From an uncultured Lachnospiraceae bacterium (GTDB lineage: Bacteria > Bacillota > Clostridia > Lachnospirales > Lachnospiraceae), in the NCBI GenBank assembly GCA_947593655.1, contig CANQDS010000007.1, forward strand, positions 1 through 50,984: a DNA stretch of 50,984 bases, written 5' to 3'. The notes beneath the pieces are model-generated. The model worked only from the letters and a program-made list of their open reading frames with translations, was not told where the DNA came from and ran no database searches. A program made the position numbers and the translations under genes. Below are positions 1 to 50,984 of the stretch, piece by piece; the stretch's first letter is position 1, and each line of letters begins with the position of its first letter.

Positions 1-503
1 CGTTCACTGGCTCGTATCTCCTGAATCTCGGAAACTAAATGGTCAAAATAGTCCTCGTCAAAGATTTGCCCGTTGATTAGCCTGTTCTTGTCCAGAACAT
101 ACCCTTGCTTAGTAAAAGTGTCCAGAACCTTTGTTGCCCATTGGCGGAACTGCGCCGCCCTGCCGGAGTTGATGCGATACCCTACGGCGATGATGGCGGA
201 CAGTGAGTAAAACTTGTATTGATAGGTTTTTCCGTTGTCTGCAACTTGTGCAAAATTTGCACAAGTTGCGCCTTCGTCCAATTCACCGTTCTCATAGATG
301 TGCTTCAAATGCTTCGTGACCACGCTTCTTTCCACATCGAAAAGCTGCCCAATCGCTTTTTGCGTAAGCCAGACATCATGATCCTGCACTCGAACCTCGA
401 CGCCTTCCTCATGGGCATCCTTTGTAAAAACAAGAAAGTCAACTGTACTGTTTCTAATTTGCAGCTTATTTCCGCCCGTTACGGTTTTACTATTCTCAGC
501 CAT
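1..503 (-). CDS. RhuM-family protein, C-terminus cut by window edge
   Basis: This minus-strand gene starts with an ATG at 503 and runs off the left edge, so only its first ~167 codons are visible. The N-terminus contains 'DVWLTQKAIGQLFDVERSV' followed by 'VTKHLKHIYENGEL', then 'YSLSAIIAVGYRINSGRAAQFRQWA' type residues split over the next ~60 positions. This pattern is typical of the RhuM (virulence RhuM/KilA-N-like) family, found in genomic islands and near restriction or toxin-antitoxin loci. A helix-turn-helix-like 'WLTQKAIGQLF' segment suggests nucleic-acid binding, but the biochemical role of the family is not established. It probably belongs to an accessory island that extends left of the window. 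Family assignment is from remembered sequence pattern; function is unknown. Confidence 0.75.
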   Translation of the reverse strand, partial: MAENSKTVTGGNKLQIRNSTVDFLVFTKDAHEEGVEVRVQDHDVWLTQKAIGQLFDVERSVVTKHLKHIYENGELDEGATCANFAQVADNGKTYQYKFYSLSAIIAVGYRINSGRAAQFRQWATKVLDTFTKQGYVLDKNRLINGQIFDEDYFDHLVSEIQEIRASE

Positions 504-836
504 TGTATATCATCCCTTTACCCACCAAGATCTTCGTCGTCCGGCTTTTTACTCATACAGAGCTGCCCATCATTCAATTTCACTGTACCGCCCCCAATGG
601 GAGCTTGTGCGTTCAAACAAATTTCTCATTCGCATTTCTCCCAATCGTCAATACCATATTTATCTAAAAGTTTTTTAGCTAACGCAATCTCACTACTTCT
701 CACGGTAAATCGTTTTCAACTACCGGCGGAATATTTTGAGCAAGACCTGTGTCCATGAAACCTCGCGGGAGAAGTTGCCAGTCTTTCCTTGTCTACCTGC
801 CAGATTTACGCCTGCGTGCCCGGACAGTTCTTTCAC
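504..836. other. Decayed coding sequence between the RhuM gene and the capsule locus
   Basis: No intact gene is seen here. On the minus strand, short open stretches remain, such as one ending 'KLNDGQLCMSKKPDDEDLGG' just upstream of the RhuM start and another reading 'IALAKKLLDKYGIDDWEKCE'. Stop codons and frame changes separate them. They look like fragments of one or more former genes in the same direction as the RhuM gene. I could not identify the ancestors. The stretch probably marks a recombination boundary at the distal end of the polysaccharide operon. Confidence 0.4.
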
Positions 837-1034
837 TCACATGGTTTGCTTCCTTAAAATAAGCAGAAAACTCTCTTTTTGCCCGCTGCATAACTCAAAT
901 TTCTTCTTTCCGGCAACAAAAATTCCGATGATCTGTTTTTTCGACATATACCTGCAATGCTCCGGTTGTTCGGCTGTACCTAAAGATTTAAATCCGCAGA
1001 TCTTTATCCGTTTTAAAAGATTTTTTTCTTTCAA
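837..1034 (-). CDS. Small hypothetical protein, probably a truncated gene
   Basis: A 65-codon frame starts at a TTG preceded by a strong GAAGGAG site with about seven bases of spacing. It lies 19 bases after the stop of the TagD-like gene, so it sits where the next operon gene would begin. The product starts MKEKNLLKRIKICGFKSLG and is lysine-rich, with no signal peptide or membrane segment. I do not recognise it. The ribosome-binding site and operon-like spacing argue that translation starts here. The short length and the debris just downstream suggest an originally longer gene whose 3' part was replaced. A chance open frame remains possible. Confidence 0.35.
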   Translation of the reverse strand: MKEKNLLKRIKICGFKSLGTAEQPEHCRYMSKKQIIGIFVAGKKKFELCSGQKESFLLILRKQTM

Positions 1035-1053
1035 TACGCTTCTCCTTCTACAT

Positions 1054-1485
1054 TTAATTTTGCATCTTCTTTTTTAAATATGTCGTAGAAATTCCTTTTG
1101 TATACGGTAGATACTCTATAGAAGCCCCCAGTTCTGCAAAATCCCTTTCGGTTTTTAAATATCTTTCAGACCCTTTCCAATCATCACCAGAAAATAATAC
1201 ATTAAAGTCAAATCTTTTTAGCGCCAACATTTTATTATCTGTTTCCTCAATTGACACCAGTTCAGCCTGATCTACACACTTTAACGCATTTAAAATTCGA
1301 ACTCGATCATTCTCCTCAACAACAGGCTCCGTATGTTTAATATTTCTGACATAATCATCGTTACACACTCCAACAATCAAATATTCACATTGCTCTTTAC
1401 AACGCTCTAAAAGGTTCAGATGACCAATATGAAACATATCAAAAACTCCACAAGTATACCCGATTTTATATTTCTTTTCACTCAT
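1054..1485 (-). CDS. tagD: Glycerol-3-phosphate cytidylyltransferase, TagD-like
   Basis: This 143-residue protein has the nucleotidyltransferase HxGH signature as HIGHLNLL (residues ~19-26), preceded by GVFDMFH. It also has a C-terminal KGISTT motif (~130), equivalent to the RTEGISTT motif of TagD. Family enzymes make CDP-glycerol from CTP and glycerol-3-phosphate in the cytosol, and the length matches TagD. It overlaps the upstream CDP-glycerol glycerophosphotransferase gene by 8 bases, so the two are probably translationally coupled and act in sequence: one makes CDP-glycerol, the other transfers glycerol phosphate. Here they sit at the distal end of a capsule-type operon rather than in a wall teichoic acid locus. 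A related substrate such as ribitol- or choline-phosphate cannot be excluded. Confidence 0.85.
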   Translation of the reverse strand: MSEKKYKIGYTCGVFDMFHIGHLNLLERCKEQCEYLIVGVCNDDYVRNIKHTEPVVEENDRVRILNALKCVDQAELVSIEETDNKMLALKRFDFNVLFSGDDWKGSERYLKTERDFAELGASIEYLPYTKGISTTYLKKKMQN

Positions 1486-2707
1486 TGCCTTTCATCTCCT
1501 TTTTTAATCCCATAAAATCTGCCAATCGTTTACAATTATTATTGTCATTGTATTTGTATATATAATCACGGATTGCCTTTCTTCTTTCACGATATGGATC
1601 GTTGCCTTCAATAACATCTAAAATAAATTTTTCCATGTCATCTATAGAATAAATTTTTTCGCCTGCTATCAATTGATCAACATCATCAACTACAAATCCT
1701 AATTTATAATCCACAGCATCTGCGAATACATAAGCAATAGGTTTATTCAACTGTAAAAATTCATACGCAATCCCTGAATAATCACTTATCATTGCATCCA
1801 CGCACGGCAGTAGTCTGTAGTTGTCCACATCTAATTTTTTTACATCATCACCAGTTAAAACAATGATATTCGATTTCGTTCTAATCTTTAATGATTCCAA
1901 ATCCTGCATAGGATGAATTTTTACAATAAGCAATACATCATTTAAATGAAGAAAAGCATTTAGTTCTTCAAATTGTTCTTCATTCTCAATTAACGGAATC
2001 CCCATGCTCTGCTCCGCACGACTATCATTTCTGTCTTCGCCTCCCCCCTTTCTAAATGTTGGCATCCAAAGAATAATTCGAGAATATTCTTTTTTCGTAA
2101 TCTTTTTGATTTCCTTTTGATCCGCATTTAACATAACATCATGTGCAGGATAACCAAGATAAACAAGCCTATCACTTGGGTATTCTAAAGAATACTGTCT
2201 TGCCTGTATCGGAGCATACTTTTCAGATTGAATCAATATATAATCCACACTATCTGGAATATTGATTTTTCCAATTACATTTTTCAAACCTCCTGCTCCA
2301 TGTGTTAAATAAAATACTACCTGTCCCTCTCTCTTATTTAAAATTGTTTCATTATCAGATGTAAAATATTTAGCCCTGCATATATAATAATCCTTTTTTA
2401 TACTTGGTTTAAATAATGGTACAAAATCTACATTCAAGGGTTTCTGCCTAGGTGCTTTCTCTGGATGTTTCAGCAACCAGACTATTTTATAATTTTTATT
2501 ATAGCCTTCATTTATTAAATATTCATAAAAAGCTCCTCCATTACAATCAAAATCATTATGGCTTTCTATCATGATAATTTCTTTCAATGGTTTTTTCTTT
2601 AATATAAATTTTAAAAAAATAAGCACATACTTATCAATTTGATAAACATAAATATCTTGCAGTGTTTTCTTAGCACCATCCTTTTTCAATTTTTCTATCA
2701 GTCTCAT
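1478..2707 (-). CDS. CDP-glycerol glycerophosphotransferase family protein
   Basis: This 409-residue protein resembles the catalytic half of TagB/TagF enzymes, which transfer glycerol phosphate from CDP-glycerol onto a lipid-linked glycan. Visible motifs are LTHGAGGLKN (~145, at the place of the family THG motif), WMPTFRKGG (~214), KIHPMQ (~263, the conserved histidine of the second lobe) and DYSGIAYEFLQLNKPIAYVF (~309-328). The start ATG has an AAGGGG site upstream. The gene lies between the flippase and the TagD-like gene. The inferred role is adding glycerol phosphate to the repeat unit or chain of the surface polymer made by this operon. A TagB-like primase role is less likely, because the rest of a teichoic acid locus is absent. 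Confidence 0.82.
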   Translation of the reverse strand: MRLIEKLKKDGAKKTLQDIYVYQIDKYVLIFLKFILKKKPLKEIIMIESHNDFDCNGGAFYEYLINEGYNKNYKIVWLLKHPEKAPRQKPLNVDFVPLFKPSIKKDYYICRAKYFTSDNETILNKREGQVVFYLTHGAGGLKNVIGKINIPDSVDYILIQSEKYAPIQARQYSLEYPSDRLVYLGYPAHDVMLNADQKEIKKITKKEYSRIILWMPTFRKGGGEDRNDSRAEQSMGIPLIENEEQFEELNAFLHLNDVLLIVKIHPMQDLESLKIRTKSNIIVLTGDDVKKLDVDNYRLLPCVDAMISDYSGIAYEFLQLNKPIAYVFADAVDYKLGFVVDDVDQLIAGEKIYSIDDMEKFILDVIEGNDPYRERRKAIRDYIYKYNDNNNCKRLADFMGLKKEMKGNE

Positions 2708-2762
2708 CTACTATTCCCCTTAAACTTTATTTATGATCTTATAATTTTCTACTTATATTTAT

Positions 2763-4187
2763 TTAACTTCTATTATTTCTATATGTCAGAATAGTCCCAG
2801 CCAAATGTATTATTTTCTTAATCATTGTAAAATTAAGCAGAAGAACTCCGGCAAAAATAATAATCTGCCAAAAGTAACAATGCTTATTCAAATGTTCCAG
2901 TACAACTTGTACGCAAATTAAAATATAAACAGAAATATGCTTAAAATAATTTACCTCCAATCTGACAATACTTCTAACACATAAAATGCGAATGGCCCAC
3001 ATTAGGAATAAGGCTACTGCCGTCGCAATAGATGCTCCCATCACACCAAATCTTGGGATTAATGTTATATTCATAATTGTATTGACAATTGCAGAAATTA
3101 CAGTCGTACTTGCCAATATGCTGCTCTTTTTAGATGCTGAAAACAAACTTCCAATAAAAGCCGTTAATGAATTAAACAATGTCCCTACAAGCAAAACCGA
3201 CGAATACTTCCATGCTTCAAAAAAATCCTTGGCATATAAAATCCGGGCAAGCGGAATATTCATCAAAATAATAAAAGAACATACTATACACATCGCACCA
3301 TTGTATATTTCATATGTCTGAGAAAAAAAGTGATCCTCATCATCCTTATCATATTCTTTAACTGCTGATAGTGTCCATGCCTGAGAAAACACCGTATAAA
3401 ATGTGGACAAAATAATCGGAATTTTATTTGCAACTGAATAAATACCATTTTCAGAACTTCCTATCATACCAGTAATAAAATAACGATCCAAACAACTGTT
3501 AATCCAAAGTGCGAGGCTATTAAAAACCAATGGAAAACAATATCTAATAAGAGCCCTTCTGACTTCTGCATTACAATGCGCCTTATAAATATCATTAAGG
3601 CTAAGTTTCGAACGTAGAAAACATGCTGCACTTCCAACTGCCGGTCCTATAATTGTTGATAATAAATAGCCTTTTAATCCCATATCTGTAATTAACAGAA
3701 GAATAACATTACTCAAAAGATAAGATCCCGATGAAATAACAGCAGTAAGCGCAACTCCAGCTACGTCATCAACGGCTCTTAAGTAATTTGAAAAAATCTG
3801 ATAAATTTCAGAAGCAATAAAATATAAAAATACAAATATAAAATACCATACCGGCCAATCAATCACATGAAACATTGTGATCAACACCATTCCAAAAGTC
3901 AAGACTGACAGACCTGTGAAAAAAACTCGAAATCCATAAGACAAAATTTCAATTGGATCATTCTTCTTATCCAATCCAAACAATAAAACGCCATCTGCTA
4001 CATTTAATGTAAACACAATAATCAGCAAAGATGTTGTTGTCGATAGTACATCAGCAATACCATAATCAGCAGTTGACAGTACATTTGTGTATAAAGGAAT
4101 CAGCAAAAATGAAAGAAATTTTGTTCCAAATGAACTAATGGCAAATAAAACAGTATTTTGTGTAAGCGACTTATATTTGCGGTTCAT
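2763..4187 (-). CDS. Polysaccharide repeat-unit flippase, Wzx-like
   Basis: This 474-residue integral membrane protein has about 12-14 hydrophobic segments spread along its length, and an N-terminus (NTVLFAISSFGTKFLSFLLIPLYTN) typical of the MOP/MATE-superfamily oligosaccharide flippases (Wzx). Such proteins move undecaprenyl-diphosphate-linked repeat units across the membrane for Wzy polymerisation. The start ATG follows an AGGA site. Neighbours are a GT4 glycosyltransferase upstream and the glycerophosphotransferase downstream, consistent with a Wzx/Wzy pathway. A second, unrelated-looking flippase lies at 13843, so this one probably serves only the 1-13.7 kb operon. Confidence 0.85.
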   Translation of the reverse strand: MNRKYKSLTQNTVLFAISSFGTKFLSFLLIPLYTNVLSTADYGIADVLSTTTSLLIIVFTLNVADGVLLFGLDKKNDPIEILSYGFRVFFTGLSVLTFGMVLITMFHVIDWPVWYFIFVFLYFIASEIYQIFSNYLRAVDDVAGVALTAVISSGSYLLSNVILLLITDMGLKGYLLSTIIGPAVGSAACFLRSKLSLNDIYKAHCNAEVRRALIRYCFPLVFNSLALWINSCLDRYFITGMIGSSENGIYSVANKIPIILSTFYTVFSQAWTLSAVKEYDKDDEDHFFSQTYEIYNGAMCIVCSFIILMNIPLARILYAKDFFEAWKYSSVLLVGTLFNSLTAFIGSLFSASKKSSILASTTVISAIVNTIMNITLIPRFGVMGASIATAVALFLMWAIRILCVRSIVRLEVNYFKHISVYILICVQVVLEHLNKHCYFWQIIIFAGVLLLNFTMIKKIIHLAGTILTYRNNRS

Positions 4188-4229
4188 ATTCCTACATTTC
4201 CCCTTCTCATATAAATATCCATAATATTT

Positions 4230-5438
4230 CTAACTTTTTGCTATAACAGTATTATCTATGTCTTCAAAAATTGATGCAATCATTTTCTCCAATTCCATTT
4301 TAATCTGAATCGGCAGAAATGCCTGTGCCCGCTCTGCACCTACATTTTTCATCTGTTGATAAACTTCTTCATTTTTATACATTAAATAAACAGCTTCTCC
4401 AAAACTTTTCCAATCCCCAACCGGCACAATCTTTCCATATTTTCCTTTCTGCAAAATTTCCGGCACCCCTGGTCTGCTGTCAGTAGATACAATTGGTAAA
4501 CGGTAAAAAAGTGCTTCGATTAATGTTGTTGGAAGTCCTTCGGCAGGACTGGAATGTACAAACAAATATGCGGCTTTATAATAATTCTGCACATCATCAC
4601 AATTCCCTGCAAAAATAACCTGATCTGCCAATCCGTGTTCATTCACATATTGTTCTAACTCATCACGCATACTTCCATCCCCAACAAGTAATAACTTCTC
4701 CGAAAAACGGTATGTCCCGATTAAATACTCTAACGCCCTGATCAACATTCGCTGATCTTTGTCCGGTGCAAGTCTTCCTACCATTAATAAAAATTTACCA
4801 TACTGTTGCTGTAGTTTTTCTACCATGGCCCAATCAATTTTTCGTTCACTGATAAAAGACGGATTATATATTTTATGAATATTTAATTTAAGCTGTCTGT
4901 TTCGTAAAAGAACTTCTCCTTGATAATCATCACTAAGAACCACTAAATTTTGAATTTTCTGATATAAATTCAAAAAGCCATCAGAAATAAGTGCATAATC
5001 CATAATACTGCCATGAAGCCAGCACATCTTTTTTCTAGCACGGACAAACCCATATTTTACAAATGTTAAATCATTAAAATGCCCGGAAAATGCAATTGCC
5101 AAATCATACTGCTCCCTTAATATATGTTTTCTTCTGCAAAACAGCTTATATACAATATTTGCTACATGAAGCACACTATATACGATTGGATATGCAAACT
5201 TAAACAATATTCCCCGTTTGATCAACTGCGCATACTGCTCTGGTGCAAACTTTCTTGGATACCGACATTGTACAATCCTACATTCTTTTGTAAAATCCAC
5301 CTCCATTTGTTTCAATTGAGGAACCAAATTTATGATAACAATTTCATGATCAAGTTCCTGTAGTAATCTTGCATAATCAGCACCAACTCTTTCTATTCCA
5401 CCAGTCTGCAAGCCGTCAAAAACCATTACAATCTTCAT
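4230..5438 (-). CDS. Glycosyltransferase family 4
   Basis: The start is placed at the ATG at 5438, which follows an AGAGGAG site; a TTG 15 bases upstream is in frame but lacks a site. The 402-residue product begins MKIVMVFDGLQTGGIERVG, the N-terminal donor/acceptor loop typical of GT4 enzymes. It continues with LLMVGRLAPDKDQRMLI (~235) and a C-terminal EGLPTTLIEALFYRLPIV stretch (~320), which carries the E-x7-E-type nucleotide-sugar site of the GT-B fold. It probably adds one sugar of the repeat unit at the cytoplasmic face. Sugar and linkage cannot be read from sequence. It is separated by 19 bases from the next upstream GT4 gene. Confidence 0.85.
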   Translation of the reverse strand: MKIVMVFDGLQTGGIERVGADYARLLQELDHEIVIINLVPQLKQMEVDFTKECRIVQCRYPRKFAPEQYAQLIKRGILFKFAYPIVYSVLHVANIVYKLFCRRKHILREQYDLAIAFSGHFNDLTFVKYGFVRARKKMCWLHGSIMDYALISDGFLNLYQKIQNLVVLSDDYQGEVLLRNRQLKLNIHKIYNPSFISERKIDWAMVEKLQQQYGKFLLMVGRLAPDKDQRMLIRALEYLIGTYRFSEKLLLVGDGSMRDELEQYVNEHGLADQVIFAGNCDDVQNYYKAAYLFVHSSPAEGLPTTLIEALFYRLPIVSTDSRPGVPEILQKGKYGKIVPVGDWKSFGEAVYLMYKNEEVYQQMKNVGAERAQAFLPIQIKMELEKMIASIFEDIDNTVIAKS

Positions 5439-5457
5439 AAATTCTCCTCTCAAGATT

Positions 5458-6573
5458 TTAAAATTGCTTCTGGTAATAGATTTCCAGCATTCTTTTCGCT
5501 GTTTCTACCATACTATATCCTGCAGCAGATACCTCTTCAAATATCCGCTCCCTGCATCGATTTTTGCAGTCAAATGCAGCCTTTTGTACTTGCTCCGCCC
5601 ATATATCTGGATTTTCATTCAAATTAAGCCGATAAACGCATTCTGTAACATCAACCTCTTTTGGAATCACATCAGAAATCACACAGGAAACGCCTGAACA
5701 CTGTGCTTCTATCAACGAAATCCCCAATCCTTCAAACCTTGATGGAAACAAAAAGACATCAAACGCCTGCAGGAAATAATCAACATCACTTCTTACTCCC
5801 AAAAATACCACATGATCAAGAAGCTGATACTTATCCACCATCGCCTTGATTTCATCCATTAGTTCACCATTTCCAACAAAAACTAACCTGCTCTCTGGAC
5901 ATATTTCCAAAAATTTTCTATAAATTTCTATAATAAATGCATGATTTTTTGGATATGCAAACCGCCCTACATGCCCAATAACCAAATCATTTTCCCAACC
6001 ATTATCTATTCTTATTTTATCACGTTTTTGAGCGTTAAAGCGATACTGTTCAATATTCACTCCATTACGAATAATCTCAAACTTTCCTTTCTCTCCAAAC
6101 AGCCACCGCCCCGCCTCTTCAGAACAAGCAAGCCCATAAATTCCCAAATGGTTCAAAAATCCGCGAAAAAACATATGTGCATTTCTATGATATTCAGCAC
6201 TCATACTATGCGAATGCACAATAACATTTGGAATTCCCGCCAGTTTAGCCGCCAAGGCATCTCGAAAGGCATCCAATGCATGATGTGTATGAATATGAAA
6301 AAAACTATATTGGTCTTTTAATACATGAAGATATTTGTACAATCTAAAAAAATTATCAATATGTTTAAATTTGCTCTGTTGTCTGCTCAATTCTATATGA
6401 CAAATTTTCCCGCCTAATGACCGAATTTCTTCATCATAATCGCCACATTCTGGCAGAGTGCATAAAAAATCAAAAGATACTTTTTCCCGATCAATCGTTC
6501 GAAAAAGATTCATCAAAAAGGTTTCCTGACCAGCTCTATTCATAATTGACACAAAATGCAACACCCTAACCAT
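5458..6573 (-). CDS. Glycosyltransferase family 4, EpsF-like
   Basis: This 371-residue protein begins VRVLHFVSIMNRAGQETFLMN, a form typical of EpsF/CapM-like GT4 enzymes. It has a histidine-rich acceptor-side loop (FFHIHTHHALDAF, ~97), VIGHVGRFAYPKNH (~198) and a late EGLGISLIEAQCSGVS segment (~283) that forms the donor-sugar phosphate site. It should act in the cytoplasm at the membrane, adding a sugar to the lipid-linked repeat unit. The start ATG follows AGAGGGAG. It lies between a putative sulfotransferase gene and another GT4 gene in the same operon. Sugar specificity is unknown. Confidence 0.85.
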   Translation of the reverse strand: MVRVLHFVSIMNRAGQETFLMNLFRTIDREKVSFDFLCTLPECGDYDEEIRSLGGKICHIELSRQQSKFKHIDNFFRLYKYLHVLKDQYSFFHIHTHHALDAFRDALAAKLAGIPNVIVHSHSMSAEYHRNAHMFFRGFLNHLGIYGLACSEEAGRWLFGEKGKFEIIRNGVNIEQYRFNAQKRDKIRIDNGWENDLVIGHVGRFAYPKNHAFIIEIYRKFLEICPESRLVFVGNGELMDEIKAMVDKYQLLDHVVFLGVRSDVDYFLQAFDVFLFPSRFEGLGISLIEAQCSGVSCVISDVIPKEVDVTECVYRLNLNENPDIWAEQVQKAAFDCKNRCRERIFEEVSAAGYSMVETAKRMLEIYYQKQF

Positions 6574-6637
6574 ATATTTCTCCCTCTATGAAATCTATTC
6601 ACTAATACGCTCTAATACATGAATAAATCTACCATTT

Positions 6638-7654
6638 TCATTTCCCATTCTTGGGGAAATCATATAAGAAATCCGATAATTGCTCCTCGATATATGCAAT
6701 CTCTTTCTGATCACAAGGAATTTTTTCCCATGTTTTTGTATTTCTAATTGATTGTTCCGGGTTAAATATCTGTTTGTTCATTTTATGATCTTTTTCGTTC
6801 AAACCAAGCCAATCGCAAAGGCGCTGAACAACCTTATCATAATGGTATATCATATCCTCGAATTGTATCAAACAGATCTGTTCAGAATTCAAGTTTTCTC
6901 TAGATCGATGTTCTCGTGTATAGCGAAACCATTTACAATACGTTTCTACATCTGACGGAATCACACCATCTTTCCAAACATACTTCTCTAACACGAAAAT
7001 ATCTCTTGGATCCCGATCCACCACAAATACCTTAATATCATTAAAATAACGTAAATAACGTTGTAAATTAGTTGGAGGGACAATTTGATCTACCATAATA
7101 ACCTTCTTGTCTCCGCATGCCGACAAAAACAATGACTCGATATAATTTCTTGTCACTTCTAAAAAACGTTCTTCCGTTGGATGAGAACAATATGTGATTT
7201 CTTTTTTCATATTATTGACGGTACGTTCCGGATTATTTTTCCAAATTGTTTTATGCAGAATTTTATTTAAAATTCTTTTGCGAAAATAGAAAAAAGATCC
7301 CCTGTCATATAAATCATACTGCCACCAACCATGAAAGGTAAAATCGGTCAACTCATTAATATAATTATACGAAATTGTTTTCCATTTTCCATGAAAAAAG
7401 GCTTCATACTTTTTTCCAAATAAATTTCCAGAGTAAAAATCAACAAGACGTTTATATCTTTTTAATGCATGACCGGAGTTATGGCGGTTAAAATTTTCTA
7501 CTAACTGAAATTCTAAATCTGATATTCCATCCGGATCCTGTACAAACCGAAATTCTTCATCAGTAAATGAATATACACTCCCGTACTCTGATATTAAATC
7601 CGTAATCGCACTGGATCCACTTCCATAATAACTAGCACATGTAATTATTCTCAT
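6638..7654 (-). CDS. Putative sulfotransferase of the capsule operon
   Basis: The start is set at the ATG at 7654, preceded by AAAGGAAAG with seven bases of spacing; an upstream in-frame TTG lacks a site. The 338-residue product begins MRIITCASYYGSGSSAITDL. The glycine/serine loop sits at the very N-terminus, where sulfotransferases keep their 5'-phosphosulfate-binding loop. A second motif, VFVVDRDPRDIFVLEKYVW (~225), matches the 3'-phosphate-binding R-D-P-R-D element of PAPS-dependent sulfotransferases. No membrane segment is evident. The inferred role is sulfation of a sugar in the surface polymer, or of another cell-surface target. PAPS synthesis genes are not in the window. A kinase or other P-loop role cannot be excluded. 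Confidence 0.65.
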   Translation of the reverse strand: MRIITCASYYGSGSSAITDLISEYGSVYSFTDEEFRFVQDPDGISDLEFQLVENFNRHNSGHALKRYKRLVDFYSGNLFGKKYEAFFHGKWKTISYNYINELTDFTFHGWWQYDLYDRGSFFYFRKRILNKILHKTIWKNNPERTVNNMKKEITYCSHPTEERFLEVTRNYIESLFLSACGDKKVIMVDQIVPPTNLQRYLRYFNDIKVFVVDRDPRDIFVLEKYVWKDGVIPSDVETYCKWFRYTREHRSRENLNSEQICLIQFEDMIYHYDKVVQRLCDWLGLNEKDHKMNKQIFNPEQSIRNTKTWEKIPCDQKEIAYIEEQLSDFLYDFPKNGK

Positions 7655-7716
7655 ACTAATACTTTCCTTTACAATAAACAATTTTTATCAGTTTCTGATA
7701 CTTTTGAAATTTTATA

Positions 7717-8862
7717 TCATAGCACCAGCCCAAAACAAGTCTGATACGGCATAAGCCCTTCAGATTCATAATAACCGTTCAAATAAATCTGAAATCGGAG
7801 CAATACATAAATAATCACTATGCATCTGGCAACAACAAATAATTTTGGAGATGACTGTCGAATAATCTGAAGCGATACACCCAAAAAAAGAATAATTGGT
7901 ACAGTGTATACATCCATTCTTCCAAAGATTTCAACCACATATGCTAACATTCTAAGAAAAGCCCCTAATAAAACCCATACAAATGAAACCTCGAACAAAC
8001 GTCTTTGATATTCCTTTACCATAATTTCTTTCATTACCAGTCTCACAATAAAATATATCAAGATAAGCGGAACATAATAATACACAACCTCCATACCAAA
8101 ATCCAGTTCCGTTGAAACACTATAAATACTGTATCTTCCTCGCATAAGCAGTTCCAATTGGTGGCGTGAAACAATTAATGCTCCAAGAACTGCCGTTAAC
8201 CCAACCCCTATTACTTTTTTGTTTATTTGAAATCCCATAAAAACACAGGGCAAAATCATAACAATAGATGTAATATGAAAAAGAGTAGCAATAAAGACCA
8301 AACATATGGACAGTACGTATTTCTTTTCTATTATTGCACTAAAAGACAGCAGACAAAAACTTACTGCGATAAAAATACGAATCGGCGACAAGCTTTTGAA
8401 AAAAAATATTGCCGTATATGCTAAAATTGTAATCGGAACATCCACATATTCACGATACTTTTGAATCACATAATAAACTGGAATAATCGTAATCATCGCT
8501 ACCACGAATAAGAAAACTGAATAATTGGTAGTTAGATTTCTTATGAGAACACATAATAAAATGTATCCCTTTTCCAATGTCCAATCATGAATATCCGCAA
8601 CACTTGTAGCAGTATCAAAATTTAATCGATATCCCCCTACAACGTCTGTTCCGCATATTGATAATCCTTTAACCAATAGCAGCAAAAACATTGGAAGTGC
8701 AATCTGAATCCGGTTTACCGCTTCTCTATGTTCCACCCATTGAAACTTTACTCCAGAAAATATACACGCACTTGCAAAACAAACACCTATTACCAGCAGA
8801 TAAAATACATACGTCGTCATGGACCATGCTTCTGTGCCCATTCCTCCAAATATTAGATCCAT
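7717..8862 (-). CDS. EpsG-family polysaccharide polymerase, Wzy-like
   Basis: The start is placed at the ATG at 8862, which follows AAAGGAG; the longer frame upstream has no site. The 381-residue protein is almost entirely hydrophobic, with roughly ten membrane segments. It contains the FKSLSPIRIFIAVSFCLLSF region (~160-180) and an early GGYRLNFDTA loop, which resemble EpsG/Wzy-like O-antigen polymerases. It probably links flipped repeat units on the outer face of the membrane. It is the only polymerase candidate of this operon and lies between a GT2 gene and the sulfotransferase gene. Sequence conservation in this class is low, so the call rests on topology, the R-I-F-I-A-x-S region and context. 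Confidence 0.75.
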   Translation of the reverse strand: MDLIFGGMGTEAWSMTTYVFYLLVIGVCFASACIFSGVKFQWVEHREAVNRIQIALPMFLLLLVKGLSICGTDVVGGYRLNFDTATSVADIHDWTLEKGYILLCVLIRNLTTNYSVFLFVVAMITIIPVYYVIQKYREYVDVPITILAYTAIFFFKSLSPIRIFIAVSFCLLSFSAIIEKKYVLSICLVFIATLFHITSIVMILPCVFMGFQINKKVIGVGLTAVLGALIVSRHQLELLMRGRYSIYSVSTELDFGMEVVYYYVPLILIYFIVRLVMKEIMVKEYQRRLFEVSFVWVLLGAFLRMLAYVVEIFGRMDVYTVPIILFLGVSLQIIRQSSPKLFVVARCIVIIYVLLRFQIYLNGYYESEGLMPYQTCFGLVL

Positions 8863-8884
8863 GATCGTCACTCCTTTCCACGTA

Positions 8885-9688
8885 TCAGTACTGCCGCTTA
8901 CGAATTTTTGCAAAAATTCTTTTCGGAATTAAGCCAATAAGGATCGGCTTAAATATATAGGGCAGACCGATCAAAAGCATTCCCATTTTCTGATAACCAA
9001 TCCAACGAACTTTTGCTTCATCCAAACGATATTTCATCGGCCGGTATTTTTGATTTGGGTTATTAATAATTCGATACTGATACAATTTTTCCTGAAGGTT
9101 ATATCCCCGGTAGCCCATGGCATACATCCGCATAAAAAGATCATAATCTTCGCAACGGCGCGTTTCTTTGGCTACCCGGTAACCTCCAGCCTTCTTCAAA
9201 GCTTCCGGTCGTATCATAACTGTAGGATGTATAAACGGATTATTCCATAAAAAAGATTTTTTTACCGGTTCTTCTTCCAACAGATATTCTCCCCATATGG
9301 TACCATCTGCATCAATTACATCTGCGATAGTACCTGCAAAAGCATATTCCGGATGCTCCTCCATAATGGCATACTGTTTTTCTAAGCGCTGCGGTAACGA
9401 TATATCATCATCATCCTGCCTGGCAAAATACATTCCTTTTGCTTCTGTGACACAAGTATTCAGCGCATAGGCTAATCCCTGATTGTCAGGATAAGATAAT
9501 ACTCTGATGCGTGAATCCAACTGAGCGATCGTATGCAGCGTTTCCAACGTATCATCGGTTGAGCCGTCGTTGCAGATCAAAAACTCCCAATCTTCAAAAG
9601 TTTGATGAATAATCGAATCCACACTCTTTCTTAAAAGGGTTTTGTCTTTACAATTATGCACTCCCATAATTACAGAAATCTTTGGCAA
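8885..9688 (-). CDS. Glycosyltransferase family 2 with TTG start
   Basis: A GGAGGAG site lies six bases before a TTG at 9688, so translation most likely starts there and gives a 267-residue protein. Earlier in-frame starts would overlap the upstream gene and lack a site. The product begins PKISVIMGVHNC and has the GT-A nucleotide-binding elements ICNDGSTDDT (~38) and ARQDDDDISLP (~90, the D-x-D metal site). It also has the later motif GGYRVAKETRRCEDYDLF (~165-182), a typical E-D-Y-D-L acceptor/catalytic element. The C-terminus has a short hydrophobic patch that may associate with the membrane. It probably adds a sugar to the lipid-linked repeat unit. Confidence 0.83.
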   Translation of the reverse strand: MPKISVIMGVHNCKDKTLLRKSVDSIIHQTFEDWEFLICNDGSTDDTLETLHTIAQLDSRIRVLSYPDNQGLAYALNTCVTEAKGMYFARQDDDDISLPQRLEKQYAIMEEHPEYAFAGTIADVIDADGTIWGEYLLEEEPVKKSFLWNNPFIHPTVMIRPEALKKAGGYRVAKETRRCEDYDLFMRMYAMGYRGYNLQEKLYQYRIINNPNQKYRPMKYRLDEAKVRWIGYQKMGMLLIGLPYIFKPILIGLIPKRIFAKIRKRQY

Positions 9689-9710
9689 ACAATTCTCCTC
9701 CACTGTTTCA

Positions 9711-10790
9711 TTATAATGTCTGTCCCTCATACAACTTACTGTATTTTTTCGCCATGACTCCTGTGTTATACCGTTCCAGGACATCACGATATGCCGTCTT
9801 AATCATATCTTCAGAAGAAAAAGCCTGAGCTCTCTGTATCGCTGAAACAAAATCTTCCAAAGAATCACAAACATAACCATTTCTTTCATTCTGAATTACA
9901 TCCCGGCATCCAATTACATTGCTGACAATACACAGCTTTTTCAGAAACATAGCTTCTACTAAAGAAAATGGAAGCCCTTCCCATAAAGATGTTAAAAGAA
10001 AAACATCTGCATTGATCGATTTGCTTAAAGCCTCATTCCGTTCGGACCATCCTGTTATTTCGATATTAGGTGCTGTTAACTGCTCTCTTAATTCGCCATC
10101 TCCTATCCATAAAAAATGTACAGAAGGCATACTCTCTGCAATTTGATTAAAAAGTTTCGGATGCTTTGGTTCACAAATCCGACCTAATGTAAATACCGTA
10201 AACGGATGCTCTTTTGGTTCTGGCAGCGTATTCAGCAATTCTTCCATCTCTTTGATATTGATTCCGTTATCTACATAAGCTGCCCTCTTCGTCATTTTAA
10301 GCGTCTCGGAATGTTCTCCATAACTGCAGGAAATTGTTGTACATCTGCGTTTTGCAGATAATGCTTCAATCATCCGATAAAAAGAACGTTTCTCCTTGCT
10401 ATGATCCTGCATCAAGAAACTATATCCATGAGGGGTATAAAAAAGAGGAATTTTTTTCCCGTTAATCGCCCAGCGTCCCAAAACGCCGGCTTTTGATGAA
10501 TGCAGATGAATCACATCCGGTTTTACTTCTTTTACTATTCTGCGTATTTCAAAAAATGCTCTCACATCTTTTTTCAGATCGATTTCACGGCAAAAATTCT
10601 TTACACGGATCAACCGGATTTGTTTATTAAAATACTCTGCATAATTGGCAGGAGTATGTTCCCGAACTGCATACGCAATATATATTTCATAACGATCCGC
10701 CAGCTCATTTGACAGATTTACCAAATAGGTAAATACGCCTCCTCCCATAGATTCCACTATATAGAGGAGTTTTTTTCTCTTTCTCTGCAT
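9711..10790 (-). CDS. Glycosyltransferase family 4
   Basis: The start is taken as the ATG at 10790, preceded by AGAGGA with eight bases of spacing; an in-frame TTG at 10811 is an alternative. The 359-residue protein opens with KLLYIVESMGGGVFTYLVNL, the G-G-G-V loop of GT4 enzymes. It then has DVIHLHSSKAGVLGR (~90) and ends its catalytic domain with SLWEGLPFSLVEAMFLKK (~280), the donor-binding E-x7-E region. This arrangement resembles enzymes that add the second sugar after the priming transferase. It follows the chain-length protein gene by 24 bases, so it may act early in repeat-unit assembly. Donor sugar is unknown. Confidence 0.84.
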   Translation of the reverse strand: MQRKRKKLLYIVESMGGGVFTYLVNLSNELADRYEIYIAYAVREHTPANYAEYFNKQIRLIRVKNFCREIDLKKDVRAFFEIRRIVKEVKPDVIHLHSSKAGVLGRWAINGKKIPLFYTPHGYSFLMQDHSKEKRSFYRMIEALSAKRRCTTISCSYGEHSETLKMTKRAAYVDNGINIKEMEELLNTLPEPKEHPFTVFTLGRICEPKHPKLFNQIAESMPSVHFLWIGDGELREQLTAPNIEITGWSERNEALSKSINADVFLLTSLWEGLPFSLVEAMFLKKLCIVSNVIGCRDVIQNERNGYVCDSLEDFVSAIQRAQAFSSEDMIKTAYRDVLERYNTGVMAKKYSKLYEGQTL

Positions 10791-10814
10791 CAAGAATTCC
10801 TCTTCCTTCAAATC

Positions 10815-12215
10815 CTATTTTGAAAATACAATGCATCCCAGAACATGGATTCCTTGCTCCTTACAAAACAGAATCTCTTTTCTAACATCTTCATAACCGG
10901 TTTTCCGAACTTCTTCCACGAGGATCACGTTTTGATTTATTTCCAGTCTCTGAATGGCGGCCGGATCGTTCATGATATCACCGAGAACTTCTGCATCCCT
11001 TCCGGATTCTTTTAAAAGTTCTGCATAATGATCGATCATATTCTTATTTGCAGTATCCTGATTTACTGAAAAAACAACCCGTTTAATTCCTGCATTATTG
11101 CAGACTGCATTAATCTTCGGCACGATCAGCTCGGGATTACAGCCTTTCTTTCCGTGTGCATAAAAAATCTTATCCGCCCATTTCTCCCAGATTGTTTTAT
11201 TTCCTGTTTCAATAACGCCAAAACAATTTAACCCATAATGTTTTGTAAATTCACCAGCTGTTTTAACTGTACGATTAAAATAATACATAATATAAATCAA
11301 TGCTATTGCAAAAAAGATTCCTGCAGCTGTACCTAACAGAATAAATTTTTTACTTAAAGCAACCGGAACGCTTTCTTTTGATTCTTCTTCCGGTTGCTCA
11401 TTTCCAAGGATAATCCTAGCTGCCATTAACTGCTCTTCCGAAAGTTTTTCCTTCGCCTCGGATATATTTTTCTTTAAAAGCGTTATTTGATCCTGCACAT
11501 CTTCCTGTGCATCCTTCAAATTCTTGTCCACATAGGTACTGGCGGACTCGTCCACCAGCACAAGATCATGCTGACAGATTTCCTGAGATACAGTCTGTGA
11601 ATAGATCCCCATCTGTTTCTTAACTTTATCGGCTAATTCTGTACTTGCCGCCTCATCCTCACCATATACCTGAATATTCATGGCAGCAGAAAATAATCTG
11701 CTGTCATAATTTGTCCCCTGTCCAATCAGCAACTCCTGCAGATACTCTTTTTCAATGCTGCTGTCTTCCCCATAAATATCTGCTACCAAACCGCCTTTAT
11801 TAGCATAATTATAATACAAAATTGCCAGATTCTTCGTCTGTTCTTCCGAAGCGGCTGAAATATAATACTGCAACACTGTTTTATAGGTCTTATCCGCATT
11901 CAGGTTGATATAAACCGAATTTTCTAAGTATTCACACTTGTTCTGGTATTCCTCTGTTAAATATACATAACTTTCAATCGCCTCCATTTCTGTATCCGTA
12001 AAGGAATCTTCATCCCATTCAAAATCTTCTGCCTTCAGACTCGATTCTACGGCTTTTTTATCTTTATAATATTTATACCCTCCTAATAAAACAGCAAAAA
12101 GAACTGCACAAATTACTATGATCCATAATTTACGAACATACTCTGCAAACAGATCTTTTACATCAATCACAATCTCTCTGTCTTCCATACTTTCCTCCAT
12201 TTCCAATCTGATCAT
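10815..12215 (-). CDS. Wzz-like chain-length protein with kinase-like tail lacking a P-loop
   Basis: The ATG at 12215 overlaps the stop of the upstream gene as ATGA, giving 466 residues; an ATG at 12188 after GGAGG is an alternative start. Two membrane segments (~30-48 and ~291-314) flank a long, acidic, partly coiled extracellular region. This is the topology of Wzz/CapA polysaccharide co-polymerases, which set polymer length. After the second segment, residues ~377-466 have the alternating strand/helix pattern of the BY-kinase (CpsD/Wzc C-terminal) fold: IKRVVFSVNQ, then NVILVEEV, then HVLGCIVFS. The Walker A glycine-lysine loop is replaced by VNQDTANKN and no tyrosine-rich tail is present. 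Kinase activity is therefore unlikely, and the tail may be a regulatory or scaffold domain. Confidence 0.75.
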   Translation of the reverse strand: MIRLEMEESMEDREIVIDVKDLFAEYVRKLWIIVICAVLFAVLLGGYKYYKDKKAVESSLKAEDFEWDEDSFTDTEMEAIESYVYLTEEYQNKCEYLENSVYINLNADKTYKTVLQYYISAASEEQTKNLAILYYNYANKGGLVADIYGEDSSIEKEYLQELLIGQGTNYDSRLFSAAMNIQVYGEDEAASTELADKVKKQMGIYSQTVSQEICQHDLVLVDESASTYVDKNLKDAQEDVQDQITLLKKNISEAKEKLSEEQLMAARIILGNEQPEEESKESVPVALSKKFILLGTAAGIFFAIALIYIMYYFNRTVKTAGEFTKHYGLNCFGVIETGNKTIWEKWADKIFYAHGKKGCNPELIVPKINAVCNNAGIKRVVFSVNQDTANKNMIDHYAELLKESGRDAEVLGDIMNDPAAIQRLEINQNVILVEEVRKTGYEDVRKEILFCKEQGIHVLGCIVFSK

Positions 12216-13651
12216 TTTGATCCTTTCCTCATCAGTACAACCTTCACTGTCTTCAGCAGAATCAGCATATCCAGTCCCAGCGACCATCTCCTGATATACT
12301 CTGCATCCAGCCTGACCACTTCCTCAAAATCCGTGATCTCATTCCTTCCGCTGACCTGCCACATTCCCGTAAGTCCCGGATTCATGCTGAGCCGGATCTT
12401 ATGATGCAGATCGTACTGTTCGTATTCACTGACTGTCGGCGGCCTTGTCCCTACCAGGCTCATATCGCCTTTTAAGATATTCCAGAACTGCGGCAGTTCG
12501 TCAATGCTTGTCTTACGGATAAAGTTCCCGACACCTTTTCCCGGTCCCTTTTCGCTTCCGATAATGCGCGGATCATTCTCCATCTTAAACATCAGTCCCT
12601 GCATTTCGTTATTTTTCATCAATTCCTTTTTCCGTTCCTCCGCATCCACATACATGGAACGGAATTTATACATATAGAAAGTCCGGCCGTTTTTCCCTAC
12701 TCTCTGCTGTTTGAAAAACACCGGTCCCGGAGAAGCGATCTTAATCGCCGGCGCCACAAAAAGAAACGCGATTCCCGTAAAAAGCAGTCCAACGATCGCT
12801 CCCGCAATATCCATCAGGCGTTTCACCGCCAATTCCCAGCTGTTTGCGGTCTTAATCGTAGTCGTCATCACATTGTTTTCCCCGATCTCCTCCATAAACT
12901 GATTCGGCAGATTATCCGGCAGAAAACTCATCCCGATATGAACCGTTACGCCCATGTTTAAAAAAATATCTACAAATCGGCTTAATTCCTGCTTATTTTC
13001 AAAATAATCAATGTATACCTCATCTACCACATCCTGACGGATATACTCCAATAACTGCTCTTTTCCAAACAGGATCGGAATATCGGCATCCATGCGCTCC
13101 TGCGGCTTGCCCCCATCCATAATGACAAGGCAGCTGATCTTAAAATCTCGGTAATCTTTCCCCCGGATCTGCTGCACGCAATTTCCCACATGATCAGCGG
13201 AAGAGATCAGAAGCATATTCGCCTGATTCTTCTCCTGCATGAGCTTCCTTCGGATCACCTTCTTCCAGACGACGCGACCACCCAGGCAGAACACCAGGCC
13301 AAATCCCCAGCTTAACAGGAAAACCGTTCTGGAAAACTCATATGTTTCTTTTATAATGTACTCATACAGAAGAATACAAAGCTCCACCACTGTCACATGT
13401 TGGAAGACTGCCAGAATTTCCCGCCATTTATCTCTCTGCAAAATGCTTCTGTAATTATCGGTAAAAAAAACAACGGCAATATCAAATACTGCCAGCAGCA
13501 GCCCCAGCCGGATGTACATCTGCGGAATACGCCGAAACGTATCATGATGGCGGACAATATAGGCAATATAGAACGCCAATTCCAGACACAGGATGTCCAG
13601 TATCTCAAAATCCAGATGTTTAACCCAACCCGAATTGATCCTCCGATACAT
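12212..13651 (-). CDS. Polyprenyl-phosphate sugar phosphotransferase, WbaP/WcaJ type
   Basis: The start is set at the ATG at 13651, which follows GGAAGAGGAG; upstream frame extension lacks a site. The 479-residue protein has four N-terminal membrane segments, a central Rossmann-like CoA-binding-type region and a further membrane segment (~280-300). It ends in a bacterial sugar transferase domain with VFFKQQRVGKNGRTFYMYKF, the KTSIDELPQFWNILKGDMSLVG element and PGLTGMWQVSGR. These are the hallmark motifs of enzymes that transfer a sugar-1-phosphate from a UDP-sugar to undecaprenyl phosphate, the committed first step of capsule repeat-unit synthesis. As the first gene after the promoter at 13723-13751 it starts the operon, consistent with a priming enzyme. 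Confidence 0.92.
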   Translation of the reverse strand: MYRRINSGWVKHLDFEILDILCLELAFYIAYIVRHHDTFRRIPQMYIRLGLLLAVFDIAVVFFTDNYRSILQRDKWREILAVFQHVTVVELCILLYEYIIKETYEFSRTVFLLSWGFGLVFCLGGRVVWKKVIRRKLMQEKNQANMLLISSADHVGNCVQQIRGKDYRDFKISCLVIMDGGKPQERMDADIPILFGKEQLLEYIRQDVVDEVYIDYFENKQELSRFVDIFLNMGVTVHIGMSFLPDNLPNQFMEEIGENNVMTTTIKTANSWELAVKRLMDIAGAIVGLLFTGIAFLFVAPAIKIASPGPVFFKQQRVGKNGRTFYMYKFRSMYVDAEERKKELMKNNEMQGLMFKMENDPRIIGSEKGPGKGVGNFIRKTSIDELPQFWNILKGDMSLVGTRPPTVSEYEQYDLHHKIRLSMNPGLTGMWQVSGRNEITDFEEVVRLDAEYIRRWSLGLDMLILLKTVKVVLMRKGSK

Positions 13652-13722
13652 AAAGCTCCTCTTCCAATAAACTATATATTGTATAGCAACAGGTAAAACC
13701 ACTCTATATCATGTCTTTTGAC

Positions 13723-13751
13723 ATTATACCCCACTCTATCCCTATATGCAA
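13723..13751 (-). promoter_or_regulatory. Sigma-A promoter of the capsule operon
   Basis: On the minus strand, TTGCAT (13746-13751) and TATAAT (13723-13728) are separated by exactly 17 bases. The predicted transcript starts near 13716, about 65 bases before the sugar transferase ATG. No convincing terminator or second promoter was seen inside the operon, so this may drive all genes down to about 1054. Confidence 0.8.
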
Positions 13752-13842
13752 GTTTTCTCTCTTCACTTATTTATTTTCCCGTTTCCTTATGATATGATAG
13801 ACGTAAAGTTGTCCGAACTGCGGCAGATAGATGGAGGGTCCA

Positions 13843-15285
13843 ATGTCATCGAATAAAAGCATCAAACGCAATTACATCTACAACATGAGCTATCAGGTGC
13901 TTACCCTGATCACGCCATTGATCACCGCGCCTTACATCTCCCGCGTCCTCGGAGCGGACGGGATCGGCGCCTACAGTTATACGGCTTCCATTGTCGCATA
14001 TTTTGTCATGGCTGCGTCGCTCGGCACCCTGAATTACGGAAACCGCGAGATCTCCTACCTCCAGAAAGACCGCGCCGGCCGTTCTCTCGTTTTCTGGGAA
14101 ATCGTGTTTCTCAAACTGCTCAGTGCCTCCCTCTGCCTTGCAGCATACTTTGTTTTTCTCTTATTTTGCAGAAATCATACCGCCTTATACACGGTCCAAA
14201 GCCTGGCTCTGCTGTCTGCCGCCGCCGATATCACATGGCTGCTGCAGGGGCTGGAAGAGTTCGGGAAGATCATCTTTCGCAACATCATTTTAAAAATTCT
14301 GAACATTGCATTTATTTTTCTTGCCGTCACTTCCAGAGAAGACCTGCTCCTTTATGCTGCGGGCTGTTCCCTGCTGGAATTGGCCGCCAACCTCTCGGTC
14401 TGGGCGTATGTCCCGAAATATGTGAACCGGCCGGAATGGAAAAAGCTCCGCCCTCTCCGCCATCTGAAGCCGGTTACCGCCCTGTTTATCCCGACGGTTG
14501 CAGCTACCATCTATAACTGTCTGGATAAAACCATGCTGGGGATCTTTACTGCTGCCGATTATGAAAACGGCTATTACGAACAGGCCACCAAGATATCCCG
14601 GATGCTTCTGACCGCAGTAACCGCTCTGGGAACCGTAATGATCCCAAGGATCGGCCTGTACTTTAATGAGGGAAAACACAAAGAAGTCCGGGAGCTGCTT
14701 TATGAAAGTTTTCATTTCGTATGGTTTCTGGGAATCCCGCTTTGTTTCGGCCTGATCGGGATTTCCTTCCAGATCGTACCCTGGTATTTCGGTCCTGGCT
14801 ATGACAAAGTTTCCCTGCTTCTTGTAATCCTTGCGTTTTTAATCCCGATCATCGGACTGAGCAACGTCACCGGTGTCCAGGATCTGATCACAACGAAACG
14901 CGAACACATTCTGACACGCACGGTCTGCATCGGCGCCGTTATCAATTTCTGCATGAATCTTTTTTTGATCCCGCGCTTCTATTCGACCGGCGCCGCAATC
15001 GGATCCGTCACAGCAGAACTTGTCATCACAATCTTGCAGCTTTATTACTTAAGAAAGGAGCTCTCCATCAGAATCATTCTGTCCTCTTCCCGGAATTATT
15101 TTCTGGCAGGCATCCCCATGCTTCTGCTTCTGCTTGCAGAGAACCATTTTCTCTCTTCTTCTATTCTGCATACGGCGGAAATGGTCATCAGCGGAATGCT
15201 TGCCTATTTTCTGATTCTGTTCCTCCTGCGGGATCCGTTTCTGCTCAAATATGCCGACAGCATCATTTCCCGCATCCGTCCGTAA
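13843..15285 (+). CDS. Second polysaccharide flippase, Wzx-like
   Basis: The start is placed at the ATG at 13843, which follows TGGAGGG; an ATG twelve bases earlier is in frame but lies before that site. The 480-residue protein has ~12-14 membrane segments. Its N-terminus, SIKRNYIYNMSYQVLTLITP followed by PYISRVLGADGIGAYSY, is characteristic of the RfbX/Wzx repeat-unit flippases of Firmicutes. It is the only plus-strand gene of the region, is divergent from the capsule operon, and is richer in G+C than the first flippase. Its 3' end overlaps the convergent Wzy-like gene by 23 bases. It probably serves a second polymer, together with that gene and the two GT2 genes beyond it. Confidence 0.87.
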   Translation: MSSNKSIKRNYIYNMSYQVLTLITPLITAPYISRVLGADGIGAYSYTASIVAYFVMAASLGTLNYGNREISYLQKDRAGRSLVFWEIVFLKLLSASLCLAAYFVFLLFCRNHTALYTVQSLALLSAAADITWLLQGLEEFGKIIFRNIILKILNIAFIFLAVTSREDLLLYAAGCSLLELAANLSVWAYVPKYVNRPEWKKLRPLRHLKPVTALFIPTVAATIYNCLDKTMLGIFTAADYENGYYEQATKISRMLLTAVTALGTVMIPRIGLYFNEGKHKEVRELLYESFHFVWFLGIPLCFGLIGISFQIVPWYFGPGYDKVSLLLVILAFLIPIIGLSNVTGVQDLITTKREHILTRTVCIGAVINFCMNLFLIPRFYSTGAAIGSVTAELVITILQLYYLRKELSIRIILSSSRNYFLAGIPMLLLLLAENHFLSSSILHTAEMVISGMLAYFLILFLLRDPFLLKYADSIISRIRP

Positions 15286-16438
15286 CAGGCCGTGTACTCT
15301 TTGACCAGTCCGCAAATAACCCGAACAGAAACGGGTTATAAGCGATTTCCAGAAGATGATGCTCCATGATGCTGTGGACAGCAATCATAATGACCGCAGC
15401 TGCAATCACGATCCGTCCCAGTTTGATGCCTTTCCAGATCAAAAATGCCAGAACGGCCAAAACGACAAGGAGCATCACGATTCCATATTCTAACGCGATC
15501 CTTATATAGGCATCATCCAGAAAAAAATAATCCGGACGCACTTCTATGCTTCTGCCGTTTCCCACTTCAGGTATAGTCTGTCCAAACAGTGAAAAACCAT
15601 ACTCCCTGATTCCCTTCGCACTTAGCCATAACCGTCCGCTGAAAAGAGAATCCCACTTTTCCCAAAAGGTATCTCCTTCTTTAAAATGCGCCGTCATCCA
15701 CCAGAAAAAGATACAGCAAAGCAATGGAACCGCGCATAACAGATAAGCCCATCTGCCCGGTTCCTTCTTTGACATCCTTTCCCCTGCGATGCTGCAGAGT
15801 TTTATCACCAGCAACAGTACCGTATACATTCCTAAACATACAAATCCGGTCTTTGCCTCACATTCCATCCATACAAAGACGGCCAGCACCAGCACCAGAA
15901 AAAGATCGGAAACCGTAATCCTCCGGTTATCGATACACGTTCCCGCAAGCGTCAGATAAAAAATATGCGCCGCAAAGTCTGTCGGATAAATGATTCCAAA
16001 AGAATTCCGCAGCCTGCCGCTCGGTTGCCGCACATATACCAGATTCTCAATCCACCCCATCTGACTCGCCGCAAACGCCGCCAGCAGAACAACCGTCCCG
16101 ATCACCAGATATACTTTCAAGATCTTATCCAGCTTGACATCTTTTGCTCCCACGATCAAAAAACCGATCTCCAGAAGAAACGAATATTCCGTCGTAAGCG
16201 CGGGAATGCAAAAGGCCGCCAGCACTGCAAGCGCCGCAATCCCTTCTTTCTTCGTATACCCTTTCTTCCAGATCAGCTTCGCGAGCGTATAAAGGATGAC
16301 TGCCGCAAAAAACAGGTATCCGATCCGCGAGGGCCATATTGCCGGAAACATCGTGGTATCCCAGAAATCATGCAGCAGGATGATCCCGTAAATGATAAGG
16401 AACCCCGTCTCCCACCAGTCTATTTTCTTTTCTTTCAT
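15263..16438 (-). CDS. Wzy-like polytopic membrane protein
   Basis: This 391-residue protein is mostly hydrophobic, with about ten membrane segments and a larger extracellular loop around residues 240-310 (EKWDSLFSGRLWLSAKGIRE). The S-G-R-L-x2-W loop is commonly seen in O-antigen ligase/polymerase-like proteins. No other domain is visible. It is the last gene of an operon that also has two GT2 genes, 21 bases downstream of the nearer one. It overlaps the convergent flippase gene by 23 bases at the 3' end. The likely role is polymerising a second surface glycan; the assignment rests on topology and context. Confidence 0.65.
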   Translation of the reverse strand: MKEKKIDWWETGFLIIYGIILLHDFWDTTMFPAIWPSRIGYLFFAAVILYTLAKLIWKKGYTKKEGIAALAVLAAFCIPALTTEYSFLLEIGFLIVGAKDVKLDKILKVYLVIGTVVLLAAFAASQMGWIENLVYVRQPSGRLRNSFGIIYPTDFAAHIFYLTLAGTCIDNRRITVSDLFLVLVLAVFVWMECEAKTGFVCLGMYTVLLLVIKLCSIAGERMSKKEPGRWAYLLCAVPLLCCIFFWWMTAHFKEGDTFWEKWDSLFSGRLWLSAKGIREYGFSLFGQTIPEVGNGRSIEVRPDYFFLDDAYIRIALEYGIVMLLVVLAVLAFLIWKGIKLGRIVIAAAVIMIAVHSIMEHHLLEIAYNPFLFGLFADWSKSTRPVTDGCGK

Positions 16439-16458
16439 ATCCCGGCCAATCTCCTCAT

Positions 16459-17508
16459 CTATTTATACAGCTTATTCACATGAAAATGCTTCCTTGCAAA
16501 TTCAAGCCCTTCCGCAAACTGCCTGTTATACACCTCATCGCTCATATGCAGCCGGTTCAGCAGCACAAATACGCGGTATTTATTCTTCACGCAGCCATAG
16601 ATATACGGGCTTTTTTCCCGGAGCCTGCGGTTTAAATCCTTCACATACGCCCGCTTGTCCTTCTTATCCGGATTCTTGATCAGCGTAATCTGGTAAATAT
16701 CCGCCATGTATTTTGACAGTTTCCGCGCCCAGTGCTCCCTGCCGCCCGGCGGCAGTTCGTCTAAGCACCGTTCAAAATCCAGCATCTTCCATAACACCTT
16801 TTCAAAATCCGGCAGATGGCGGAGCTGGTTTGCGGCGGAGACGCTCTGATTCACATCCCCTACCCGGTAAACATACAACTCATCGTCCAGCACACGGATC
16901 GTTTCCGCCCGGCTGAGCGGGATCGTCGCGTACTCCTGATCCTCGTAAAACGCATGTTCCACCAGCCAGTAATCCTGATCCCGGTAAAATTTCGTACGGT
17001 ACAGCACCCCGTGGAACGACAGTCCCAGATAGATATCATCCCAGCGCTCCATCAGTTCCGGCAGCGCATAGAGGCGGTTTTCCTCTTCCATGCGCACCTT
17101 CTGCGGCTCATATTCCCCTGTGGAAATATCGTACCTCCGGAAGCTCTGGATCATCGCATCAAATTCTTCCTTCTCCAGAATATCCATCAGCCGTTCCAGC
17201 GCCGCGGTATCCACCCAGTCGTCCGCATCTACGACTTTAAAGTACTTTCCGGTAATATGGCGCACACCCTCGTTGATCGCCGAGCCGTGTCCGCCGTTCT
17301 CCTTGCTTACGATAAAAAACGTCCGGGGATACCGGTCTGCATATTTCTGCGCCACTTCCACGCTGCGATCCGGAGAACCATCGTTTACGACCAGCACCTC
17401 CAGCTTGTCCATCTTCGCCGCGTCCCCCATGATAAAAGAGGTTAATCCTTTATCAAGAAACTTTTCCGCACGATAAGTCGGAATAATGATTGATAAGATT
17501 TTCTCCAT
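16459..17508 (-). CDS. Glycosyltransferase family 2
   Basis: The start is set at the ATG at 17508, after an AGGA site in the 20-base gap from the upstream GT2 gene. The 349-residue product begins MEKILSIIIPTYRAEKFLDK. It shows the GT-A motifs VLVVNDGSPDRS (~37) and FKVVDADDWVDTAALE (~94, D-x-D-type metal site) plus an acceptor-side motif FYEDQEYATIPL (~190). It is a close relative of the next upstream gene (331 residues), with the same HGSA-N-x-G-x-R-x-x-x-GKYFKVVD block, so the pair probably arose by duplication. Both likely decorate or build a polymer exported by the second flippase system. The sugar is unknown. Confidence 0.85.
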   Translation of the reverse strand: MEKILSIIIPTYRAEKFLDKGLTSFIMGDAAKMDKLEVLVVNDGSPDRSVEVAQKYADRYPRTFFIVSKENGGHGSAINEGVRHITGKYFKVVDADDWVDTAALERLMDILEKEEFDAMIQSFRRYDISTGEYEPQKVRMEEENRLYALPELMERWDDIYLGLSFHGVLYRTKFYRDQDYWLVEHAFYEDQEYATIPLSRAETIRVLDDELYVYRVGDVNQSVSAANQLRHLPDFEKVLWKMLDFERCLDELPPGGREHWARKLSKYMADIYQITLIKNPDKKDKRAYVKDLNRRLREKSPYIYGCVKNKYRVFVLLNRLHMSDEVYNRQFAEGLEFARKHFHVNKLYK

Positions 17509-17528
17509 ATTGTCCTCGTACAGCATTT

Positions 17529-18524
17529 CTATCTGCCCCGCAGCAGGCGGTACGCAAACGCGCCGAACGGAAATGCTGCAAATCCGCTCTTTCTCATCAG
17601 CCACACGCTTTTGCGCGGGCACTCCCGGTAAACGCCCGGCTGCTGCGTTTTCAGCCGCTCGTCGAATGCCTTGATCTCTTCTAAAACCTCCGGTTTATTT
17701 CCCATCGATAAAAAGATCTGGTATTCGTCGTCGACCGCTTCCGCGATCCCTTTCTCCAGATACTGCTTCTTATACGTCTGGATCTCCTTATGGCGGTCGT
17801 TATAGTCAAACAAAGACTCCAGCACGCGCATGTGCTGATCCCGCCGCTGCTGCATCACCTGAATGTCCACGCTCTGCCCCTTCCTTCCCAGCCGATACTG
17901 GTACAGCGGGTGCGGATCATAATACACCGAAGTGCAGTACGGGATCGGATAAAGGATATATTCCTGATCTTCATAAAAACAGTTCTCATCCAGATGAATG
18001 GGATTCTCCTGCAGGATCTTCGTTTTGACGGTCATGGAGTGAATCGTGATCACCGGCTCCGTCACCGCCTCGGCAAAGCCCCATTCCCGCTTATAATGAT
18101 AGGAATTTTTAGCGGAACGCCGTTTCTGGAGGATCCTGCCCGTTCCCTCCTGCACGCAGTTGTAATCGCTTGCGATCACATCCGAATCCAGCGTCTTCAG
18201 CAGAGAAATAAAATCCGGCAGGACGGCTTTATCCACCCAGTCGTCCCCGTCCACGACCTTGAAATATTTCCCCTCCGCCCGGCGGATCCCGTAATTAACG
18301 GCGGAACCGTGCCCGCCATTTTCCTTCCGGAACAAATGGTACTGCCCCGGATATTTCCGGCAGTATTTTTCCGCGATCTCCGCCGTCTGATCCGTTGAGC
18401 CGTCGTCCACGACCAGGATCTCCATGTCGCGGAGCGCCCGGATATCTTCAAAAGACCCCAGGCACTGTCCGATATATTGTTCCACATTATACGCCGGTAT
18501 AACGACACTTAATGTTTTCTCCAT
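17529..18524 (-). CDS. Glycosyltransferase family 2, paralogue of the downstream gene
   Basis: This 331-residue protein begins MEKTLSVVIPAYNVEQYIGQ and carries ILVVDDGSTDQTAEIAEKY (~35) and FKVVDGDDWVDKAVLP (~90), the nucleotide-sugar and metal sites of GT-A GT2 enzymes. It also has FYEDQEYILYPIPYC (~190), an acceptor/catalytic element. The start ATG follows GGAGAA in the small gap after the HPr gene (4 bases between coding regions). It is a cytoplasmic enzyme with no membrane segment. Tight coupling to ptsH, glmM and cdaAR in one operon is unusual for a glycosyltransferase. Donor and acceptor are unknown. Confidence 0.85.
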   Translation of the reverse strand: MEKTLSVVIPAYNVEQYIGQCLGSFEDIRALRDMEILVVDDGSTDQTAEIAEKYCRKYPGQYHLFRKENGGHGSAVNYGIRRAEGKYFKVVDGDDWVDKAVLPDFISLLKTLDSDVIASDYNCVQEGTGRILQKRRSAKNSYHYKREWGFAEAVTEPVITIHSMTVKTKILQENPIHLDENCFYEDQEYILYPIPYCTSVYYDPHPLYQYRLGRKGQSVDIQVMQQRRDQHMRVLESLFDYNDRHKEIQTYKKQYLEKGIAEAVDDEYQIFLSMGNKPEVLEEIKAFDERLKTQQPGVYRECPRKSVWLMRKSGFAAFPFGAFAYRLLRGR

Positions 18525-18527
18525 AAA

Positions 18528-18791
18528 CTATTCTCCAAGACCGGTATGGATAAATTCCACCAGCGCCTCCAGTGCCTGTTCTTCATCTTCTCCTTCACAG
18601 ATTAACGTAATCTCATCGCCGGACTTGATGCATGCCCCGAGAACGCTTAAGACGCTTTTCGCATTTGCAGTATTTCCGCTGTAATCAAATGTGATACGGC
18701 TTTTATATTTCATCGCCTCTCTGCACAAATTGCCGGCAGGACGCAGATGCAGCCCTGTCGGATTCATAATTTTCAGTTTCTGTGATACCAA
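18528..18791 (-). CDS. ptsH: HPr phosphocarrier protein of the PTS
   Basis: This 87-residue protein begins at a TTG preceded by GGGGGAAAG. It carries the HPr active-site block TGLHLRPAG, with the phosphorylated histidine at residue 15, and the regulatory serine at residue 46 in NAKSVLSVLG. HPr passes phosphate from enzyme I to sugar-specific EIIA proteins. In Firmicutes, Ser46 phosphorylation by HPr kinase makes it the co-repressor for CcpA. Both key residues are present, so it should do both jobs; it is not a Crh-type protein, which lacks His15. It lies 20 bases after glmM and four before a GT2 gene, within a cell-envelope operon and not with ptsI. Confidence 0.93.
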   Translation of the reverse strand: MVSQKLKIMNPTGLHLRPAGNLCREAMKYKSRITFDYSGNTANAKSVLSVLGACIKSGDEITLICEGEDEEQALEALVEFIHTGLGE

Positions 18792-18811
18792 CTCCGCTTT
18801 CCCCCTTTTTC

Positions 18812-20182
18812 CTAATCGCAGCTGCTCCCGCCGGACGACATCACCTCTGTGATCAGCTCCGCCAGTTCCCGCGCCTCTTTCTCAATCTCTTCCTGATCTT
18901 TCCCCTCAATCATGACGCGCACCAGCGGCTCCGTCCCGGACGGGCGGATCAGAACCCTGCCTTCTCCCGCAAACTTCTGTTCCAGTTCTTCGATCGCCGA
19001 CGCGATCGGAGCATACTCCATATAATTTTCTTTTTTATCGTTCGGAACCGCGGCATTGACCAGCGCCTGCGGCAGCACTTCCATGATCTTAGCCAGTTCC
19101 GACAGCGGTTTTTTCGTTTCCGCCATGACCTGAAGCAGGTGGAGCGCGCTTAACAGCCCGTCTCCGGTCGTATTGTCGTCTAAGAAGATCAGGTGTCCGG
19201 ACTGCTCCCCGCCCAGATTATACCCGTTCTCCTGCATATTCTCCAAAACATAGCGGTCGCCCACTTTGGTCGTTTCGATATGGATGCCCTGTTCTTTCCC
19301 CATGATGGAAAATCCCAGATTGGTCATCACCGTCACAACGATCGTATCCTTCTTCAGCTTCCCTTTGCTCTTTAAATAGCTGCCGCAGATCGCCATGATC
19401 TGATCGCCGTCCACCAGCGCGCCGTTCTCGTCAACCGCCAGCATACGGTCCGCATCCCCGTCAAAAGCGATTCCGAGATCGGCATGTTCGGCCGTCACCC
19501 GTTTCCGGAGTTCATCCATATGGGTGGAACCGCAGTCCGCATTGATATTGGCGCCGTCCGGGCTGGTATGGATCGTGACAAGCTCCGCGCCGAGGTCGCG
19601 CAACGTCTTAACCGAAGTATACGAACTTGCGCCTTCCGCGCAGTCCACAACGATCTTCATTCCGGAAAGATCGACCGGAACGGTCTCTTTCTCAAATTCG
19701 ATATACTCCTCGCACATATCAAAACGGTAATCGACTTTCCCGATCTCTTTTCCGGTCGGGAATACGACGCCCTCCATATCCTTTTTGATCAGCGCCTCGA
19801 TCTCATCCTCGAGTTCATCCGAGAGCTTATAACCGTCGCCGTTAAAGAATTTGATCCCGTTAAACTCCATCGGGTTATGGGACGCAGAGATCACTACCCC
19901 GGCGTCTACCCTATGCTTTTTCGTCAGATAAGCAACGGCCGGCGTCGGCGCCACGCCGACGAAAACCGCATTTGCCCCAACGGAGCAGATTCCCGCTATC
20001 AGTGCGTTGGCAAGCATTCCGCCCGAAATACGGGTGTCGCAGCCGACGATGATCGTCGGCTGGTGCGCGGTTTCCTTCGTTAGGACGCAGGCGCCCGCCT
20101 GCCCCAGCTTCATTGCAAGTTCAATCGTAAGTTCCGTGCCGGCGACGCCGCGCACTCCGTCAGTTCCAAACATTCTGCCCAT
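18812..20182 (-). CDS. glmM: Phosphoglucosamine mutase
   Basis: This 456-residue protein starts MGRMFGTDGVRGVAG and contains the catalytic phosphoserine loop ISASHNP with Ser101, the metal-binding DGDADR loop (~240), and the C-terminal phosphate-binding RPSGTEP loop (~425). The enzyme converts glucosamine-6-phosphate to glucosamine-1-phosphate, the precursor of UDP-GlcNAc for peptidoglycan and other glycans. Length and motif order match GlmM. It follows cdaA and cdaR, the widely conserved cdaA-cdaR-glmM order; in characterised Firmicutes GlmM binds and inhibits CdaA. The gap from cdaR is 23 bases. The identification is very secure. Confidence 0.96.
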   Translation of the reverse strand: MGRMFGTDGVRGVAGTELTIELAMKLGQAGACVLTKETAHQPTIIVGCDTRISGGMLANALIAGICSVGANAVFVGVAPTPAVAYLTKKHRVDAGVVISASHNPMEFNGIKFFNGDGYKLSDELEDEIEALIKKDMEGVVFPTGKEIGKVDYRFDMCEEYIEFEKETVPVDLSGMKIVVDCAEGASSYTSVKTLRDLGAELVTIHTSPDGANINADCGSTHMDELRKRVTAEHADLGIAFDGDADRMLAVDENGALVDGDQIMAICGSYLKSKGKLKKDTIVVTVMTNLGFSIMGKEQGIHIETTKVGDRYVLENMQENGYNLGGEQSGHLIFLDDNTTGDGLLSALHLLQVMAETKKPLSELAKIMEVLPQALVNAAVPNDKKENYMEYAPIASAIEELEQKFAGEGRVLIRPSGTEPLVRVMIEGKDQEEIEKEARELAELITEVMSSGGSSCD

Positions 20183-20205
20183 TATTTCTAAGCTCCTTTA
20201 ATCTT

Positions 20206-21513
20206 TCATTCACTTGTATTGCTGTTGTCTTCATCGTTTCCGTTTTCGGAAGCGTCCGTGTCTTTCCTCGTCAGCACGACCGCCGCTTCCGCCGTTCCGA
20301 CGGCATAACGGTCCTCGTCCAGATCCAGTTTGATGCTGACGGTATGCGTTCCTTCCGACAACCCGGATACGTCGATCGTCCCCATCAGCTGGCCCGGCGT
20401 CAGAAGCGCCAGATCCTCTTCCACCGCGCTGATCGAAGCGGTTCCCTCCCTCACAAACGAAAGTTCGTAACTATCGCTCAATCCTTCGACGGTGATATTC
20501 GCGGACGGAACCGAAAAAGTTTTCGTCGAATACTCGCGCACGGAAACCACGACCGTGATCATCGCGCTGCTGCTGTCCGCCAGTTCCACGCCTTCCGGCA
20601 GGTATTCCGTAATATCGATGGTCGTCGTCACATCTTCCGACGCTCCGGAGATATTGAGCACATTGGCCGGAACATCGATGGATACGATCGGATTTAATAC
20701 GTTCGAAGCGCCTTTGATCCAGATTTTCTCCGGCGTGGAATGAATGCCGGTCACGGTATAGTTCGCCGCCGGCGCTCCCCTTGTTGCAAAATTAAGGGAA
20801 ACCTCCTTGGTGCTTAAGATCCTCGCCGTAATATCCACGGTCGTGTTGCTTAAGCGCAGCTTTGTCGTATCAATCTCATTTCCGTCCTCGTCATACAGCT
20901 GCGGCACCACGCTGTCGGACAGATTCACATACATGCCCTCCGCATCGACCGCCGCAACTACGCTGCTGATCTGACTGACGATCGAAGCCGGTCCGGAAAC
21001 GGTCAGGACATTCGGGCTTACCATAACGTCCCCGATCGCGTATCCTTCCGCAGGCGTTCCGCCGGCCCTCGGCGTTATGACAAACTGCTTGCTCATCAGA
21101 TCTTCGAGGGATACCCGCAGATATTTGCTGCTGCCGTTGATCTGCACCGAACTGCTGTAGCGGCTGCTGGTGATCTCGATCGCAACGGTTCCCGACTGTT
21201 CATCCTGCCCCACCACGATCCGGCTCATGTCCGCCCGCGCCGTAAAATCATTGTCTTCGAGCTTATCCATCACGCTGCGCTTGGCCGTTACCGCAAACGT
21301 AACGTTATTCGTCCCGTCCAGCACCTCGTAGTATTTATTCATATTGTTCATTACCGTATCCGCATTTTCGATCGTCACCGGCACGGTAAAGGTCTTTCGG
21401 ATCGTAGGGTCGTCGATATTGTAAACAACCAGCCAGAGGATAAAGGCAAAAGCAACCGCCAGAAGCTTGAAACCGATATTATTGGTCAGGATCTTTAAAA
21501 TCTTTTTTACCAT
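20206..21513 (-). CDS. cdaR: CdaR, YbbR-domain regulator of c-di-AMP synthase
   Basis: This 435-residue protein has one N-terminal membrane segment (~14-31), then an extracellular region of repeated YbbR domains with the typical beta-rich pattern (VTVSGPASIVSQISSV-like blocks), and ends in an acidic Asp/Asn/Ser tail. CdaR proteins are anchored in the membrane and modulate the diadenylate cyclase CdaA. The start ATG follows AAAGGAGG and lies 35 bases inside the end of cdaA, so the two are translationally coupled. It lies between cdaA and glmM, the standard order. No enzymatic motif is present, as expected for this family. Confidence 0.93.
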   Translation of the reverse strand: MVKKILKILTNNIGFKLLAVAFAFILWLVVYNIDDPTIRKTFTVPVTIENADTVMNNMNKYYEVLDGTNNVTFAVTAKRSVMDKLEDNDFTARADMSRIVVGQDEQSGTVAIEITSSRYSSSVQINGSSKYLRVSLEDLMSKQFVITPRAGGTPAEGYAIGDVMVSPNVLTVSGPASIVSQISSVVAAVDAEGMYVNLSDSVVPQLYDEDGNEIDTTKLRLSNTTVDITARILSTKEVSLNFATRGAPAANYTVTGIHSTPEKIWIKGASNVLNPIVSIDVPANVLNISGASEDVTTTIDITEYLPEGVELADSSSAMITVVVSVREYSTKTFSVPSANITVEGLSDSYELSFVREGTASISAVEEDLALLTPGQLMGTIDVSGLSEGTHTVSIKLDLDEDRYAVGTAEAAVVLTRKDTDASENGNDEDNSNTSE

Positions 21514-22387
21514 TTTTCAGCCTCCTTTTCCAAAGCTCCAGCCGCGACGTTCCGCCCTTGTTATGATTCTGCAGATACTGCAGCTTCTCCCGCAGGAAAT
21601 CCGCGTCGATATCGTGGTAGATCAATCCTTTCCAGGCTGCGGAAACCTTGCCGGTTTCCTCGGATACGACGATGGTAAGGGAATCGCTGACCTCGCTGAC
21701 CCCGACAGCCGCACGGTGGCGCGTCCCCAGATCCTTGCTTAAGCTTAAACTGTCCGAAAGCGGCAGATAGCAGGTCGCGGAAACCACGCGGTCGCCCCGC
21801 ACGATCACGGCTCCGTCGTGGAGCGGCGTATTTTTTTCGAAAATATTGATCAGAAGCTGGCTGGTGATCACCGCATCGATATCGATTCCCGTGCGGACAT
21901 ATTCATTCAGCAGGATCTCATCCTCGACGACGATCAGCGCGCCCGTCTTCACCTTTCCCATCGCGTAGGAGGCCTTGATCAGTTCGTCGATCGTCCGGTC
22001 CGTAAAACGGTTCTCCTCGGTCCGGTTAAACAGGAAAAAGTAACTTAAGAATTTCTTCCCGCCCAGATTCTCCAGCGCCTTGCGCAGCTCCGGCTGGAAA
22101 ATGATCACAAGCGCGATCAGCCCGACGTTTAAGGTGTTCTGCGCAAGCCATAAGATCGTAGTCATCTGAAAGATCGCCGCAAGGAGCACAAACAGCAGGA
22201 TCACCATGATGCCTTTGAACAGATTCCATGCCCGCGTATTCTTGATCCACAAAAGCACATGGTAAAAAAGGACGGAAATGATCACGATCTCGATGATGTC
22301 AACTGCGGATATACTGATATTGGCCAATCCCAGAAGCGTTGATGCATGTTCCCAGAATTTATTAAACATCTGCGTTGTATTCTGCAT
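21479..22387 (-). CDS. cdaA: Membrane diadenylate cyclase CdaA (DacA)
   Basis: This 302-residue protein has three N-terminal membrane segments (~28-47, 58-75, 78-97) followed by a DAC domain. The two catalytic motifs are intact: DGA at 191-193 and RHR at 223-225. The enzyme condenses two ATP into c-di-AMP, the second messenger for potassium and osmolyte uptake and cell-wall homeostasis in Firmicutes. The start ATG follows AAAGGAGG. It is followed by overlapping cdaR and then glmM. Upstream in the same operon are two uncharacterised membrane proteins. The call is secure. Confidence 0.96.
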   Translation of the reverse strand: MQNTTQMFNKFWEHASTLLGLANISISAVDIIEIVIISVLFYHVLLWIKNTRAWNLFKGIMVILLFVLLAAIFQMTTILWLAQNTLNVGLIALVIIFQPELRKALENLGGKKFLSYFFLFNRTEENRFTDRTIDELIKASYAMGKVKTGALIVVEDEILLNEYVRTGIDIDAVITSQLLINIFEKNTPLHDGAVIVRGDRVVSATCYLPLSDSLSLSKDLGTRHRAAVGVSEVSDSLTIVVSEETGKVSAAWKGLIYHDIDADFLREKLQYLQNHNKGGTSRLELWKRRLKNGKKDFKDPDQ

Positions 22388-22426
22388 GATTTCCTCCTTT
22401 CCCCGGCTTTCCCCGATCTTTCATCA

Positions 22427-23467
22427 TTATTTTAACAATTCTTCATCGATATCCAGTTCCTTCGCGATCTGGCTGCGTCTGGAATCCTCTCCCTGCGCGC
22501 CATTGCTGCGGCTGATGCGCTTCCCCATGCTCGCCGTATTCCCGAAGTGTTTGACCGTTTTCTCCTCCGAAGAAACCATTTTCTTCGGAACCGCCTTCAC
22601 ATAGTAATAATATTCGTCATCTTCAAACTGCACGCGCTCCGTCCGCGCATAGTCGAGATCCATCATGAAAAACTCGATCACAAAGCTGATCAGAAGCGAC
22701 ACAATGCTCCCGATGATCAGCGCGATGAGCTTTCCGGAGATATTCAAAACCAGATACCCGGCGGTCAGCCCGAACACCTGGATCAGCGCCCCCGCGATGA
22801 TCGCCACGGTCCAGCCATTCTCAATGGACATCCGGCGGATCAGGTAAACGACAAGGCTCGCGATTACAAAGACTGCAAGGACGAGAAACATCTCCTTGTT
22901 CTCTGTCAGCTGCGCGATGCAGATTCCGAATTTGGACGTCAATTGCTGCCCCTCTTCTTCCGCCGTGTTCGTCAGGATAGAAGCGTTGCTCTGGATCCCA
23001 TGAATGAAATAATAGACGACCGTACCGCAGACCACGGAAACCACCGAATAAGGCGGCCGCAGAAGCCCGGTCGCAACCGGCATGATAAACGGGATCCGAA
23101 ACTGGAAGCAGATCGGCGTAAGCAGCGCCGCCATTCCGTCTTTCGGCGCGAACCGGAAATAGATCAAATAGATCACCAGAAAAACGATCAGCGTAACGAT
23201 CGCAGCCTCGACGGAAAGCGCGTAGATGTCAAGGATCACCAGAACCGCCCCGATGCAGAGAATGGCATTCTGCGGAAGCAGGCAGCAGATCAGCGCCAGA
23301 AGCAGCGCTACCGGAAAGGAACTGATCCGTTCCATATAGCCGATATTGGCGTTAATGATCAAAAACAGAACCAGCGCCGCAAGAAACTTCTCCGCCATCC
23401 GGATATACACCGTATAACAGCTGTAAAATTTAATGATTTTGTCTTTTATCTCTAATAATTGCGTCAT
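22427..23467 (-). CDS. Uncharacterised polytopic membrane protein upstream of cdaA
   Basis: This 346-residue protein has about eight membrane segments between residues ~28 and ~270, arranged in two groups separated by a soluble loop (~160-195, containing NTAEEEGQQLTSKFG). A ~75-residue cytoplasmic tail follows, starting FEDDEYYYYVKAVPKKMV and ending in an acidic/basic stretch. I recognise no named family or catalytic motif. It starts at an ATG after AGGAGG, lies eight bases after another membrane-protein gene, and is 39 bases upstream of cdaA. Operon position suggests a role in envelope or c-di-AMP physiology, but this is inference. The tyrosine cluster could be a phosphorylation or docking site. 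Confidence 0.75.
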   Translation of the reverse strand: MTQLLEIKDKIIKFYSCYTVYIRMAEKFLAALVLFLIINANIGYMERISSFPVALLLALICCLLPQNAILCIGAVLVILDIYALSVEAAIVTLIVFLVIYLIYFRFAPKDGMAALLTPICFQFRIPFIMPVATGLLRPPYSVVSVVCGTVVYYFIHGIQSNASILTNTAEEEGQQLTSKFGICIAQLTENKEMFLVLAVFVIASLVVYLIRRMSIENGWTVAIIAGALIQVFGLTAGYLVLNISGKLIALIIGSIVSLLISFVIEFFMMDLDYARTERVQFEDDEYYYYVKAVPKKMVSSEEKTVKHFGNTASMGKRISRSNGAQGEDSRRSQIAKELDIDEELLK

Positions 23468-23475
23468 AGAGCCTC

Positions 23476-23880
23476 CTACATTTTCAGCTTATCTTCACGT
23501 TCGTACATTTTATTGAGCTTCCGCAGATGGATGCGGTATTTCTTTAACCGGCTCCGGCTTTTCGCGAAGCGGATGTAGGCGGCGATCACGGTCGCCAGCA
23601 TATATACCGCCATAAACGCGATGTATACCAGCACCGCGGCAGTCAGCGACGACGCCAGTTCGTCCAGCGACGAATTAACGACCAGTTCCTCGCCTTTGGC
23701 CAGCCCCCACAGAAGCAGCAGCAGCCCAAACGCAGCAGTTCCTGAGAAAAAGCTCACCAGCACTTCTTTCCAAATATAGTCCTTCTGGTAATATTCCGCC
23801 GTTTTCTTGTCCGCGCTGCTTTCGTTCTGATCATAGACCGCCATCTGAAACAATTCCTTTACCCGATCTTCGTTGACCAT
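23476..23880 (-). CDS. Uncharacterised two-helix membrane protein, first gene of the cda operon
   Basis: The start is set at the ATG at 23880 after GGGGGAAAG; a longer frame to 23919 begins inside the promoter. The 134-residue product has a polar N-terminus (MVNEDRVKELFQMAVYDQ), two hydrophobic segments (~40-60 and ~75-100) and a highly basic C-terminus rich in Arg/Lys (RFAKSRSRLKKYRIHLRKLN). It has no known domain that I can see. It directly follows the promoter at 23918-23946 and precedes the larger membrane protein by eight bases; the two may form a complex. Conservation next to cdaA in related genomes would be the best clue to function. Confidence 0.7.
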   Translation of the reverse strand: MVNEDRVKELFQMAVYDQNESSADKKTAEYYQKDYIWKEVLVSFFSGTAAFGLLLLLWGLAKGEELVVNSSLDELASSLTAAVLVYIAFMAVYMLATVIAAYIRFAKSRSRLKKYRIHLRKLNKMYEREDKLKM

Positions 23881-23917
23881 AATCTTTCCCCCATCTGACA
23901 AATACACATTATTTTTC

Positions 23918-23946
23918 ATTATAGCACAGAAGGCCGCATTTTCAAA
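23918..23946 (-). promoter_or_regulatory. Promoter of the cdaA-cdaR-glmM-ptsH-GT operon
   Basis: On the minus strand, TTTGAA (23941-23946) and TATAAT (23918-23923) are 17 bases apart, and the -10 is extended by a TGC immediately upstream. It lies about 40 bases upstream of the first start codon, giving a short leader of roughly 30 bases. No terminator was seen between here and 15263, so one transcript may cover nine genes. Confidence 0.8.
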
Positions 23947-24004
23947 GAAACTTTTTTCCTACTTTATTTTATTATTTTCTGACTTTATTGAAAATTTTAT
24001 AGAC

Positions 24005-24044
24005 GAAAAAAAGAGAAGCCCCGTATTTTCATAAGACTTCTCTT
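24005..24044 (-). terminator. Rho-independent terminator after the YvyF-like gene
   Basis: On the minus strand, an inverted repeat (AAGAGAAG with CTTCTCTT, plus adjacent weak pairs) encloses a ~16-base loop and is followed by a run of seven T residues. It ends the transcript of the comF/yvyF side and insulates it from the cda promoter about 60 bases further on. Confidence 0.75.
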
Positions 24045-24085
24045 TCCCTGCACTGTATTCATACTTTTTATTCCGCACACAACTT

Positions 24086-24490
24086 CTAATAATCCAGAAA
24101 ACGCATCCGGTCTTTATCCCTCTGCTCGATTCCCTTGCTCGGCTCCGCCGGTTTATCGAGCGCGCTCATCAGGTTATCGGAGATCTTCTCCTTGCAGCGC
24201 GCGCAGAAACGCCCCGTACGGATCATCCGCCCGCATTTCTCGCACAAAACCCCGTCCATGGAAGCCTCGGAAAGGATCAGCCTCTCTTCCCGCACCCACT
24301 GTTTGATCTGCTTTACGCTGACATCATTCTCGCGCGCCACTTCGTCTACCGACGCATTCGGATATTCCTGAAGATAATCCTTCACTTCCTGAAACTTATC
24401 CTCCAGCTTGCGCTTGCAATCCGGGCAGACTCTTTCTCTGGATAATGCATTAAATAATCTTCCGCAGGTTCTGCAATTTATTACATTCAT
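24086..24490 (-). CDS. yvyF: YvyF-like zinc-ribbon regulator-type protein
   Basis: This 134-residue protein has two zinc-binding pairs: CRTCGRLFNA with VCPDC near the N-terminus, and LCEKCGRMI with FCARC in the second half. Between them is a MerR-like helix-turn-helix (VDEVARENDVSVKQIKQWVREE). This matches the TIGR03826/YvyF 'flagellar operon protein' group. In Bacillus, yvyF follows comFC and precedes flgM, and here it likewise follows comF by ~100 bases. No flagellar genes are in the window, so its role may be non-flagellar. The start ATG follows GAGGAGGG. The family is recognised; its molecular function is unknown. Confidence 0.75.
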   Translation of the reverse strand: MNVINCRTCGRLFNALSRERVCPDCKRKLEDKFQEVKDYLQEYPNASVDEVARENDVSVKQIKQWVREERLILSEASMDGVLCEKCGRMIRTGRFCARCKEKISDNLMSALDKPAEPSKGIEQRDKDRMRFLDY

Positions 24491-24589
24491 AGGCGTTCCC
24501 TCCTCTATAAACGCAAGTGGATATCTGACTCAGACTGTCGGATGCCAGTTGTCATCCACTCACTTCGCTCGCGGGACAGCACTAGGCTC

Positions 24590-25372
24590 CTAGTTCCCCG
24601 TTCCAATGCAGATGCTCATAAAATAAACGGATGAGATCCCCTGCCCGTGAAATGCCGCGGCAAGAGCATCCGCCGTACTTCCTGTCGTGTAAATGTCGTC
24701 AATCAAGAGTACGCGACTATATTTTACAATATTTTTGGGAATATGAAAAGCATTTTTCAGATTATTTTTGCGATCGGTATCATTTAATTCTTTTTGAGGG
24801 GCCGTATTCCGGATCCGGAAAACAAAATTTCCATCCATTGGAATTCCCAGCCGCACAGAAAGTTCCCTTGCAATGATTTCCGCCTGATTATATCCGCGCT
24901 GTTTTTCTTTTTTCCGGTACATCGGAACCGGGATCAGCACTTCGATCCCGCAGCGCCGGATCCATGCTCCGTACCGCCCTGCGGCCTCTTCCGCAAAAAA
25001 TGCGCCGTACTCCCTCCGGTTGGCGTATTTCAGGCGGTACATGGACTGCTTGATCTCTCCCTGATAGAGATAGAGCGCCTTTCCCTGCGTGATCGTCTCT
25101 TCTGGCGCAGAGCTCCTTTGGCCCGGCAGAGGGCGCGTAGAAACGCGCAGTTTTTTTGCGCAGTCCGGACAGTATTCGTGCGTCTCCAGAGATACCGGTT
25201 TGCCGCAGTGCATACAGCACGGCTCTTCCACCGGCCGGAGTTTCTTCCGGCACTCCGGATGGACGCCCGTTTCACCCGGTTCCAAAATCCCGTCGCAGAC
25301 GGCGCAGCGCGGCGGAAAACAGAGATCTTCCAGTATTTTCCGCAGCTGCCTCCCTTTTGTCTGAATATTCAT
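24590..25372 (-). CDS. comF: ComF-family phosphoribosyltransferase-like protein
   Basis: This 260-residue protein has an N-terminal zinc-binding part with CAVCDGIL, CCMHCGKP and CPDC pairs (~18-75). A C-terminal phosphoribosyltransferase-like domain follows, including LIPVPMYRKKEKQRGYNQAE (~150-169) and the PRPP loop VLLIDDIYTTGST (~222-234). ComFC proteins are needed for uptake or handling of single-stranded DNA in natural competence, although the family also occurs in bacteria not known to be competent. It lies between glpK and the yvyF-like gene, all on the minus strand. The ~100-base gap after it has no clear terminator. Confidence 0.9.
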   Translation of the reverse strand: MNIQTKGRQLRKILEDLCFPPRCAVCDGILEPGETGVHPECRKKLRPVEEPCCMHCGKPVSLETHEYCPDCAKKLRVSTRPLPGQRSSAPEETITQGKALYLYQGEIKQSMYRLKYANRREYGAFFAEEAAGRYGAWIRRCGIEVLIPVPMYRKKEKQRGYNQAEIIARELSVRLGIPMDGNFVFRIRNTAPQKELNDTDRKNNLKNAFHIPKNIVKYSRVLLIDDIYTTGSTADALAAAFHGQGISSVYFMSICIGTGN

Positions 25373-25398
25373 GTATTCCTTTCCCGGCTTATTTCACT

Positions 25399-26904
25399 TT
25401 ATGCCTCTTCGTCATCCTTTGCCCAGCCGTATGCATATTTCACGGCCTTGTTCCAGCCTTTCCGCTTCTCTTCCCGCTCGTTTTCGTCCACATCCGGAAC
25501 AAATACCCTGCCCGGCCTGCGGTTTGCGGCCAGCGCTTCCCGGCTCTTCCAGAACCCGACGGCAAGCCCGGCAAGATACGCGGCTCCGGCCGCCGTGGAT
25601 TCGATGCTCGCCGGTCGTTCCACCGGCACGTCGAGCATATCCGCCTGAAACTGCATCAGAAAATCATTGGCGCTCGCGCCGCCGTCCACCCGCAGCGTCC
25701 GGACGCCGATCCCGGCATCCGCCTTCATGGCATCGATCACATCGCAGACCTGAAGGGCGATGGATTCGAGCGCTGCGCGGATGATATGGTTTTTATTCGT
25801 GCCCCGCGTGATCCCGACGATGGTGCCCCGCGCATACTGATCCCAGTGCGGCGCGCCCAGCCCGGTAAACGCCGGAACGACATAACAGCCGTGCGTTCCC
25901 TTGACTTTGGTCGCCATATATTCCGAGTCCGCAGCGGAATCGATCAGCTTCATCTCGTCGCGCAGCCACTGAATGGCGGCGCCCGCCACAAAAATGGAAC
26001 CTTCCAATGCATAAGTGACTTTTCCGTCCAGCCCCCAGGCGATCGTCGTAACAAGCCCGTTTTTGGAAAAGACCGGCTTCTCGCCCGTATTCATTAGAAG
26101 AAAGCAGCCGGTTCCGTATGTATTCTTGGCTTCGCCCGCCGCAAAACAGGTCTGCCCGAACAGCGCCGCCTGCTGATCCCCCGCCGCTCCCGCGATCGGG
26201 ATCTCCCCGCCGAAAAACGACGGATCCGTATAGCCGTAGACGCTGCTGGACGGCATGACCTTCGGCAGCATACTCTCCGGGATATGCAGTTCCTGCAGGA
26301 TATCCTTGTCCCACTCCAGCGTATTGATGTTGAACAGCATCGTGCGGCTGGCGTTGGAATAATCCGTTACATGCACCCGCCCCTTGGTCAGTTTCCAGAT
26401 GAGCCAGGTTTCCACCGTACCGAATAGCAGCTTGCCCTCCTCGGCCAGTTTCCCGGCTCCGGCAACATGATCCAGGATCCATTTGATCTTGGTCGCGGAA
26501 AAATAGGCGTCGATCATCAGCCCTGTTTTCCGGCGGTACATCTCTTCCAAGCCTTTCGCTTTCAGCTCGTCGGCGAGTTCGGAAGTCCTGCGGCATTGCC
26601 AGACGATGGCAGGGCAGACCGGCACTCCCGTCTCTTTGTTCCAGACGATGACCGTCTCCCGCTGGTTCGTGATCCCGACCGCCGCAATATCCTCCGCCTT
26701 GGCGTTGATCCGGTTCATGGCCTCGACCGCCACGCCCAGCTGCGTTGACCAGATCTCATCCGCATCATGCTCCACCCAGCCCGGATGCGGAAAATACTGA
26801 CGGAATTCCTTCTGCGCCACCGCGCAAATTGCGCCTTCCTCATCAAATAAAATACAGCGGTTGCTCGTCGTCCCCGCATCTAACGCCATCACATACTTTG
26901 CCAT
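25399..26904 (-). CDS. glpK: Glycerol kinase
   Basis: This 501-residue protein has the FGGY-kinase ATP-binding start [18 protein letters not shown], the substrate region with [11 protein letters not shown] (~42) and [12 protein letters not shown] (~80), and the C-terminal FGGY domain with [20 protein letters not shown] (~405-424). It phosphorylates glycerol to glycerol-3-phosphate. The product feeds glycolysis and also the CDP-glycerol made by the TagD-like enzyme of this window, though the genes are 24 kb apart. Length and motifs match GlpK. The start ATG follows AAGGAG, 11 bases after the ApgM-like gene, and no glycerol facilitator gene is adjacent. Confidence 0.95.
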
Positions 26905-26915
26905 GCGTCCGCTCC

Positions 26916-28118
26916 TTATTTTTCAAACAGCCGGTCGATCAGCTGATGTCCTTCCGCAACAAAATTTCCCGCCGCTTCCGCTTCTTTTTCATTGTATTTC
27001 CAGGTGTTGTCCTTAAGATCCGTGGAATCATACAGCAGATACGGCACGCAGTCCGCGGTATGCGTCCGCAGGGCGATCGGCGTCGGATGATCCGGCAGAA
27101 TGACCATGCGGAAATCCTCTCCCGCAGCTTCCAGCCCTTCCACAATCGGGCGGATGATGCGCGCATCCAGATTTTCAATGGCTTTTACTTTCTTCTCCAC
27201 GCTGCCCTGATGCCCCATCTCGTCCGGCGCTTCCAGATGGACATAGACAAAATCATACTGATCTTTCGTCAGCACATCCACCGCTGCCTGCGCTTTCCCT
27301 TCATAATTGGTATTTAAGCCGCCGTTTGCGCCCTCGACATGAATGACTTTCATGGAAGTCCCGACCGCGATCCCTTTCAGCAGATCCACTGCCGAGATCA
27401 TCGCGCCTTTTTTCTGCGTCTTTTCCTCGAACGGAAACAGCGCCGGTTTGGTTCCCGCGCCCCAGAACCAGCAGGAATTTGCCGGGTTTAAACCCTGTTT
27501 TTTCCGCTCAATATTGATCGGATGGCTGACCAGAATATCATAGCTTTTCTTCATCATTTCACGCAGGGCCGGATGAGACGGGAGCTTATCCCCGATCACC
27601 TGTCCCAATACGTCATGCGGCTGCACCAGATCCAAAACCTCGCCATGATCCCAGATCAGACAGTGGCGGTAGCTGGTTCCCGCATAAAATTTAAACTCTT
27701 CGTTCTCCAGTTCCTTACGGACCGCATCTAAAAGGACGGTACAGTCCTCCGTACTGATCTCCCCGGAACTGTGGTCAAGGATCCGCCGCTGTTCATAGGT
27801 ATCCTCTTCTTCCGAGAGCGTTACGATATTGCACCGGAGCGCAATATCCGTTTCCTTCATCGGTACGCCGATGCTTAACGCTTCCAGCGGGGAACGCCCG
27901 GAATAGAATTTCCGCGGATCGTATCCCAGCACCGACAGGTTGGCGGTATCGCTTCCCGGTTTCATGCCGTCCGGGATCGTATGCACCATGCCGATCGTGC
28001 CCTTCTTGGCCAGTTCATCCATCTTCGGGGTATCGGCGTATTCCAGCGGCGTTTTCTGCCCCAGTTCTTCGATCGGGCAATCGGCCATGCCGTCGCCCAG
28101 AATGACTAAATACTTCAT
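26916..28118 (-). CDS. ApgM-family protein, probable homoserine kinase analogue
   Basis: This 400-residue protein belongs to the alkaline-phosphatase-superfamily 2,3-bisphosphoglycerate-independent mutases of archaeal type (ApgM). It begins [20 protein letters not shown], has the catalytic serine in [14 protein letters not shown] (~54-67) and the late metal-site motifs [12 protein letters not shown] (~275) and [15 protein letters not shown] (~340). In bacteria, members encoded beside threonine-pathway genes have been proposed to replace homoserine kinase. Here the gene starts 13 bases after homoserine dehydrogenase ends, and no ThrB-type kinase is in the window. I therefore favour a threonine-pathway role; a true phosphoglycerate mutase role remains possible. 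Confidence 0.8.
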
Positions 28119-28131
28119 GATCTTCCTTTCC

Positions 28132-29325
28132 TTATCCGAGCCGGATGCGGTTTATCACAGCAACCCCGGCCGATCTTTCCTCAAATTCCGCTTCCGTCAT
28201 CACGCCTGTCGTAAACGCGGTCTCGCCCGCCATTCCGATATCAATAAACTCCACGCTTCCGAATGCTTTGGAAACAGCCGCAGCATCTGACGATGTGCGC
28301 ACAAAGAATGCGTTTTTACTCTCTTTGTAATCGACCAGTTCCATTTTCTCCGGGCTCCAGTCAATGTAAATATTGGTATGCTGGTGCTTGACCATATCGA
28401 CGATATCCGCAACGACCGCGCTCGCCGTCGGCAGCTTTCCTGCGCCGCTCCCGTAAAACATGGCGTCGCCCAGCACATTTCCGCGAAGGAAGATCCCGTT
28501 GAATACGCCGTTGACGCCGCACAGCGGATGCGACGCCGGAAGCAGAAACGGAGCAACCATGCACGAATAGCTGTCCCCTTCTTTCCGGCTGGAGGCCAGC
28601 AGCTTGATCGAGCGTCCCAGCGCTTTCGCGTACCGGATATCCGCCGCCGTGATCTTCGTGATCCCTTCGCAGTAGATCTCTTCAAAATCCACCTGTTTTC
28701 CGCATACCAGAGAAGTCAGAATGGCGATCTTGCGGCACGGATCATGCCCCTCGATATCGGCCGTTGGATCCTTCTCCGCGTAGCCCTTATCCTGCGCGTC
28801 TTTTAAAACTTCCGCAAAATCCGCTCCTTCGTCCGCCATCTTGGTCAGCATATAATTCGTTGTTCCGTTTAAGATCGCGCTGATCTCTTCAATCTCATCG
28901 GCGGTCAGGCACTTGTTCAGCGGACGGATGATCGGGATCCCGCCGCCGACGCTTGCCTCGAACTGGAAATTCACGCCGTGCTCCCGCGCGACTGCAACCA
29001 GTTCGGCGCCCCTTGCCGCAACCAGATTCTTATTGGAAGTCGTAACCTGCTTTCCGGCCTCTAACATGGCCCGGACAAACGTATATGCCGGTTCCACGCC
29101 TCCCATCGTCTCCACAACGATGCCGATTTCCGGATCGTCCACGATCATTTGATAATCATGGCTGATCTTATCCTCCATCGGATCCCCCGGAAATTCCCGG
29201 AGATCCAGAATATATTTGACTTCAACGTTTTCTCCCGCACGCCGGGCGATCTTCTCATGGTTGATCTTTAATACTTCCACCACGCCTGATCCGATCGTGC
29301 CGTAGCCCATTACTGCAATTTTCAT
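28132..29325 (-). CDS. hom: Homoserine dehydrogenase
   Basis: This 397-residue protein starts KIAVMGYGTIGSGVVEVL, an NAD(P)-binding Rossmann loop. It continues with VTTSNKNLVAARG (~93), the substrate region FEASVGGGIPIIRPL (~121) and NGTTNYMLTKM (~153), and the catalytic KDAQDKGYAEKDPTADIEGHD region (~174). It reduces aspartate semialdehyde to homoserine for threonine and methionine synthesis. The C-terminus after residue ~335 is short and ACT-like (NAFFVRTSSDAAAVSKAF), shorter than in many Gram-positive enzymes. The start ATG follows GGAGTGGAG. It is the first gene of a hom-apgM-glpK-comF run. Confidence 0.94.
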   Translation of the reverse strand: MKIAVMGYGTIGSGVVEVLKINHEKIARRAGENVEVKYILDLREFPGDPMEDKISHDYQMIVDDPEIGIVVETMGGVEPAYTFVRAMLEAGKQVTTSNKNLVAARGAELVAVAREHGVNFQFEASVGGGIPIIRPLNKCLTADEIEEISAILNGTTNYMLTKMADEGADFAEVLKDAQDKGYAEKDPTADIEGHDPCRKIAILTSLVCGKQVDFEEIYCEGITKITAADIRYAKALGRSIKLLASSRKEGDSYSCMVAPFLLPASHPLCGVNGVFNGIFLRGNVLGDAMFYGSGAGKLPTASAVVADIVDMVKHQHTNIYIDWSPEKMELVDYKESKNAFFVRTSSDAAAVSKAFGSVEFIDIGMAGETAFTTGVMTEAEFEERSAGVAVINRIRLG

Positions 29326-29359
29326 CGTTTCTCCACTCCTTCAATTATTTGCACGCATG

Positions 29360-30439
29360 TTACTGACGCGGCTTCCCGCATTCGCTGCAGAATTTCCCGG
29401 TATTGACCGTTCCGCACACGCACGTCCACTCCCGCGCCGGGGCCGGTTTGCCGCCTCCGAAGCTCTGCGCCATCTGGGAAAATCCGCTCATCATCGTTCC
29501 CATCGCGGACGCTCCGAGTCCGACGCCCATAAATCCCTGCATCGCGCCGGCCTCATTCGAACCTGCGTTCCGCACGCCTTCGGACAGCTGTTTTACCATG
29601 TATCCCTGCGCAACGGAAGGATCGCTTAACATCGCGCCCTCGTTTCTCGTATTGATCAGCTTCTGGGAATCCTCGGTATAAGAGATTCCCGCGATCCCGA
29701 CCGCCTGAATCTCCATTCCGCGCATCTTGTTCCAGTCCTCGTCCAGCACGGAGGCCATGTATTTTCCAAGCTCCGCCGCCTTTCCGCTGACATGGGAAAT
29801 GCGCACCCCTTCCGCCGACATCCGGTTGATGGCGGACTGGAGCGCTTCCATAAATTCGGAAAGATACTGTTCGTTGATCTCCCCGATCTCGACATGCTCC
29901 TTATCCCTCGGCACCGCCTCCGCGTAAAACTGCAGCGGATTGACGATCTTAATGGAATACGTTCCGTGCGCCCGCAGGAACAATTCCGCATTGTAAAAAT
30001 TATCAAAATAATTGACCGGATTGCGCGTTCCGAATTTAATGCCCTTGATCTCCTGCAGATTAATGTAGAAGACTTTCTGCGCATACGGCGTTTCCCCGCC
30101 GTAGCGGATGCGGTTAAAGGCTTCGGCAAGCGTCTCCCCGAACTGCCCGTTAAATAAAGACGGCAGGGACGACTGATCGACTTTATAATATCCCGGCTCC
30201 GCCGTATAATCGACGACTTTTCCTCCATCCACCAGCATCATAAACTGATTGTCATAGACATGGATGATCGAACCATTGGAAACCGTATTGTCCGTTCCCT
30301 TGGTATTCTGCCCTTTCCGCGTGCGGATCCCGGCAGTCATAACGGTCTGGTCGCCCATCCGGTCCGGCTCGATCACTTCCAGCCACTGATCGGCCAGCCC
30401 CTTGGCGACTGCCTCCCCGATCGCTTTGATGATTCCCAT
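29360..30439 (-). CDS. SPFH-domain protein with C-terminal zinc ribbon, YdjI-like
   Basis: This 359-residue soluble protein has an SPFH/virion-core-like domain (~20-270; KIVNPLQFYAEAVPRDKEHV and MRGMEIQAVGIAGISYTEDS). A Gly/Met-rich linker follows (~300-335), and a zinc ribbon with the four cysteines of CVCG and CSECG closes the C-terminus. This layout matches B. subtilis YdjI, which is recruited to the membrane by partners in the YdjGH stress system. The N-terminal GIIKAIGEAVAKGLADQW helix is amphipathic and could bind membrane. The gene lies between prfB and hom on one strand, 20 bases after prfB. Cellular role is uncertain. Confidence 0.8.
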   Translation of the reverse strand: MGIIKAIGEAVAKGLADQWLEVIEPDRMGDQTVMTAGIRTRKGQNTKGTDNTVSNGSIIHVYDNQFMMLVDGGKVVDYTAEPGYYKVDQSSLPSLFNGQFGETLAEAFNRIRYGGETPYAQKVFYINLQEIKGIKFGTRNPVNYFDNFYNAELFLRAHGTYSIKIVNPLQFYAEAVPRDKEHVEIGEINEQYLSEFMEALQSAINRMSAEGVRISHVSGKAAELGKYMASVLDEDWNKMRGMEIQAVGIAGISYTEDSQKLINTRNEGAMLSDPSVAQGYMVKQLSEGVRNAGSNEAGAMQGFMGVGLGASAMGTMMSGFSQMAQSFGGGKPAPAREWTCVCGTVNTGKFCSECGKPRQ

Positions 30440-30459
30440 AACTGTTCCTCCTTTATCGC

Positions 30460-31597
30460 TTATTCATTCCCGCCTCCGGCCGTCTGCGGACAGCCGAGCG
30501 ACAGCCATTTCAGATAGCCGTTGATGAATGCATCGATGTTTCCGTCCATGACAGAATCCGCATTACCGGATTCCACTCCCGTCCGGTGGTCCTTGACCAT
30601 CGTATACGGCTGCATGACATAAGAACGGATCTGGTTCCCCCAGCCGATCTCCGTGACTTCCCCGCGGATTCCCGCCGCTTTCTTCGCGTTCTCTTCCTGT
30701 TTTAACAGAAACAGCTTCGCTTTGAGCATCTGCATCGCTTTGTCCTTGTTCATATGCTGGGAGCGCTCATTCTGGCACTGTACAACGATCCCGCTCGGAA
30801 AATGAGTGATCCGGATCGCGGAAGACGTCTTATTGATGTGCTGGCCGCCCGCGCCGCTGGAACGGTAGGTATCGATCCGGATGTCGTCGTCTTTGATCTC
30901 AACGTCCACATCTTCCTCAAGTTCCGGCATGACATCGCAGGAAACAAACGAAGTCTGGCGTTTCCCCGCCGCATTAAACGGAGAGATCCGCACCAGACGG
31001 TGCACCCCTTTTTCGGATTTGAGATAACCGTATGCATTTTCCCCGTTGACCTGGAACGTGATCGACTTGATCCCGGCCTCGTCCCCGTCCAGGGAGTCGA
31101 GCACTTCCAGCGAAAATCCTTTCTTATCCGCCCAGCGGGAATACATGCGAAACAGCATGGAAGCCCAGTCGCAGGACTCCGTCCCGCCTGCCCCCGCATG
31201 GAGGGAAACGATCGCATTGTCCCGGTCGTATTCTCCCGACAAAAGCGTCTTCATGCGGATGCCTTCATACGTCTGCGCAAATTCCTCCAGCATCTGGGCG
31301 ATCTCCGGGATCAGCGACGCATCGTCCTCCTCGTAACCCATCTCGATCATGGTTTCGATATCGTCGTACTGCCGCGCAAGCTGCGCATACGTCGCCGCAT
31401 CGTCCTTCATGCTCTTTAATTCTTTCATTTTATTCTGGGAAACCTCCGGATCATTCCAGAAATCGCCGGATTCCATTTCCCGTTCCAGTTCCTGGATCCG
31501 CTGCTCTTTGCCCGCTAAGTCAAAGTGAATCCCTCACTTCCTGCAGCGGAGCTTTGTAGCTTAACAGCTCACTCTTAAAATTATCGAGTTCTACCAC
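30460..31597 (-). CDS. prfB: Peptide chain release factor 2 with programmed +1 frameshift
   Basis: The gene starts at a GTG at 31597 after AGAGGTGAT and reads 25 codons to an in-frame TGA at 31520-31522. It then continues in the +1 frame (…DSL-D-LAGKEQRIQELE…) to 30460, for 378 residues. The shift occurs at CTT-TGA-C, the classical RF2 autoregulation site, with an AGGGA Shine-Dalgarno-like element just upstream. The protein has the stop-codon-reading SPF motif (ISPFNAAG) and the catalytic GGQ (SSGAGGQHINKT). RF2 releases peptides at UGA and UAA; low RF2 stalls the ribosome at the UGA and favours frameshifting. This is a functional gene and not a pseudogene. Confidence 0.95.
31519..31525 (-). 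promoter_or_regulatory. RF2 programmed frameshift site
   Basis: The minus-strand heptamer CTTTGAC contains the in-frame UGA of prfB codon 26, followed by C, the weakest termination context. A purine-rich AGGGA lies a few bases upstream and can pair with 16S rRNA to promote slippage into the +1 frame. It is the standard feedback site of bacterial prfB. Confidence 0.92.
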
Positions 31598-31670
31598 AGT
31601 ATCACCTCTTTCTATATTCATTTCATATTCCGGATCCGCCCGCGGGTTTTCGCGCGAGATTCGGTTTTCT

Positions 31671-32180
31671 TTACGTCTTGCGTTTTCTGCGGATCTGCGC
31701 GGCGATCTTTCCCAGCAGAAACAGAGCGAAAAGCCCCGCGCAGCCCCCGAACGTATCGATCAGCACGTCGGTGAACATCCCCGCCCGTCCGGGCACAAAC
31801 CGCTGGTGGAATTCATCCGTGCACGCATAGCAGAACGCCAGCGCAAGCGCCGATGCGCCTCTTACAAGCGGCTTTCTGCATCCGTACGTTCCCGCCGCCT
31901 GATATGCGAGCATCGTCAGAACGGCGTATTCCGTCATGTGCGCGGCCTTCCGGATTGGAAACTCGATCACGGCCGCGGCGGAAAGCAGCTGCGCTTCCTC
32001 CCAGTGCAGCCGGAAAAGGTCGCTGTACGCCTTCGCCGCAAAGTAGCAGATGCTGCCGCTCAGATCCGAAGATTCCTCCGAAGGCTGGGCGGAAAGAAAA
32101 AAGATCACGCCCATCCACACAATCACCGCGGCTGTCCACAAAAAACGTTTTTTCCTGTTATGATCCATTCTGCAGTTCAT
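31671..32180 (-). CDS. VanZ-family membrane protein
   Basis: This 169-residue protein has about four membrane segments and the VanZ-like motifs RKAAHMTEYAVL (~78) and CTDEFHQRFVPGRAGMFTDV (~119-138). VanZ itself gives low-level teicoplanin resistance; most chromosomal homologues have unknown envelope roles. The ATG at 32180 lies within the 3' end of the upstream protease gene (23-base overlap), and an ATG twelve bases downstream is an equally plausible start. Neither has an ideal ribosome-binding site, suggesting translational coupling. The short basic C-terminus (RRKRK) lies on the cytoplasmic side. This is not evidence of vancomycin resistance. Confidence 0.85.
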   Translation of the reverse strand: MNCRMDHNRKKRFLWTAAVIVWMGVIFFLSAQPSEESSDLSGSICYFAAKAYSDLFRLHWEEAQLLSAAAVIEFPIRKAAHMTEYAVLTMLAYQAAGTYGCRKPLVRGASALALAFCYACTDEFHQRFVPGRAGMFTDVLIDTFGGCAGLFALFLLGKIAAQIRRKRKT

Positions 32181-33438
32181 CTTCCATTATTTCAACCGCT
32201 TTCTGCAGCTGATTGTCATATTCCATCGAGTACGGTTCGTCCTGCGGACCGGAATACTCAAACTCCACTTCCACATCCGGCTCGATCCCGATCTCATGGA
32301 TATTATTCCCGTTCGGGGTAAAATATCTCGAGGTCGTGATCTTTAACGCATCCCCGTCCCCCAGCGGATAAATGCTCTGGACAATCCCCTTTCCGAACGT
32401 AGTCACGCCGACCAGCGTTCCATAATCATAATCCTTGATCGCACCCGCAAAGATCTCCGAGGCGCTCGCGCTGTTTTCATCCACCAGCACCACCAGCGGG
32501 TAATTTAAGCACCGGCTGTCCGAACTGTAATTCTGCCGCGCGCCGTATTTATCTTCGGTATAGACCAGCGTCCCTTCCGGAAGGATATCGTCTAGGATCG
32601 TCACCACGGCATCCAACAGTCCGCCCGGATTCCCCCGCAGATCGACGATCATCCCTTTCATGCCGTCGTCTTCCAGCGCTTTCAGCTGTTCGCGGAACTG
32701 TTCCGGAGTCGTGTCCTTAAATTCCTCGATCTGAATATATCCGATCTGTCCTTCCAGCATCTGGCTGCTGACGCTCGGAAGCACGACATTCCTGCGCTCT
32801 ACGTCAAATTCCAGCGTTTCTCCCGTGGATTCCCGGTACACCTCCAGATGCACCGAGGTTCCTTCCTCCCCGCGGATCAATCCCACCAGTTTGGAAAGCT
32901 CCATGCTTGCGGCCTCCACCCCGTCCACGGTCAGAAGCCGGTCGCCTTCTTTTAATCCCGCTTCTTCCGAAGGGGTTCCTTCGTATACGGTCGTCACCGT
33001 CACCTGCATGGTCTTCGTATCCTGCTGCAGCCCCGTTCCGATGCCGTAATAAGTGCCCGATGTGCTTTCCTTTAGTTCCTGATACTCTTCCTTCGTGTAG
33101 TAAACCGAATATTTATCGCCCAGTCCGTCGACCAGCCCGGCATACATATGATCCCTTGCTTCATCCAGATCGTAGTCTTCATAGTAATAGGCGTCCATAT
33201 AGGAGATCAGCTCATCCAGCTTTCCGACCGTCTGATCGTCCAGCAGCACATGGCCGCTGATCTTCGCCACCCCGTGGCGTCCCAGAACCAGATTGCAGCC
33301 GTTTGCCGCGCAGTAGATCCAGATCACGGCAGCGCTTAAAACGACCGCAAGCAGCGCGCCGGCGATAAGCCCGATCCACAGCCCTTTGGAAAAGCCGCGC
33401 TTCTTCCCCTCATCATTCTTCCCTTGTACTTCGTCCAA
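32158..33438 (-). CDS. C-terminal processing protease, S41 family with PDZ domain
   Basis: This 426-residue protein is read from a TTG at 33438 after AAAGGAAG. It has one N-terminal membrane segment (~19-43), a PDZ domain (~125-215, with GSG-type loop YYGIGTGLQQ and GLKEGDRLLTVDG), and an S41 catalytic domain with the serine in VDENSASASEIFAGAIK (~318) and the lysine in TTFGKGIVQS (~345). CtpA/CtpB proteases cleave C-termini of extracytoplasmic proteins; in Bacillus, CtpB signals during sporulation. It follows ftsEX on the same strand. In some bacteria such proteases work with FtsEX-controlled hydrolases, but that link is only suggested by context here. Confidence 0.93.
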   Translation of the reverse strand: MDEVQGKNDEGKKRGFSKGLWIGLIAGALLAVVLSAAVIWIYCAANGCNLVLGRHGVAKISGHVLLDDQTVGKLDELISYMDAYYYEDYDLDEARDHMYAGLVDGLGDKYSVYYTKEEYQELKESTSGTYYGIGTGLQQDTKTMQVTVTTVYEGTPSEEAGLKEGDRLLTVDGVEAASMELSKLVGLIRGEEGTSVHLEVYRESTGETLEFDVERRNVVLPSVSSQMLEGQIGYIQIEEFKDTTPEQFREQLKALEDDGMKGMIVDLRGNPGGLLDAVVTILDDILPEGTLVYTEDKYGARQNYSSDSRCLNYPLVVLVDENSASASEIFAGAIKDYDYGTLVGVTTFGKGIVQSIYPLGDGDALKITTSRYFTPNGNNIHEIGIEPDVEVEFEYSGPQDEPYSMEYDNQLQKAVEIMEDELQNGS

Positions 33439-33540
33439 ATGCCATCTTCCTTTCTTTTTGCATCACCCGATCCCTGAACCGGAAAAATGGCCACACTTCC
33501 GGCAGCGCCGAAAATCTGGCCGTATATGCCTTACTGCCGC

Positions 33541-34449
33541 CTATACCTTCAGATGCTTGCGGATGGTCCAGATACTTCCGATCAAACCGATCCCCACGCC
33601 GAGCAGGACCGCGATCGGCGTCAGGCCGTGGAAGATCCTGTTCTCCGGAATGAAATTCAGCATAGATCCGATGAAATCAAAACGGTCATTGATATATCCT
33701 ACGATCCTCCCGTACAAAATATACAACAGAACCAGCGGAATGACCGCACCGACCAGCCCGATGATCATGCCCTCGACCACGAACGGCGCACGGACCAGAA
33801 AATCGGTCGCGCCGATCAGTTTCATGATCGCAATCTCCTCCCTGCGCACGGAGATCCCGACGGTAACGGTATTGCTGATCAGAAAAACCGCCACGCACAG
33901 AAGGATCAGGATGATCCCGGCGGAAACATAGCTGATCAAGCGGTTGAAATCCGAGAGCGTATTCGCCACCGCTTCGGATTTCTTGACTTCGCGGACGCCC
34001 GCTAAGCCCTCGATATATTGGACAAGAGATGCCTGCATCTCCACATCGTCCAGATAGATCTCATAGTGGGCGGAATTGGCAACCGGATTGTCCCCCTCGA
34101 AAGCAGCGGCAAGCTCCTCTTTTCCCTCGAAGTAGTTTTCCTTGACATACTCCCACGCTTCATCCGCAGATACATAGACGCAATTGGCCACTTCCGCGCG
34201 CTTCGTGATCTGATTCCCGATGGTTTTGATCTGCTCATCGGTCAGTCCGCTGTCGAAAAACACGGTAACTGCGACGCTTTCCTCCGCTTCCTTCACCATC
34301 CCGGTAAAGTTTGTCACCAGAATGTAAAACAGTCCGAACATGAAAATACATGCGGACATGGTTGCGGCGGAAGCAATGGAAAACATCTTGTTCCTGCCAA
34401 TATTCTTAATGCCCTGTACCAATGAATATACCAGTGTATTAATCTTCAT
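33541..34449 (-). CDS. ftsX: Cell-division ABC transporter permease-like protein FtsX
   Basis: The start is placed at the ATG at 34449, inside the last codons of ftsE and after AAGGGTGAT. The 302-residue protein has an N-terminal membrane segment (~20-42), an extracellular domain (~45-165) and three C-terminal membrane segments (~170-195, 220-250, 265-290), the FtsX fold. With the ATPase FtsE it forms a complex that activates peptidoglycan hydrolases at the membrane and does not transport a substrate. The NlpC/P60 protein at 38339-39535 is the only hydrolase candidate in the window that it could control; that is speculation. It overlaps ftsE by 11 bases. Confidence 0.94.
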   Translation of the reverse strand: MKINTLVYSLVQGIKNIGRNKMFSIASAATMSACIFMFGLFYILVTNFTGMVKEAEESVAVTVFFDSGLTDEQIKTIGNQITKRAEVANCVYVSADEAWEYVKENYFEGKEELAAAFEGDNPVANSAHYEIYLDDVEMQASLVQYIEGLAGVREVKKSEAVANTLSDFNRLISYVSAGIILILLCVAVFLISNTVTVGISVRREEIAIMKLIGATDFLVRAPFVVEGMIIGLVGAVIPLVLLYILYGRIVGYINDRFDFIGSMLNFIPENRIFHGLTPIAVLLGVGIGLIGSIWTIRKHLKV

Positions 34450-35125
34450 CGCTGTAATCACCCTTTTTGCTGTCGCCGACGATCGCGCCTTTCTTAACCG
34501 TGATCACGCGCTTCTTCATCACCTTCACGATCTCCAGATTATGCGTAACCACCACTACGGTCGTTCCCTTGCTGTTGATCTCCTCCAAAAGCTTCATGAT
34601 CTCCCAGGCATTGTTGTTGTCCAGATTGCCGGTCGGTTCATCCGCCAGAAGGATCTTCGGCTCATTCACAAGCGCACGCGCGATCGCCACGCGCTGCTGC
34701 TCCCCGCCGGAGAGCTGCCGCGGATAGGAGCGGTACTTCGGAGCCAGCCCCACCATCGAAAGCATCATCGGCACGCGCTTGCGGATCCGGCTGCTCGGCT
34801 CCCCGATCACCTTCTGGGCAAACGCGATATTCTCATAGACGTTGCGGTCCTTCAACAGACGGAAATCCTGAAAGACCACACCGATGTTGCGGCGGAATTT
34901 CGGGATCTGCCTTCTGTGTATTTTATTTAGATATTTCCCGTTGATGATAATGGTTCCCTCCGTCGGATCCAGTTCCTTTAGCAGGAGCTTGATCAGGGTG
35001 GACTTCCCGGAACCGCTGTCCCCAACGATAAAAACAAACTCACCTTCTTCGATCTCCAGATTTACATCATTTAAGGCAGGAACACCTGCAGAATAAGCCT
35101 TGCTGACATGTTCCAGTGTAATCAT
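34439..35125 (-). CDS. ftsE: Cell-division ATP-binding protein FtsE
   Basis: This 228-residue protein shows the full ABC ATPase set: Walker [11 protein letters not shown] (~35-44), Q-loop [11 protein letters not shown] (~84), signature [15 protein letters not shown] (~138-152), Walker [13 protein letters not shown] (~158) and the H-loop VVVVTHN (~190). It is slightly longer than many FtsE proteins, with a basic and Asp-rich C-terminus. It drives FtsX conformational change to activate cell-wall hydrolases. The start ATG follows GGAGAG. It is the first gene of an ftsE-ftsX pair that is followed by a processing protease. Confidence 0.96.
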
Positions 35126-35150
35126 GCTTCTCTCCTTAATGCCAAGTACG

Positions 35151-36239
35151 CTAATAATCCAATGTTTCCATATATTTCATATATTTTACCACCATAAGGG
35201 CGATCTTAAACGTGATCGCGTCCTCAAATACCCGCAGATCCAGCCCGGTGCTCTTCTGGAGCTTATCCAGACGGTATACCAGCGTATTCCGGTGGATGTA
35301 AAGCTGGCGCGAGGTTTCGGATACATTCAGGCTGTTTTCAAAAAACTTATTGATCGTAGTCAGCATTTCCTCATCAAATTCATCCGGAGGATTCCTGTCG
35401 AAGATCTCTTTAATGAACATCTTGCAGAGCGGAATAGGAAGCTGATAGATCAAACGGCCGATCCCCAGCTGGGAATACGCGATGATATCTTTCTCTTCAA
35501 AAAATATTTTCCCGACGTCCAGCGCCATGCGCGCTTCTTTATAGGAACGGGAAACTTCTTTCAGTTCATTCACAACAGTGCCGTATGCGATATGTGCGTT
35601 GCAGTCCGCATCGGAGCGGAACAGATTAATGATCACTTCCGCCGTCTTCGCGAGATCCGCATATGTCTCGTTCTCGGTCATCTCCCTGACGACGATAATA
35701 TTCTTCTCGTCCACGGCCGTCACGAAATCCCGCGACTTCCCGCCGAAGAGGCTGCGGATCCTCTCTAAGTCGTTGCTGTCCTTCTCGCGGTTCGTCTCCA
35801 CGATAAACACGACTCTGCGCACTTCCGTCTCAATGTGCAGCTTCTTGGCGCGGTTGTAAATATCAACCAAAAGCAGGTTATCCAGAAGCAGGTTCTTGAT
35901 AAAATTGTCTTTATCAAACCGCTCCTTATACGCAACCAGAAGATTCTGGATCTGGAAGCTCGCAATCTTTCCAACCATGTAAACATCTTCGCCGTTCCCG
36001 CAGGCCAGCAGGATATATTCCAACTGATGATCGTCAAAGACTTTGAAAAACTGGCAGTTATTCATCACCTGGCTGTCCGCCGGCGAATCGACAAACGCCT
36101 GCGCCGCCGCGGAAAACTGCTCGGTATCCGGAAAAGTAGCCGCAAGAACCTTGCCTTCAATGTCGATGATGCAGAAATCCGTTCTCGTAATGCCCTTCAA
36201 TCCATCAATGGTATTCTGAAGTATCTGATTGGAAATCAT
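35151..36239 (-). CDS. PucR/CdaR-type transcriptional regulator
   Basis: This 362-residue protein has an N-terminal sensing region, a GGDEF-like central domain typical of PucR regulators (~150-270), and a C-terminal PucR helix-turn-helix. The latter contains FENSLNVSETSRQLYIHRNTLVYRLDKLQ (positions ~298-327; helix-turn-helix key residues S-x2-L-x2-H-R-N-T-x2-Y-R). Such proteins, often called CdaR (sugar-diacid regulator), control carbohydrate or stress genes. This CdaR must not be confused with the c-di-AMP regulator at 20206. It lies 25 bases upstream of ftsE on the same strand; regulation of ftsEX is possible but unproven. The ATG follows GGGGAGAAGG. Ligand unknown. Confidence 0.83.
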   Translation of the reverse strand: MISNQILQNTIDGLKGITRTDFCIIDIEGKVLAATFPDTEQFSAAAQAFVDSPADSQVMNNCQFFKVFDDHQLEYILLACGNGEDVYMVGKIASFQIQNLLVAYKERFDKDNFIKNLLLDNLLLVDIYNRAKKLHIETEVRRVVFIVETNREKDSNDLERIRSLFGGKSRDFVTAVDEKNIIVVREMTENETYADLAKTAEVIINLFRSDADCNAHIAYGTVVNELKEVSRSYKEARMALDVGKIFFEEKDIIAYSQLGIGRLIYQLPIPLCKMFIKEIFDRNPPDEFDEEMLTTINKFFENSLNVSETSRQLYIHRNTLVYRLDKLQKSTGLDLRVFEDAITFKIALMVVKYMKYMETLDY

Positions 36240-36346
36240 GACGTAACCTTCTCCCCTTTTTGTATGATTTTAAAAATCCAACTACTATTTTAATGCATAA
36301 CTACAAAAAAATAAAGGGGAAATGTACAAAAAGTTAGTAATTTTTA

Positions 36347-37231
36347 CTATGAACCGCTTCCTTCAAGGTACTCCTGAAAGCCTTCTCCGAGAACTTCCCG
36401 GACATCGGAAACGATGACAAAAGCGTCCGGATCGATGGCTACGACACGTTCTTTTACGGTTACGATCTGCTTGCGCGAGACGACGCAGTACAGCACGCAT
36501 TTCTCTTCTTTCGTATACATGCCTCTGGCGTAAAAGCCCGTCACGCCCCGCTCTAACTCCTCCATCAGCACCTTTGCAACCTCTTCATGCTTTTCGGTGA
36601 TGATCCAGGCGGCCTTGGAATACTTAAAGCCTTCCAGCAGCGCGTCGCTGACCTGCGCCGCCGCATAAACCGCGACCATCGCATAGAGCGCGGGACGCAC
36701 TCCGAACACATAAAGTCCGGTCAGTACGACCAGCCCGTCAATCACCTGCATGACGCGCGCTACGGAATGATGGCGCATCCTCCTCTGGATCAGCGCCGCA
36801 ACCATATCCGTGCCGCCGGTCGTCGCGTTCGCCCGAAGCACCAGCCCCATCCCCGCACCGGAGATCACGCCGCCGAAGAGCGCCGCCAGAAGGTAATCCT
36901 GCTCCGCCAGATCCACGACAGGCAGGACATACAGCCACGCCGAAAGCATCACCGTGCCGAACAGCGTGCGGGCAATGAATTTCCAGCCCATCTTCCGCCA
37001 TGCGATCAGAAAAACCGGAATGTTCAGCGCAAAGTTCGTCAGCCAAAGCGGGATCCCGCCCGGAATCCATGATCCGGTGATATTTTTGATCACGATCGCA
37101 AGCCCGGTAAAACCGCCGGTAACGAGTCCGGTCGGGTCAAAAATACACTGAATCGCAAGCGCCAGCAGGGCAGTTCCCAGAAAAATGCAGAAATAATCCC
37201 GCACCAGGGCATATTTTCTTCCAACGGTCAT
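36347..37231 (-). CDS. YitT-family membrane protein
   Basis: This 294-residue protein has five to six membrane segments with the YitT pattern (FDPTGLVTGGFTGLAIVIKN, ~30-49; then GMGLVLRANATTGGTDMVAAL, ~127-147). A C-terminal cytoplasmic DUF2179 domain follows (~220-285; TGFYARGMYTKEEKCVLYCVV). Family members are widespread in Firmicutes and their transport substrate is unknown. The start overlaps the stop of the upstream GT26-like gene (ATGA, 4-base overlap), so the two are co-translated. Just beyond its stop a short AT-rich inverted repeat before T residues may act as a weak terminator. Confidence 0.88.
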   Translation of the reverse strand: MTVGRKYALVRDYFCIFLGTALLALAIQCIFDPTGLVTGGFTGLAIVIKNITGSWIPGGIPLWLTNFALNIPVFLIAWRKMGWKFIARTLFGTVMLSAWLYVLPVVDLAEQDYLLAALFGGVISGAGMGLVLRANATTGGTDMVAALIQRRMRHHSVARVMQVIDGLVVLTGLYVFGVRPALYAMVAVYAAAQVSDALLEGFKYSKAAWIITEKHEEVAKVLMEELERGVTGFYARGMYTKEEKCVLYCVVSRKQIVTVKERVVAIDPDAFVIVSDVREVLGEGFQEYLEGSGS

Positions 37232-37923
37232 TTTTCATCCTCTTTCTGTCCTTCATAATCCGTAATGCGCTTTTCCAGAGAGCGCGTCCGGATCCGTTTC
37301 TTCAGCGCGTGGAAAAATGCGGGCAGAATGCCCGGCTTCTTCTGAACCGGCTTCCCGCTGCCCCTTCCGTACCACAGCACCGCGGAAATCTTATCCCGGT
37401 GATCCACCAGAAAATACTCCTGCTCCGGGGACGGCAGAATGCTGACGACCGCATCCGGGGTAGCGGCGTTGATTTCATTGACAATGGCGTCCAGTTCTCC
37501 CACGCAGTTGTCCATCGCTTCCATTCCGGCGAACTGCATCCGCGGATAATATTCCAGAAGAAACTCCTTCATCTCTTCCAGTTCCTCTTCCGTCTTTCCC
37601 AGAAGGAATACATTCTTGTGATTGCGCTCCAGACGCTTCATCAGTTCGTAAAAGAAAGTATGATTCTCCACCTCATGCCGCCGCTGCGCGGAATGTTTCC
37701 CGGTGGCGTCGAGAATGCTGATCTCCGCGATCACCGTGTCATCCAGCAGCTCCAGCGCACGGCGCACCCGCTCGTCATTCTCCGCTAAAAGCAGCGTATC
37801 CATCGTGACTTCTTCCACGCTATGGAACAGGTTCCCGCTGATATGCTTCTCCAGCAGCATAATGGATTCATGGACCGTATAATTATTCAGTTCGATCCCC
37901 GTGATATCAATCGTTTTAATCAT
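37228..37923 (-). CDS. Divergent WecG/TagA/CpsF-like (GT26) protein
   Basis: This 231-residue protein keeps the overall GT26 layout. It has an N-terminal IDITGIELNNYTVHESIMLL, then FLLGKTEEELEEMKEFLLEYYPRM (~103-126), where GT26 enzymes have their nucleotide-binding loop, and IVNEINAATPDAVVSILPSPEQEYF (~143-167), corresponding to the family A-P-K-Q-E block. The usual P-D-G active-site segment near residue 65 is replaced (TVIAEISILDATGK), so transfer of ManNAc may be lost or altered. A basic C-terminus (KKRIRTRSLEKRI) could bind membrane, as in TagA. No ribosome-binding site precedes the ATG and the promoter is only a few bases upstream, suggesting a leaderless mRNA. It is co-translated with the YitT gene. 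Confidence 0.65.
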   Translation of the reverse strand: MIKTIDITGIELNNYTVHESIMLLEKHISGNLFHSVEEVTMDTLLLAENDERVRRALELLDDTVIAEISILDATGKHSAQRRHEVENHTFFYELMKRLERNHKNVFLLGKTEEELEEMKEFLLEYYPRMQFAGMEAMDNCVGELDAIVNEINAATPDAVVSILPSPEQEYFLVDHRDKISAVLWYGRGSGKPVQKKPGILPAFFHALKKRIRTRSLEKRITDYEGQKEDEK

Positions 37924-37933
37924 AATGCTTTAT

Positions 37934-37962
37934 AGTATACCAAAACCATGTGTTTTTTACAA
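37934..37962 (-). promoter_or_regulatory. Promoter directly at the start of the GT26-like gene
   Basis: On the minus strand, TTGTAA (37957-37962) and TATACT (37934-37939) are 17 bases apart, with an extended TGG before the -10. The start codon at 37923 is only about four bases downstream of the expected transcription start, and no Shine-Dalgarno sequence is visible. Confidence 0.65.
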
Positions 37963-38080
37963 GCCTTTGCAATCATTCACTTTCTCTGCATTCCGTCAAA
38001 ATCGGACAACTTTATCATTTCTTCACAAAACAAATGTTTGTATTTTGTCCCTTTCTGCTATAAAAAATGCCACTCTTTTT

Positions 38081-38150
38081 TGTGGATAACGTGAATAACT
38101 CGGTGCATAACTCGATTTTTCGCCATTTCCGGCGTTTCCAATGTGGATAA
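38081..38150 (-). promoter_or_regulatory. Cluster of four DnaA-box-like sites
   Basis: Two perfect DnaA boxes TTATCCACA lie on the minus strand at 38081-38089 and 38142-38150. Between them are two sites with one mismatch, TTATTCACG at 38090-38098 and TTATGCACC at 38102-38110. All four share one orientation, and the first two abut. The 415-base gene-free stretch 37924-38338 holds these sites, a promoter at its left end and a terminator at its right end. No coding gene is evident in it. dnaA and dnaN are not nearby, so this is not the usual replication origin context. Confidence 0.65.
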
Positions 38151-38287
38151 CATTTCTGTTCAAAAAAGGATTTCCGGCAATCCGGAAGCTCGAATTTTGT
38201 TTTTTTGTGCAATTTGTACACCGGACCTTCCACGCTCCTTTACGCTGTTGTTCCGAATACCTTTTGAAAACTGCAATTTTCCATTTC

Positions 38288-38321
38288 AAAAAAAAACGCC
38301 CTGCCGGAAACCCGGCAGGGC
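38288..38321 (-). terminator. Strong terminator of the NlpC/P60 gene
   Basis: On the minus strand, a perfect 10-bp stem (GCCCTGCCGG with CCGGCAGGGC) and a GTTT loop are followed by G and nine T residues. It lies 18 bases beyond the stop of the hydrolase gene. Confidence 0.95.
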
Positions 38322-38338
38322 TGCTTTCGTATTCTGTC

Positions 38339-39535
38339 TTAAAAAATTCTTCTGACTGCCAAGATCGTCGTATAATTCGCCGGAGAGGTATACTTGATAC
38401 CGGTTCTCTCGGTTGCCGCATGAACGATCGTGTTATTGCCGACATAGATCGCAACATGTCCGCTGTAGCAGACAATATCGCCCGGCTGCATCTCGCTCGC
38501 GCTCACGCCGTAGCCGACGCTCCGCAGAGCTGCAGAACTGTGCGGAAGGCTGATGCCGAACTGTTTGTAAACCGACATTACAAATCCGGAACAATCCGTG
38601 CCGTTCGTTAAGCTGGTGCCTCCGTATACATACGGATTGCCGACAAACTGACATGCATAATTCGCAACAGCCTGTCCGTTCGAACCGCTCGGTGCACTGT
38701 AGCTCCGCTGGCTGGAAGAGCCCGAATCGGAACTGTACGAAGAGGAACTGCTCGTCTTCCGGGCTGCAGCTGCGGCCGCGGCCGCCATCTCGCGTTCTTC
38801 TTCTTCTTTCTTTAATCTGGCTTCTTCTTCTTCTTTCGATTCCGCATAGGTATATACCGTAGAAAGCTTGACATATTCCGAAGATACATAGCCTTGTCCT
38901 TCTGCTACCGCTACGCCGACCCATCCGTCTACCGATTCATCGATCACGGTAAGGTCGTCGCCGCCCGGAACCAGTCCGAGGACTCCGCTTTCCGTTGAAG
39001 CCTCTTTGCGTACCTTTAAGGTTTCCGTATCCACGGTCGCTACTCTTCTTCCGACGCTCTTCGAAAGCTCTTCGTCTCCAACTACCACAAATTCGGATTT
39101 GACATATCCGGTTACGGATCCGGAAGAAATCTTATACCAGTCGCCGCTCGTCTCAAGAACCGTCGCCGCGGAATTGTTATAAAGCTTGCCTAAGATCTCT
39201 CCGTCTTCGCCCGGAATGGAACGGACATTGACGTAACTGGTCACCTGAGCGACTGCGATATCCGCATATTCCGATTTCACAACAGGCGTCTCATTCTCGG
39301 CAACTTCCGCTTCCGGCTGTGCGCTTTCCATAACTGCGTCGCCCTTCGAGCTGACCATGCACTCGGTAAATGCAAGGGATACGCCTGCAGTCGGCAGGGA
39401 AGACGATGTCATGATCTCCGTCGTATAACCTGTAACTCCGGCAGTTGGCGCTGCAGATGCGCTGAATGGAACAGCCCCGAACGACAGGGCTCCGGTCAGG
39501 ACGCATACTGTGACTTTCACTGCTTTTTTCTTCAT
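38339..39535 (-). CDS. Secreted NlpC/P60 cell-wall hydrolase with SH3 domains
   Basis: This 398-residue protein has a signal peptide (~1-28, ending SASAAP) and two bacterial SH3 domains (~95-155 and ~165-225; VNVRSIPGEDGEILGKLYNN and LKVRKEASTESGVLGLVPGG). A charged, alanine-rich coiled-coil linker and a serine-rich segment (~235-290) follow. The C-terminal NlpC/P60 domain has the catalytic Cys in TDCSGFVMSV (~315) and His residues in GHVAIYVG and VHAA. It should cleave peptide bonds of peptidoglycan stem peptides outside the cell. The start ATG follows GGAGG. It has its own consensus promoter and a WalR-like site, and a strong terminator, so it is monocistronic. Confidence 0.93.
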   Translation of the reverse strand: MKKKAVKVTVCVLTGALSFGAVPFSASAAPTAGVTGYTTEIMTSSSLPTAGVSLAFTECMVSSKGDAVMESAQPEAEVAENETPVVKSEYADIAVAQVTSYVNVRSIPGEDGEILGKLYNNSAATVLETSGDWYKISSGSVTGYVKSEFVVVGDEELSKSVGRRVATVDTETLKVRKEASTESGVLGLVPGGDDLTVIDESVDGWVGVAVAEGQGYVSSEYVKLSTVYTYAESKEEEEARLKKEEEEREMAAAAAAAARKTSSSSSYSSDSGSSSQRSYSAPSGSNGQAVANYACQFVGNPYVYGGTSLTNGTDCSGFVMSVYKQFGISLPHSSAALRSVGYGVSASEMQPGDIVCYSGHVAIYVGNNTIVHAATERTGIKYTSPANYTTILAVRRIF

Positions 39536-39567
39536 TACGTTCCTCCAATATGATTTTTACGTGACTT

Positions 39568-39584
39568 GTTACAAATTTGTTACA
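39568..39584 (-). promoter_or_regulatory. WalR-type operator of the NlpC/P60 gene
   Basis: On the minus strand the sequence TGTAAC-N5-TGTAAC fits the WalR consensus TGTWAH-N5-TGTWAH exactly. A third, imperfect CGTAAC half-site sits nine bases further upstream (39588-39593). The repeat lies about 8-25 bases downstream of the predicted transcription start, a position that would favour repression. The target, a cell-wall hydrolase, is a typical WalR regulon member. Binding itself is inferred. Confidence 0.65.
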
Positions 39585-39598
39585 TTTGTTACGATGTC

Positions 39599-39627
39599 AT
39601 TATAACAAAGCGTCATATATGTGTCAA
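39599..39627 (-). promoter_or_regulatory. Perfect-consensus promoter of the NlpC/P60 gene
   Basis: On the minus strand, TTGACA (39622-39627) and TATAAT (39599-39604) are 17 bases apart, with an extended TGT before the -10. It matches the sigma-A consensus at all 12 positions and gives a leader of about 55 bases containing the WalR-like repeats. Confidence 0.9.
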
Positions 39628-39661
39628 CCCTTATTTTTTACCGGAAAAAATTTCCAATCCC

Positions 39662-39690
39662 TTGTTTTTTCCGTCAAATTGTGCAATAAT
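39662..39690 (+). promoter_or_regulatory. Promoter of the YjfB-like gene
   Basis: TTGTTT (39662-39667) and AATAAT (39685-39690) are 17 bases apart with an extended TGC before the -10. It lies 32 bases upstream of the start codon and is divergent from the hydrolase promoter. The match is moderate and relies on the extended -10. Confidence 0.55.
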
Positions 39691-39721
39691 GTGTTTACCA
39701 AAATGCAAGGAGGTGTCCGGT

Positions 39722-39919
39722 ATGGATATGATGAATGTTTCTTCCGCACTTGACGCTGTGAAGGCTTCTCCGGCCACGAACACGCTGAAGGGAGCCGTCA
39801 GCATGAAGATGCTGGATAAGACGCTTGATATGAACGAACAGATGAACGACAGCATGATCCGCATGATGGAGCGTTCCGTCAATCCGCATATCGGCGGGAA
39901 TTTCGACGAATCTGTCTAG
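39722..39919 (+). CDS. Small YjfB-family (putative motility) protein
   Basis: The ATG at 39722 follows a strong AAGGAGG; earlier in-frame codons lie before the promoter and are not used. The 65-residue product starts MDMMNVSSALDAVK and ends MLDKTLDMNEQ…MMERSVNPHIGGN, matching the YjfB-type small proteins (PF14070), whose C-terminal N-P-x-L/I-G-x-N motif is characteristic. The family was named for co-occurrence with motility genes; the role is unknown. No flagellar genes are in the window. It is methionine-rich, lacks cysteine and has no membrane segment. A bidirectional terminator follows. Confidence 0.75.
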   Translation: MDMMNVSSALDAVKASPATNTLKGAVSMKMLDKTLDMNEQMNDSMIRMMERSVNPHIGGNFDESV

Positions 39920-39958
39920 CGCCCTTAAGAGGGCAGGTATTTTCCTGACCGGAAGACA

Positions 39959-40004
39959 AAACGTGCAGGTTTCCGTTTCACCGGATAGAGCCTGCACGTT
40001 TTTT
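39959..40004. terminator. Bidirectional terminator between yjfB and ridA
   Basis: An inverted repeat (AACGTGCAGG with CCTGCACGTT, ~21-base loop) is followed by six T residues on the plus strand and by TTTT on the minus strand. It can therefore stop transcription of the plus-strand yjfB-like gene and of the convergent minus-strand ridA. Confidence 0.8.
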
Positions 40005-40006
40005 GC

Positions 40007-40038
40007 GTCTTTTTGTCTTTTTGTCTTTTTGTCTTTTC
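40007..40038. repeat. Short tandem repeat, period 8
   Basis: Three exact copies of GTCTTTTT and a fourth copy with its last base changed follow the yjfB/ridA terminator. The array is outside genes and probably expands and contracts by slippage. Confidence 0.85.
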
Positions 40039-40057
40039 TATCTTTCCGTGTACCCGT

Positions 40058-40438
40058 TTAATCCTGTTTCAGCGCAACGGCCTCGATCTCGAGCATCACG
40101 TCTTTCGGGAGCCTTGCGACTTCCACGCAGCTGCGCGCCGGGAAATCTCCGGTAAAGAACGTCTGGTAAACTTCGTTGATCGTGCCGAAATCGTTCATTT
40201 CCTTAATAAACACCGTGGTTTTTACCACCTGATCCATGCCGCTTCCAGCCGCTTCCAGAAGATGGGAAAGATTGGTAAGCGCCTGTTTCGCCTGTGCGGC
40301 GGAACCTTCCGGAATCTCTCCGGTTTCCGGAACAACCGGGATCACTCCCGACGTATACACCATTCCGTTCACTTCGATCGCCTGTGAATACGGTCCGATC
40401 GCCTCCGGCGCTTTCTTCGTGCTGATTACTTTTTTCAT
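40058..40438 (-). CDS. ridA: RidA-family enamine/imine deaminase
   Basis: This 126-residue protein has the YjgF/RidA signature: GPYSQAIEVNGMVYTSGVIPV near the N-terminus and PARSCVEVARLPKDVMLEIEAVA at the C-terminus, with the conserved catalytic arginine in PARSCVEVARLP. RidA hydrolyses reactive 2-aminoacrylate-type enamines released by PLP enzymes such as threonine dehydratase. Length is standard. The ATG follows AAAGAAGG. It lies 50 bases after cvfB on the same strand. Confidence 0.95.
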   Translation of the reverse strand: MKKVISTKKAPEAIGPYSQAIEVNGMVYTSGVIPVVPETGEIPEGSAAQAKQALTNLSHLLEAAGSGMDQVVKTTVFIKEMNDFGTINEVYQTFFTGDFPARSCVEVARLPKDVMLEIEAVALKQD

Positions 40439-40487
40439 GCTAAAACCTTCTTTCTTTATATTCAGAACCCGTCTGCGGGTCTTTGGG

Positions 40488-41321
40488 CTATAATCTGCGG
40501 ATCTTTCCGTCTGCTAAACTGATCTTTCTTTCCTTATATAAACGCCCCACCGCGCGCTTAAACGCATTTTTGCTTAAGCCGGTTTCCCTTGCGATGACCT
40601 CCGGGCTGGCTTTTTCCGTAAACGGAAGCACGCCGCCGTAGGAATCCAGCAGTTCCAACAGCTTCTGTGCATCCGTATCCATCTGGATATACGCCTTTTC
40701 CCGCAGCGTCAGATCCAGCTTCCCGTCCTCTTTCACGCTGGTTACTTTCGCGCTGACACATTCGCCGATCCTTAACGAACCGGTATCCTCGTAACGCGGG
40801 ATCCGCGCCGAATAGCGGTCGTCCACCGCCAGAAACGCCCCGAAATTGTCGCTGAATTCATAGACGCGCCCGGTTACCTGATCGCCCGCCTGATACGGGG
40901 AATCCGTTTCCAGCAGATGGTAGATTCCCTTCATGCTCGCGCAGAGGCGGCTGCTCTTATCGATATACAATGTTACCAGAATCTCATCGTCCGGCCGCAG
41001 CCTCGCGGTCATTTCCTTATAGGGAAGGAACAGGTCTTTCTCTAATCCCCAGTCCAGAAACGCCCCGATCTTGATCACTTCTTTCACGCGCAGCACGGCG
41101 GCTTTGCCAACCGTCAGCTTCGGTTCGCGGGTAGTCGCGATCGGACGATCCTGCGAGTCCTTATATAAAAAGACCTTCAGGCTGCTGCCGATCGTTACGC
41201 CTTCCGGAACCTGTTTCGCCGGGAGCAGCACCCGTTCCCGGCCGTTTGGCTCCTCCGAAAGATAAATTCCAAAGTTCACTTTTTTTACACAGATCAGTTC
41301 CTGATATTCCCCTAATTTCAT
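40488..41321 (-). CDS. cvfB: S1-domain RNA-binding protein, CvfB/YitL-like
   Basis: The start is set at the ATG at 41321 after GAGGAG; a GTG six bases upstream is in frame but overlaps that site. The 277-residue protein has three S1-like domains (~5-60, ~65-130, ~135-215) with GAFLDWGLEKDLFLPYKEMT in the second, then a C-terminal winged-helix segment (ETGLSKNAFKRAVGRLYKER, ~245-264). This matches CvfB, an RNA-binding virulence/expression regulator in staphylococci, and B. subtilis YitL. The gene follows the acyl-ACP thioesterase by nine bases. RNA targets are unknown. Confidence 0.9.
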   Translation of the reverse strand: MKLGEYQELICVKKVNFGIYLSEEPNGRERVLLPAKQVPEGVTIGSSLKVFLYKDSQDRPIATTREPKLTVGKAAVLRVKEVIKIGAFLDWGLEKDLFLPYKEMTARLRPDDEILVTLYIDKSSRLCASMKGIYHLLETDSPYQAGDQVTGRVYEFSDNFGAFLAVDDRYSARIPRYEDTGSLRIGECVSAKVTSVKEDGKLDLTLREKAYIQMDTDAQKLLELLDSYGGVLPFTEKASPEVIARETGLSKNAFKRAVGRLYKERKISLADGKIRRL

Positions 41322-41330
41322 ATTCACTCC

Positions 41331-42038
41331 TCACGCCTGAAAAACAACGACTGCATACGCTCCGCCCGCCGGATCCGCCAGCCGCACCGTAACTTTCCGC
41401 TCTTCCAGCGCCAGTTCCGGCCTCATGATGTCCTTCTGCCTTGCCTCTTTCTTATACTCCGCCCGGATTTCCCGCGGTACAAAGCCCTGCGGCAGATATT
41501 CCTGAGCCAGCAGCACGTATTTCTCATTGTTCATATGCTGATTGGTGTCCATAAAATAATCCGGCACCGTAATTTCCTGTTTCGGTACAAATTCCTGCGT
41601 CAGTGCGATCTTGCGCCCGCTGCAGTCCATCTCAATCTGCGGCTCGATCCCGTAAATGTCCTCATAGTTCGAAGGAACCCGGACCGGACGCCCGGTTTCG
41701 GTATCGATCAGAATCCAGATGGAATAGGCGTAAGCCAGCCGTTCCCCGTCCGCATCATTCAGGGAAAAATTGCGGTAGCCGTAAAAACCTTTTAGTCCGC
41801 ATGCCCATGTCTGCACGGTCACGCGCTCTCCGAGCTTCGGCATCCGGTTCTTCACGATCTGCCATGAGGAAAGCATCCACGCCTGATGCTCCCGCGCAAG
41901 GACAGCCACTCCCAGCCCCGCATCCTCGGAATGGAAGACGCTGCAGTCCTGAAAATAATTCATGAGCGACGTCCAGGTCAGTTCCCCTTGCGCGTCTGTC
42001 TCGCTGTAACGGATCCTGCTTTCAAATTGATATTTCAT
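41331..42038 (-). CDS. Acyl-ACP thioesterase
   Basis: This 235-residue protein consists of two hotdog folds, as in bacterial FatA/TE-like acyl-ACP thioesterases. The first has RIRYSETDAQGELTWTSLMN (~8-27) and the second DYFMDTNQHMNNEKYVLLAQ (~160-179). The latter carries the conserved D-x-N-x-H-x-N-N catalytic/substrate motif. It hydrolyses acyl-ACP to free fatty acids, setting chain length or adjusting the lipid pool. The ATG follows AAAGAGG. A GC-rich hairpin lies in its leader. It forms a pair with cvfB. Confidence 0.9.
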   Translation of the reverse strand: MKYQFESRIRYSETDAQGELTWTSLMNYFQDCSVFHSEDAGLGVAVLAREHQAWMLSSWQIVKNRMPKLGERVTVQTWACGLKGFYGYRNFSLNDADGERLAYAYSIWILIDTETGRPVRVPSNYEDIYGIEPQIEMDCSGRKIALTQEFVPKQEITVPDYFMDTNQHMNNEKYVLLAQEYLPQGFVPREIRAEYKKEARQKDIMRPELALEERKVTVRLADPAGGAYAVVVFQA

Positions 42039-42089
42039 GCCGTCTGCCTCTTTCTGCGCCCGGCCTTGTGAACCGGCCGTTTTTATAAG

Positions 42090-42130
42090 GAAAAAGCACT
42101 ACTTACTTGGATTCGAAGAAGTAGTGCTTT
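42090..42130 (-). terminator. Terminator after tRNA-Gln
   Basis: On the minus strand, an 11-bp stem (AAGCACTACTT with AAGTAGTGCTT) and a 14-base loop are followed by five T residues. It starts about five bases after the tRNA and ends its transcript. The loop contains TTCGAATCC, identical to part of the tRNA T-arm. Confidence 0.88.
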
Positions 42131-42134
42131 CCAG

Positions 42135-42206
42135 CTGGCCCACAAGGATTCGAACCTTGAAATGACGGAGTCAGAGTCCGTTGCCTTACCATTTGGCGAT
42201 GGGCCA
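42135..42206 (-). tRNA. tRNA-Gln (anticodon CUG)
   Basis: The minus strand folds into a complete cloverleaf. It has a 7-bp acceptor stem (TGGCCCA with TGGGCCA), a D arm (GCC/GGC), an anticodon stem ACGGA/TCCGT with loop CTCTGAC (anticodon CTG, reading CAG), a T stem CAAGG/CCTTG with loop TTCGAAT, and discriminator G. The 3' CCA is not encoded. It has its own promoter and terminator, so it is a single-gene unit. A UUG tRNA elsewhere would be expected to read CAA. Confidence 0.95.
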
Positions 42207-42226
42207 ATATCGTCTCAACAAATGGT

Positions 42227-42255
42227 AGTATACATGAATCGGACTGGCATGTCAA
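42227..42255 (-). promoter_or_regulatory. Promoter of tRNA-Gln
   Basis: On the minus strand, TTGACA (42250-42255) and TATACT (42227-42232) are 17 bases apart. The -10 ends about 20 bases before the mature tRNA 5' end, giving a short RNase P leader. Confidence 0.9.
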
Positions 42256-42309
42256 TGATTTTTTTCAAATTTCGGAGCAAATTTTCCGGATCGATCATTT
42301 TGCCTGCAA

Positions 42310-42972
42310 TTACAGAAGGATCACTTCCTGTCCGTCCAGCGCATAGCACGCCTCGTCTCCCCATTCCAGCACGGCGGTGCCGCCGGTCTGCTCCGTGATC
42401 ATTTTTTCGATCTGCCCTTTCTGCCCGTCCGGAACCATCAGCTGCCAGCAGACGTCCGTTTCGTATTCCGTCTGAAGAACCGGAATCTTCTGCTGCCCGA
42501 ACAGGTACTGCATCCTGCCGATCCCGCCGTAATCCGTCCGCACCGAAAGGATCCTGCCCCGCTGCTTCTCGATGACCGTGCTGTTTCTTAACCCTTCCTG
42601 AACCGCTTTCTGGTACGCCCGCACCAGCCCGCCGGTTCCTAAAAGCACTCCGCCGAAATAACGCGTGACAACGACCGCCGCATCTGTAATCCCCTCCTGC
42701 AGCAGGACGTCGAGCATCGGCCTTCCCGCGGTCTGCGCCGGTTCCCCGTCGTCCGAGCAGCGGGTGAGTTCCTGCCGCTGCCCGATCACAAAGGCGGAAC
42801 AGTTGTGGCGCGCATCCCAGTATTGTTTTTTGACCGCATGGATAAAAGCGGCTGCTTCCTCCTCCGAATGAACCGGCTGCACGGTTGCGATAAAGCGCGA
42901 TTTTTTTTCCGTGATCTCTCCGCTTCCGCCCCGGTAGACGATCCGGCAATTTCTGGTTTCCTGTTCGTTCAA
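42310..42972 (-). CDS. yigZ: YigZ/IMPACT-family protein
   Basis: This 220-residue protein starts at a TTG after GGAGAGGA. Its N-terminal UPF0029 domain includes EKKSRFIATVQPVHSEEEA (~21) and ARHNCSAFVIGQ (~53), then SDDGEPAQTAGRPMLDVL (~73-90) and VVTRYFGGVLLGTGGLVRAY (~101-120), the hallmark of YigZ/IMPACT proteins. The C-terminal half is a ferredoxin-like fold. Bacterial YigZ is linked to translation or proline peptidase function, but its activity is not settled. It is divergent from the PBP gene and convergent with nothing. Very secure family call. Confidence 0.93.
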   Translation of the reverse strand: MNEQETRNCRIVYRGGSGEITEKKSRFIATVQPVHSEEEAAAFIHAVKKQYWDARHNCSAFVIGQRQELTRCSDDGEPAQTAGRPMLDVLLQEGITDAAVVVTRYFGGVLLGTGGLVRAYQKAVQEGLRNSTVIEKQRGRILSVRTDYGGIGRMQYLFGQQKIPVLQTEYETDVCWQLMVPDGQKGQIEKMITEQTGGTAVLEWGDEACYALDGQEVILL

Positions 42973-43051
42973 TCCGTTCCTCTCCTGACTGTTTTCGTTT
43001 CCGTTTGTTTCTTATAGGGTAACGTCCGCCCGGCCGCCTGTCAACTTTTTC

Positions 43052-43080
43052 TTTCTATTTCCGCTTATCTTTGGTATAAT
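43052..43080 (+). promoter_or_regulatory. Promoter of the class A PBP gene
   Basis: A consensus TATAAT (43075-43080) with an extended TGG lies 17 bases after a weak TTTCTA -35. Transcription would start about 55 bases before the PBP ATG. Confidence 0.6.
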
Positions 43081-43143
43081 ATTAAAATCAGGCAGAAGAA
43101 TACCGTCGGCCTGATACCGATTCAAAACGTAAGGAGGCATCAT

Positions 43144-45801
43144 ATGAATTACGGAAAAAACTCTATGAAACGCCGGGAATCCCAGATTGATGCACCGGGG
43201 AAGCGGATCCGCAATAAATGCGCCGTGACGGCAGGCAAGGTTCTGCTGGTCTTCGTGATCTTTCTGGGGGCGGTCGGCATCAGTTCCGGGATCGGCGTCT
43301 GGAAAGGCATTGTAGATTCCGCGCCGGATATATCCGCTATGGATGTAACTCCTACCGGATTTTCCACTACGATCCTTTCCAGCGACGGGCAGGAAACGGC
43401 GACGCTTGTCGCATCCGGAGCCAACCGGAAATATGTCACGCTTGATGAGATTCCCCTTGATATGCAGCACGCGTTTGTCGCGATCGAGGATTCCCGTTTC
43501 TACACCCACAACGGGATCGACCCTGCCGGAATCCTCCGTGCTTTTGCAGACGGGCTGCGCCAGGGAGGATTTTCCCAGGGAGCGAGTACGATCACGCAGC
43601 AGCTGATCAAGAACAACGTGCTGACTTCCTGGACCGGAGAAACAACTTTTATCGAAAGCCTGCAGCGCAAGATTCAGGAACAGTACCTTGCGGTAAAACT
43701 GGAAGAACAGGTTCACAACAAGGACTGGATTCTGGAAAATTACCTGAATACGATCAACCTCGGTTCCAATACGCTGGGCGTACAGGCGGCTTCCCTCCGT
43801 TATTTCGGGAAGGACGTTTCGGAGCTGACGCTTTCCGAGTCCGCGGTCATCGCCGGGATCACCCAGTATCCAAGCGCCTACAATCCGATCCTCCATCCGG
43901 ACAACAATGCAAAACGCCGGAAAAAGGTTTTGGACGATATGAAGGAACAGGGCTATATCACGCAGACGGAATACGATGAAGCAATGGCCGACAATGTTTA
44001 CGACCGGATTGCAGAGCACAATGCGGTCGTCGTTGACAGCTCCGTTAATTCCTATTTTACGGACGCGGTCATTGACAACGTGCTGGACGATCTGGAAAAT
44101 GATCTGGGCTATACCGAAAGCGAGGCCTACAAGGCGCTTTATCAGGGCGGACTGACCATCTATTCGACACAGGATCTGGATATCCAGCAGATCTGCGACG
44201 AGGAGGCAAACAATCCGGATAATTACCCGGCAAAAACTTATTATTCGTTCCAGTTGTATTTTCAGGTAAAACACGCGGACGGTTCCACGGAGAATTTTTC
44301 CCATCAGACGATGCTTGCTTATTATAAGGAACAGTCCGGCAATCCGGAATTCAGCATCAAATACAATTCCGAAGAGGAATGTTACGCGGCGATCGCGCAG
44401 TACGAGCAGGATATTCTGGGGGAAGGCGATTCGATCGTGGAAGATTCCGAATCCGTCTACATTACGCTGCAGCCGCAGATTGCGCTGACCGTCATGGATC
44501 AGTATACCGGCGAGGTCAAAGCGCTGGTCGGAGGCCGCGGGGATAAAGCCGGCAACCGGACCTGGAACCGCGCGACGAAAACGACCCGCCAGCCGGGTTC
44601 CACGTTCAAGATCATCGCGGCTTACGCTCCGGCTCTCGATGCCGGGGAAAAGACGCTTGCCAGCGTACAGGACGACGCTCCTCTGACCGTCGGCACCAAG
44701 ACCTACCGGAACTACGACGGCGTTTTCCGTGGTTTTACCACATACCGTCAGGCGATTACGCGTTCCATGAATATCGTAACCGTCAAGACGCTTCAGGAAA
44801 TCGGAGTCGATCTGGGTTATTCCTACGCCGAGAAATTCGGTTTTACGACCCTTGTCGATACGGATAAGAACCTCGGACTCTGCCTGGGCGGACTGACCAA
44901 CGGCGTGACCGATCTGGAGCTGACCGCCGCTTATGCCGCGATCGCCAACGGCGGAGAATATATGGAACCGAAATTTTATACCAAGGTTCTGGATCATGAG
45001 GGAAATGTCTTATTGGATAAAACCGAGACCCAGGAAACGCACCGGGTCATCCGGAAAACGACCGCATGGCTTCTGACAGACGCCATGAAAGGAGTTCTGA
45101 CATCCGGAACCGGCGGCAGGGCTTATTTCGGCGATTCGATGGCGCAGGCCGGGAAATCCGGAACCACCACCAACGACCGCGACAGCCTCTGGGCAGGATA
45201 TACGCCGTATTATACCTGTGCCGTATGGGGCGGCTATGATGATAATTCCATCCAGACCACAACCTCTTACCCACAGGTGATCTGGCGCGAAGTGATGAGG
45301 CGCCTGCATACCGACCTTCCGTACAAGGATTTTGAACAGCCCAGCGATATTACTTCCGCTGTAGTCTGCCGCAAATCCGGCCAGCTTGCCGTCGATGAGC
45401 TGTGCAGCCTCGACCCGCGCGGTTCTCAGGTTTACACCGAATATTTTGCGAAAGGCACCGTTCCGGCTGATTCCTGCGAACACCACCAGATGTTTGACAT
45501 CTGCAGCGAATCCGGAATGATCGCCGGCGAGTTCTGTCCGGAAGAGCTGGTGACGCCTACCGTTTACATCACCGGCGGATCCTCCGACACGGAAGACGGA
45601 GCTTATCTTGCCACGGAGGAATTTCTGCAGCAGACCTGTGATATCCACACGGAAGCGCCGGAGGAGCCGGAGCTTCCGGATACGGATCTTCCGGACATCG
45701 ATCTTCCGCCGGACAATTCCGAAACGGAAAACACACCCCCGGACGCTTCCGGGGGCGGCACCGGAGAGACCGGGCAGAGCAATGGTGCGGGCAGTCCGTA
45801 A
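43144..45801 (+). CDS. pbp1A: Class A penicillin-binding protein (PBP1A type)
   Basis: This 885-residue bifunctional peptidoglycan synthase has a basic cytoplasmic N-terminus, one membrane segment (~31-52), and a GT51 glycosyltransferase domain with the catalytic glutamate in FVAIEDSRFYTHNG (Glu115) and GASTITQQLIKN (~152). Its transpeptidase domain has SxxK in PGSTFK (Ser486), SxN in RSMNIVT (~540) and KSG in GKSGTT (~675). The C-terminus has cysteine pairs (CRKSG…DELC) and an acidic Pro/Asp/Glu-rich tail. It polymerises lipid II and crosslinks strands outside the membrane. The ATG follows AAGGAGG. The gene is monocistronic and GC-rich; the next features downstream are AT-rich accessory DNA. 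No PASTA domain is present. Confidence 0.95.
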   Translation: MNYGKNSMKRRESQIDAPGKRIRNKCAVTAGKVLLVFVIFLGAVGISSGIGVWKGIVDSAPDISAMDVTPTGFSTTILSSDGQETATLVASGANRKYVTLDEIPLDMQHAFVAIEDSRFYTHNGIDPAGILRAFADGLRQGGFSQGASTITQQLIKNNVLTSWTGETTFIESLQRKIQEQYLAVKLEEQVHNKDWILENYLNTINLGSNTLGVQAASLRYFGKDVSELTLSESAVIAGITQYPSAYNPILHPDNNAKRRKKVLDDMKEQGYITQTEYDEAMADNVYDRIAEHNAVVVDSSVNSYFTDAVIDNVLDDLENDLGYTESEAYKALYQGGLTIYSTQDLDIQQICDEEANNPDNYPAKTYYSFQLYFQVKHADGSTENFSHQTMLAYYKEQSGNPEFSIKYNSEEECYAAIAQYEQDILGEGDSIVEDSESVYITLQPQIALTVMDQYTGEVKALVGGRGDKAGNRTWNRATKTTRQPGSTFKIIAAYAPALDAGEKTLASVQDDAPLTVGTKTYRNYDGVFRGFTTYRQAITRSMNIVTVKTLQEIGVDLGYSYAEKFGFTTLVDTDKNLGLCLGGLTNGVTDLELTAAYAAIANGGEYMEPKFYTKVLDHEGNVLLDKTETQETHRVIRKTTAWLLTDAMKGVLTSGTGGRAYFGDSMAQAGKSGTTTNDRDSLWAGYTPYYTCAVWGGYDDNSIQTTTSYPQVIWREVMRRLHTDLPYKDFEQPSDITSAVVCRKSGQLAVDELCSLDPRGSQVYTEYFAKGTVPADSCEHHQMFDICSESGMIAGEFCPEELVTPTVYITGGSSDTEDGAYLATEEFLQQTCDIHTEAPEEPELPDTDLPDIDLPPDNSETENTPPDASGGGTGETGQSNGAGSP

Positions 45802-45854
45802 AAATACAAACAAAGAATTTACGGGAGAATCACTGCCGGTTACGGAAAATTGTA

Positions 45855-45883
45855 TTGACTTTCTTCCCGTTTCTTACTAGAAT
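45855..45883 (+). promoter_or_regulatory. Promoter of the type III antitoxin RNA
   Basis: TTGACT (45855-45860) and TAGAAT (45878-45883) are 17 bases apart. The predicted start near 45890 lies just before the first 45-base repeat, as in known type III loci, where the RNA is transcribed from its own strong promoter. Confidence 0.8.
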
Positions 45884-45894
45884 GAGAGTGCAAA

Positions 45895-45984
45895 GAAAGT
45901 TTACCACTGACCGATATGTGGTATATAAATGGTCGGGTTGAAAGTTTACCGCTGACCAATATGCGGTATATAAGTGGTTGGGTT
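45895..45984 (+). repeat. Two 45-bp tandem repeats of the antitoxin RNA
   Basis: Units 45895-45939 and 45940-45984 differ at five positions, all transitions. A third partial unit (GAAAGTGTAG) starts at 45985, keeping the 45-base phase. Four of the five changes fall in two base pairs (45906 with 45919 and 45913 with 45934 in unit 1; 45951 with 45964 and 45958 with 45979 in unit 2), and pairing is retained in both. Confidence 0.95.
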
Positions 45985-45994
45985 GAAAGTGTAG

Positions 45995-46022
45995 TCCTTC
46001 GCCGTAAGGCGAAGGATTTTTT
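45995..46022 (+). terminator. Terminator between antitoxin RNA and toxin stub
   Basis: A 9-bp stem (TCCTTCGCC with GGCGAAGGA) is capped by a GTAA tetraloop and followed by six T residues. Type III loci place such a leaky terminator here to keep antitoxin RNA in excess of toxin mRNA. Confidence 0.95.
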
Positions 46023-46039
46023 ATATTGAGGACATACAA

Positions 46040-46099
46040 ATGAAGAAAACAGGTTTTTATATTATTAAAGATAAATTTCTATCTCCATTATTTTGTTAA
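46040..46099 (+). pseudogene. Truncated ToxN/AbiQ-superfamily toxin (CptN/TenpN-like) stub
   Basis: A TTGAGGA site precedes an ATG at 46040. The frame reads MKKTGFYIIKDKFL and then diverges and stops after 19 codons. The start resembles CptN/TenpN-type toxins as I remember them (M-K-x-G-F-Y-x-I-K-D-x-F-F), which are normally ~160-190 residues. Everything after about residue 14 has been replaced by sequence that also encodes the end of the convergent SGNH hydrolase gene. The stub cannot be an active nuclease. It lies 17 bases after the terminator of the repeat RNA, exactly where a type III toxin begins. The family call on so short a fragment relies heavily on this context. Confidence 0.65.
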
Positions 46100-46697
46100 A
46101 TATGGCATCTGCCAGCAGGCGATGCCCTTCCTCGTCCAAATGTTCCTGATCTATGCTGCTTGGCTCTGCATAAGACGAAGCATCCAAAAAATAAATATTT
46201 TCATTCTCACACACTTTCTGATAAACATCGGCCAATGCTTTTGATGTTGCCACAGATAACGCAGAAAACTCCGGATCATATTCATCTTTCCATACATCTG
46301 CGCCAAGATGTATGGGAGAGATCAGCAATATCTTAGATTCGCCTGCATTGATACGAATCTGGTTTATTATTTTGCTTATGCCTTTTCCTATAAAATCAGC
46401 AGTTATTCCATATATGGTCTTGCAGTCGTTTGTACCCAGCATTACCACCGTAATATCGATCGGGTTATGTGTTTCCAAAACAGCAGGCAGCATTTGTATT
46501 CCGCATCTTCCTTCCCGTAACGGATCATCAAATACGGTTGTCCTGCCGCACAATCCTTCTTCTATAACCCTGTAATTTTCCAAACCCAGTTTCTCATTCA
46601 ATATGCTTGTCCATCGGATCCCCCATGCATATCTGCCGCCTCCTTTCGGAATCAGGCCATATGTATTTGAATCACCAAAACATAATATCTGTTTCAT
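46065..46697 (-). CDS. SGNH/GDSL hydrolase family protein
   Basis: This 210-residue protein has block I CFGDSNTYGLIPKGGG (~5-20, nucleophile Ser), a mid LGTNDCKTIYG (~92, Asn), and the late IDQEHLDEEGHRLLADAI (~180, Asp/His), which is a complete catalytic set. There is no signal peptide, so it acts in the cytoplasm as an esterase or acyl hydrolase of unknown substrate. The ATG follows AGAGGTGAAAGG. The 3' end overlaps the convergent toxin stub by 35 bases, so its last few residues may come from foreign sequence. A promoter lies at 46755-46783. Confidence 0.9.
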   Translation of the reverse strand: MKQILCFGDSNTYGLIPKGGGRYAWGIRWTSILNEKLGLENYRVIEEGLCGRTTVFDDPLREGRCGIQMLPAVLETHNPIDITVVMLGTNDCKTIYGITADFIGKGISKIINQIRINAGESKILLISPIHLGADVWKDEYDPEFSALSVATSKALADVYQKVCENENIYFLDASSYAEPSSIDQEHLDEEGHRLLADAIFNKIMEIEIYL

Positions 46698-46754
46698 CCT
46701 TTCACCTCTTTAACGCTTACTCTAGTATTTTTGCAGACAGGCTCCTGCATAGAT

Positions 46755-46783
46755 ATTATACTATTCATATAGGACAAATCCAA
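46755..46783 (-). promoter_or_regulatory. Promoter of the SGNH hydrolase gene
   Basis: On the minus strand, TTGGAT (46778-46783) and TATAAT (46755-46760) are 17 bases apart, about 60 bases upstream of the ATG. Nothing else is seen between 46698 and 46854. Confidence 0.75.
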
Positions 46784-46854
46784 TTACTTATTCTCTATAA
46801 CCGGTAATAGATTTTACCTATTTCACCTGGTCATGCCATATCAAAAAATAGCAG

Positions 46855-47055
46855 GTGTCTTACCCGCCGTTTAGTGGAGATCAGATACCCGATAGCAAAA
46901 TGTACTATATCGTTGCCTATCTGCAGGGGGCCGCAATACCGGAAGAGACGCCCAATGCTGAAACTATAGCCTCAATAGAGGAACTGGAGAGTGGTGGCGG
47001 TACTCTATTCACCGGCAGCACAGAGGCTCTATTTGCTGAACTGATGGAGGAATAG
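46855..47055 (+). pseudogene. 5'-truncated RelB/DinJ-type antitoxin
   Basis: The frame from about 46905 reads YIVAYLQGAAIPEETPNAET and continues IASIEELESGGGTLF to a stop at 47055. This resembles the C-terminal half of DinJ antitoxins, where G-I-P-x-E-x-P-N-A-E-T-I-A-A-I-E-E is a recurring pattern. The N-terminal ribbon-helix-helix part is missing, and the sequence before ~46900 is unrelated. It is followed two bases later by the start of a YafQ-like toxin, the usual antitoxin-toxin order. It is very probably inactive. Confidence 0.6.
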
Positions 47056-47057
47056 CC

Positions 47058-47110
47058 ATGCTCAATGTACGATACTCCACCAGATTCAAAAAGGAAAGCA
47101 CCCGCTCCAA
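47058..47110 (+). pseudogene. Remnant N-terminus of a YafQ/RelE-type toxin
   Basis: The frame begins MLNVRYSTRFKKES, which resembles YafQ-type toxins (M-L-x-I-x-Y-S-x-x-F-K-K-D). Homology ends after about 13 codons, where unrelated sequence takes over. It lies two bases after the antitoxin remnant. Residues needed for mRNA cleavage, which lie near the C-terminus, are gone. Confidence 0.5.
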
Positions 47111-47226
47111 AAGCGGATGCCTCATATCTACCTTCCTCCGTTATCATTCCCCGCTCTCTTCTGTCTCCCCGTTCATAAGGCGTTCTCACAAATTCCCAGC
47201 AACTCACGTTCCTCCCCAATGGCAAA

Positions 47227-47673
47227 CAGAAGAAAACCATTTATCAGCACCTAAACCAATCATATCAATCCATATCAAACAGGAGGACACTATGACGCCA
47301 TTATCACAATACGAGCAGGAAACCGTAGTCAACTATAACGCTGGAGAGCAGACCGCCACCCTCTACACAACGATTCTCTGAATCGTTTGGGATAGGACGG
47401 TCATGCGGAAACTTGGCACGCTTGTTGCCGACTTTCCCGACACATACAAGCTGACAGGGCAGGACGAGGTTCCTTTCCGAAATCACACGTCAGTTACCGC
47501 AAGCCGAGGGCAGTCAGCACTGAGCAGAGGGATACAGGCAAAGTGATGGAACATCACTTCGGCAGATGATGATTGCAAAGAATAAGATAAAAGGAGATTA
47601 GGCAAAATTTAATGGAATGGTGTGTGTGGTTGTGGTATAATATCAGCGTTGAACAATTAAACAATCGGGATTT
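47227..47673 (+). repeat. Decayed mobile-element cassette, copy 1
   Basis: This ~447-bp segment is repeated in direct orientation at 49532-49967, with small insertions, deletions and point changes. It contains an AGGAGG site, a former gene from ATG 47292 (MTPLSQYEQETVVNYNAGEQ…), and the phrase MRKLGTLVADFPDTYKLTGQ. An internal stop and a ~15-base deletion have broken the frame. The ancestor was a ~100-residue protein of a type common in Clostridia integrative elements and phages, of unknown function. The copy ends in an extended -10 region, and an HD-hydrolase gene follows. Between 47110 and 47227 no other feature is seen. Confidence 0.8.
47636..47641 (+). promoter_or_regulatory. Extended -10 promoter element before the HD gene
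   Basis: TATAAT preceded by TGTGG forms an extended -10 without a clear -35. The equivalent site in cassette copy 2 (~49928-49933) reads TAAAAT with the same TGTGG. A ~150-base leader to the HD gene holds no recognised element. Confidence 0.4.
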
Positions 47674-47791
47674 GATGGTAACACAGGCAAAGGATTTATT
47701 ATTGAGGATTTTGATGAAATAAAACAAATTACTACCCTCAATACAATGTATAATTTAAAGACATTAATCATTCTCCGAATAGGAGCGACAA

Positions 47792-48433
47792 ATGAATGAA
47801 AATATAATCAGAAGTGCAAAAATATATATTAAAGACATATTTCAAAATGACTTTAGCGGTCACGATTACTACCATAGTATTCGCGTATATAATCTTGCAA
47901 CCCGCATTGCTCAACATGAAAATGTCGACCTAACATTAGTACAACTTATTGCATTACTTCATGATGTTGATGATTATAAACTTTTTGCCCAAAATAGAAA
48001 TCTCCAAAATACTCGTTACTTTTTAAATTCACATAATATTCCACCCTTGCAAATTGACATTATTTGTTCTATAATTGCTGATATATCATATAAGGGAACG
48101 GAAACACATCCGCCTGAAAGTATTGAAGGGAAGATCGTTCAAGATGCAGATCGACTTGATGCTATAGGTGCAATCGGCATAGCTCGTACCTTTGCCTACG
48201 GCGGAACCATTAATCGTCCTATTCATGATCCTTTGCTCACACCACATACCGATATAAATTATGCTGATTACCAAAACTGTAAAGGGACAAGTATAAATCA
48301 TTTTTACGAAAAATTGTTGAGTTTAAAAGAATTGTTAAACACTAGTGAAGCAAAAAAAATTGCAGAACATCGACATTTGTTTATGAATAATTTTCTTAAC
48401 GAATTTTTTCAAGAATGGGACTGTAATTGTTAA
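47792..48433 (+). CDS. HD-domain phosphohydrolase
   Basis: This 213-residue protein has the HD-superfamily metal set: H in GHDYYHSIRVYNLATRIA (~24-41), HDVDDYKLF (~66, the H-D pair) and D in VQDADRLDAIGAIGIARTF (~111-129). The layout resembles YedJ/uncharacterised HD hydrolases acting on nucleotides or other phosphate esters. The ATG follows AGGAGCGACAA. Base composition is AT-rich, unlike the core genes 15-45 kb, which suggests acquisition with the flanking cassette. Substrate unknown. Confidence 0.88.
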   Translation: MNENIIRSAKIYIKDIFQNDFSGHDYYHSIRVYNLATRIAQHENVDLTLVQLIALLHDVDDYKLFAQNRNLQNTRYFLNSHNIPPLQIDIICSIIADISYKGTETHPPESIEGKIVQDADRLDAIGAIGIARTFAYGGTINRPIHDPLLTPHTDINYADYQNCKGTSINHFYEKLLSLKELLNTSEAKKIAEHRHLFMNNFLNEFFQEWDCNC

Positions 48434-48665
48434 GCCTAATTATTTTAATTCTCTCATTTGTGTCTATGAGTACGTTTAGCCGATCGGTAAACATTTGTAT
48501 TATCAACAGTTCAGATACCATTCGTGACGATCCATTCTTTTATCAGTGAGATGGGAGTCTGTGTTTTGACTATCTAAAGGAACTTGAAGATATATACGCA
48601 AGATAAATTAAACTTTGTTCGGAAGCAGATCAGAACGAGAACTTAAATTATTTGAGGTGAACGAA
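48434..48665 (+). other. Non-coding or decayed spacer
   Basis: No intact gene or clear signal is visible. A short readable stretch around 48560-48600 (FDYLKELEDIYAR) may be a remnant of a helical C-terminus. The last bases hold the GAGGTGAA ribosome-binding site of the next gene. Confidence 0.4.
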
Positions 48666-49205
48666 ATGAAAGCACTGGTCATCAATTGCAGCCCTGTCAG
48701 AGACGGAGCAACGGCAGAAATCGGCAAGATCATTTCCCGATGCCTCGGGGATCGGTATGAGGTCAGAAGTATCTGTATTGATGATTTTAAGTTCAGCTTT
48801 TGCAAGGGATGCCGGACATGCCACCGCACAGCAAAATGTGTCCAGCATGATGATGTCGATAAGATTATGGAAAACTATGAATGGGCAGACGTGATCGTAT
48901 CGGTATCGCCCTCCTATTGGGCGGATATTCCGGGGCAGTTTAAGGCTTTTATTGACAGATGCACGCCGTGGTGCAATACTCATGAGCCCCACGCAGCTTT
49001 AAGTGCAGGAAAGAAAGGTTATGTGGTGGCGTTGAGAACAGGGCCGAGCATGCGGGAATGCCAGCACATTTTTGAGACGATTGAACATTTTTACGGGCAT
49101 TTGGAGATCGAGTGCTGCGACAGGTTGGGTTTATGTTCTGTAGAGTATAAAGAGGCTGTGGAACCGAGAAAAGAGGAAATCATAGAGTTTTGCAACAGGA
49201 TTTGA
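48666..49205 (+). CDS. Flavodoxin/NADPH-dependent FMN reductase family protein
   Basis: The start is set at the ATG at 48666 after GAGGTGAACG; a longer frame upstream has no site. The 179-residue product begins MKALVINCSPVRDGATAEIG, the FMN-phosphate loop. It continues with CKGCRTCHRTAKC (~44-56), a cysteine cluster typical of iron-sulfur flavoproteins and related oxidoreductases, and SVSPSYWADIPGQFKAFIDR (~81-100), the FMN-binding segment. It likely binds FMN and reduces quinones, metals or small aromatics; the partner is unknown. It lies in the accessory region before a tnpW gene and may be element cargo. Confidence 0.87.
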   Translation: MKALVINCSPVRDGATAEIGKIISRCLGDRYEVRSICIDDFKFSFCKGCRTCHRTAKCVQHDDVDKIMENYEWADVIVSVSPSYWADIPGQFKAFIDRCTPWCNTHEPHAALSAGKKGYVVALRTGPSMRECQHIFETIEHFYGHLEIECCDRLGLCSVEYKEAVEPRKEEIIEFCNRI

Positions 49206-49284
49206 CCAACTAGGAAGCAGAACATAAGAACTTTTGTCCAAACAACCATTACCACAATCACAACTGAATAGGCAACACAGCGTC

Positions 49285-49314
49285 AGAGCGTATAGAGAAC
49301 AGTCTATGCGCTCT
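49285..49314 (+). promoter_or_regulatory. Hairpin in the tnpW leader
   Basis: A 12-bp inverted repeat (AGAGCGTATAGA with TCTATGCGCTCT, one G-U pair) with a 6-base loop lies 25 bases before the tnpW start and is followed by ATCTTTAT. It may act as an attenuator or weak terminator upstream of the gene. Confidence 0.6.
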
Positions 49315-49339
49315 ATCTTTATGTAAAGGAGCAGAGGAT

Positions 49340-49504
49340 ATGGCAGAAACCAAAAACGAGCAACAGCCCCACAGTTTCAAGCGAAAGTTGGGAAACACCA
49401 CTTACACCGTCAAGGTACATTTCAGTAAGGACACTGATAAAACCTTTAAGGACAGAGTGCAAAAGCTGATTATCAATGAGTGCCTTGAAAAAAATCAGAA
49501 ATAA
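49340..49504 (+). CDS. tnpW: Transposon-encoded small protein TnpW
   Basis: This 54-residue protein begins MAETKNEQQPHSFKRKLG and continues with TTYTVKVHFSKDTDKTFKDR. The core T-x-Y-x-V-x-V-H-F-S and the following D-K-x-x-R-x-x-x-L-I match the small TnpW-type proteins encoded in clostridial integrative elements of the Tn4451/Tn5397-like group. The role in transposition is not known. The ATG follows GGAGCAGAGGAT. A minus-strand homologue lies at 50659-50859. No recombinase gene is in the window, so this is probably a leftover of a larger element. Confidence 0.75.
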   Translation: MAETKNEQQPHSFKRKLGNTTYTVKVHFSKDTDKTFKDRVQKLIINECLEKNQK

Positions 49505-49531
49505 TCCACGTCAACACTTGACAACTCTTAT

Positions 49532-49967
49532 CAGAAGAAAACCATTTATCAGCACCGAAATCAATCATATCAATCCATATCAAACAGGAGGACATTATGA
49601 CGCCATTATCACGATACGAGCAGGAAACCGTAGTCAACTATAACGCCGGAGAGTAGAGCGACACCCTCTACAAAATGATTCCCTGAATGGTTTAGGATAA
49701 AGCGGTCATGCGGAAACTTGACACGCTTGTTGCCGACTTTCCCAACACATACAAGCTGACAGGGCAGGACGGGGTATCTAAGACCTATTCCTTTCCGAAA
49801 TCACACATCAGTTACCGCAAGCCGAGGACAGTCAGCACCGAGCAGAGGGAACGGGCAAGGCAAATGATGATTGCACAGAATAAGAGAGGATTAAGCAAAA
49901 TTTAATGGAATTGTGTGTGCGGTTGTGGTAAAATAGCAACATTGAACAATGAAACAAATCGGGATTT
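49532..49967 (+). repeat. Decayed mobile-element cassette, copy 2
   Basis: This is the second copy of the segment at 47227-47673. It is followed directly by the lincosamide nucleotidyltransferase-like gene. The final ~70 bases, including the TGTGG-TAAAAT region, are shared with copy 1, so both accessory genes sit behind the same leader. Confidence 0.85.
49597..49905 (+). pseudogene. Broken small gene of the duplicated cassette
   Basis: The frame from ATG 49597, after AGGAGGAC, reads MTPLSRYEQETVVNYNAGE, then three in-frame stops. It resumes in the same frame as VMRKLDTLVADFPNTYKLTG and continues SKTYSFPKSHISYRKPRTVS to a stop at 49905. Without the stops it would be a ~100-residue protein of the kind found in integrative elements and phages of Clostridia. 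Restart at the ATG at 49708 could give a 65-residue C-terminal piece, but no ribosome-binding site precedes it. Confidence 0.65.
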
Positions 49968-49980
49968 AGGGAAGGAAAAT

Positions 49981-50475
49981 ATGGTCAGTATAACAGATGC
50001 AAAACAGATTATCAGACTTGCAACGGATGCGGAGATTAAAGTATTTCTTGACGGCGGTTGGGGTGTAGATGCGCTTATTGGATATGAAACAAGAAGACAT
50101 AACGATATTGATATATTTGTAGAAAAGAAAGATTATCATAAATTTATACAGATAATTAAAAACAATGGTTTCTATGAGATAAAAATGGAGTATACAACAA
50201 CGAACCATACAGTATGGGAGGATTTGAAGAAAAGAATTATTGATTTACATTGTTTTGAATATACAAAAAATGGTGAAATTCTTTACGAATGGGATTGTTT
50301 TCCATCAGAGATTTTTTCGGGAATAGGAAAAATTGAGGAAATAGAAGTTTCTTGTATTGAACCGTATAGTCAACTGCTGTTCCATTTGGGATACGATTAT
50401 GATGAAAATGATATGCATGATGTAAAGTTGTTGTGCGAAGTATTTCATATGGAACTTCCTGAAGAGTATAGATAA
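49981..50475 (+). CDS. Lnu(C)-like lincosamide nucleotidyltransferase
   Basis: The start is the ATG at 49981 after AGGGAAGGA; the frame is open 66 bases further upstream but without a site. The 164-residue length equals that of Lnu(C) as I recall it. Motifs are VFLDGGWGVDALIGYETRRH (~20-39) and HNDIDIFVEKKDYHKF (~39-54), with the D-x-D metal site, then HTVWEDLKKRIIDLHCFEY (~75-93). Lnu enzymes adenylylate lincomycin and clindamycin at a hydroxyl group. The similarity by eye is high but not identical, so it could be a variant with altered range. It lies behind cassette copy 2 and before a terminator. Confidence 0.8.
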   Translation: MVSITDAKQIIRLATDAEIKVFLDGGWGVDALIGYETRRHNDIDIFVEKKDYHKFIQIIKNNGFYEIKMEYTTTNHTVWEDLKKRIIDLHCFEYTKNGEILYEWDCFPSEIFSGIGKIEEIEVSCIEPYSQLLFHLGYDYDENDMHDVKLLCEVFHMELPEEYR

Positions 50476-50547
50476 TCATAACTTCCCATTTGTCGGGGAA
50501 AATCAAAAAAGAAATAAAATATAAAAATTGAATATTGTTTACCTTTG

Positions 50548-50586
50548 GGTAGCGATTATCTTAACAGACAATCGGCTACCTTTTTT
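50548..50586 (+). terminator. Terminator after the Lnu(C)-like gene
   Basis: GGTAGC and GCTACC, extended by GATT/AATC with a bulged G, enclose a ~12-base loop and are followed by six T residues. It lies about 70 bases after the stop codon. Confidence 0.88.
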
Positions 50587-50658
50587 ATTTTTAGAAACCG
50601 TCAACACAGCACAGAAAGTCGCCGTCTTTCCTGTTGCTACTTGTCAAGGACATATTCA

Positions 50659-50859
50659 TCATTTTTCATCATTTTTTCCCCGACTGCCCCGTTTCCCATG
50701 CTCTAAGTCATAGAGAATGACACGTTTCAGCCTGTCCTCCACACTCTGGGCGCTGGTGTCTGAAAAGTGTACCTCTATCAAATATCTTGTCTTTTCGATC
50801 TGATGCTGCAAGCAGGGCGGTGTCTGCCCTGCGGTGTTGGTCTGAATGTTGTCGCTCAT
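50659..50859 (-). CDS. tnpW: TnpW-family small protein, second copy
   Basis: The start is set at the ATG at 50859 after AAGGAGG. The 66-residue product has a Thr/Gln-rich N-terminus, then IEKTRYLIEVHFSDTSAQSV and EDRLKRVILYDL, with the same Y-x-I-x-V-H-F-S core as the plus-strand TnpW. It ends in a basic tail (GKRGSRGKN). It is transcribed toward the Lnu(C)-like gene, from an element that continues beyond the right edge. It is preceded by a strong terminator-like hairpin. Role unknown. Confidence 0.75.
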   Translation of the reverse strand: MSDNIQTNTAGQTPPCLQHQIEKTRYLIEVHFSDTSAQSVEDRLKRVILYDLEHGKRGSRGKNDEK

Positions 50860-50877
50860 GTTCCTCCTTTTGAACGC

Positions 50878-50917
50878 AAAAAAAGCGCATGGTTTACATT
50901 TTACTGTTTCCATGCGC
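50878..50917 (-). terminator. Terminator or attenuator upstream of the second tnpW
   Basis: On the minus strand, GCGCATGG and CCATGCGC form a perfect 8-bp stem (loop ~17 bases) followed by seven T residues. It lies between the stop of the right-edge gene and the tnpW start. Confidence 0.9.
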
Positions 50918-50955
50918 CTTTACGCTGCTATTTTGATATTAAATTATTTTGTTAA

Positions 50956-50984
50956 TTATGCCAACTGCATAAGCTCGGCTTCAA
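50956..50984 (-). CDS. C-terminal end of a gene cut by the right edge
   Basis: On the minus strand the last eight codons of an open frame (EAELMQLA) end at a TAA at 50956-50958, about 40 bases before the terminator. The position suggests a gene of the same mobile element as the second tnpW. The fragment is too short to identify. Confidence 0.3.

Follow-up and report, generated by a model that had tools for sequence, protein, structure and literature searches.

A CptI antitoxin RNA gene beside a CptN toxin gene reduced to 13 codons in an uncultured Lachnospiraceae bacterium

Why should a type III antitoxin RNA gene stand, apparently undamaged, beside a toxin gene of which only the first codons are left? 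The question is raised by positions 45855–46099 of the 50,984-nucleotide stretch of Lachnospiraceae DNA that was analysed here (the window). The initial annotation had described an orphan antitoxin RNA of the CptIN/ToxIN kind, which could be a recent relic or could neutralize the toxins of incoming phages or plasmids. Comparison with related loci favours the relic. We put the probability at roughly 80% that this is a former CptIN_Er-type locus from which cptN was recently deleted, and that any latent immunity to CptN_Er-like toxins is a by-product of its decay.

The promoter, the two 45-base repeats, the GNRA-capped terminator and the ribosome-binding site that had been annotated are all present where they had been placed, and all lie on the + strand. 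The predicted promoter (TTGACT-17-TAGAAT, 45855–45883) agrees with the consensus at 10 of 12 positions; its hexamers and their spacing are those of an intact locus in a relative (L005), the spacer itself having diverged. Two 45-nt repeats follow in tandem and without a spacer (start-to-start distance 45, 89% identity), with their boundaries set as in the crystal structure with CptI_Er: unit 1 at 45897–45941 and unit 2 at 45942–45986. The stem of a predicted intrinsic terminator with a GUAA loop (GTAA in the DNA; 45993–46018) separates the antitoxin from the toxin, the position that it has in intact CptIN loci, and the segment 45985–46030 has a folding energy of -20 kcal/mol (z -6.3). Sites resembling promoters and terminators are found at close to chance frequency around the locus (five against 3.0 expected and two against 0.9 expected, respectively), and the two calls were accepted because the elements have the same placement in intact loci. 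A putative promoter before the repeats and a putative intrinsic terminator after them is the arrangement of a CptIN locus. The putative ribosome-binding site of the lost toxin (GAGGA, 46028–46032), which has a similar counterpart in intact loci, leads into an open reading frame at 46040–46099 that reads MKKTGFYIIKDKFLSPLFC.

Upstream lies a penicillin-binding protein gene (PBP; 43144–45801, + strand; PF00912, PF00905). Downstream, a GDSL/SGNH hydrolase gene (PF13472; 46065–46697, - strand) converges on the locus and overlaps the toxin stub, whose antisense strand supplies the final codons and the stop of the hydrolase. Pfam families of cellular type were assigned to seven surrounding ORFs, a description that applies to those seven only. 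Elsewhere in the window, an ORF at 49915–50475 matches PF10706 (aminoglycoside nucleotidyltransferase-like). Rfam gave no match at the locus at gathering score, the sole such match in the window being a tRNA elsewhere, and the lax matches at the locus are at chance level.

The identity of the missing toxin is provided by relatives. A DNA search of 145 genomes, comprising the source genome and those of relatives, matched 20 including the source genome itself, several of the weaker matches being due to chance. In the best external matches, homology to the window stops at window position 46078 and the relative continues into an intact toxin of 154–162 residues. These relatives are filed as Roseburia (L005, = L120; L006, = L149) and as Agathobacter (L010, = L155). 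The array of L005 is identical to that of the window over 90 nt and precedes an intact toxin of 156 residues, which is a CptN by its match to NF047359 (177.9 bits) and to the crystallized CptN 4rmo_A (phmmer, 2.2e-77); Pfam has no match to a CptN toxin of the L005 type. The survey of relatives for an intact counterpart that had been proposed found one, and the reading as a type III antitoxin beside a lost nuclease is borne out. Among further candidate loci, L251 is a chance match inside coding sequence, and L018–L023 and L026 (the same place as L018) were judged by eye to be chance or terminator-only matches.

The antitoxin itself can be identified to the letter. Unit 1 equals the reverse complement of the published CptI-WT primer (PMC4627078) at 45 of 45 positions in a script comparison and is thus CptI_Er, and unit 2 equals unit 2 of the intact L005; the 45-base length given for CptI in the initial annotation is correct according to the same source. 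CptI_Er was cloned as a single repeat by Rao et al. (2015; PMC4627078), and that repeat alone fully protected Escherichia coli against CptN_Er, protection that was abolished by A29U or by deletion of U30. Both units of the window retain G13, A29, U30, G44 and A45; U30 is not invariant, as it differs in the intact loci L062, L087, L116 and L136. Each unit has the make-up of an H-type pseudoknot, with two stems, a one-base loop L1 (G13) and an A-rich loop L2 containing A29 and U30. In unit 1, stem S1 pairs 45903–45907 with 45918–45922 and S2 pairs 45911–45914 with 45933–45936, and the scissile A45 is at 45941; in unit 2, S1 pairs 45948–45952 with 45963–45967 and S2 pairs 45956–45959 with 45978–45981.

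That the repeats are pseudoknots, as had been annotated, is supported by covariation in both stems. Unit 2 differs from unit 1 at five positions, four of which restore pairing: A10–U23 becomes G10–C23 and G17–C38 becomes A17–U38, the fifth change being A33G. Across 18 units of intact loci (12 of them distinct) 108 of 108 stem cells pair, over all nine pairs, compared with only 21–40% of cells in a control in which the partner was slid by 1–3 columns. Two-sided changes occur in 10 cells, and the covariation score was reached by none of 500 shuffles; the number of pairs with a two-sided change (two) was equalled in 97 of 500. Energy folding of the single units, by a method that cannot represent pseudoknots, is no better than for shuffles (z -0.7 and -0.3).

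The course of the toxin loss can be read from the junction at 46078/46079. Up to this point lies a cptN remnant (46040–46078), an ATG and 12 further native codons encoding MKKTGFYIIKDKF; beyond it, the frame runs on through a foreign tail, LSPLFC and a stop (46079–46099), which corresponds to the final stretch of the GDSL gene read on the opposite strand. The native CptN residues number 13, and the stub of 14 that had been annotated is one too long. Conversely, the GDSL reading frame crosses the junction to a stop, and its homologues terminate at about equal length. Most simply, a deletion between the two convergent genes would have taken away cptN from codon 14 onward. A nearby GDSL gene is also found at L016; the orientation differs and the identity is 41%, and a recurrent partnership was set aside as coincidence.

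The remnant also carries information on the age of the loss. The peptide MKKTGFYIIKDKF begins the toxin, without any change, in 40 of 84 arrays with a recognizable toxin start (a set in which L039, whose array is split by N, may be counted twice). The stub differs from the nearest intact gene, L143, at one synonymous position and from L005 at three, all of them synonymous, where about 21% would be expected to be synonymous at random (p of three out of three, 0.009). Among the matches listed, 12 of the closest 14 differ from the stub synonymously only, and two by one amino-acid change each. Since only synonymous differences separate the stub from its nearest intact relatives, the toxin loss looks recent. 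The upstream PBP gene is matched in 60 of 62 genomes of the genus, and up to 1.5 kb downstream of it in 15 relatives (14 judgeable, L258 having only 69 nt there) contained no CptI unit (best candidate, 21 mismatches in 45) and no GDSL gene; the CptI locus was therefore probably acquired in the lineage of the window. In G029, the closest relative by PBP identity, a CptI-type terminator preceded by at most traces of a unit (L018:1480–1560) is perhaps a fully decayed locus.

Under the relic reading, a complete CptIN_Er-type locus would have lost cptN from codon 14 and, with it, the spacer as far as the last GDSL codons, and the promoter, both CptI units and the terminator would have outlasted the deletion. 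The RNA gene would still be transcribed to an RNA of about 130 nt that ends at the terminator and contains two H-type pseudoknots; without a cellular CptN it would stay uncut into 45-mers, and idle. Should a CptN_Er-like nuclease arrive, for example on a mobile element, it would cut this RNA behind A45 and become sequestered by the units. The cell would then be protected from that toxin, and a CptIN of the same specificity could not addict it. The capability to neutralize such a toxin is plausible, unit 1 being the assayed CptI_Er; that neutralization is a selected function is possible. A point against simple decay is that both units are undamaged, which is also expected of a selected orphan.

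No CptN gene accompanies the array: 13 codons are left, and no CptN match lies within 1.6 kb downstream. A search with NF047359 found no CptN elsewhere in the source genome, a draft of 186 contigs that is 87.4% complete, and a CptN may sit in the missing part. Three other loci of this genome (L002–L004) were considered as toxin partners for the orphan and rejected, as they are ToxN (PF13958) with different repeats. At one of these (L004:520–990, contig C101) the ToxN match covers only positions 1–79 of 159 and is followed by unrelated sequence; three repeats and a terminator precede the shortened gene, making this a second type III locus that lost part of its toxin but retained the repeats.

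To place the locus in its family, 146 CptI arrays were collected, duplicates being removed, and their toxins classified with a CptN profile built from seven toxins and applied up to 1.6 kb downstream. An intact CptN follows 62 arrays, a broken or partial one 29 (a class that may include sequencing frameshifts of drafts, and of which one, L015, is a TenpN) and none 33, with 22 undecided; the 33 are the window, 30 other bacterial arrays and two viral ones. L039 is one array in this count, and L016, L096 and L117, having no unit under the cut-off, are outside it. Grouping of arrays with surroundings 99% identical leaves 141 (61 intact, 28 broken, 33 none and 19 undecided), and the arrays from the family-wide model search (sets cmfam and cmfamX) divide into 15, 7, 7 and 4, respectively. 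Two-unit arrays mostly keep the toxin (57 intact, 22 broken and nine none), whereas one-unit arrays mostly do not (five, seven and 24).

These figures depend on how the arrays were retrieved. The model R1, for which only intact loci supplied units, matched 35 of 397 genomes of the family, 10 of 62 of the genus and five of 391 of the class, in overlapping draws that each include the source genome; its S1 pairs are one column off (columns 10–14/25–29 instead of 9–13/24–28), so that it worked as a sequence profile and relatives by structure alone may be missed. A 23-base pattern, which contributed part of the 146 arrays, matched at least 119 stretches of the genome contigs and favours well kept units, since it fixes 19 bases within the unit. 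The converse loss is rare: clear upstream tandem repeats, above all shuffles, are present in 28 of the 30 best CptN loci, and of the other two, L248 is masked by N with its units visible and L228 has none by the shuffle test. Taken together, the counts suggest that loss of the toxin with retention of the antitoxin is frequent and one-sided in this bacterial family. In four arrays (L010, L068, L093 and L167) a motif of 28–29 nt lies upstream, which among the loci examined is found only there and in the copies of L010. It stands 194 nt before the array in L010, where there is a toxin start before the contig ends, and 67–68 nt before it in the toxin-less L068, L093 and L167, where the stretch from motif to array lacks the promoter region.

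Alternatively, orphan arrays might be kept by selection, for instance as anti-addiction RNAs against CptIN systems on plasmids, integrative elements or prophages, or as a means of freeing the cell from a second resident CptIN. Several observations point in that direction, beginning with the identity of unit 1 with an assayed antitoxin. Some other orphans (for example L138, L152, L154 and L195) keep the promoter, one unit and the terminator, with the start region and the toxin gone. In 30 orphan units, namely the two of the window and 28 of 33 distinct toxin-less ones (L109 unit 2, L156 unit 2, L166, L218 and L220 being omitted), 95.9% of stem cells pair, with compensatory changes that include a new U10–A23 pair; the value for 35 of 38 intact-locus units is 98.4%, units with more than eight mismatches (for example L095) are in neither set, and retrieval by sequence inflates such conservation. 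Between the orthologous orphans L068 and L167 the units have diverged by 3.3% and the near flanks by 3.3–20% (three differences), and between L109 and L156 by 1.1% and 1.7–6.7% (one difference); two further aligned pairs, L068/L093 and L010/L167, are not comparable and were left out. That the units are no more diverged than the alignable flanks hints at constraint, on differences too few to claim selection. Two genomes (G389 and G775) hold an orphan plus an intact CptN on another contig, and CptN homologues occur on six plasmid records.

Other observations argue against a selected role. The toxin loss in the window looks recent, so that selection is unnecessary to explain the intact array, and toxin-less arrays as a class drift: mismatches per unit average 3.26 in these, against 1.35 in broken and 0.94 in intact loci (means in which L039 may again count twice), all nine pairs are present in 25 of 42 units against 47 of 51 and 109 of 119, and the promoter and terminator fade to median identities of 0.76 and 0.83, against 0.93 and 0.99. 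A CptN match elsewhere in the genome is not enriched with orphans, being found in two of 10 family genomes with one (G287 and G389) and in 66 of 397 overall. The six plasmid-borne CptNs are only 29–50% identical to the L005 toxin, and the published experiments on three CptNs that are 35–44% identical found no cross-protection by their CptI antitoxins (PMC4627078), which counts against protection from the plasmid toxins. We regard a selected anti-addiction RNA as quite unlikely here. From these sequence comparisons we conclude that most orphans are probably stages of decay, the window being an early one in which the latent antitoxin ability is a by-product. The suggestion of a recent relic is thereby favoured, on the purely synonymous differences between the stub and its nearest intact relatives, the lack of a corresponding locus behind the PBP gene of the relatives inspected and the drift of other orphans.

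An artefact that brought a CptIN locus and an unrelated GDSL region together on one contig could be suspected in an assembly of 186 contigs, all the more as the search set contained one genome per species. The join, however, lies within a 51-kb contig and is crossed by the GDSL frame described above, and toxin losses of this type are seen in other genomes; we consider misassembly very improbable. That the RNA now serves a different purpose, for example repression by antisense transcription of the convergent GDSL gene, whose 3' end overlaps the stub, is scarcely credible, as the terminator ends at 46018, before that gene, and the CptI units are unchanged with respect to the intact locus.

CptI units without a toxin also occur in sequences classed as viral. 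In three contigs of the viral collection (L218, L219 and L220) a unit stands without a toxin in the available sequence. L219, part of a 150.8-kb contig, carries (at 14580–14696) a unit identical to CptI_Er at positions 3–44 directly after a tRNA-Asn, which ends a series of five predicted tRNA genes (one with an undetermined anticodon), and no toxin start within 190 nt downstream. In L218 (796–1035; part of a 71-kb contig with a terminase match) segments similar to other type III antitoxins lie downstream of the CptI unit and scored above 60 shuffles each: 42 against 31 for a different CptI subtype, and 43 against 30 and 70 against 29 for the TenpI-like units of L015; one further segment is borderline (30 against 29). 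Upstream of the CptI unit, two segments had no leader match above the null (score 24, null maxima 50 and 35), and over the whole 611-nt stretch the number of pseudoknot-like units (three) is not above that in shuffles (mean 1.27, maximum 4). From its sequence, L218 is possibly a multi-target antitoxin decoy array. L220 (4777–4821) has a promoter-like site, one CptI unit and a hairpin, and since two serine recombinases adjoin, it may be an integrative element rather than a phage.

A mixture of antitoxin types is also seen at L015 (985–1700), a TenpN locus (NF047358, 131.8 bits): its leader has four pseudoknot-like units, one CptI and the others TenpI-like, with a summed score of 108, the highest of 40 shuffles being 47. 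The array of the window is absent from the INPHARED phages and the PLSDB plasmids, no CptN was found in INPHARED, and a search for another CptI subtype in viral contigs was negative. The viral units, the CptI unit in a TenpIN leader and the toxin-less chromosomal genes might be taken together to mean that type III antitoxin units circulate alone as RNA decoys, the chromosomal genes providing permanent RNA-based protection from CptIN systems, against both addiction and abortive infection; we hold this to be doubtful. A literature search that covered mostly titles and the openings of abstracts returned no description of portable antitoxin units for CptI or TenpI.

Among known systems, the locus is closest to CptIN of Eubacterium rectale (CptIN_Er; PDB 4RMO; PMC4627078), with which it shares two 45-nt pseudoknot units, the first identical, and the order of array, terminator and toxin start. 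It differs in that the toxin is lost after codon 13, leaving no working pair, and in that the N-terminus of the stub agrees with close CptN relatives, for example L005, and not letter-for-letter with CptN_Er. The pseudo-ToxI of phage PhiTE (PMC3475682) likewise consists of toxin-free repeats resembling a type III antitoxin that can defeat the toxin; it is phage-borne and of the ToxI type, and by the published account its 1.5 wild-type repeats have to expand before they work, whereas the window has two full CptI units, one of them identical to a working antitoxin. As in chromosomal anti-addiction modules (PMC12548467), a resident antitoxin could cancel the toxin of a mobile element, but here it is an RNA without its toxin, for which a selected role is possible. 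RNA anti-CRISPRs, which are solitary CRISPR repeat units in phages (PMC10651486), also consist of a single repeat unit without its system; they target CRISPR–Cas, and the analogy extends only to the viral units L218–L220.

The statement in the initial annotation that no orphan of this type is well described holds for bacteria, for which we found no description in the literature covered (the founding survey, Blower 2012, could contain one), and has to be qualified for phages, pseudo-ToxI being a toxin-free type III mimic. A marine survey (PMC12654330) counts orphan toxins and antitoxins and reports 26 type III orphan toxins; the available part of its text names no type III orphan antitoxin and states that homology methods miss RNA antitoxins.

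We reason that in a type III system the toxin should be lost before the antitoxin, since a cell that lost the antitoxin first would be left open to the toxin. On this view an orphan antitoxin RNA is the step to be expected as such a system dies. The window shows that step with a date stamp at the level of codons. The viral and mosaic arrays suggest that antitoxin units are perhaps also portable RNA anti-defences. As unit 1 is identical to a tested antitoxin, the question whether decaying toxin–antitoxin loci leave the cell immune to the toxin that they have lost can be put directly.
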